Source: a virus | Reading direction: 5' to 3' (one strand) | Length of the DNA stretch: 25,152 bases | Virus record (IMG/VR): IMGVR_UViG_3300044961_000069 | Coordinates: 1 to 25,152 of that record | Shown here: piece after piece, positions 1 to 25,152 of the stretch | Position numbering within the stretch: position 1 is the first letter of the stretch | Layout: the number at the start of each line of letters is the position of its first letter | Translations under genes and position numbers: made by a program | Notes under the pieces: generated by a model | Databases searched by the model: none | The model's input: the letters and a program-made list of their open reading frames with translations, nothing else | Told to the model about the DNA's origin: nothing

Positions 1-836
1 GACAAAGCCTGAGCTAGGGTGCTGTACTCAGGACGTGTGGTATTCGTCCCGGTCCTTGCGCCTCGGAAAATCCGCGACCCGCTGCGAGGGTTGTACGGAT
101 CAGCCTGCGAATTGAGCAACGGAAACCATACGGCGGGACTGTAGAGCGTGTTGTCCTCGCACAACGGACCGCCTTCCGTAGTCACCTCGAAACGCAGCGC
201 AGTGCCTGCGAGGTTGTTGCCGTAGTCGGCGAGCTGGAAGTCGGTGAACACGACATAGGCGAGACCACGATACGCAGGAACGTTGCCCACACCTTCCCAT
301 GCCTCAATCGTCGGGTCCGGCTGCTGATCCTCCACACCGAGATACACCGCCATGCCCGCGTCGAAGGCGTCTGCGGCATTGATGCGGCTCGCGTAGGCTA
401 GATTGTCTTCGTCGTCAAGCTGCGGTCGCCGGTCGTAGATCAGCTTGCCTCCTGCCCAGATGCGCCGCACGCCAGTGATGGGACCCTCGCACAGACCCAC
501 CGCAAAGCTGACCGCATAGGTCGTGGTCTCGACCCGCTGCGTCGGGCCGCCCTTGCCGCCCACTCGCTCGCTGGTCGTCGTGGGGAGCAGGTCGGTGGAC
601 CAGATGATGTTCCCGGCGATCGCATAGGTGCCGTAGACAAGCGGGATCGGCGCGCCGAGCGCCGAGCTGGTGACTGAGAGGTCATCGAGCTTCGGCCCCG
701 AGACGGTGCCGAGGTCGGTCGGGAACAGCGCCTGGCCGGCCAGGTTGCCCAGCAGAAAGCCGAGCTGCGGGTTGCCGAAGAAGCTGCCAACTATGGTGCC
801 GCCAATGACGAGAACGGCCTGACCAACGTTCGACAT
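1..836 (-). CDS. Phage tail tip protein, GTA TipJ / lambda J N-terminal family (partial)
   Basis: The open frame runs from ATG at 836 to the window edge without a stop, giving 278 codons; the 3' end is missing. The N-terminus (MSNVGQAVLVIGG...) is glycine-rich and hydrophobic. It is followed by the segments LGAPIPLVYGTYAIAGNIIW, FAVGLCEGPI, RRIWAGGKLIYDRR, YLGVEDQQPDPTIEAW and VPAYRGLAYVVFTDFQLADY, which are hallmarks of the tail-tip protein family that closes GTA-like tail operons. In that family the protein forms the baseplate hub and helps host recognition. The start overlaps the stop of the NlpC/P60 gene by one base (TGATG), and the order DUF2460-DUF2163-NlpC-tip protein is the standard one. 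The family call is firm; the receptor specificity cannot be told. Confidence 0.88.
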   Translation of the reverse strand, partial: MSNVGQAVLVIGGTIVGSFFGNPQLGFLLGNLAGQALFPTDLGTVSGPKLDDLSVTSSALGAPIPLVYGTYAIAGNIIWSTDLLPTTTSERVGGKGGPTQRVETTTYAVSFAVGLCEGPITGVRRIWAGGKLIYDRRPQLDDEDNLAYASRINAADAFDAGMAVYLGVEDQQPDPTIEAWEGVGNVPAYRGLAYVVFTDFQLADYGNNLAGTALRFEVTTEGGPLCEDNTLYSPAVWFPLLNSQADPYNPRSGSRIFRGARTGTNTTRPEYSTLAQAL

Positions 837-1246
837 CAGTAGGCTACTCCGGGCAGGCGCCAGACCGACTGCGTGAGCTTCGGCCAGGGGTGGCGGTAGC
901 CGTGCTCGACCACCCGGCCCACCGTCGAAAGCGCGTGAATCAGCGTCGGCCCGGTGCAGATCGCGACGTGGTGCGGGTCACGATTCCAGCGCACGACGAT
1001 AAGCGAGGCCGGCTCGGGTCCGGGCGCCGGCGTGCAGCGCTCGGCAATCTCTTCCAGCAGCCGGCCGTCGGTCGGGCGGCGCGCGTACCCGGTGGCGTCA
1101 AAGTCGGCCGGCAGCAGGCCGAGTTCGCGGCCCACGACGATGGCCAGCCCCACGCAGTCGATACCCTCGCGGGACCGACCCTGGTGGCGAAACGGGACGC
1201 CTACCCAGGTACGCGCGAGATCGATCACGGCAGAAGCGGGCCTCAT
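836..1246 (-). CDS. NlpC/P60-family tail cell-wall hydrolase
   Basis: This 136-residue protein has the NlpC/P60 (peptidase C40) layout. The nucleophile Cys31 lies in GIDCVGLA, His93 in DPHHVAI, and a third polar residue, His104, in LIHA. In GTA-like tails this enzyme sits at the tip and cuts the peptidoglycan peptide during DNA entry. The frame stays open further upstream, but the ATG at 1246 overlaps the stop of the DUF2163 gene by four bases (ATGA) and gives the usual family N-terminus (MRPASAVIDLARTWVG), so I chose it. The product is short because it is the catalytic domain alone, as is normal for this operon. Confidence 0.9.
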   Translation of the reverse strand: MRPASAVIDLARTWVGVPFRHQGRSREGIDCVGLAIVVGRELGLLPADFDATGYARRPTDGRLLEEIAERCTPAPGPEPASLIVVRWNRDPHHVAICTGPTLIHALSTVGRVVEHGYRHPWPKLTQSVWRLPGVAY

Positions 1247-2133
1247 GTCTCTCCGTACTGGATGATCTTGTTTCGGCCAGGGATCAATGCCCCGTGGCCG
1301 CGGAAGTTCAGAATGTTGGAGAAGCGATCGCGGCACGTTGCGAGGGTCTTGTCGCATCCAGGGGTGATCGTGAACGTGTCGCCCACCTCGACGGCAGCCG
1401 GCATCAGCTCGAACAGTTCGAGGCGGCCGAGGACATCGTCGATCGAATCGCGCTTCACCTCCATCGAGAACCCGTCGTTTTCGCCCGACGTGAAGGTCAG
1501 CAGCCCACCGACGAAGTCGCCGGCCGCGGGCGTGCCGCCGCCCGTCAGCGTCGCGTTAAACCGTCGGCGGGAGGTTACGGCCGTCACGGTTCCGGAGACG
1601 GTCAGGGCCGCCAGCGACACGCCGCAGCGGGCGTCGCCGAGCTCGGCGTCGCAGCTCGTCGCATAGGTGCGCACGACGACCTGCCGCAGCCGCTGGGTCA
1701 GGCCACGCAGCTCGGCCCGATACATGCCCTCCGACGTGCGCTCGATGTTGCCGAGCGTGCCGGTACGCAGCACCACCTGACCTTCGCTCGGGGCGCGCCA
1801 ATCCACCATAAAGAGCACTACGGGGGCGTCGTCGAACAGGCCCGCCTCGATGTCGGCCGCGGTCAGGTCCAAAAGGCTCAGATCCTGCGAAACCGCGCCC
1901 TCTACCGACAAGTTGTCCACCGACAGGTCTGAGCTGGAGCGGATCGAGCTGCCCGTGATGCCGGCGCGCGCGGCATAGGTGCCCGCGAGATCGCCGCCGG
2001 CGATTACCAGATCCTGGTCATGCTCGGTGCCGAGCACCCGCTCGCCGTCGCGCCGTTCGACGCGCCAACAGAGCGCGAGCGTGGTCGCTGCGCCGGCGAT
2101 CATCGCCTGTATGTTGGCGGGCAGCGTCCTCAC
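1243..2133 (-). CDS. DUF2163 / phage BR0599 family tail protein
   Basis: The 296-residue product matches the DUF2163 family of GTA-like tail modules, which form the hub next to the distal tail protein. The N-terminal half carries the family pattern around TLALCWRVERRDGERVLG and the D-rich stretch DLTAADIEAGLFDDAPV. The C-terminus has the typical cysteine-bearing end (PGCDKTLATCRDRF, then NFRGHGALIPG). The start is GTG at 2133, overlapping the upstream stop by four bases (GTGA). It sits between DUF2460 and NlpC/P60 as in other such operons. Cysteines in YATSCDAELGDARCGV and in the C-terminal motif suggest metal or disulfide sites, which is inference. Confidence 0.9.
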   Translation of the reverse strand: MRTLPANIQAMIAGAATTLALCWRVERRDGERVLGTEHDQDLVIAGGDLAGTYAARAGITGSSIRSSSDLSVDNLSVEGAVSQDLSLLDLTAADIEAGLFDDAPVVLFMVDWRAPSEGQVVLRTGTLGNIERTSEGMYRAELRGLTQRLRQVVVRTYATSCDAELGDARCGVSLAALTVSGTVTAVTSRRRFNATLTGGGTPAAGDFVGGLLTFTSGENDGFSMEVKRDSIDDVLGRLELFELMPAAVEVGDTFTITPGCDKTLATCRDRFSNILNFRGHGALIPGRNKIIQYGET

Positions 2134-2759
2134 AGCTTGACCTCGATCAGTACCACCCGCACGGCCTGGACGGCTGCGTCGGAGTCGTCGCGGAAGGTCA
2201 GCTCGAAGGGCTGGTCGCCGTCGAACCGGACCGGAACGTCGAATTCGCCGCCCCAGGTGACGGCGCCGGCTGGTTCTGCGGCGAGGGTAACGATGCCGGT
2301 CGTGGTATCGACCGTGAAGTGGGTCTCGGCGACGAGCGGCGTGCCGCCGTCGGCGACGGTGATCGTCCCGGCGACCGGCTTGCGGATGCGCCGGTCCGAG
2401 GACAGCGCGCCGGCAGTGTAGCGCTTCGTCAACTGGTAGGTCAGGCCGGACACCAGCACCAGGGGCTGGTCGGTAGGCGCCGGAGTGAGGTGGCCGCGGC
2501 AGCTCTTGAAATCCGTCCAGTCCTTGAACCGGAACGCTACGTGCTCGCCGCCGACCGCGTGGTGATACTCGAGGATCGCCGCGATGTCGGCCTCGAGGTG
2601 CTCGACGTCGAACTCGAAGATGCGTTGAGCCTCGGCCCAGTTGCGGTTGCGGAACTCCGCGCCGCTCGCCCGTATGGTCTTGGTCGTCGAGTAGCGCGGG
2701 ATCACACGCACGCCGAGCGCCGGTGGCAGTGGGAATCGGGGGGTTTCTAGGAAGCTCAT
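2130..2759 (-). CDS. DUF2460 family tail protein (distal tail / baseplate)
   Basis: The 209-residue product starts MSFLETPRFP and contains the DUF2460 signatures: the Y-S-T-T-K-T-I-R region after the N-terminus, the helical segment around FDVEHLEADIAAILEYHHA, and AFRFKDWTDFKS. Members of this family follow the tape measure gene and are thought to form the distal tail or adaptor ring. Here the ATG at 2759 overlaps the stop of the tape measure gene by one base (TGATG), and the stop overlaps the GTG of the DUF2163 gene. Length and position fit the family; nothing is missing. Confidence 0.88.
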   Translation of the reverse strand: MSFLETPRFPLPPALGVRVIPRYSTTKTIRASGAEFRNRNWAEAQRIFEFDVEHLEADIAAILEYHHAVGGEHVAFRFKDWTDFKSCRGHLTPAPTDQPLVLVSGLTYQLTKRYTAGALSSDRRIRKPVAGTITVADGGTPLVAETHFTVDTTTGIVTLAAEPAGAVTWGGEFDVPVRFDGDQPFELTFRDDSDAAVQAVRVVLIEVKL

Positions 2760-5086
2760 CAGCCGCTCCGCCGCGCCGCGCGCGCGAGGCCTCGAGCGGC
2801 GGCGGCCGCGATCTGCTCCTCGGTGGCGCGCGAGATACGCCCGTCGGGGGCGTTGACCTGGAAATGGTTGTGGACCGTCATCCCGCCAACCGCGGCCGTG
2901 CGGATGGTGCTTTCAGTGGTGCCGCCGACCAGTCCGCCGGTGGCGTATCGGACCGGCTTCAGCTGAAGTCCGTTGATGCGCCGCAGCAAATCGAGCATCC
3001 CTGGCTGCGCGACCGCCGCCTGGCGCACGACGAACTCGCCGTTCGACAGCCACGCGGGGATCACGTCGGCGGTCGGCCCTCCGGGGCCGCTCACCTTGCC
3101 GCCCTCGGCCATCAGGCGCCGCCCGGCAATCAGGCCGCCAGTGGCCGCCCGGACGCCCCCGAGGCCAAGGAACCGGCCAAGCGACCCGAGAATACCGCCA
3201 CCGGCTCCGCCGCCGAAGATGGCGCTGGCGATGTCCTTGGCTACGGCCTCCGCAGCAATACGAGCGAGGGATGCGATGATCGAATCCGCGAGGCTCTTCA
3301 CGGCCGCCTCGAAGTTCTTCGCCTCCCTGATCCCGTCCGTGAGCCAGCTCGTCAGGTCGGCGGTGACCGCCTGCTCGGCGTCCTCACGAAACCGCGCCAG
3401 GGCGTCCCCGGCCTTGGCCACAGCAATCGCAACCTGGCGATACTGCAACTCGAGCCGCTCCGCCTCTGCGATAAGCGCGGGATCGCCTGAAGCCGCCGCC
3501 GCGGCGCGCAGCTGCTCGACGATCTGCTCGAGCACCGGCAGGCGAGAAGCCTCCAGCGCCGCAATCTGGCGCTGTCCCTCCCGCTGGGTCGTGATGCCGA
3601 GCTCGACGTCCTGCTCGATGCGCTGGCGCGCGAGAGCCAAATCCTCGAACTCGCGGCGAATCTGAGCGCCGAGATCATTGGCCTCAAGGGCGGTGGCGGT
3701 GCGCGCCCGGATCTGGTCGAACCGGTCAAGATCGGCCTGAGTCAACTGCCCGGCCAGCTCAAGCGTCGCGCGCCGCTTGGCGAGTTCCTCGTCCAGTGCC
3801 CGAAGCGCCGCTTCTCTACCGCGCCCCGTTAGCTCTAGCAGCTGCTGCTCCGTGATAAACCGCGCCTGGGCCGCCGCCTCCTCACGCCGCAGCTGCTCTT
3901 GAGCCGCCCGCTCCGCCTCCCGCCGCAGGCGCTCGGCCTCGCGATCCGCAGCCGCTCGCCCTGCCGCACGATCAACGGTCGGCGGGATCTCTGCATCGAA
4001 CTCTGGACGCGCGCGCACCTTCACTGGCGGCGCGTCCCGATTAGCCTCGGCGATGACCTGGTTCAGGCCGGCGGAAAAGTCCTCCCGGAACTTCTCGAAG
4101 TCCACGCGGCCACGGTCCCCGAGATCCCGCCAGATGCTGGCCGCCTCCGAGAAGCGCCCGCCGAGTCCGGCGGACACGAGAGCCGCGAACCCGCCGATCT
4201 GGTCGCCGAGGCCGCGTATGACGGCGCTGACCGTCGTACCGAACAGCTGGAACACCGAGACGACCGTGCGCAGAATACGGCCTGTCTCCTGGCCGTAGCT
4301 GCGAAGCTTGTCGACGCCATCCGTTTGAATGGAGTCCGAGACCTGCTCCATGGCGGCGGCGATCGACGGCGCGAGACCCGACAGGAACGCGGTGGCGACA
4401 CCCCGGGCCGACTGGCGAATCCGCACGAAGGAGTCGTTCGCTGCCGCGGCGGCGTTGGCCAGGTCCGAATCAATCAGGACGCCGGCCCGGCGGGCAGCCT
4501 CCGCCACCCCATCCAGGCCTTGCTCAGCCACATCCTGCAGAAGCGGAAGCAGCTGCGCGCCAGACCTCCCGAACAGCTCGACGGCAAGCCTGGTCCTCTG
4601 CGCGCTGTTCTCGAGCGCACCGAGCTTCCTCGCGACGATGTCGAAGGCCTCGCCAGTGCTGCGGCCCGCGAAGTCGCGCGCGGTCAGCCCAAGGCGCGCG
4701 AAGGCCTGCGTCTGTCGTCCCGTCCCGCGCTCGAGTTCGCCGAGTGAGCGGGTCAGGAACGTCAAACCTGTGCGCAGCTGTTCAGTGCTTACGTCGGCCG
4801 TCTCGCTGGCGAACGCCAGCGCTGAATACTCCTCTACCGTCGCGCCGACCGCCGCCGCGGCCTTGCCGGCCGCATCGGCTGCGTTAAGCGCCGAGCGCGC
4901 AAAAGCAGCGAGGCCGCCAACAGCCGCCACAGCGCCAAGGCTGCGGATCGCTCCGCGCAGGCTATCGAACCCTCGCTTGCTGGTCTCATTGACGCGGTCT
5001 GCCTGGCGCTGGGTCGCAGACAGCGCCTGCTGGACCTCGCGGATACCCTCGGCGGATAGGCGGACGCGGACGTCGGGGGTGCTCAT
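2759..5086 (-). CDS. Tail tape measure protein
   Basis: At 775 residues this is the longest gene of the tail block, and it follows the G/GT chaperones as tape measure genes do. The N-terminal 60 residues are polar, followed by an Ala/Gly-rich hydrophobic stretch (about 45-80). The centre (about 370-570) is a long Ala/Glu/Arg-rich coiled-coil region. Near the C-terminus are Gly-rich hydrophobic segments (GGGAGGGILGSLGRFLGLGG) and the typical end motif SNGEFVVRQAAVAQPGMLDLL. The protein fixes tail length; by the usual 0.15 nm per residue it would give a tail of roughly 115 nm. The ATG at 5086 follows the stop of the frameshifted GT product by seven bases and lacks a good Shine-Dalgarno, so translation may be coupled to GT. 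Confidence 0.9.
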   Translation of the reverse strand: MSTPDVRVRLSAEGIREVQQALSATQRQADRVNETSKRGFDSLRGAIRSLGAVAAVGGLAAFARSALNAADAAGKAAAAVGATVEEYSALAFASETADVSTEQLRTGLTFLTRSLGELERGTGRQTQAFARLGLTARDFAGRSTGEAFDIVARKLGALENSAQRTRLAVELFGRSGAQLLPLLQDVAEQGLDGVAEAARRAGVLIDSDLANAAAAANDSFVRIRQSARGVATAFLSGLAPSIAAAMEQVSDSIQTDGVDKLRSYGQETGRILRTVVSVFQLFGTTVSAVIRGLGDQIGGFAALVSAGLGGRFSEAASIWRDLGDRGRVDFEKFREDFSAGLNQVIAEANRDAPPVKVRARPEFDAEIPPTVDRAAGRAAADREAERLRREAERAAQEQLRREEAAAQARFITEQQLLELTGRGREAALRALDEELAKRRATLELAGQLTQADLDRFDQIRARTATALEANDLGAQIRREFEDLALARQRIEQDVELGITTQREGQRQIAALEASRLPVLEQIVEQLRAAAAASGDPALIAEAERLELQYRQVAIAVAKAGDALARFREDAEQAVTADLTSWLTDGIREAKNFEAAVKSLADSIIASLARIAAEAVAKDIASAIFGGGAGGGILGSLGRFLGLGGVRAATGGLIAGRRLMAEGGKVSGPGGPTADVIPAWLSNGEFVVRQAAVAQPGMLDLLRRINGLQLKPVRYATGGLVGGTTESTIRTAAVGGMTVHNHFQVNAPDGRISRATEEQIAAAAARGLARAARRSG

Positions 5087-5093
5087 CGGTAGG

Positions 5094-5743
5094 TCAGTAC
5101 TCCGGCGGTGGCGCGGGCGGTTTCTGGGTGGACTGTCGGCTGGCCCAGGTCAGCACCTGGACCTTGTAGGCCTCTATCTCGGCCTCGCGGATCTGATGGA
5201 GATAGGCGAGCAGCACCTCGCGCAGCGGCCAGCTCGCGGCCCTCCTGGCCAGGTCGTAGTCGTGCCCCGCCACGGACCGGACAATTCCGGTCCACTCGCC
5301 GAGGTCTAGTGAGCCGCGCTCCGCTCTCGACTGGCCTCGGCCTCGGCTCTCGAAGAGATGCGGGAAATCGCCAACGAGCGCAGCTCGCGCCGAAAAAAAC
5401 CGAGCACGGCCTCTGCCGCCAGCTGGTGGACCAGACGGCGGTCCTCCTCGGTATTGCAGGCCCCGAGGTGCGCCGAGGTCGCCGCGGCCACCTCCGGAGA
5501 CCACTGATCCTCGGTCGTGCCCACCGGCAGCAGGTAGCCGCCAAGCAGTTCGCAGACGACCCCGCTCGACACCAGCTCTCCGTAGAGCCGGAGACTGTAG
5601 GCCTCCGGCTCTTCGCCCAGATCCGGGACTGCCCTGTCGAGACCCGAGCGTCGCAGCAGGCGCTGTAGGTAGAGGTCATGGAGCACCGTCCGGCGCTCCA
5701 TGTTCGCCACGGCGAATAGCTTGCCGCCGATCTTCAGGTCCAT
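5094..5743 (-). CDS. Tail assembly chaperone GT-like fusion made by -1 frameshift
   Basis: The predicted product is residues 1-117 of the G-like frame (5743-5393) joined, after a -1 slip on the T heptamer at 5399-5393, to 99 residues read from 5393 to the stop at 5094, 216 residues in all. The extension (SARAALVGDFPH... to KPPAPPPEY) has a sensible helical sequence (WPLREVLLAYLHQIREAEIEAYKVQ) and no good start of its own. Lambda G/GT and many siphophages make the same pair of chaperones, which load the tape measure before tube polymerisation. The position between the tube protein and tape measure genes agrees. The frameshift is inferred from frame geometry and motif; it is not demonstrated. 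Confidence 0.8.
5306..5743 (-). CDS. Tail assembly chaperone G-like (zero-frame product)
   Basis: The zero-frame product has 145 residues and ends in SRERSAAH about 30 codons after the slippery site. Its ATG at 5743 overlaps the stop of the tube protein gene by one base (TGATG). The N-terminus (MDLKIGGKLFAVANMERRTV) followed by helices fits the position of gpG, the shorter and more abundant chaperone. No motif by itself proves the family; the call rests on operon position, size and the in-frame slippery heptamer. Confidence 0.78.
   Translation of the reverse strand: MDLKIGGKLFAVANMERRTVLHDLYLQRLLRRSGLDRAVPDLGEEPEAYSLRLYGELVSSGVVCELLGGYLLPVGTTEDQWSPEVAAATSAHLGACNTEEDRRLVHQLAAEAVLGFFRRELRSLAISRISSRAEAEASRERSAAH
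5374..5399 (-). promoter_or_regulatory. Programmed -1 ribosomal frameshift site (T TTT TTT plus hairpin)
   Basis: On the minus strand the run T7 at 5399-5393 reads GGT TTT TTT CGG in the G frame, so it is an in-phase X XXY YYZ heptamer (T TTT TTT). Slipping back one base enters exactly the open GT frame. Four to five bases downstream is a small stem: CGAGC (5387-5383), loop TGC, GCTCG (5379-5375), with a possible extra G-T pair. Spacing is normal for a stimulatory hairpin, though the stem is short. Confidence 0.78.
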
Positions 5744-6663
5744 CAGGAGACCAGCTGGATCTTGAAGTACTGCGACTCGCTGGTGCCGTTGCGGCTCGTG
5801 TCCTTGAGCAGCTTGCCAGTCAGCTCGAGGGCGGCGTACTCGTCACCAATGAAGGGCACATTCGACGCGGCGCCGAGCTTCTGCCGGAACACATGCACCG
5901 ACACCGACTTGCCGCTGCGGGCCTCGTTCAATCCGTCGAAGACGATCTCGTACTCCTGCGAGGCGTTGAGCAGCGCCTCGACGGCGTCTCCGGCCAGGCG
6001 TGTGTAGTCGACGTCGTAGACCTGCCCGTCGGTGATCGCGGCGTCCGCCGTGATCTCGATTCCGCCACCGACCGCGATGAAGTCGGTGCTGGCAGTGAGG
6101 TTGACCCGACCCATGCAGGTCAGCACCGCCGTGCCGTCGGTGACCGTCGCGCCGACGGTCGTCGGGAACGTCGGCGGCGCGGCATCCGTTGTGCCGGCCG
6201 TGCTGACCCGGTAGTAGAAGCCATTCGGGGCCGCCGGTACGAGAAGATCATTCAGGGCAACCGCCGTCGAATTGGCGCGGGCGCCCGGCGTCGCGGCAAG
6301 CGTCACCACTGGCACGACCGCCGTGTCGATCGGCGCGTCCAGCTTGACCAGGCCACCCCGATAGAGGGCGTGCTCCTCGTCGGTCACAGCGCCGGCGGAG
6401 ATGGCGGAGCTGTTGCCGAACAGCGCCACCGCCAGATTCTCCGGAGACAGGTCGTGGAGCGTCATCGAGGCCTCGACCGACTGGACGCGGCGCACCTCGT
6501 TATAGGTGCCGCCGCCCGGCTTCGTGTAGTCCTTCAGCTCCTTGACGTCCTCGCTGATGCTGAAGCTCAGGGCCGAGACGTTGCCGACGAAGCGCAGCGG
6601 CGCCCCGGAACCGACCGTGCGCAGGTACACCTTGCCGCTACCGATGTAGCTGTAGTCGCTCAT
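5743..6663 (-). CDS. Major tail tube protein
   Basis: This 306-residue protein opens with MSDYSYIGSGKVYLR and carries a charged motif (SFSISEDVKELKDYTKPGGG) typical of tail tube proteins in this position. A middle insert rich in Ala, Thr and Val (about 120-200, with NGFYYRVSTAGTTDAAPPTF and VTDGTAVLTCMG) looks like an extra beta domain decorating the tube. The C-terminal part (EYEIVFDGLNEARSGKSVSV, YAALELTGKLLKD) returns to the tube fold. It precedes the G/GT chaperones and follows the tail terminator, as gpV does in lambda. A good Shine-Dalgarno (GAGGAA) lies upstream of the ATG at 6663. Confidence 0.87.
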   Translation of the reverse strand: MSDYSYIGSGKVYLRTVGSGAPLRFVGNVSALSFSISEDVKELKDYTKPGGGTYNEVRRVQSVEASMTLHDLSPENLAVALFGNSSAISAGAVTDEEHALYRGGLVKLDAPIDTAVVPVVTLAATPGARANSTAVALNDLLVPAAPNGFYYRVSTAGTTDAAPPTFPTTVGATVTDGTAVLTCMGRVNLTASTDFIAVGGGIEITADAAITDGQVYDVDYTRLAGDAVEALLNASQEYEIVFDGLNEARSGKSVSVHVFRQKLGAASNVPFIGDEYAALELTGKLLKDTSRNGTSESQYFKIQLVS

Positions 6664-6724
6664 GAAAGATTCCTCTGTGATGAACGCCGCTCACGCGCGG
6701 CCACGCCCGGCGTTCCGGGAACTG

Positions 6725-7159
6725 TCACCGCCGCGTGTGGGCGGTGTACCGAATGACTGCGCCGACCCACTTCAGGCCGTCGGCCTGGGGGATTCGCTCG
6801 ACGCTCGCGAACTTTGGAAAGTCCGTTCCATGCGGGAAGCGAGCCTGCTGGTCTTGCATGGCGCGCTCGACGTCCTCGATGATCTCGTGCAGCCGCAATT
6901 GGGCGTTGTCCCGGTCGCTCGTGACCTTGGCGATGATCGCGACCGTGACGGCCCGGCCGATCGCCCGCAGCGCCGGATTGAGCGGCGCCGACATGCCCTC
7001 GAGCACGACGGCCAGGAACTCGTCCTGATCGTCGCGCACCTGGCCAGGCTCGAGCTCGACGGTGGCCCCGGCGCTGGTCCTGTAGCCGTTGCCCGGGGTG
7101 ATTCTCGTCAGGCACGCCCGCACGGACTCAAGCAGCTGCCAGCTGAGGGGGCTACTCAC
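6725..7159 (-). CDS. Tail terminator-like (gpU position) minor tail protein
   Basis: The 144-residue product (MSSPLSWQLLESVRACLTRI...) lies between the gpFII-like gene and the tube protein gene, the place of gpU in lambda. Its size is close to gpU (131 residues in lambda). Visible features are an N-terminal helix, a beta-rich middle around VELEPGQVRDDQDEFLAVVLEG and a long helix LHEIIEDVERAMQDQQARFP. Start is GTG at 7159, overlapping the previous stop by eight bases. I do not see a diagnostic motif; the function is inferred from position and length. Confidence 0.6.
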   Translation of the reverse strand: MSSPLSWQLLESVRACLTRITPGNGYRTSAGATVELEPGQVRDDQDEFLAVVLEGMSAPLNPALRAIGRAVTVAIIAKVTSDRDNAQLRLHEIIEDVERAMQDQQARFPHGTDFPKFASVERIPQADGLKWVGAVIRYTAHTRR

Positions 7160-7472
7160 GGACCACCACCCACGTCGACAGCGACTCGTCCTCGCGGATC
7201 ATCTTGGCGAGCTCGAAGGTCTCACCGTCGACGGTCACGCGCGCGCCAACCTCCAGCGTCCCTACCTCAGCCAGGCGGAAGGTGACGAGCGTCTGCACGC
7301 CCGCCACCTCCGCCTCGTCCTCGCCGAAGACCTGCGCGGCGCGGTCCACGTAGACCGAGCACGGGATCGGCCCGGTCCCGCCCTCGTAGACCGCGGAATC
7401 GGCCATGCCAGCGCCCAGCAGCGCGCCCATGATCTGGTCGTCGAGCGACCGCAGGAACGCGCGTTGGGACAC
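7152..7472 (-). CDS. Head-tail attachment protein, gpFII-like
   Basis: This 106-residue protein has the pattern of the phage head-tail attachment family (lambda gpFII): a variable N-terminal arm, then a small beta barrel with FGEDEAEVAGVQTLVTFR, VGARVTVDGETFELAKM and the end STWVVVRE. The family protein caps the portal-connector and presents a surface for the tail. The start is GTG at 7472, eight bases... downstream of the cement gene stop at 7482. It lies directly after the cement protein gene and before the gpU-like gene, as expected in a lambda-type head module. Confidence 0.75.
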   Translation of the reverse strand: MSQRAFLRSLDDQIMGALLGAGMADSAVYEGGTGPIPCSVYVDRAAQVFGEDEAEVAGVQTLVTFRLAEVGTLEVGARVTVDGETFELAKMIREDESLSTWVVVRE

Positions 7473-7481
7473 GGCAGCCGA

Positions 7482-7844
7482 TTACGTGCGGGTGACGTTG
7501 CCCGGGGTCAACTTGACCTGGGCCGTGGTCTGGCCGCTCCCACCGGCAGCGATGGCGATCGCGGCGCCCATGAGGTCGCCGGTCGCCGGGGTCGCTGCCG
7601 AAGCGTCGAAGGCCGCCGCGGAGGCGTCCCACAGCAGCTTTTCTCCGGCCGCCCACACCGCCGCCGAAACCTTCGGCACGGTGAAGACACCCTCGATCGC
7701 CACACTGATGACCTGACCCGAGCCCGAGGCGCTGGTCAGGGCGATGCCGATCGCGTGCTGGAGCGGCACCACCGCACCCGCCGCGACGGCGCCGGCAGTC
7801 GTAAAGCTGATCACGTTGCCGGCCTGTACCTGATTCGTGGACAT
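7482..7844 (-). CDS. DUF2190 family capsid cement (decoration) protein
   Basis: A 120-residue, Ala/Gly/Val-rich beta protein with the DUF2190 pattern: MSTNQVQAGNVISFTT, AIGIALTSASGSGQVISVAI, FTVPKVSAAVWAAGEKLLWD and the repeated AATPATGDLMGAAIAIAAGG. DUF2190 proteins form trimers that stabilise the capsid surface like lambda gpD. The ATG at 7844 has a good Shine-Dalgarno (CAGGAGA). It follows the major capsid gene after an 82-base gap holding a strong hairpin. Confidence 0.85.
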   Translation of the reverse strand: MSTNQVQAGNVISFTTAGAVAAGAVVPLQHAIGIALTSASGSGQVISVAIEGVFTVPKVSAAVWAAGEKLLWDASAAAFDASAATPATGDLMGAAIAIAAGGSGQTTAQVKLTPGNVTRT

Positions 7845-7879
7845 GTTCCTGTCTCCTGATCCGAAATTCGAGTGAAGGG

Positions 7880-7908
7880 AGCGGGGGCCGGCTTACCCGG
7901 CCCCCGCT
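7880..7908 (-). terminator. Strong 12-bp hairpin between capsid and cement genes
   Basis: Arms at 7880-7891 and 7897-7908 pair over 12 bases (AGCGGGGGCCGG on the minus strand) with a five-base loop. On the minus strand the stem is followed by T and then CCCTTCACTCG, with no U tract. It may therefore be an mRNA-stabilising or attenuating structure rather than a full terminator. It sits 19 bases past the capsid stop codon, before the cement gene. Confidence 0.45.
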
Positions 7909-7926
7909 TCAGGCAGCTGCCGGCGC

Positions 7927-10011
7927 TTACACGCCGGTGCTGCGCCAGCCAGCGCGCCAGTCGATCGCGGCGACGCCGTAGTCCAGCCGCACCTTCATGT
8001 TGAGGGCGTCGGTCATGAACTCGATCTCGTCGTCGATGAACGGCTCCTGGACGCCGTCGAGGAAGGCGACCTCGAAGGCCTCCGCATCCATCGGATCGGC
8101 GAACAGATACCAGGGCGCGGCGGCGAGGTAGGGCGATGCCACGACCTCGAGGTTGAGCTGCGCCTGGACGTAGTTCCGCTTTGCCGAGTTGGTCTGGGAG
8201 ACGTCCGTCAGGGAGTTGAGCACCTCCCATGCGGTCTGCTTGCGATCGACCGAGCAGACGAGGAAGCGCGGCTGGATGGCCAGGTAGTCGTTCAGGCCCT
8301 TGTCGCGCTGCTTCATCATCGCCGCCTCGCCGATGGCGATGTTGGCGACAGTGATCACGCCGCTGCCGAGGTTGGCGTGTCCGCCGGCAGTGGTGACCAC
8401 CGTGTTGTTGAAGAACGCGCCGGTGTCCGACATGGTCGGGCCTGCGCCGCTATTGCTGGCGAGCAGCGTGTACACGTCCGCCTCGACGGTGCGGGCAGCA
8501 GCGCGGCCAAGGCGGGCCGCCATGCCGGTGAACGCGGCGAGGTCGTCGTTGACGATCATCTCACGGGAGAGCGAGATGTAGCGGCCCTTGGTGGCCGCCT
8601 GGATCGGCTCGCGCTCCTCGCTGATCGTGCCCTGCTGGTACTCGCCGGCCTCCGGCTTGGTCACTAGGCTCGAGAAGCTGCCGATGGTGTGGCGGCTCGC
8701 GATCTTGAAGTCGGACACGGAGCCGACCTTGCACCACCGGTTCCAGGTCACCGGTGCCAGCTGGTAGGCATTGCGCAGCACCTTCCCGGCCGCGTTGGAC
8801 AGCAGCAGCGGGAAGTCCGACGAGGTGTGCGAGGCCAGCACCTTGCGCGCGATGCCATCCTTGGTCAGGCCGCGCGTGCTCACGCCCTTCATGCTGAGCG
8901 CCGTCTCGGCCAGGTCGGCCAGCGAGCGGCCGTAGAACTCGTTGCCGGCCTCGCGCTTTTCGAGACCCGCGCGCACGAGGATCGCCTGCGCAGCGCCAGC
9001 CAGGAACTTGTCCCGGCCATCCACCACGTTGCGCGTGTCGATCGGGATCGTGGGCTCGACGCCCTCGCCCAGCTTGGCGAGCAGCTTGGCGCCGGCGGCA
9101 TCGGCCGAGCAGCTGACGTCGTCGAGGCATGCGTCGAGCAGCTCGCGATGCGACTCGGCGAACTTGCCGAACCGGTCGCGCACCGCCCGGCGGCGCTCGG
9201 CCTCGGCCGTCACGGCCGCCTCCGCCGCGTCGCGACGGGCCTTCTCAATGTCGGCGTTCTGCACCGACGCGGTTGCCTGGTCAGGCATGGTGTTGTCCTC
9301 CTCGGACTTGCTTTCGGCGTCGTTCGCCGACTTGTGGGCCGCCGCGGAACGCGGCGGGGGAACGGAAACTCGGGACTGCGCGAAGGCGCGGAACTGGGCA
9401 CTGGCGGCCATCTTGAGGGCGGCCCATGCGGCCGAGGCCTCTGAGGTGCCCTCATCCTTTTCGGCAGCCGCCGCAGCATCGGCGCGGCGGTCTGCCAGGC
9501 CCGCCTCGATCGCCTCGTCGCGGGTGAACCAGGTCTCGCCCTGCATCCACTCCTCGACCGTGGCCCTGGCTTGGCCGGTCCTGGCGACATAGGCATCGAC
9601 GAGGCCAACCTCGGTCTTGTCCAGCATCTCCGCGACGCTTCGCATGTCGTCGGAGTCGCCGATCGCGATCGTCCACGGGCTGTGCACCATGAACATCGCG
9701 CCGGTGCCCACGACGATCTCGTCGCCGGCCATGGCGATCACCGAGGCGATACTGGCCGCCAGGCCGTCCACATGCACGACGACGCGGGCCTTGTGCTCCT
9801 TGAGCGCCGTGTAGATCGCGAACCCGTCGAACACCTCGCCGCCGGGCGAGTTGATCCGGACCACGATCTCGGACACGTCGCCGAGCCCGGCGAGGTCGTC
9901 CCGGAAGCGCTTGGCGGTCAGGCCGTCGCCGAACCAGTTCTCGCCGATTGGGTCGTAGATCAGGACCTCGGCCTTGTTGCGGGCGAGAGCCCGGACCTTG
10001 ATGGAAGGCAT
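7927..10011 (-). CDS. ClpP-like prohead protease / scaffold / major capsid fusion protein
   Basis: This 694-residue protein joins two virion functions. Residues 1-175 are a ClpP/S14-type protease: INSPGGEVFDGFAIY, Ser87 in GLAASIAS, His110 in MFMVH, and GETWFTRDEAIEAGLAD, where the usual third residue appears as Glu158. A low-complexity linker (about 195-241) follows, then a charged, coiled-coil scaffold-like segment (about 242-310), then a major capsid domain (about 320-694) with long helices and the end MKVRLDYGVAAIDWRAGWRS. The fusion type is known in phages. The protease would cleave scaffold during maturation. An internal ATG at 9288 with a strong Shine-Dalgarno may also yield the capsid part alone. 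The gene follows the portal gene by three bases. Confidence 0.88.
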   Translation of the reverse strand: MPSIKVRALARNKAEVLIYDPIGENWFGDGLTAKRFRDDLAGLGDVSEIVVRINSPGGEVFDGFAIYTALKEHKARVVVHVDGLAASIASVIAMAGDEIVVGTGAMFMVHSPWTIAIGDSDDMRSVAEMLDKTEVGLVDAYVARTGQARATVEEWMQGETWFTRDEAIEAGLADRRADAAAAAEKDEGTSEASAAWAALKMAASAQFRAFAQSRVSVPPPRSAAAHKSANDAESKSEEDNTMPDQATASVQNADIEKARRDAAEAAVTAEAERRRAVRDRFGKFAESHRELLDACLDDVSCSADAAGAKLLAKLGEGVEPTIPIDTRNVVDGRDKFLAGAAQAILVRAGLEKREAGNEFYGRSLADLAETALSMKGVSTRGLTKDGIARKVLASHTSSDFPLLLSNAAGKVLRNAYQLAPVTWNRWCKVGSVSDFKIASRHTIGSFSSLVTKPEAGEYQQGTISEEREPIQAATKGRYISLSREMIVNDDLAAFTGMAARLGRAAARTVEADVYTLLASNSGAGPTMSDTGAFFNNTVVTTAGGHANLGSGVITVANIAIGEAAMMKQRDKGLNDYLAIQPRFLVCSVDRKQTAWEVLNSLTDVSQTNSAKRNYVQAQLNLEVVASPYLAAAPWYLFADPMDAEAFEVAFLDGVQEPFIDDEIEFMTDALNMKVRLDYGVAAIDWRAGWRSTGV
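9286..9303 (-). promoter_or_regulatory. Internal ribosome binding site for scaffold-capsid product
   Basis: Inside the protease-capsid gene the minus strand reads GAGGAGG (9303-9297), eight bases, then an in-frame ATG at 9288. This matches the anti-Shine-Dalgarno perfectly at ideal spacing. Starting here gives a 453-residue product from Met242, exactly where the low-complexity linker ends. The arrangement resembles lambda C/Nu3, where scaffold is started inside the protease gene. Confidence 0.65.
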
Positions 10012-10014
10012 CTC

Positions 10015-11538
10015 TTACTCCTCGCGCCGTGGCGCGTCTGGGTCGTCCTGGTCGTCTGGCAGTGGCGCGGGAGCCTGGACTGGCTCCGCCTGCCCGGCGG
10101 GCCCGAGCCTCAGCCCAAGCCGCTCCCGCTCCTGCTGGTCCTTGAGGATCTCGCGGTTGACTTGGTCCGGGTTCTGGCCGGACTCCCGGATGATCCGAGA
10201 GCGGCTCTTGTAGCCGCGAGACTCGGCTATCTCGTTGGCCCTGATCTCCTTGATCGGGTCGATCCACGGCATCGGCGGCACGGTATGCGTCGCGTTGTAG
10301 ATCGTGGCCAGGTCAAGGTCCGGAGGGAGCCGGATCGCATTCGACGCCCTGACTGCATCGATGAAGGCGTCCCACACCGGCTGGCACCAGCGGAACACGA
10401 AGTGCCCGGACAGCCGCCGATAGTTCACCATCTGCTCGACCAGCTCTTGCCTCTGGGCGCTGTAGGTGCCGTCGTAGTTCTTCGACAGACTGGAGTAACT
10501 CGTGCCGAAACCCGCCGCGGCGCTGCGCAGCTGGCTGTCGCGGAACGGGATCAGCGCGTTATTCGGGCGGTTCGGGTTGATCGTCCCGACCTCCTCGCCC
10601 GGAACCAGATCGTCAAAGACCATGCCCGGAATGAACTCCATCTGCCGAGGCTGCGGCTTACCGTCGGCGCCGACCTCTGGCGGCTCGTACATGTCCGGCG
10701 TGCCCTTCTTGATGAAACCGGCCATCGCCGCCGCGACGCGCGCTGCCACCCGCTCAGACTCGTCGATCTCCTTGATGTCCTCAAGCCGTACCAGCACCGG
10801 CGCGAAGATCGAGACCCCGCGCAGCTGGTGGAGGCGCTTGGCAAACTTCAGATGGACCATCCGCTCGGCCGGCACGCGCTTGGTCTCGGCCATCAGGGTC
10901 ATCGAGTCGCCTGGGTGGCGCTTGTAGACTCGATATGCGCGCGGCGCTCCCCACTCGTTGACCTCGATGCCCTGGTAGACCCCGTCCGCGAGGCTCATCG
11001 AGTCCATCGGCACGAAGTCAGCCTCGAGCACCTCGAGGCTGTATGGAACCGCCGTGCGATGGTCGAGCCTTGAATTGACGCCGATGATGTGCTGGGCGAA
11101 TACCTCGCCGTCGCGCAGCCAGGAGCGGCAAGCGAGCTGCTGCAGACTGTAGTAGTCCAGCTGGCGCGTCACCTCGGGCGCGTGAATCCAGTCGTCCCAT
11201 AGCTTCAACAGCGCGCGATTGAAGTCGTCCGCGAGCTCGCCGCCAACCGTCTCGACCTGCGGCTCCGGCTGGATGCCGGCGCCGACGATGTTGTTCACCA
11301 GCACGTCCAGCGCGCCGGACGCGATGTCGAGGTTCTCCTCGAGGTGCCGGGCCTGGGCGCGCAACGACATCGCCGCGCGCTCGTTCTCGGCGTTCGCGCT
11401 CCGGGTCGACTTCGTCGACTTCCGGGTCCGCGATGGCTGCGCGGCCTCGTAGTAGGCCAGCAGCTTGCGCCACTGGGCACGCTTGGCCGCCCATCGCGGC
11501 GACAATGGGGCAATCACGAACCGGTCAAGCAGGCTCAT
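10015..11538 (-). CDS. Portal protein, lambda gpB family
   Basis: The 507-residue protein has the lambda-type portal layout: an N-terminal basic region (RKLLAYYEAAQPSRTRKSTK), LDVLVNNIVGAGIQPEPQV, SWLRDGEVFAQHIIG, YSLEVLEADFVP, RMVHLKFAKRLHQLRGVSIF and a Pro/Asp-rich C-terminus. It forms the dodecameric channel through which the terminase packs DNA. Length is near lambda gpB (533 residues). The ATG at 11538 overlaps the stop of the small connector gene by four bases (ATGA), and the protease-capsid gene follows after three bases. Confidence 0.9.
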   Translation of the reverse strand: MSLLDRFVIAPLSPRWAAKRAQWRKLLAYYEAAQPSRTRKSTKSTRSANAENERAAMSLRAQARHLEENLDIASGALDVLVNNIVGAGIQPEPQVETVGGELADDFNRALLKLWDDWIHAPEVTRQLDYYSLQQLACRSWLRDGEVFAQHIIGVNSRLDHRTAVPYSLEVLEADFVPMDSMSLADGVYQGIEVNEWGAPRAYRVYKRHPGDSMTLMAETKRVPAERMVHLKFAKRLHQLRGVSIFAPVLVRLEDIKEIDESERVAARVAAAMAGFIKKGTPDMYEPPEVGADGKPQPRQMEFIPGMVFDDLVPGEEVGTINPNRPNNALIPFRDSQLRSAAAGFGTSYSSLSKNYDGTYSAQRQELVEQMVNYRRLSGHFVFRWCQPVWDAFIDAVRASNAIRLPPDLDLATIYNATHTVPPMPWIDPIKEIRANEIAESRGYKSRSRIIRESGQNPDQVNREILKDQQERERLGLRLGPAGQAEPVQAPAPLPDDQDDPDAPRREE

Positions 11539-11768
11539 CCGCGTCCGCTCAGGTTCGCGGCCGAGTAGCCGTGGCGGGACATGCCGACGGCTCGGCGCTG
11601 CAGCTCGGCGATGATCCGGGACCAGTAGGTGATTTGCCGGGCGATCTCGTCAGCCTGCCGGTACGTCACGCTGCGATCGCCGTAGCGCACGGTCAGTGTC
11701 GAGCCGGCCTGCGCAGCGAGCAGCGCATCGAGCTGGGCCTGCGCTTGGGCGAGTGTAATTCCGCTCAT
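11535..11768 (-). CDS. Small head-tail connector, gpW / DUF6148-like
   Basis: This 77-residue protein (MSGITLAQAQAQLDALLAAQ...) lies between the large terminase and portal genes, the place of gpW in lambda. It has the helix-strand-strand-helix pattern of that class: LAQAQAQLDALLAAQAG, TLTVRYGDRSVTYR, then ADEIARQITYWSRIIAELQR. The opening resembles the DUF6148 family. I chose the ATG at 11768 because it overlaps the terminase stop by four bases (ATGA). An ATG at 11780 in the same frame with GAGG close upstream would add four residues. The frame is open much further upstream, but that is a shadow of the terminase. Confidence 0.75.
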   Translation of the reverse strand: MSGITLAQAQAQLDALLAAQAGSTLTVRYGDRSVTYRQADEIARQITYWSRIIAELQRRAVGMSRHGYSAANLSGRG

Positions 11769-13642
11769 CGGCGTATCCATGATCCTCTGCGGCCCATCCA
11801 CGAAGGTGTGGGCGCGGTTGGTGTCTGCTTGGTCACCGTCGCCGGCTGGACCGCTGGCGACTGTTCGACGGTTATCGCAGCTTCTGGCTCCGGGGCGCGC
11901 GACAGGCGATCCGCCGGGGCGCCAGACCTGCGCCGCAGAAGTTCGGCCCCGCCACGGCCCTGCAACGCGCACCAGGCGTACACCGTGCAGTCGAGGCCTT
12001 CCTGTCGGATTCCCGTTTGCCGGGGGCGCCACAGCCGCACCCGGCGGCCCTGGCTCACGCGGTGGACCACGGTCTCCGAGGTCAGCTGGTCAAGCCACTC
12101 GTGGTCCGTCGTGGCGTCGAAGTGGATGTAGCCGGGTCCAGGCTCCATCACCCGCCGCAGGCGCTGGTAGAGCACATCCTTGGCCGTGTCCACGCCGATC
12201 GGCCACACCTGCCCGACCTTTGCCTTGCTGGCCTTCTTCGGCCACGCCAGCCGGCCGGGTCCAGCGACGCCCTTGATGGCCCACACCCGGAAGCGCTTGC
12301 GCGCTGCGCAATAGCGGTAGACCTGCTCGGTGAAATGACCGCCAGAATCCACAGCGCACGCCTCGATCACCAGCTCCCGGCCGTCGTCGGTGCGCCAGCG
12401 GCGCCGCAGCAGGTCGTCATGCTCCTTCCACAGCGATTGCCCGCCCGGGTCGCCGCGGAGCACGATGTGCTCGACGCGCCAGGCCTCCTCGTCGGTGCCC
12501 CAGCCCCAGACCACCACCTCAAGCCGATCGTCCTGCACATCGGTCCCGGCGGTCAGCAGAAGCACGCCAGGAGGCAGGCTGTTGGCGGTGTAGGACTCCA
12601 CCCGGCCAGCAAGGCCTGATGCCTCGATCTTCTCTCCGGCGTCCTCCCAGGTCTCGGCTAGCGCGGTGTTGATCCAGGTCTGCAGGGTCTCCGGCAGACG
12701 CTTGGCCTTCAGGAACCCGTCTGCCATGTCGGCCCAGGTAGACCACGGCGAGTACAGCTCGCTGATGTGGAAGCCTGCCGCGCCCGTGAACGGGCGGCTC
12801 GAACGCCACTCGCCGCGCGCCAGCATCTCCGATTTCTGTCCCTCGTGGATCTCCGCGGCGCAGTGCTGGCAGACATAGACCGCCTCATGCGGACGGCCTT
12901 CCGGCCATCGCACCTGCGCCCAGATCAGGCGCTGGAACTCGCCGCATTCCGGGCACGGAACGAAGTAGTAGCGCTGATCGGACTGCTCGAATCCCACCTC
13001 AATCCGGGAGCTGCCCTTGATCGTCGGTGTCGAGCCTGCCAGCACCTTGCGATTCCAGAAGGTTCGGGTCCGCTTGATGCCGAGGCTGATCGGGTCGCCC
13101 TCGGTCCCAGCGGAAGTTGGGAAGCGGTCCACCTCATCGAACAGCACCACCCTGATAGGCCTCGAGGCCAGGCCCGCGGGGCTGTTGGCGCCCGCCACCG
13201 TCAGCCGGCCACCCGCGAAAGTCTTGTGCAGCAGGGTGTTCCCGCTGTCGCGCGCCCTGGCGTCGGCGATCTTGCCGCGCAGCGCCGGCGTGTCCCTGAG
13301 CATCGGCGCCAGCCGATCCTTCGACCAGGCCTCGGCCAGCTCGAGCGTCGGCTGCACGAGCAGGATCGGCGCCGGGTCCTGATCCACGTGGAACCCGATG
13401 ACGTTGTTCAGGATCTCGGTCCAGCCGACCTGCGCGGACTTCTGGACCCACACCTCGCGCACGGCGGGGTCGGAAACCGCATCCATGATCCCCCGCTGGT
13501 ACGGGGCGCGGTCAGTCTTCCAGTGCCCTGGTTCGGCGCTGCTTTCGCTGCTGAGGCGCCTTTCGGCGTCCGCCCACTGGCTTATCGTCAGGGTCGGCGG
13601 CGGTCTCAGGACCGTCCGCACCTCCCGCCACGCCCTCCACAC
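11765..13642 (-). CDS. Large terminase subunit, lambda gpA family
   Basis: This is the ATP-driven packaging motor and nuclease. Conserved landmarks match lambda gpA in order: QWADAERRLSSESS, HWKTDRAPYQRGIMD, the Walker A-like VQKSAQVGWTE, the Walker B VVLFDEVDRFP, the STPTIKGSSRIE motif, two CxxC pairs (CPECGE and CQHCAAE), TAGTDVQDDRLEVVVWGWG, IGVDTAKDVLYQRL and LDCTVYAWCALQ near the end. The start is uncertain. The frame is open to a TTG at 13735; GTG codons at 13642 and 13621 fit the homologous N-terminus better (conserved WAD comes about 25-30 residues in, as in lambda), and the 13621 GTG has GGAGG upstream. Any of these overlaps the small terminase gene. The Pro/Ser/Thr-rich C-terminus past about residue 565 is variable. 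Confidence 0.92.
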   Translation of the reverse strand: MWRAWREVRTVLRPPPTLTISQWADAERRLSSESSAEPGHWKTDRAPYQRGIMDAVSDPAVREVWVQKSAQVGWTEILNNVIGFHVDQDPAPILLVQPTLELAEAWSKDRLAPMLRDTPALRGKIADARARDSGNTLLHKTFAGGRLTVAGANSPAGLASRPIRVVLFDEVDRFPTSAGTEGDPISLGIKRTRTFWNRKVLAGSTPTIKGSSRIEVGFEQSDQRYYFVPCPECGEFQRLIWAQVRWPEGRPHEAVYVCQHCAAEIHEGQKSEMLARGEWRSSRPFTGAAGFHISELYSPWSTWADMADGFLKAKRLPETLQTWINTALAETWEDAGEKIEASGLAGRVESYTANSLPPGVLLLTAGTDVQDDRLEVVVWGWGTDEEAWRVEHIVLRGDPGGQSLWKEHDDLLRRRWRTDDGRELVIEACAVDSGGHFTEQVYRYCAARKRFRVWAIKGVAGPGRLAWPKKASKAKVGQVWPIGVDTAKDVLYQRLRRVMEPGPGYIHFDATTDHEWLDQLTSETVVHRVSQGRRVRLWRPRQTGIRQEGLDCTVYAWCALQGRGGAELLRRRSGAPADRLSRAPEPEAAITVEQSPAVQPATVTKQTPTAPTPSWMGRRGSWIRR

Positions 13643-14084
13643 TGCTGTCGGGTCGAGGCTCGTAGTCGGCGAGCTCGGCGAGGGCGGCGTGGACCTCGGC
13701 GCGGATAGCCGTTGCGATGACGTGCGGGTCTCCAATGTTCACCAGCTGCGGGCCGAGCTTCGCGCCCATGTTGAGGAGCCGCGCCCGCATCGCTGCAATG
13801 CAGTCGGCCCAGAATTTCGTCACCACCTTGAGATCAGCGAGCCATCCCTTGCGGACAGCATTTTCGTGCTCGACCTTCTCGGCCTGAGCTGCCGCGAGGC
13901 GTTCGCGCTGGTTGTCGAAGTCCCCGGAGCCGGCCGCGCGCGCGACGAGCCAGGCGACCAATGTGCGGGCGTGATAGCTGCCGTCGCGGTTTCGCGGGGC
14001 ATCTGCCCAGTCGCGCAGCGTCCGGCTGGTAACGCCACAGATCTCCGCGGCCTGCTGCTGGGTCAGTCTGGACAGATCAGCCAT
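13512..14084 (-). CDS. Small terminase subunit, Nu1-like
   Basis: The 190-residue product begins with a winged HTH (LTQQQAAEICGVTSRTLRDWADAP) like the DNA-binding domain of lambda gpNu1, which recognises cos. A long charged helix follows (RERLAAAQAEKVEHENAVRKGWL). The C-terminus is acidic, then strongly basic (GGRRKAPQQRKQRRTR). gpNu1 binds gpA through its C-terminus. I chose ATG at 14084; a GTG two codons upstream is also possible. The last third of the gene overlaps the start of the large subunit in another frame. The subunit type suggests cos-type packaging. Confidence 0.85.
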   Translation of the reverse strand: MADLSRLTQQQAAEICGVTSRTLRDWADAPRNRDGSYHARTLVAWLVARAAGSGDFDNQRERLAAAQAEKVEHENAVRKGWLADLKVVTKFWADCIAAMRARLLNMGAKLGPQLVNIGDPHVIATAIRAEVHAALAELADYEPRPDSSVEGVAGGADGPETAADPDDKPVGGRRKAPQQRKQRRTRALED

Positions 14085-14213
14085 GCGCACACCCGCGGAA
14101 GGAACCTAGAAGCCCCTGGCGCTAACGATTCGATGGGGCCCGAATTACCTGCAACGCACCGGTCGCCAGGAGGACCCGTGACTTGGTTGTCACGCCTGAT
14201 CGGGCCGTTTGTC
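14085..14213. other. Intergenic gap before the small terminase (possible cos region)
   Basis: This 129-base gap is the longest break within the late operon and lies just upstream of the Nu1-like gene, where lambda places cos. It contains a six-base stem, CGTGAC (14177-14182) and GTCACG (14189-14194), with a six-base loop and no T tract. I see no recognisable cohesive-end sequence, so the cos assignment is positional only. Confidence 0.25.
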
Positions 14214-14984
14214 TCAACGCTTCGCGGTTCGCAGCGACTGTCGCAGCGCCTGCGAGAACTCTTTGCTGAAGTCGCTGCGGAATACCTGCTCAGCGACCTG
14301 GCGGAACTTCAGGATTGGCTGATAGCGCGGCGGCCGCACGAACAGCAGGAGGGGTCGGATCTTCCGATTCCCATAGTTCTGCCAGATGCCCTCTGGCAGA
14401 CGACTAGAGCCGCGCTCCCTGCCCCTCTCCGTCAACCTCCCGCGCCGCGCGACGAAGTATCCCTTCGTCCTGGCGTTCTTTCGCGCGCCCGGTCGGCTCG
14501 ATCTGTTCGCGATGAACCCGGTCTCGCTGAACGCCTTGAGGCCGCTGAGGATCTGCACGATCTGCCCGGCGCTCATGTTGCCGTACTGGTTGAGGCGAGC
14601 GCCCTTGCCCGGTACGGTAAACTCGTTCCGGCCCAGGATGCCGGCTGCCTCGAGCGCGCGCTCGAAGCGCTTCTTCCGACGCGGCCCACCTCGCACCAGC
14701 GGCTCCAGGTACTTGGCCGGTGGCGTGCCCTTCGTCGCCTCGTCGCGCAGGAATACGTCGCGCTGAAATGGCCCTCGCTTGTTGGCCGGCCTCGACAGCA
14801 GGACCGAGCGGACTGTGAACGACGTCGGACGGTTGATCGCGAACTTGAGGTTGAGCTCTTCCTTTTCCCGCACCGTCGCGGCGACTTTGTTGATCGCCAA
14901 CGACAGTGCGAAAGGCACCTGCTGGAGTTGCAGCTCCGACAGCTTCCTGGATAGCAGCGTCGTGTCGATCTGGGCCGCGATCAT
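14214..14984 (-). CDS. Minor tail protein Z-like basic virion protein
   Basis: A 256-residue, strongly basic protein. The opening (LLSRKLSELQLQQVPFALSL, then AINKVAATVREK) recalls the start of lambda gpZ, where a helix precedes an AINRVAS motif. Further on are basic segments (RGGPRRKKRFERALE, KNARTKGYFVARRGR) and a C-terminal FRQVAEQVFRSDFSKEFSQA region, also in the style of gpZ, which acts with gpU at the head-proximal tail end. It overlaps the preceding gene by four bases (ATGA). The location upstream of terminase, not next to gpU, is unusual. The family call is tentative; the reading frame itself is solid. Confidence 0.55.
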   Translation of the reverse strand: MIAAQIDTTLLSRKLSELQLQQVPFALSLAINKVAATVREKEELNLKFAINRPTSFTVRSVLLSRPANKRGPFQRDVFLRDEATKGTPPAKYLEPLVRGGPRRKKRFERALEAAGILGRNEFTVPGKGARLNQYGNMSAGQIVQILSGLKAFSETGFIANRSSRPGARKNARTKGYFVARRGRLTERGRERGSSRLPEGIWQNYGNRKIRPLLLFVRPPRYQPILKFRQVAEQVFRSDFSKEFSQALRQSLRTAKR

Positions 14985-15499
14985 TCGATGCTCAGCCGGA
15001 TGATTCCGGTGTGCACATTGCCAACAGTCGTAGTCACGTCTACGCGCACCTCGTAGGTGCTGCCAGCCACACCACCTCCGATCCGGATGGATGAGGCCTG
15101 CAGGCCCGGGGTGTCTACGTAGGGCTGCGGGTCACCCGTGAGTTCGCCCGGAATGTCCCAGTCCTCGCTCGCAATCCGCTCCTCGAGGCTCTCGAAGCTC
15201 ATGGCCTGACGGGTCCAGATGATCGAGCCGTCGACGACAGTCGAGATGGCGTCGCTACCCTCTGGCCACAGCGGCTCGACCTTCGCGATCGGGCGCCGGG
15301 GCGTGACGCCGCGAGACACACCGCCCCCTGACAAGTACTCGTAGCCGGTCCCTGGCCTCGAGTTCGGGCGGACCGCCACACCCGGCGCGAAGCCCATACC
15401 GGGCTCCCACAGCCTGGCGAAGTATGCGGTCCAATTGAAACCCCATGTCTTGACGGAGCTGGGCGCCTTGCACCGCTCCAGTGTGACGATGCAGCCCAT
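14981..15499 (-). CDS. Phage structural protein, fiber-tail adaptor-like C-terminus
   Basis: The 172-residue product has a C-terminal beta domain with SDAISTVVDGSIIWTRQA, GLQASSIRIGGGVAGSTYEV and VDVTTTVGNVHTGIIRLSIE. This strand pattern is common in phage fiber-tail adaptor proteins and relatives (a G-G-x-A-G-S-T-Y turn followed by a V-x-x-T-T-x-x-G repeat). The N-terminal 75 residues (CKAPSSVKTWGFNWTAYFAR) are not recognised. It lies among fibre-type genes downstream of the repeat protein and overlaps the gpZ-like gene start. Function is inferred from fold pattern and context. Confidence 0.5.
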   Translation of the reverse strand: MGCIVTLERCKAPSSVKTWGFNWTAYFARLWEPGMGFAPGVAVRPNSRPGTGYEYLSGGGVSRGVTPRRPIAKVEPLWPEGSDAISTVVDGSIIWTRQAMSFESLEERIASEDWDIPGELTGDPQPYVDTPGLQASSIRIGGGVAGSTYEVRVDVTTTVGNVHTGIIRLSIE

Positions 15500-15508
15500 G
15501 TGGCGGCC

Positions 15509-15889
15509 TTACGGCGCGGCCGGCGCGCGGATCTCGATGCCCCACGTCGGGACAGTGACCGTGCCGCCAGAGGTCAGCGTCTGGGTCGTGCAGACAGTGA
15601 TGTAGAGCACGGCGTTGGCGTCATCGTCCACGATTGCGATGTGCGTGGCGTCACCGGATGCGGTGATGCTGAGCTCCGCCTTCTGCGCGACGTTGAGGCG
15701 ACGACCCGAGACCGTACCGTTCGCCTCGGTCAAGTCGGTGTTGGTGATCGTGGTCTCCGCAAGCTTAGCCGCAGCGAGGTTCGCGTAGACCGTCACCTCG
15801 GAATCAAGGACCAGCAGCCGACGCACGGCGCCGTTGCGGATCGAGTTGAAGCCATTGCTGTAGAAGCCGTTAGGGGCGTAGCGTGCCAT
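15509..15889 (-). CDS. Hypothetical phage virion-type protein, 126 residues
   Basis: Not recognised as a named family. It begins MARYAPNGFYSNGFNSIRNG and is rich in Ala, Thr and Val. The C-terminal half alternates like beta strands (AELSITASGDATHIAIVDDD, AVLYITVCTTQTLTSGG, VPTWGIEIRAPAAP). The ATG at 15889 has a good Shine-Dalgarno (GGAGT, eight bases away). It lies nine bases upstream of the adaptor-like gene and follows a 72-residue gene, inside the fibre cluster. A fibre or decoration role is a guess from context. Confidence 0.6.
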   Translation of the reverse strand: MARYAPNGFYSNGFNSIRNGAVRRLLVLDSEVTVYANLAAAKLAETTITNTDLTEANGTVSGRRLNVAQKAELSITASGDATHIAIVDDDANAVLYITVCTTQTLTSGGTVTVPTWGIEIRAPAAP

Positions 15890-15892
15890 CGA

Positions 15893-16111
15893 TCAGACTC
15901 CTTCTGTCTCGTTGCCGTGCACGCCATCGGCGACGGTCAACTGCTTCGGGGAAATGTCAGGAACTCCGGTCGCGAGCTCGCCGGCCGCGTCCTTTGCCCA
16001 GCCGCAGGCGCAGAAGTGGCCGGCTTGTTCTGCGGTCACCACGCGCAACTCGCCCTGGTAGTAGCTGACGCCGCCGCTGCGGAAGTTCGTGAGGATCTGG
16101 ATTCGCTTCAT
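15893..16111 (-). CDS. Small hypothetical phage protein with aromatic/GWA motif
   Basis: A 72-residue protein starting MKRIQILTNFRSGGVSYYQG. The pattern G-x-x-Y-x-x-G-E-L-R-V-V followed by a helix and FCACGWAKDA is seen in many small late phage proteins of unknown role. The ATG at 16111 starts one base after the stop of the repeat protein gene (TGACATG), so translation is likely coupled. The longer frame to 16204 overlaps that gene and is not needed. No enzymatic motif is seen. Confidence 0.6.
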   Translation of the reverse strand: MKRIQILTNFRSGGVSYYQGELRVVTAEQAGHFCACGWAKDAAGELATGVPDISPKQLTVADGVHGNETEGV

Positions 16112-16112
16112 G

Positions 16113-19100
16113 TCATTGCACCCTGTAGAGGCGCTCTTCAGGCGCCACGATGAATAGACGGCCTTCTGCGGATACCACCAAGAGGTCCGCGCCTGCGACC
16201 TCACCCGGCCGGATCAGGCTGATGAGCGAGGCAATCTGTGCGTGCACCGAGTCGCTCACAATGACAGTCGCGGCCTGCGTCAGGTCCACGATGCCAGCGA
16301 GATGTAGGTGCGCAGAAGACGCCACGGCCAGGGCGGCGCCTGCGCTCAGCTGCGGGCCATCGCTGGCCAGCGCATGGATAGCATCCGCGACCTGGATCAC
16401 GAACTCCGGCGTCAGCGCGACCTGTGCCGAGGCCATGACGTGGGCGGCGCTTCCAACCTCGAGGTAGTGTGCCTGGACCATGCTTGCCGCATCCGCCGCC
16501 TGCTCGTGGGCCGAGTCGCCCACTTGGACGAACTCCCCGATGGACAGGATTGGCTGCGTGGCGGCGTGGCCATGCGCGGCACTGAGCGCTGCGAGGACTT
16601 GGCGCTGCGTAAGGTTGACGCCCTCAGCAAAATGGCCGTGGAACGACGTCTGAACAGCAACGGATATCGCCTGCGTCAGGATCACGCCGGCGGAAACCTG
16701 CGTGTGAATCGAGCTGGCCACCTCGAGCAGAGATGCCTGCAGCAGTTCCAGACCAGAAACGAACTGCGCATGTACCGAGTCTTCTACGGTCAGTGGCGTC
16801 GCCTGAGACAGCGCGACGCCGTCGGCGGCCTGTGTGTGGGCTGAGCCCGCCACCTGTGCAATCGCTGCCTGCGTCAGTGAGGCCTCGTCGGTGGCCTGCT
16901 GGTGCGCCGAGCTTGTCGTGGTCAAGACGTGCGCCTGAGTCAGTTGCACGCCATCAGTCACATGGCTGTGGATAGAGTCAAGAGCCAGGAGCATATTGTC
17001 CTGCGCCAACCCAACACCATCCGACACGTGCTGATGGACTGAAGCAGCGGGAGCGGCAATAGAGGCCTGGGTCAACTCAGCGCCATCGGTGACATGCGCG
17101 TGGATTGAGTCCTGTGGCGAAACAGCCACCACGACGGACAACACCGGCGAGTCCGCCGCGTGCACATGAACAGACTCCTGACTGCCGAGCACAAAGCCCT
17201 GCGACAACACCACCGAATCGGAAACAAGCCCATGCTGCGAGTCAAGCGAGGCGAGCACCTGCGCCTGCGTGAGCGACACCCCATCGGTCGCATGACCATG
17301 AGCCGAGTCGCCTGCAACAAGCTCAATGCTGCCGCTGCCTTCCGGAACCTCAAGCTGCACCCACGTAACGCGGGCTTTTTCAGTGGGCTCGACTGCCCGA
17401 ATGCGAAGAAATGCCGTTGGACCCGAACCTGACGCGCTAATCGTGTAAGACCACGTTGGCGCGACGTTCGGCGTACCCGTCACGCTGTTTACGGGTGCGG
17501 TGTATATGATGTGCCTATGGTCGTTTCCACTGGTGACCGCGGTGCTCGATCTTGACGATAACGTGCCGAACGTCACATCCGTCGCTGTCAAGCTGACAGA
17601 AGATAGTGTGCCGGTATCAATGTTCTGCGCGGTAGCGACCAGCATGAGGTCGCCTGCGCTGAAAGTCAGGTTACTTGACGACGTGGCGCTGTAACTCGTG
17701 TCATTCGTGGTGTCCGCGCCAGTTCCAATAGACTCCGTAATGACGAGCCCCGACGGCGGCTGCACGCGAACAATCGAGGCCCGCATCGTGTTATTGGTTG
17801 AACCGGACAACGTGACCGTGATCGTGCCTGACTCGCTGCCCGTCACCGTGTCCTTGCGGAAGATGGCAACGCGCCGGGTGCCAGTATCAGCTCCCCACGT
17901 CCCAGTGCCGCCCTCAAGGGAACCGATCAGCGTCCAATCACTAGGAGCGGCGAACTCTGTGTTAGCCGTATTCGATCGCCCTGTGACGACGAGATACAGA
18001 GCGCTTTCTGACGTAATGCCACTTGGATATGACGGCGTGCAAGAAGTCGTGCCGTTCGCGCCTGTGCCGATCGCGCCATATTCGACAGCGACAGAACCCG
18101 GGTTGTCTGCTGCGGCCGTCTCGAACTCGACACGCAGACCGGCGTAGCTGCTAATGGACTCCGTAACCGTGCGCTCGTACAGCGTCAATGCGCCGAGCGG
18201 ATCTGTCGTCCACGACTGAATGGTGGCGTTGGAGCTATCCAGCAGCCGTGCTATCAGCTTCCTTAGCTGGGACCCACCTGCCGCGTAGCGCAGCGTCCTC
18301 GGGCCAGATTCGGGCGTACTGAGCGCCGCGAGGCCCAGTCGCATCGTGCTGTTGCTGTCAACACTGGCATAGTCAGCATCGTCACGAGTTGCTTCGTCGA
18401 GCACACCATACAGTGTGGAGCCCGTTGAAGGCGTCCAGCTCCCAGCACTTATGTCCGAAGTCGGTGCGGCTGTTTGAGGCGTGCCGCTAGTAGTGCCCTT
18501 GATCTCGATGCCGACGAGTGCCCAACGCTGCCCGCCGGGAGCCGATAGGCCGATGGTTTTCGAGCCTGCTGCACCCGCGTTCGCGTGATAGCCTGCATAG
18601 TTCGTGTAGTACGAGGAATCGTGAAAGTACAATTCCTCCGTGAATGTGCCCGCGTCGCTCGTGCGATAGGTGCGCGATGCACCGTCAAGCGCGTTCCAGT
18701 CAGTACTGACGTAGGTAATTGCACTGTTGGCTTGCGTCGTACTGGCCGTGGCACTCGGCGCACTGTTATCGCCGGAGGCACCGAACACCGTGCCGAAGCC
18801 ATCGGAGTCGCGCCACACCTCGACGCGGAACCCGTACCAGCCGCTAAAGTTGCTGCCAAGATCGACGCCAAAACTGGTTCCGCCAGACACCGACGTGATG
18901 GTAGCGGTCCAGAGTTGTGCGCGAGGGTCTAGAGCACCCGGTGTTCCGGTCGGCTGCGTGGCCTCTAGCGTGAAGGCCGAGGCCGTGGCGAGGCCCGTCG
19001 CAGTCGGAGTCGAAAAGGTCGTGCCGGCATTCTCAGCAACCGCCTTGACGACGATCAGGTCGCCGACCTGAACCGTCAGGCCGGAGACCGATTTGCTTGT

Positions 19101-19547
19101 GGCCGCGCTGTTGTAGCTAGATGCCGCCGTTGCTACAAAAGTCGGTGCTGCCATGTCAGGCGGCCCTGTCGGCGGCGTTGCCGCTGCCTTCCACGTGATG
19201 ACGAGATTGGTCACCTCGCCCGGTAGCAGCAGCGAGAATGTCTTGCTCCCCTCGTTCGAGCGGGCACTCTCGCCGTCCACGTTGACGGCTGTTACCTGCC
19301 AGTAGCACGTCGTCCCGTCCGGCAGGCCCGAGCGCACGGCGGAGGTAGCCGTGGGCGGCAGCGAGATCGGCGAGCCGTAGCCCGCCGTCCCGCAACGCTC
19401 GTACAGCCTGTACTCGGTGAGCGCCTTCGCCCCCGTGAGCGGTGAGCCGTCCGTCGCCTGCGTCGGAGCGGTCCACGAAATTGTCGCCGTGCCCGCAAAC
19501 GCGGGGAGCGAACTCAGGCACAGGAGGACGGCAGTGAGCCACTTCAC
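16113..19547 (-). CDS. Large secreted-type fibre protein: FN3, beta-sandwich domains, 17 His repeats
   Basis: This 1144-residue protein is the largest in the window. The frame is open to 19820, but the GTG at 19547 overlaps the previous stop (GTGA) and yields a clear signal peptide (VKWLTAVLLCLSSLPAFA, cut before Gly19). In order: an FN3 domain (about 19-105), a beta-sandwich (about 135-350), a jelly-roll-like part (about 365-480), two similar Ser/Thr/Gly-rich beta domains (about 485-720), 17 tandem 22-residue repeats (743-1116), and a hydrophobic tail (LLVVSAEGRLFIVAPEERLY). Domain type and size suggest a tail fibre or receptor-binding protein, but the signal peptide is odd for a virion protein. 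Two sampled 60-base lines (17521, 18001) have 57% GC, against 73% in a terminase line. Confidence 0.8.
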   Translation of the reverse strand: MKWLTAVLLCLSSLPAFAGTATISWTAPTQATDGSPLTGAKALTEYRLYERCGTAGYGSPISLPPTATSAVRSGLPDGTTCYWQVTAVNVDGESARSNEGSKTFSLLLPGEVTNLVITWKAAATPPTGPPDMAAPTFVATAASSYNSAATSKSVSGLTVQVGDLIVVKAVAENAGTTFSTPTATGLATASAFTLEATQPTGTPGALDPRAQLWTATITSVSGGTSFGVDLGSNFSGWYGFRVEVWRDSDGFGTVFGASGDNSAPSATASTTQANSAITYVSTDWNALDGASRTYRTSDAGTFTEELYFHDSSYYTNYAGYHANAGAAGSKTIGLSAPGGQRWALVGIEIKGTTSGTPQTAAPTSDISAGSWTPSTGSTLYGVLDEATRDDADYASVDSNSTMRLGLAALSTPESGPRTLRYAAGGSQLRKLIARLLDSSNATIQSWTTDPLGALTLYERTVTESISSYAGLRVEFETAAADNPGSVAVEYGAIGTGANGTTSCTPSYPSGITSESALYLVVTGRSNTANTEFAAPSDWTLIGSLEGGTGTWGADTGTRRVAIFRKDTVTGSESGTITVTLSGSTNNTMRASIVRVQPPSGLVITESIGTGADTTNDTSYSATSSSNLTFSAGDLMLVATAQNIDTGTLSSVSLTATDVTFGTLSSRSSTAVTSGNDHRHIIYTAPVNSVTGTPNVAPTWSYTISASGSGPTAFLRIRAVEPTEKARVTWVQLEVPEGSGSIELVAGDSAHGHATDGVSLTQAQVLASLDSQHGLVSDSVVLSQGFVLGSQESVHVHAADSPVLSVVVAVSPQDSIHAHVTDGAELTQASIAAPAASVHQHVSDGVGLAQDNMLLALDSIHSHVTDGVQLTQAHVLTTTSSAHQQATDEASLTQAAIAQVAGSAHTQAADGVALSQATPLTVEDSVHAQFVSGLELLQASLLEVASSIHTQVSAGVILTQAISVAVQTSFHGHFAEGVNLTQRQVLAALSAAHGHAATQPILSIGEFVQVGDSAHEQAADAASMVQAHYLEVGSAAHVMASAQVALTPEFVIQVADAIHALASDGPQLSAGAALAVASSAHLHLAGIVDLTQAATVIVSDSVHAQIASLISLIRPGEVAGADLLVVSAEGRLFIVAPEERLYRVQ
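16200..17321 (-). repeat. 17 tandem 66-bp units coding a 22-residue His repeat
   Basis: The units code, in consensus, L-x-V-x-D-S-x-H-x-H-x-x-D-G-V-x-L-T-Q-A-x-x. All 17 are exactly 22 residues with no insertion, and His at position 8 is present in every one. Position 10 is His in eight, Gln in six and Leu or Met in three. DNA of the units has diverged strongly, so the periodicity is kept by selection on protein rather than by recent duplication. Such HxH repeats resemble metal-binding shafts of trimeric tail fibres. Confidence 0.9.
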
Positions 19548-19957
19548 GGAGCCGGCACAGTCTGCACGGTGACCGCACATGACGGCAGGCCGCTCGGGTG
19601 CTGCTGACAAGTCAGCGTGATCGTGAAGTTGCTCGGTGCGCCGGGCACGTCGGGCAGATCGGTCACGTTGACCACTGCGATGTTTGAGGACGGCCCCTCC
19701 CCCGCGCTGTTCACGCCATGCACGCAGAAGGAATACTCGCCCTGCGCCGTCAGCAGTCCGGTGAACGTCTGACCGCTGGTCACGGTGCCGACGAGTGCCT
19801 TGGTCTCGCCCGCACGACATCCACGGTACAGCCGGTGGCTGGTGGCATTCGGCGCGGCGGTGAACGTCGCCGTGATGTCATACGGCGGAGCCGACATCGC
19901 TGAGAACGAGCACGCGGCGCCAATCAGCGCACTGGCGACAAGGGCAATGAGCCGCAT
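19544..19957 (-). CDS. Small FN3-like protein with signal peptide
   Basis: The 137-residue product begins MRLIALVASALIGAACSFSA, a Sec signal peptide with a likely cut near AMSA-PP. A Cys at position 16 sits in GAAC, which is not a good lipobox. The mature part is one FN3-like beta domain (YDITATFTAAPNATSHRLYR, TFTGLLTAQGEYSFCVHGVN, then SNIAVVNVTDLPDVPGAPSN) with a C-terminal Cys pair. The start at 19957 has a strong Shine-Dalgarno (AGGAGT, seven bases). It is the first clear gene of the late operon and is coupled (GTGA) to the large fibre-like gene, whose first domain is also FN3. An exported accessory or a phage surface part are both possible. Confidence 0.75.
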   Translation of the reverse strand: MRLIALVASALIGAACSFSAMSAPPYDITATFTAAPNATSHRLYRGCRAGETKALVGTVTSGQTFTGLLTAQGEYSFCVHGVNSAGEGPSSNIAVVNVTDLPDVPGAPSNFTITLTCQQHPSGLPSCAVTVQTVPAP

Positions 19958-20096
19958 GATGCTTACTCCTGAGTGAATCCTGGTAGCCGTAGACCCACGG
20001 CTCGCAGCGCTTGCAGTACGTCGGGCGGCCTTTGCCGCGGAAGTGCAGTCGGCGAAAGTCGTTGCGCCCACTCGCGCCACAGCGCGGGCAGGGCAT
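19878..20096 (-). CDS. Possible small zinc-ribbon protein (uncertain)
   Basis: An open frame of 72 residues starts MPCPRCGASGRNDFRRLHFR and has Cys3, Cys6, Cys28 and Cys31 in a C-x2-C...C-x2-C zinc-ribbon layout. GAGA lies five bases before the ATG. The last 26 codons overlap the signal-peptide gene in another frame and look like its shadow, which weakens the case. It lies just after a terminator-like hairpin at the head of the late operon. Confidence 0.35.
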   Translation of the reverse strand: MPCPRCGASGRNDFRRLHFRGKGRPTYCKRCEPWVYGYQDSLRSKHHAAHCPCRQCADWRRVLVLSDVGSAV

Positions 20097-20133
20097 GTAT
20101 CTCTTTGCCAGCCGGTGAGCCTCGAAGAAGAAA

Positions 20134-20152
20134 GCCCGGCTCGAGGCCGGGC
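20134..20152 (-). terminator. Terminator-like hairpin 2 of late leader
   Basis: On the minus strand GCCCGGC, loop CTCGA, GCCGGGC is followed by TTTCTTCTTC. The seven-base GC stem plus a broken T tract fits a moderate intrinsic terminator. Confidence 0.55.
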
Positions 20153-20261
20153 GAGGGACGCCGCGCATGTCGGACGCGCCGTCAGGGAAATAGAAGGCGC
20201 CACACCGGCCAGCGGGGCAGGGAGGGGTTTGTGCGTGTGCCGGGGGCGCCGGAAACGAACA

Positions 20262-20283
20262 AGCCCCGCTCGAGGACGGGGCT
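20262..20283 (-). terminator. Terminator-like hairpin 1 of late leader
   Basis: On the minus strand AGCCCCG, an eight-base loop containing CTCGAG, then CGGGGCT is followed by TGTTCGTTT. It lies about 30-50 bases past the expected late start point, the place of tR' in lambda. Confidence 0.55.
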
Positions 20284-20321
20284 TTCGGGTGACACTGAGT
20301 CGACGCTACAGCATCTCGCGC

Positions 20322-20351
20322 AGTGTTGGCGTCTAGACGACCGGATGTCAA
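20322..20351 (-). promoter_or_regulatory. Candidate late promoter (pR'-like)
   Basis: Minus strand TTGACA at 20351-20346 is a perfect -35 box. With an 18-base spacer the -10 is AACACT (20327-20322), a weak match keeping A2, A4 and T6. The 10-base palindrome lies wholly in the spacer, as the Q binding element does in lambda pR'. A weak -10 fits a promoter needing a partner protein. Confidence 0.45.
20330..20339. promoter_or_regulatory. Palindrome CGTCTAGACG, promoter-proximal copy
   Basis: A perfect 10-base palindrome lying between the -35 and -10 candidates of the late promoter. With its flank it forms GGCGTCTAGACG, the inverse of the flank at the distal copy. It is a likely protein-binding site. 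Confidence 0.55.
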
Positions 20352-20383
20352 GCGCCAGGCGTCGCGTTTTACCGAGCGAGAAC

Positions 20384-20393
20384 CGTCTAGACG
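20384..20393. promoter_or_regulatory. Palindrome CGTCTAGACG, distal copy over the Q-like stop codon
   Basis: The second identical palindrome, 54 bases from the first. The TAG stop codon of the Q-like gene (20389-20387) is inside it. Spacing is close to five helical turns. Confidence 0.55.
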
Positions 20394-20800
20394 CCTTTCC
20401 TCCATTCAGCCTGATCCTGCGCAGCCACGAAGCCAGCGATGCGAGAGTGGGCGATGTCGAGCAGGGTCCAGTATCTGGCCTTGCTCACGCCGGTGAAGGC
20501 CGCCTTCTCGGCCACCGTGCCCCTGGCGATGTAGTGCATGTGCAGCACCAGGCTCGGGCGAAAGGGCATGCCGTGGATCGCACGCTGCACGAGCAACGCT
20601 TCGCCGGACAGGACCTCGGCGTAGTGGAGCACCCGCTTGTTTTGGGCTGCCCCATCCACCTCCTCCCGCACCTTTCCGGCGATGCTCACGGCGGGCCAGC
20701 CAGCGGGATCGCCGGCTCTGTTCTCTCCCTGCCATATCAGGCGCTTCTGGTACGCCCATATGCGGCACATGCCGGACACCCACCCGAAGTCCTCAGCCAT
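20387..20800 (-). CDS. Putative late transcription regulator (Q / RinA-ArpU-like)
   Basis: The 137-residue protein has an N-terminal part with basic and aromatic residues (MCRIWAYQKRLIWQG), and a C-terminal HTH-like region: ALLVQRAIHGMPFRPSLVLH, then ARGTVAEKAAFTGVSKARYW. This is the pattern of phage late regulators, where a conserved L-x-x-H-Y helix precedes an HTH. It is the last gene of the early operon, just upstream of a promoter, two terminators and the late genes, as Q is in lambda. The ATG at 20800 has a strong Shine-Dalgarno (GGAGGG, about five bases) and overlaps the previous gene by eight bases. The upstream open frame to 20893 is not needed. The assignment rests mainly on position and HTH. 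Confidence 0.55.
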   Translation of the reverse strand: MAEDFGWVSGMCRIWAYQKRLIWQGENRAGDPAGWPAVSIAGKVREEVDGAAQNKRVLHYAEVLSGEALLVQRAIHGMPFRPSLVLHMHYIARGTVAEKAAFTGVSKARYWTLLDIAHSRIAGFVAAQDQAEWRKGV

Positions 20801-20996
20801 TGCGCCCTCCACTCGTGATCCGCCACCGCCCATCCTCGCCCACCTCGACGAAGCCACGGTTCTTCCAGTCGCAGACGACCTTCCCCACCGCATCCGGCAG
20901 CACTCGCGGCCACTGCAGCCGCACCCAGCGGATCAGGTCACCGATCGCCGCCGGGGCCTCCGCCAGGCGCCACAGGAGCACGTCAGGGAGCCGCAC
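20793..20996 (-). CDS. Small winged-helix-like protein
   Basis: A 67-residue protein that looks like one compact winged helix: LPDVLLWRLAEAPAAIGDLI, a recognition helix candidate around RVLPDAVGKVVCDWKNRGFV, and a wing EVGEDGRWRITSGG. It resembles small phage regulators but I cannot name it. Start is GTG at 20996, overlapping the nuclease gene by 14 bases. A GTG at 20981 would remove that overlap and drop five residues. It sits between the nuclease and Q-like genes. Confidence 0.6.
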   Translation of the reverse strand: MRLPDVLLWRLAEAPAAIGDLIRWVRLQWPRVLPDAVGKVVCDWKNRGFVEVGEDGRWRITSGGRNG

Positions 20997-21450
20997 GCTC
21001 GAGGTTCAGGTAGTCGGCGATGATGTCGGCCGCCTGCTCCCAGCCGTAGGCCACCTCGGCCCGGTAGCCCAGCGAGGCCATGAGCCGCAGCTGCTCGTCC
21101 TGGCGCTCGGTCGTGGCGCCGGCCTTCACAGCGCCCGCCTTGGGCCGCTTCAGCTCGATCCACAGGCCCGCCCAGCCCTTCACGGGGACGTGCAGGAAGT
21201 AGTCCGGAATTCCGGCCCGGACGCCCATCCGCTTGAGGCGGGCGGCTTCGCGTGGGTTGCGCTTGCCGCCGGCCGGGTAGTGGACAAGCAGATCGGAGAC
21301 TGGGCGGCCCTTGTACCGGCGGACAGCGGCCCAGCCCATGAGGGCCATGGATTCACCGTCCTCGATGTGGCGCGGGCGGGCGCGAGTCGCTTTCCTGGCC
21401 GAGGCCTCGGCGACTCCGACGGCCCGCATCTGGCGCCAGGCGCGGCTCAT
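20983..21450 (-). CDS. VRR-NUC domain nuclease
   Basis: A 155-residue protein with the PD-(D/E)XK core of the VRR-NUC family: GVRAGIPDYFLHVP, GLWIELKRPKAG, then ERQDEQLRLMASLGYRAEVA and a C-terminal helix with DIIADYL. Asp in PDY and Glu/Lys in ELK are the expected catalytic residues. Phage VRR-NUC proteins are stand-alone nucleases, thought to act in recombination or branched DNA processing. The ATG at 21450 overlaps the stop of a tiny membrane protein gene (ATGA). The N-terminal 60 residues hold the conserved Glu region, partly recognisable (WAAVRRYKGRP). Confidence 0.85.
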   Translation of the reverse strand: MSRAWRQMRAVGVAEASARKATRARPRHIEDGESMALMGWAAVRRYKGRPVSDLLVHYPAGGKRNPREAARLKRMGVRAGIPDYFLHVPVKGWAGLWIELKRPKAGAVKAGATTERQDEQLRLMASLGYRAEVAYGWEQAADIIADYLNLERAAP

Positions 21451-21563
21451 CGGGCCAGCCAGGCCGTCAGGTAGACGAGCGCGGCTACCACGGCCCAGTC
21501 GCAGACGCCAAGCCCAATACCGAGCACGATTCCGCGGGAAGGCGAGAGCGGATCGTCACTCAC
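21447..21563 (-). CDS. 38-residue single-span membrane peptide
   Basis: This short gene fills the gap between two larger genes exactly. It starts with GTG at 21563, overlapping the upstream stop (GTGA), and ends with TGA at 21447 overlapping the nuclease start (ATGA). The product is MSDDPLSPSRGIVLGIGLGV followed by CDWAVVAALVYLTAWLAR. It has an acidic N-terminus, a hydrophobic span of about 22 residues and a terminal Arg, which would fit a membrane peptide. No family is recognised. The double coupling and hydrophobic span are good evidence that it is real. Confidence 0.6.
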   Translation of the reverse strand: MSDDPLSPSRGIVLGIGLGVCDWAVVAALVYLTAWLAR

Positions 21564-22120
21564 TCCAGCGCCTCCAGCGCGGCGATTGCCTGGTCGAGCT
21601 TGGCGCGCTGGGCGCGGAGCTGCTCGAGGGCTGCGGCGAAGCAGCTTTCCCTGCTACGCTCCAGGCGCTCCACTATGCGCTTCAGTGGCCGCTTGATTTC
21701 CGGCTTGGCCTTGGTTGCTCCGTTGGCCTTTCGGCCGGCCTTCGGTTTCGCCTCCGCCGGGGCCGGCTTCCGCCGGCAGTTCCTGCAGGTGCGAGCCCTG
21801 CCGTCGACGGTCCGGGTGTCGAAACCAAACTGGTCTAGCGGCAAGTCAATGTCGCACTTGATGCAGGTCTTCGTGTTTGCCATCGATGTGTCCTCGGCCG
21901 GCGGGGCAGATGCTGGGTCGGCGGCGGAAGCTGGCGCGGGATGCACGACCAGGTGGCTGTAGCGGTTGTCCTTGCGGATCGCGAGGCCGGCGGCCACCGC
22001 CTGGTGCAGCCCCTCCTCCACCTGCTGCAGCGTCCAGCCGGTCTGCATCCGCAGCCACTCGGCTGAGCAGCCGACGCTCTCCGGGATCAGCCGCGCCAGT
22101 TGCTGGGCGGCGGCGCTCAC
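21560..22120 (-). CDS. Winged-helix plus zinc-ribbon plus coiled-coil protein
   Basis: A 186-residue protein with three parts. Residues 1-60 look like a winged helix (SAEWLRMQTGWTLQQVEEGL, AGLAIRKDNRYSHL). Residues 80-116 form a zinc-ribbon-like unit with Cys86, Cys89, Cys112 and Cys115 (CIKCDIDLPLDQFGF, then RARTCRNCRRK). A Lys/Ala-rich linker and a C-terminal coiled coil follow (LERSRESCFAAALEQLRAQR). The GTG at 22120 overlaps the previous stop (GTGA). Met80 is preceded by GAGGA with eight-base spacing, so the zinc part may also be made alone. DNA binding is likely; the target is unknown. Confidence 0.6.
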   Translation of the reverse strand: MSAAAQQLARLIPESVGCSAEWLRMQTGWTLQQVEEGLHQAVAAGLAIRKDNRYSHLVVHPAPASAADPASAPPAEDTSMANTKTCIKCDIDLPLDQFGFDTRTVDGRARTCRNCRRKPAPAEAKPKAGRKANGATKAKPEIKRPLKRIVERLERSRESCFAAALEQLRAQRAKLDQAIAALEALE

Positions 22121-22314
22121 TGGCGATCGTCCGGGGCCAGCTGCGCCTCGAGCTCGCGCTCGTCGATCAGCGCCCGCAGCTTCGCCGTCTCCTCGAGGCT
22201 GAGTTCGGTCTCGCTCACGGCGATGTCCGGCCACTCCACCAGGTCAAAGCCACTGACCTCGCCGGTCGCCCGGCCGGTAGTCTTCGCCTCGGCCCATTCG
22301 AAGTAGGTGCTCAT
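22117..22314 (-). CDS. Small acidic hypothetical protein, 65 residues
   Basis: An acidic, helix-rich protein (MSTYFEWAEAKTTGRATGEV... ending AQLAPDDRQ). No family recognised. The ATG at 22314 overlaps the stop of the preceding winged-helix gene (ATGA), and its stop overlaps the GTG of the next gene. The in-frame codons up to 22326 are not needed. Members of such early operons often include small host-modifying proteins, but nothing here shows that. Confidence 0.6.
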   Translation of the reverse strand: MSTYFEWAEAKTTGRATGEVSGFDLVEWPDIAVSETELSLEETAKLRALIDERELEAQLAPDDRQ

Positions 22315-22664
22315 ACTGGCCACCATTGCGTGTGACGCCGCCCATTGATGACCCGGGTGCCATCGCGCCAGACCTTACGGGCTGTCTCCAGCTCGGGAAG
22401 CCGGCGCGCTATGGCCCAGCGGTCGAGCTTCATCCGGGCGCCCAGCTCCAGCGACGTCAGGCCCGGCCAGCGGCGCACGGCCTCGAGAACCGCCGTCTGT
22501 TGCCGGCCGAGTTCGCCCGAGGCGCGGATGGCGTCTCCGGCCTCGTGGCTGGTCTCCGGGTCGGTGGTCCGGGCTCTTGGCAGGTCGGCGATCAACCCCC
22601 GGCGCTGGCGAGCGAGCGCTTCACGTGAAACGTCGAGCTGGGGCAAGGTCAGTTGCTGGGCCAT
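22311..22664 (-). CDS. Winged-helix DNA-binding protein
   Basis: A 117-residue protein with a motif common to small phage regulators: ARTTDPETSHEAGDAIRASG, then LGRQQTAVLEAVRRWPGLTS and LELGARMKLDRWAIARRLPE, ending in a wing (VWRDGTRVINGRRHTQW). The segment from about 50 to 115 reads as a full winged helix. Start is ATG at 22664, overlapping the previous stop by one base (TGATG). It probably binds DNA in early control or replication; no enzymatic motif is present. Confidence 0.7.
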   Translation of the reverse strand: MAQQLTLPQLDVSREALARQRRGLIADLPRARTTDPETSHEAGDAIRASGELGRQQTAVLEAVRRWPGLTSLELGARMKLDRWAIARRLPELETARKVWRDGTRVINGRRHTQWWPV

Positions 22665-22852
22665 CAGAACACATCCTCCAGTTCGGCCGCCGCCTTGGCT
22701 TCCTCTGGAGTCGCGTAGGCATCAATGCGCTGCCGGCGCGGGACGTTCCACAGCTCGTAAATCACCCGCTCGCCGAGGGTGATGCGCGCGATGGTGAAGC
22801 GGCCGCAGTCGCTCTCCAGGTGGGTCGGCCCTTTGCGCTGCCAGACCTTCAT
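22664..22852 (-). CDS. Small hypothetical protein, 62 residues
   Basis: The product MKVWQRKGPTHLESDCGRFT... to AAAELEDVF looks like a small three-strand, one-helix fold: strands in RFTIARITLGERVIYELWNV and a C-terminal helix ATPEEAKAAAEL. The pattern is common in phage early genes of unknown role. The ATG at 22852 overlaps the preceding stop (ATGA); the longer frame to 23284 is a shadow of the upstream gene. Confidence 0.6.
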   Translation of the reverse strand: MKVWQRKGPTHLESDCGRFTIARITLGERVIYELWNVPRRQRIDAYATPEEAKAAAELEDVF

Positions 22853-23331
22853 GCGGCGAGGTCCCGGAACATGATCCGGTGCGGCGGGTACTTCGCTGGA
22901 TCGTGCAGATCCTGCGGAATGATCACGCCCAGGTAGTCGGCGCCGTGTTCCGAAACGTGCTCCTTCGCCGCGGTCACGCCCGGGAACCGCCTCACGATCC
23001 ATGACCAGGTGGCGGCTCTCTGCCAGTCGGACAGTGGCCGCCGGAGCGCGGCCGCCATGATCGCAGCCCGGTTGTCGGCCGGCGTGGTGCCGTCGGCCGT
23101 CGAGGGATTGCGGACCGTCTTGCGGATGGTCCACAGCCCGCTCGCGGTCGGGATCTTCTCGGGGCCGTGCTCGCCCAAGGCGTAGCCGACGCAGCGGATG
23201 AACTCGGCCAGATGCATGCGCTGGAGGCCGTTCCAGTAGGCCTCGACGCGCTCGGGCGTCGCCGGCACGTTGAACCCGGCGCACAGGACCTTGGCGTGGT
23301 GGTCGAATTCGGGGCGGTCAACTGGCTGCAC
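22849..23331 (-). CDS. Putative replication accessory protein (helicase-loader-like)
   Basis: A 160-residue protein following the initiator gene, in the place of lambda P. Its middle (RVEAYWNGLQRMHLAEFIRC, then ALGEHGPEKIPTASGLWTIR) has the helix-rich pattern of phage replication partners: a Y-W-x-x-L helix followed by a Pro-Thr turn and a second helix. A region around LSDWQRAATWSWIVRRFPGV is also helical. No ATPase motif is present, which fits a P-type loader rather than DnaC. Start is GTG at 23331 with GAGG six bases upstream, overlapping the initiator gene by 14 bases. The exact family is uncertain. Confidence 0.5.
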   Translation of the reverse strand: MQPVDRPEFDHHAKVLCAGFNVPATPERVEAYWNGLQRMHLAEFIRCVGYALGEHGPEKIPTASGLWTIRKTVRNPSTADGTTPADNRAAIMAAALRRPLSDWQRAATWSWIVRRFPGVTAAKEHVSEHGADYLGVIIPQDLHDPAKYPPHRIMFRDLAA

Positions 23332-24115
23332 GGCGGGCCTCGTCGGCTTCGATTTCCTCAAGGGTTCGCAGGCGGAGTCGCTTGCGGGCGTAGCTGTTCC
23401 GATCGCGGGCGTTGCGCATCCAGATGCGCCAGCACGCCGGCCAGTCCTTGCGGGGCTTCTGGAACTCGAAGTCACGGAACTTCGCAGTCTCGGCGTCGAG
23501 ATCGAAGTCGGGCGGCAGTTCCGCACTGATGGCGCGCAGCTGGTCGGTCAGCTCGAAGTCTGTTGGGCATCGCCTGCTCGGACGCGCCTCCCGCCGCGAG
23601 GCGGGAGCCCTTCCCCCCTGAAGGGGGGGTAGGGGGGGTATATTCTTGTCTGAGTCTGAGTCTGAGTCTGAGGGGTCGGACATAGGCGGACACCGGCGGA
23701 CACCGGCGGACACCGGCGGACATTCGCCAGTAGTCCGAGCGTGATGCTTCCGCTGCGCTTCCTTCCCGCTGGCGACAGCCTCCGAGTTCTTCGCCGCGAG
23801 GCGCGCCTTCTCCCGGTACTTGCTGTGGTTGACGAGTCGCCAGCCCCAAGCCGTGTTCTCTCTGATCCTGACGAGACGACGCCCATCGTCCAGGGGCGAC
23901 CGGCTATGCGGGTCGGGCTGCTCGAGTTGAGCGATCCCCTGGCGCAGCAGATCCTCGGGCCAGCCCGTCACCGCGGCGAGGTAACCGAAGCTGAAGTCAA
24001 TCTCGCCGTTGCGGTCGGCGAGCGGCAGCAGGGTGCAGAACACCGCCAGCGCCGGCCACTGCCCGCACAGCGATCCCTGGAAGAGCGAGCCGAAGACAGG
24101 CGTGTAGCCGCTCAT
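23318..24115 (-). CDS. Replication initiator, O-like (winged helix plus DnaT-like C-terminus)
   Basis: The 265-residue protein has an N-terminal winged helix of the phage replication organiser type (about 1-115): GYTPVFGSLFQGSLCGQWPA, IDFSFGYLAAVTGWPEDLLR, WGWRLVNHSKYREKARL. A repetitive linker (about 131-156: CPPVSAGVRRCPP, SDSDSDSD) is followed by a DnaT-like domain (about 180-245) with DFDLDAETAKFRDFEFQKPR and KDWPACWRIWMRNA. The protein would melt or mark the origin and recruit a helicase loader. The repeats encoding the linker look like the origin itself, as in lambda O. The ATG at 24115 lacks a good Shine-Dalgarno and lies 14 bases after the HTH gene stop. Confidence 0.72.
   Translation of the reverse strand: MSGYTPVFGSLFQGSLCGQWPALAVFCTLLPLADRNGEIDFSFGYLAAVTGWPEDLLRQGIAQLEQPDPHSRSPLDDGRRLVRIRENTAWGWRLVNHSKYREKARLAAKNSEAVASGKEAQRKHHARTTGECPPVSAGVRRCPPMSDPSDSDSDSDKNIPPLPPLQGGRAPASRREARPSRRCPTDFELTDQLRAISAELPPDFDLDAETAKFRDFEFQKPRKDWPACWRIWMRNARDRNSYARKRLRLRTLEEIEADEARRAAS
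23587..23630. other. Two hairpins flanking the candidate origin
   Basis: CTCCCGC (23588-23594) pairs with GCGGGAG (23601-23607). Just beyond, a run of C (23613-23618) pairs with a run of G (23623-23629) around TGAA. Both are inside the initiator gene, next to the AT-rich patch. Confidence 0.5.
23648..23671 (+). repeat. Four tandem GTCTGA hexamers (candidate origin part)
   Basis: Four perfect head-to-tail copies of GTCTGA, adjacent to an AT-rich patch (TATATTCTT, 23638-23646) and to the decamer array. In the initiator gene they encode Ser-Asp repeats. Confidence 0.7.
23676..23725 (+). repeat. Five 10-bp iterons, GCGGACACCG (candidate origin)
   Basis: Units at 23676, 23686, 23696, 23706 and 23716. 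The middle three are identical (GCGGACACCG) and the outer two keep GGACA. The 10-base period puts each core on the same helix face, as initiator-binding iterons do. They lie in the linker-coding part of the initiator gene. Confidence 0.65.
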
Positions 24116-24129
24116 GCAAAAGGGGCTGA

Positions 24130-24330
24130 TTATGCGGCCTGATCGGGAGAACCGCAGCGCGACCGATGCAGCTCATGCAGCTTCAGTGCCGCGGTCCCGC
24201 GGGGCGACTCGGTTCTGCGGTTCGCTATGTCGCTGACTGCGCCTATGCTGAGTCCTATCTCGGCGCCGATCTGCGCGAAGGTCATGCCGCGGCTTTGGAG
24301 GTCTCGAATCAGGGTGGCCCATGTGCTCAT
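24130..24330 (-). CDS. Small Cro/CI-type HTH protein
   Basis: A 66-residue protein consisting mainly of one HTH: WATLIRDLQSRGMTFAQIGA, then EIGLSIGAVSDIANRRTESP. This is the classical lambda-type five-helix repressor pattern (Q-I-G/A at helix 2, S-x-x-x-V at helix 3), too short for a CI with a peptidase domain, so Cro-like is the nearest description. It is the first gene of the leftward early operon. The ATG at 24330 has no Shine-Dalgarno and the predicted -10 ends only eight bases upstream, so the mRNA may be leaderless. It probably binds the inverted repeat between the divergent promoters. Confidence 0.75.
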   Translation of the reverse strand: MSTWATLIRDLQSRGMTFAQIGAEIGLSIGAVSDIANRRTESPRGTAALKLHELHRSRCGSPDQAA

Positions 24331-24337
24331 GGATGAA

Positions 24338-24367
24338 AGGCTACGCTTTTCCGTACGTGAGTGTCAA
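24338..24367 (-). promoter_or_regulatory. Leftward early promoter
   Basis: Minus strand TTGACA (24367-24362), 18-base spacer, TAGCCT (24343-24338) as -10. The -35 is perfect; the -10 keeps T1, A2 and T6. The expected start point falls on or beside the ATG at 24330. Confidence 0.5.
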
Positions 24368-24385
24368 CACGGAAACCCGTTGACA
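24362..24385. promoter_or_regulatory. Inverted repeat spanning both -35 boxes (operator candidate)
   Basis: TGTCAAC (24362-24368) and GTTGACA (24379-24385) are perfect inverted arms around ten bases. Each arm contains the -35 box of one of the two divergent promoters. A second inverted pair, TTTCCGT (24348-24354) and ACGGAAA (24369-24375), interleaves with it. Confidence 0.55.
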
Positions 24386-24408
24386 GGCGGTGCGGATTCC
24401 CGTATTGT
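24380..24408 (+). promoter_or_regulatory. Rightward promoter
   Basis: Plus strand TTGACA (24380-24385), exactly 17 bases, then TATTGT (24403-24408). This is the best sigma-70 type match in the window. The expected start near 24415 leaves a leader of about 31 bases before the gene at 24446. Confidence 0.7.
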
Positions 24409-24445
24409 CCCCTCCACGCCCGGCTGTACCGGGCCGGAGACAGCG

Positions 24446-24628
24446 ATGACGATCCCGACCCACTTGGTCCCGCTCCTGTGCCAGCTGGCGCACGAGCATT
24501 TCGTCCGGCAGGTCCACCAGGTCCGCGTGATGGGCCACGACCACCCGCAGGCGCGTACCGCCCGCGAGCACCTCGAGCGTGCGCGAGAGCTGGCCGCCCT
24601 GTGCCCCGCGCAGAGTGTCGCGGCATGA
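24446..24628 (+). CDS. Small His-rich helical protein, first gene of rightward operon
   Basis: A 60-residue protein beginning MTIPTHLVPLLCQLAHEHFV, with several His residues (HEHF, QVHQV, GHDHPQ) and a long C-terminal helix (TAREHLERARELAALC). No family recognised. The ATG at 24446 has GGAG six bases upstream and follows the rightward promoter. The longer open frame from 24227 crosses the promoter and is discarded. Its stop overlaps the next start (ATGA). Confidence 0.6.
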   Translation: MTIPTHLVPLLCQLAHEHFVRQVHQVRVMGHDHPQARTAREHLERARELAALCPAQSVAA

Positions 24629-24834
24629 GCCATATCACCATCTGCCCGGCCTGCGGGGACTGCTACCAGGAATTCAGCGAGGAGGCGGCCAACGACCCGC
24701 GCCGGCTGTGCTGGCCGTGCTGGCAGGCCGCGAACCGCGGCGAGGTGCGGCAGTCGCCTACCGACCGGGAGATCGCGAACCGCGAGGCCTGCGACCGTTA
24801 CGAGGCGGCCCTGCGGCGTGGAGCGTTCGCATGA
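24625..24834 (+). CDS. Small zinc-ribbon-like protein
   Basis: A 69-residue protein, MSHITICPACGDCYQEF..., with Cys7, Cys10, Cys29 and Cys32 forming a C-x2-C...C-x2-C metal site (CPACGDC, then LCWPCW). The rest is a charged helix (DREIANREACDRYEAALR). It is coupled to both neighbours by ATGA overlaps. DNA or protein binding is likely but unproven. The layout is shared by two other proteins in the window. Confidence 0.65.
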   Translation: MSHITICPACGDCYQEFSEEAANDPRRLCWPCWQAANRGEVRQSPTDREIANREACDRYEAALRRGAFA

Positions 24835-25136
24835 CCGGCCCGAAGACGTTCGTGATCGTCGGCGAGGCCGACTGCGAGGCCGGCAGGTTCCTCGATGAGG
24901 TGCAGCCGGAAGCCAGGCGCACCGCGAGGACCATCGAAGCGCTGGGCGCGAACCCGGACCCACGACCGGAGACCGCCGACGTGATCGCGGAGCTTGTCGT
25001 GGCGGTGCAGCGGTCCCAGGACGTGATCGGATATTTCACCCTATTCGCCTCGGCAGAGGAGCGGCAGATCGCGGAATCGAGTCTCGCGCGCAGCCGCGAA
25101 GCCCTGAGCCTGTACCGCCGCTGGGTGACGCCATGA
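24831..25136 (+). CDS. Hypothetical helical protein, 101 residues
   Basis: The product MTGPKTFVIVGEADCEAGRF... has a short hydrophobic strand at the N-terminus (TFVIVGEA) and then charged helices (EARRTARTIEALG, ADVIAELVVAVQRSQDVIGY, SLARSREALSLYRRW). I do not recognise it. The start overlaps the preceding stop (ATGA) and its stop overlaps the next start. Third gene of the rightward operon. Confidence 0.6.
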   Translation: MTGPKTFVIVGEADCEAGRFLDEVQPEARRTARTIEALGANPDPRPETADVIAELVVAVQRSQDVIGYFTLFASAEERQIAESSLARSREALSLYRRWVTP

Positions 25137-25152
25137 GCTTCCCGGATCGGCT
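25133..25152 (+). CDS. Start of a further gene, cut by the window edge
   Basis: ATG at 25133 overlaps the preceding stop (ATGA) and the frame continues MSFPDR to the edge. Only six complete codons are visible, so nothing can be said of function; the coupling matches the rest of the operon. Confidence 0.4.

Follow-up and report, generated by a model that had tools for sequence, protein, structure and literature searches.

A 22-residue HxH repeat, widespread and uncatalogued in environmental phages, is a candidate stalk of virion adhesins

Layers of six histidines that hold iron between three chains are established in T4 gp37, in pyocin fibres and in P2-type spikes (PMC6116203), and further precedent for HxH iron layers in trimeric fibres exists (PMC6957217). 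In T4, alanine mutants of H929 and H931 lose plaque formation (PMC6957217). The statement in the preliminary description of the present locus, that HxH motifs of the T4 long-fibre tip bind iron between three chains, agrees with both sources. Alteromonas phage R22Y gp12 has been modelled with AlphaFold as a trimer with iron in its HxH layers (PMC11705849). It is a clear member (47.8 bits) of Pfam PF12789 (PTR, phage tail repeat-like), which by sequence appears to be the nearest known family to the repeat described here. In PF12789 arrays successive HxH motifs follow at intervals of exactly 22 residues (20 steps counted in 7 phages), a spacing that R22Y gp12 shares.

The window, which is the whole stretch of DNA analysed, is an entire IMG/VR virus record of 25152 bases. 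Its minus strand carries a set of siphophage genes (NlpC-like, tail-assembly, tape measure, major tail protein, portal, terminase and minor tail protein), upstream of which lies the gene for a protein with a long array of 22-residue units. The array gene, its parts and its neighbours are the following.

16113..19547, minus strand: array-bearing protein of 1144 residues, with a GTG start at 19547, a GTGA overlap and a signal peptide at the start
19494..19547, minus strand: predicted Sec signal peptide, MKWLTAVLLCLSSLPAFA, suggested by the sequence and an AxA cleavage motif
19236..19490, minus strand: possible fibronectin type III-like domain (Pfam fn3, E=0.12, below cut-off; a weak match)
17325..19154, minus strand: putative beta-rich domains preceding the array, from comparison by eye
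16203..17324, minus strand: 22-residue array of 17 gapless units, read directly from the sequence, unit 1 starting at 17324 and unit 17 ending at 16203
16113..16202, minus strand: Arg-containing C-terminal tail, EVAGADLLVVSAEGRLFIVAPEERLYRVQ
15893..16111, minus strand: conserved small gene of 72 residues adjoining the array gene
15509..15889, minus strand: 126-residue partner gene, weakly matching PHROG 3758 (virion structural, head; E=2e-4)
19544..19957, minus strand: upstream gene with a predicted signal peptide and FN3-like sequence, sharing 4 bp with the array gene

The length of 1144 residues originally given for the array protein stands provided that the GTG at 19547 is the start; the longest ORF containing the array (16113..19820, minus strand) has 1235 residues instead. 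The first 91 residues of this ORF resemble out-of-frame sequence, and the GTG, which shares 4 bp (GTGA) with the stop of the upstream gene, is the first codon of the signal peptide. An internal ATG before the beta-rich domains (MAAPTFV...), which by eye resembles the N-terminus of Octadecabacter phage DB2 gp11 (MAAPLVV...), is a possible alternative start. Two successive genes at 19494..19957 (minus strand) each encode a signal peptide followed by FN3-like sequence and are joined by the GTGA overlap, the second being that of the array protein. Many relatives have a short, Arg-rich C-terminal tail of the R-x-h-h-V type. The C-terminus of the 72-residue gene product, QLTVADGVHGNETEG (LDIxNSTLGxxS in relatives), looks like half a repeat unit.

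The array had been described as 17 units of 22 residues free of indels at 16200..17321; this is the identical array in a register one residue later, so that positions 8 and 10 of that description are positions 9 and 11 here. At 66 bp per unit, the number of units and their gapless spacing are confirmed, as are the invariant histidine (H9 in 17 of 17 units) and the composition of position 11 (H 8, Q 6, L 2, M 1); L18 is present in 16 of the 17. Column identity at period 22 is 0.329, compared with 0.099 +/- 0.005 in shuffles (n=1000, maximum 0.117), more than forty standard deviations above them, and falls to 0.09 and 0.08 at the flanking periods 21 and 23. An 11-residue sub-period (0.197) was rejected, as it comprises 22-residue comparisons. 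At the DNA level the units are on average 46% identical (30-62%), codon position 3 agrees between units in 36% of cases vs 51-52% for positions 1 and 2, and Tandem Repeats Finder sees no 66-bp array in the window. Since the DNA units have diverged while the 22-residue period has been kept, the spacing can fairly be attributed to selection at the protein level, as was proposed at the outset. The window sequence itself is confirmed by a near-identical contig, IMGVR_UViG_3300044998_000159. A full HxH is present in 8 of the 17 units and missing from nine, and the window array is for this reason a degenerate member of the family to which it belongs.

With the window array as query, matches are limited to the near-identical contig and Microcystis phage Mae-JY22 (8 units), the latter being independent of the seed profile used below. 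The whole protein finds nothing beyond the near-identical contig, the query P0002 gives no match, and a profile of mixed units lacks any conserved stretch. A degenerate DNA pattern (encoding HAHxADN, then a hydrophobic residue and L) hits viral contigs in 78 stretches. The profile recognises 74 array loci, including the near-identical contig and Mae-JY22 and comprising a few near-duplicates of one another; because the pattern demands HAH and ADN, the loci are biased towards canonical units. The profile search of phage proteins suggested in the preliminary description therefore finds a repeat common to many phages. A contig identical in sequence to the window scores 397 bits with the seed profile, which included window units. 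By profile, the window array falls within the new family as defined by L2, H9, L18 and a spacing of 22 residues.

The 74 loci contain about 800 units with the consensus TLVIQDATHAHTADNLTLTQAH, in arrays of 2 to 29 units. Of about 730 steps between units, 629 are of 22 residues and most of the remainder of 24, with extra residues between units. Among 774 distinct units from 68 loci, H9 is conserved in 98-99%, H11 in 89%, L2 in 96%, L18 in 88% and D/E14 in 92%. An array of 17 units is thus long but not exceptional, and the 'unusual length' first attributed to the shaft is not quite right, given that other arrays reach 19-29 units. Two close relatives (loci L066 and L037) have 14 vs 11 units with matching ends, which indicates that array length changes by whole units. 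A Parazoarcus prophage (L088) has 6 units, a globular insert of ~190 residues and then 12 units; 4 of 369 genomes sampled from the Parazoarcus class match. Globular segments of about 190 residues or more between blocks of units are seen at L079 3022-5010 and L088 6165-8822. The Mae-JY22 (XAI95683) and Parazoarcus proteins, annotated as hypothetical or not annotated, belong to the same repeat family as the window protein and share its C-terminal tail type or its partner gene; they differ from it in unit number (8 and 6+12) and N-terminal domains, and no signal peptide is seen in them.

The repeat has no family of its own in Pfam, PHROG or NCBIfam, and a literature search for a phage repeat of 22 residues, HxH or beta-solenoid, led to the work on R22Y, pyocin and T4 alone. 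The window has no match to PF12789 (cut-off 27 bits). It resembles the PTR proteins (R22Y gp12, Bacillus phage G gp369) in HxH, in an exact 22-residue period and in being a phage protein. The units differ: that of PTR is HxHxIxDIxGLQxALDxKAxxx, whereas that of the window is LxVxDSxHxHxADgVxLTQA and all-beta in prediction. On the PF12789 hallmark of HxH at 22-residue spacing, the period holds in 17/17 units and HxH in 8/17 in the window, and HxH in 89% across the new family. The window is not filed as a member of PF12789, although it may work like one. The T4 gp37 needle, the R-type pyocin fibres and the P2/phi92 spikes are comparable to the array in HxH and in a possible six-histidine layer from three chains. 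However, the array gene lies mostly near head genes and has no sequence match to PDB chains; moreover, the solved HxH fibres cited have one to seven sites, whereas the present arrays reach up to 29 units at fixed spacing.

Within the unit, charge is restricted to position 6 (73%), position 14 (about 93%, acidic) and, to a lesser extent, 17 and 21. Lysine and arginine together make up 0.34% of the arrays vs 6.7% elsewhere in the same proteins, and positions 1 and 3 are largely aliphatic or Ala. Where position 11 is not His, it is Gln (56 units), Leu, Val, Met or Phe (25 units) or rarely another, small polar residue, and never a charged one. A hydrophobic residue at 11 is accompanied by Ser13 in 25/25 units, compared with 36/687 of those with H11 (Fisher 1e-29, a value overstated because the units of one array share ancestry through duplication). 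The coupling is seen in ten loci, and leaving out the window units gives 22/22. Such strictness suggests that the side chains at 11 and 13 sit next to each other on one face, which is probably buried.

A sister form of the repeat lacks HxH. Octadecabacter phage DB2 gp11 matches the family profile (E=4e-5) and is built of a 22-residue repeat, LTADxVExASExTAPxxGQTHA. Its gene (MW805364.1, locus L087 7065-8591), located beside tailspike and tail fibre genes, is annotated as ribonuclease E, which is probably a misannotation. With a pattern based on DB2, the sister repeat LTANDVESASEVSAPALGQVHA was also found in L104-L109 and L111. The best of 22 cyclic registers superposes L2, D6, A10, L18, Q20 and H22 on the HxH unit (permutation p 2e-4); as the sister search pattern demanded L18-G-Q20-x-H22, the test was repeated with DB2 alone, and the register is identical (p 0.007). 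The sister proteins are like the window protein in their 22-residue period, register and similar N- and C-terminal parts, but instead of HxH their units mostly have Ser at 9 and 11, Glu at 8 and 12, and P16. One sister protein (L107) and one HxH protein (L032) have an N-terminal domain in common (40% over 134 aa, 7e-17). These data suggest that one chassis can carry either repeat and that the fold does not need the histidines. Glu at 8 and 12 places positions 8, 10 and 12 on what is likely the outer face. Since 11 is never charged and is strictly coupled to 13, and since the sister has its Glu opposite, the histidine side chains probably face inside. Metal does not seem to be needed for the fold, because HxH is missing from nine of the 17 window units and from the sister altogether.

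Two single-chain AlphaFold runs (alignments of 68 and 38 rows) yield all-beta models of low confidence (pLDDT 59 and 62; pTM 0.42 and 0.57). The second, on nine units of L066, has the identical three strands in every unit (22-5, 8-14 and 17-18), with two models near pLDDT 62 and three at 42-48. Foldseek matches of the model are led by beta-helices or pentapeptide solenoids, with TM at most 0.42. In sequence searches, the NosD profile scores 10.5 bits on the window array, below its cut-off of 23.6, and 30.5 bits on L052, above it; the family profile finds no match among solved structures in the PDB to E=10, T4 gp37 included. A PDB sequence match to OspA (E 0.12) was taken as chance. The low-confidence models would fit an unsure monomeric beta-solenoid or one chain of an intertwined oligomer.

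In the genomes, array distances are about 2-23 kb to the terminase gene and about 5-30 kb to that of the tape measure, and in L069 and L054 the arrays are well beyond the latter. When the longest ORFs within 3 kb are taken as neighbours, head and packaging genes predominate, drawn from many different families; this choice of neighbour itself favours such genes. The 126-residue partner gene, for which no annotated phage homologue was found, accompanies the array in 46 of the 74 loci, on the same strand and no more than 2.4 kb away, and is also present in DB2. A carbohydrate-binding module (CBM96) is above cut-off in L010, and L030 has a weak match to the lectin-like Laminin_G_3. Together, these domains and the virion-family neighbour in 46 loci support the reading of the array protein as a likely virion-attached adhesin stalk.

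The explanation that we tentatively prefer, at slightly less than an even chance, is a virion adhesin stalk with inward histidines, most likely a metal-pinned trimer. The array would form the stalk of an adhesive protein of modular build, attached to the virion. In each unit, strand 22-5 would lead through a turn at D6 to the HxH strand 8-14 and, after another turn at D14-N15, to the short strand 17-18, with residues 9, 11 and 13 inside and 8, 10 and 12 outside. By analogy with the known fibres, three chains would most likely wind together and the six histidines of each HxH layer would hold one metal ion, setting the chain register and stiffening the shaft. Units with Gln11, or with a hydrophobic residue at 11 and Ser13, would be metal-poor or plugged layers, and 8 of the 17 layers in the window phage could be full six-His sites. 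The stalk would lengthen or shorten by gain or loss of whole units. Against the metal-pinned trimer stand the monomer solenoid model, the NosD match of L052, the window units and the sister without HxH, and the want of a sequence match to solved HxH fibres. A bolder form of the proposal, that up to about 29 six-His metal layers pin three chains and that phages swap this shaft with the metal-free Ser/Glu sister on one chassis, is plausible but more doubtful.

The same models could be taken to represent a single-chain parallel beta-solenoid, in which each unit is one coil, the histidines form one or two ladders with metal between coils or absent, and D14-N15 is likened to the Asn ladder of pectate lyases. 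Twenty-two residues are a typical coil length of right-handed beta-helices, as in NosD and pectate lyases, and the three regular strands in each of the nine L066 units, the leading structure matches and the NosD score of L052 all point this way. However, the window fails the NosD profile, a pLDDT of 62 is low for a supposedly easy monomeric solenoid, TM-scores to real beta-helices are poor, and positions 1 and 3, expected to face solvent, are largely aliphatic or Ala. This reading is rather unlikely, if a serious one. Still less likely is a purely structural role, in which H9 and H11 would be packed against D6, D14 or Ser13 in the stalk core and hydrogen-bonded to them, as a folding solution. 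The acidic residues at 6 and 14 that flank the HxH strand, the occurrence of Gln, or of a hydrophobic residue paired with Ser13, in place of H11, and the use of Ser at both 9 and 11 in the sister are consistent with this role. Nevertheless, near-invariance of H9 in very diverse phages, with HxH in most, is hard to explain without a special function, since Ser, Asn or Gln would usually suffice.

Kinship with PF12789 concerns descent and is compatible with the metal-pinned trimer. The repeat would be a diverged PTR member, with the same HxH shaft and the alpha-helical half swapped for beta strands, an idea that is plausible without being the likelier outcome. In addition to the shared spacing, one of about 50 relatives, L055, passes the PF12789 cut-off (32.8 vs 27 bits) and several match below it, the two profiles agree in their best cyclic register, though HxH contributes to this, and R22Y matches the new profile (E=0.003). 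On the other hand, the window and most relatives have no PTR match, the hhalign probability between the families is 3.6%, similarity outside HxH is borderline (permutation p 0.05-0.10), and the match of L055 could stem from HxH and period alone. A signal peptide would be unusual in a virion protein and counts against the virion reading. It raises the prospect that the array protein is secreted or displayed on the infected host surface; the upstream window gene also combines a signal peptide with FN3. We consider this quite improbable, as only the window protein and L005, out of about 70 relatives, have the signal peptide, as what looks like the usual start (MAAP.., MAT..) comes after this added piece, and as array genes are located among virion genes.

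The repeat is thus widespread in environmental phages and uncatalogued; its units show a strict internal coupling, and it has a sister that lacks HxH. It occurs in many unrelated phages, yet has no family model, and its proteins are labelled hypothetical or, probably wrongly, ribonuclease E. If the HxH layers hold metal, more ions per fibre would be possible than in the described cases, with consequences for fibre design and for the idea of virus-borne iron (Ferrojan or Trojan horse). The Ser/Glu sister provides a natural control for the function of the histidines.

Several loci (L040, L043, L044 and L082) have two or three array-bearing genes each. A third related-looking array, ITGQQTHELTAEATxxxxTxSAS, is present at L103 4001-4846, its QxHxL part being common with the unit. 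Elsewhere in the window, a ClpP-like head maturation protease and a capsid protein are fused in one 694-residue ORF (7927..10011, minus strand; PHROG 133 and Phage_capsid_4). Short tandem repeats at 23622..23722, namely AGGGGGGGT, GTCTGA x4 and CGGACACCGG x4.6, sit within a putative replication gene (23318..24115), where they code for SDSDSDSD and similar sequences.

Follow-up and report, generated by a model that had tools for sequence, protein, structure and literature searches.

Q proteins are highly diverse in sequence, and each of them recognizes its own promoter element; those of the phage 21 Q type antiterminate by means of a ring in the RNA exit channel. In phage 21 Q (21Q), as presented in excerpts of the structural account, the binding element is embedded within the promoter and comprises two 6-bp direct-repeat subsites (TGAGCA), on which the protomers barely touch each other (PMC6606751). 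For GafZ of the Caulobacter gene transfer agent, the excerpted report describes a near-perfect palindrome between -10 and -35 that is required for GafZ binding, a terminator region downstream, and a separate activator, GafY, bound upstream (PMC11150451). AlpA of Pseudomonas aeruginosa, according to excerpts of two reports, acts as one molecule per complex on a single non-palindromic GGGACG element in the spacer, starting from -25, with one terminator at +54, or two (PMC9371919, PMC7969949); at its PA0807 promoter, terminators are predicted at +26 and +247 (PMC7969949). The Q proteins of lambda and P22 are 207-aa members of family PF03589, and in the annotation of the P22 record late transcription starts at 37887 and terminator tR' spans 37917-37945, i.e. 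+31 to +59.

We compared with these systems a locus in the virus record IMGVR_UViG_3300044961_000069, of which a stretch of 25,152 bases (the window) was analysed; its late genes lie on the minus strand. Elsewhere in the window, a large fibre-like protein (16113-19820, minus strand) contains an extended array of repeats, each about 22 residues in length and of the form DSxHxHxxDGVxLTQ, and a 694-aa ORF (7927-10011, minus strand) resembles, by eye, a fusion of a ClpP-type protease with a major capsid protein. The coordinates of the locus itself are collected in Table 1, which also refers to a relative, IMGVR_UViG_3300037458_000305 (G002).

The arrangement resembles that of phage 21 Q at 21PR': the two share the placement of gene, promoter and terminator, with the gene beside a (here weak) promoter that is followed by terminators ahead of the late genes, and a binding element (here a proposed one) embedded within the promoter, and the proteins show a distant sequence relation via intermediates. 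In contrast to 21Q, the direct-repeat subsites are absent, and the site in the window is a perfect 10-bp palindrome accompanied by a full second copy 54 bp away. The likeness to GafZ is one of promoter layout, not of sequence, i.e. a palindrome between -10 and -35 and then a terminator; since the GafZ element is itself described as a near-perfect palindrome, there is precedent for a spacer palindrome. With AlpA, as excerpted, the locus shares an element in the spacer and terminators downstream, comparable to those of the window at about +32 and +164. With lambda and P22 it shares the late gene order, and the P22 promoter-to-terminator distances are nearly equal to its own, but its protein has no match to PF03589. 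An element between -35 and -10, which the earlier note had likened to that of lambda, thus agrees with the published excerpts on lambdoid Q, AlpA and GafZ. The identical second palindrome 54 bp upstream has no counterpart in the excerpted accounts of Q, AlpA and GafZ (PMC11150451, PMC9371919, PMC6606751, PMC7969949), that of GafZ included, and a search of the open-licence PubMed Central literature returned no paper describing a Q-type promoter with twin full palindromes. Phages of this type normally have one loading site or paired short half-sites, while here there are two identical mirror-image sites.

Table 1. Features of the late-regulator locus (window coordinates; positions with sign are relative to the inferred start)
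Feature	Coordinates	Strand	Remarks
67-aa ORF, conserved	20793..20996	-	directly upstream of P0001; edge of cassette
P0001, 137-aa putative late regulator gene, distant Q21-type antiterminator homologue	20387..20800	-	ATG overlaps stop of preceding small ORF
Upstream palindrome CGTCTAGACG	20384..20393	.	about -78..-69; holds TAG stop of 137-aa gene
-35 element TTGACA	20346..20351	-	perfect consensus
Downstream palindrome CGTCTAGACG	20330..20339	.	-35/-10 spacer, about -24..-15; proposed loading site
-10 element AACACT	20322..20327	-	weak, 3/6; A2 and T6 retained
Exchange cassette: regulator gene, promoter and both palindromes	20298..20800	-	replaced as block in G002
Non-coding late leader	20123..20297	-	about 77-80% identical in G002; contains hairpins and cos-like element near 20242
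Terminator-like hairpin 1, AAGCCCCG(T)..(G)CGGGGCTT	20261..20284	-	about +32..+55; pairing kept in G002
Terminator-like hairpin 2, GCCCGGC..GCCGGGC + TTTCTTCTT	20134..20152	-	about +164..+182; stem re-formed in G002

Relationship of the 137-aa protein to Q antiterminators

Direct comparison of P0001 with family models was largely uninformative. Among Pfam families there was no match up to E 10, and for want of one we discarded the idea of a Mor-, C- or MerR-type activator; among PHROGs no Q model was matched and only phrog_21918 appeared, at E 0.24. Neither the PF06530/phrog_79 models (phage 21 Q type) nor the lambda-type PF03589 matched P0001, while in the controls PF03589 found lambda and P22 Q at 6e-58 and 5.5e-57, and an E. 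coli phage Q of the PF06530/phrog_79 type (L107) scored 139 bits. Searches of PDB and NCBIfam gave nothing usable; in the latter, the PA0613 family (NF051483) aligned with residues 81-125 only, at 17.2 bits and E 0.0046 against a cut-off of 100 bits. PA0613 lies in the pyocin cluster and might, on this weak lead, encode a Q-like protein that controls the late pyocin genes. A tblastn search of phage and plasmid sequences with P0001 (E up to 10) gave weak matches only, none with a meaningful E-value, the plasmid matches including five places annotated as sigma-70 family (E 6-9), and a single-sequence AlphaFold2 model, with a pLDDT of 42, was too poor for use.

Homology emerged through intermediates, all of them from phages chosen by their terminase. 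Among 25 terminase-relative records, a search with P0001 found one syntenic protein, located directly after the VRR-NUC gene in IMGVR_UViG_3300037851_000100 (G005), with 26% identity over residues 30-126 (E 4.6e-4). A profile built from these two rows (A7) matched 5 of 29 records, namely its own two rows plus proteins from G009, G011 and G014 (E 2e-6 to 6e-6). Those of G011 and G014 are in turn recognized by phrog_79, "anti-termination protein Q-like", at 4e-8 and 4e-7, and by PF06530 at 5e-4 and 0.0017, below the cut-off of that family. When A7 was compared by hhalign with an alignment of the G011 and G014 proteins and one E. coli phage Q, the probability was 95.1% (E 3e-8), and direct alignment of P0001 with the G010 protein gave E 4e-4. 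The PHROG Q-like homologues occupy the same genome slot as P0001. A five-row profile (A8) matched 14 of the 29 records, and its best solved structures were those of phage 21 Q (E 0.0027), which is partly by construction, because one row of A8 is a true PF06530 member; A7 alone matched no solved structure. From these comparisons P0001 appears to be related to the Q21 type very distantly, through intermediates, and not to be a family member by model; the earlier note's description of the gene as Q-like is supported to this extent, i.e. by the path from P0001 via G005 to PHROG Q-like proteins in the same slot and not by a direct match to a Q model.

The promoter and its twin palindromes

Behind the 137-aa gene, the -35 hexamer TTGACA and the -10 hexamer AACACT are separated by an 18-base spacer, TCCGGTCGTCTAGACGCC. 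The -10 is judged weak because the promoter (20351-20322) is not called by a standard scan requiring at least 4/6 per hexamer, and the earlier note was right on both the perfect -35 and the weak -10. The inferred transcription start would lie near 20315, and GATGCT, at about +1 to +6 of it, has the A2 and T6 that a -10-like pause element would keep. The two palindromes, each a perfect 10-bp copy of CGTCTAGACG, stand either side of TTGACA (20351-20346) at a spacing of 54 bases from start to start. The gene ends AAA GGC GTC TAG on the minus strand, and its stop codon (20389-20387) falls within the upstream copy, just as the earlier note had it.

The window holds exactly two copies of CGTCTAGACG, and no third copy even with one mismatch allowed. 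Dinucleotide shuffles of the window contain 0.022 copies on average, and none of 500 contained two. Among random 18-mers from the window, 1.7% include a perfect palindrome of at least 10 bases. One may nevertheless suppose that the twin is a chance repeat at an ordinary late promoter. An identical pair of perfect 10-bp palindromes no more than 100 bases apart occurred somewhere in the whole 25 kb in 22/500 shuffles, i.e. the chance of such a pair is about 4% for the whole window (and far less for one named intergenic region), and the element in homologue loci (see below) is non-palindromic. Against this, the copies fall on the spacer and on the stop codon of the sole gene-promoter-terminator module, they are built on a CTAG core although CTAG is depleted across the whole window (17 observed vs 42.4 expected from shuffles), and no identical palindrome twin occurs in the related phage DNA, i.e. 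in 79 terminase-related loci of 696,347 bases, some of them overlapping or near-duplicate. We therefore regard coincidence as very improbable. In viral_contigs the twin pattern with a gap of 30-60 bases was found in two stretches, a sister contig 99.8% identical to the window and a coding repeat of an unrelated phage; no independent relative with both the 137-aa gene and the palindromes was found, the sister contig being the sole record that has both.

The palindromes could also be sites of another DNA-binding protein, such as a phage repressor or a host regulator, or form, in a read-through early transcript, an RNA stem of 12-13 bp by which the regulator mRNA would be protected or shaped at its 3' end. 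The 12-mers around the two copies are mutually inverted, the 79-nt RNA spanning them folds at -30.2 kcal/mol (z -2.6), and there are no further such sites in the 25 kb. However, identical palindromes are always able to pair as RNA, and the stem is not followed by a T-run. Taken together with the behaviour of the sites in G002 (below), an explanation of this kind seems improbable.

A third alternative makes P0001 a classical dimeric activator, whose binding to both palindromes would stimulate initiation from the weak -10, with the hairpins downstream only ending the early operon or leaking. Two full palindromes suit a dimer, the -10 is indeed weak, a dyad of G005 (see below) lies upstream of its -35 in an activator-like position, and phage Mu Mor is described, in excerpts, as binding inverted repeats centred at -43.5 (PMC4390567). 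Yet one of the palindromes lies in the promoter spacer, a position from which an ordinary activator would block the polymerase, P0001 has no match to an activator family, and its homologues are Q-like antiterminators. We consider this explanation unlikely.

Downstream hairpins and elements of related loci

A terminator scan of the region gave seven terminator-like sites, six of them on the minus strand and several overlapping, compared with 0.6 in shuffles. We also ran a uniform layout scan, in which a promoter had to be followed by a hairpin terminator within about 75 bases. It returned exactly one match on the minus strand of the window, the promoter behind P0001, and one in G002, on the minus strand at the same place, compared with 0.08 and 0.05 matches per genome in shuffles. 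Upstream of the terminase in 27 other loci there was no match; the sample consisted of 28 of the 80 terminase loci, hand-picked for long upstream stretches, and left out some loci with 2.1-2.7 kb upstream (e.g. L047, L062, L074). The leader that carries the hairpins was rejected as a coding stretch, its mismatches with G002 being evenly spread across codon positions (12/9/8). A pattern scan with the conserved leader matched G002, the sister contig and, by chance, two coding stretches, and an Rfam search gave matches only far below gathering scores. The leader also includes an element C(C/T)CGGYACACNC (20242-20228 on the minus strand), which is present in 11/13 records (11 homologues, the window and G002) at 35-147 bases past the stop codon of the gene in the Q slot; it may be a cos site, since a lambda-type terminase lies downstream.

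Promoter-like stretches at the ends of Q-slot genes are found in homologue loci as well. The element survey covered 11 homologue records, the window and G002, with G008 and G021 viewed beside G010. In 9/11 homologue records (9/13 with G008 and G021, where it was not seen) the spacer of the promoter at the Q gene end contains the GCCCCGAAA group element GCCC(C/A)GAAA, carried by G009, G011, G012, G013, G014, G016, G017, G019 and G022. Near-duplicates are counted here as records (G009 equals G011, G013 is close to G022, and G008 to G010), and the 9/11 count becomes 7/9 when they are collapsed; four of the promoters were called by the script, while the rest, below its threshold, were read by eye. 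The element is non-palindromic. It occurs in two codon phases (phase 0 in seven records, phase 1 in G012 and G019) and thus appears to be kept as a DNA element, likely as the Q binding element of that subgroup.

In G005 the P0001 homologue contains, inside its 3' end and upstream of the -35, a dyad AAAGTGTG-TG-CACACTTT (8+8; L106:2778-2795); dyads as strong as this number five in 24.5 kb of G005 DNA. The promoter that follows, CTGACG-18-TACAAA, has the gene stop codon in its -35 and is succeeded by a strong terminator. A GAATAT/ATATTC dyad after the G010 gene was dropped, as it is lost in G021. Within 400 bases past the stop codon, a survey of 10 homologue loci found a clear T-tailed terminator in G005 only, and weak ones in G022 and G019. 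Most homologue loci are thus without a clear terminator, which counts against one uniform scheme.

Block exchange in a relative and a model of the switch

G002 has in common with the window the terminase, the VRR-NUC gene, the small ORF and the late leader, while the regulator gene, the promoter and both palindromes are replaced as a block. The aligned identity is 168/196 (86%) in the flank, 230/503 (46%) in the cassette and 135/175 (77%) in the leader. In the slot of P0001, G002 encodes an unrelated 169-aa protein without any family match (L007:1587-2096), which is a candidate for an unrelated late regulator. CGTCTAGACG has no copy across the 30.9 kb of G002. Its promoter, TTGACG-17-TAGATT, includes the stop codon of the 169-aa gene in the -35; the spacer inverted repeat CGCCG-6-CGGCG counts for little, because 5% of random 17-mers would match. 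Hairpin pairing is preserved between the two genomes by a G-U to G-C change and a re-formed stem.

Regulator and promoter thus moved together while the terminators stayed, which is what would be expected of a regulator that has its target within the promoter and serves to get past the terminators. The joint loss of the sites and the regulator gene points to the product of that gene and argues against a foreign protein or an RNA stem, and the retention of the hairpins between promoter and late genes while the regulator was swapped speaks against a classical activator. The earlier note's late promoter candidate gains support from the two downstream hairpins, from the G002 promoter at the same place and from the gene-end promoters in homologue loci.

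We consider it probable that the locus is a Q-type late-gene switch, with a distant Q21-type antiterminator, a late promoter of its own and the spacer palindrome as the loading site. The 137-aa protein would be made from the early operon and act at the promoter right past its own gene (TTGACA-18-AACACT, with the predicted start near 20315). Without it, RNA polymerase would initiate but halt at the terminators lying some 32 and 164 bases downstream; the protein would load via the palindrome between -35 and -10 and join the polymerase, which would then continue through the terminators to the late genes. Together, the gene, its promoter and the palindromes make up one exchangeable cassette. The upstream palindrome, located where the gene ends, may be an additional binding site, providing more loading, aid to the weak -10, or self-control. 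The dimer, looping or activation proposed in the earlier note may operate through the upstream copy. Only tentatively do we suggest the more specific arrangement in which a dimer occupies both full palindromes, which are separated by 54 bp (about five turns), such that the upstream site would activate the weak promoter and the spacer site would load the antiterminator.

For this group of phages, the comparison suggests that regulator and element change together while the terminators are retained, so that comparison may reveal the code by which a Q helix reads its element, the elements available being GCCCCGAAA in one subgroup, CGTCTAGACG in the window and another dyad in G005. If true, two full palindromes would imply that the protein binds as a dimer, in contrast to the direct-repeat mode of 21Q, and perhaps activation and antitermination by one protein.
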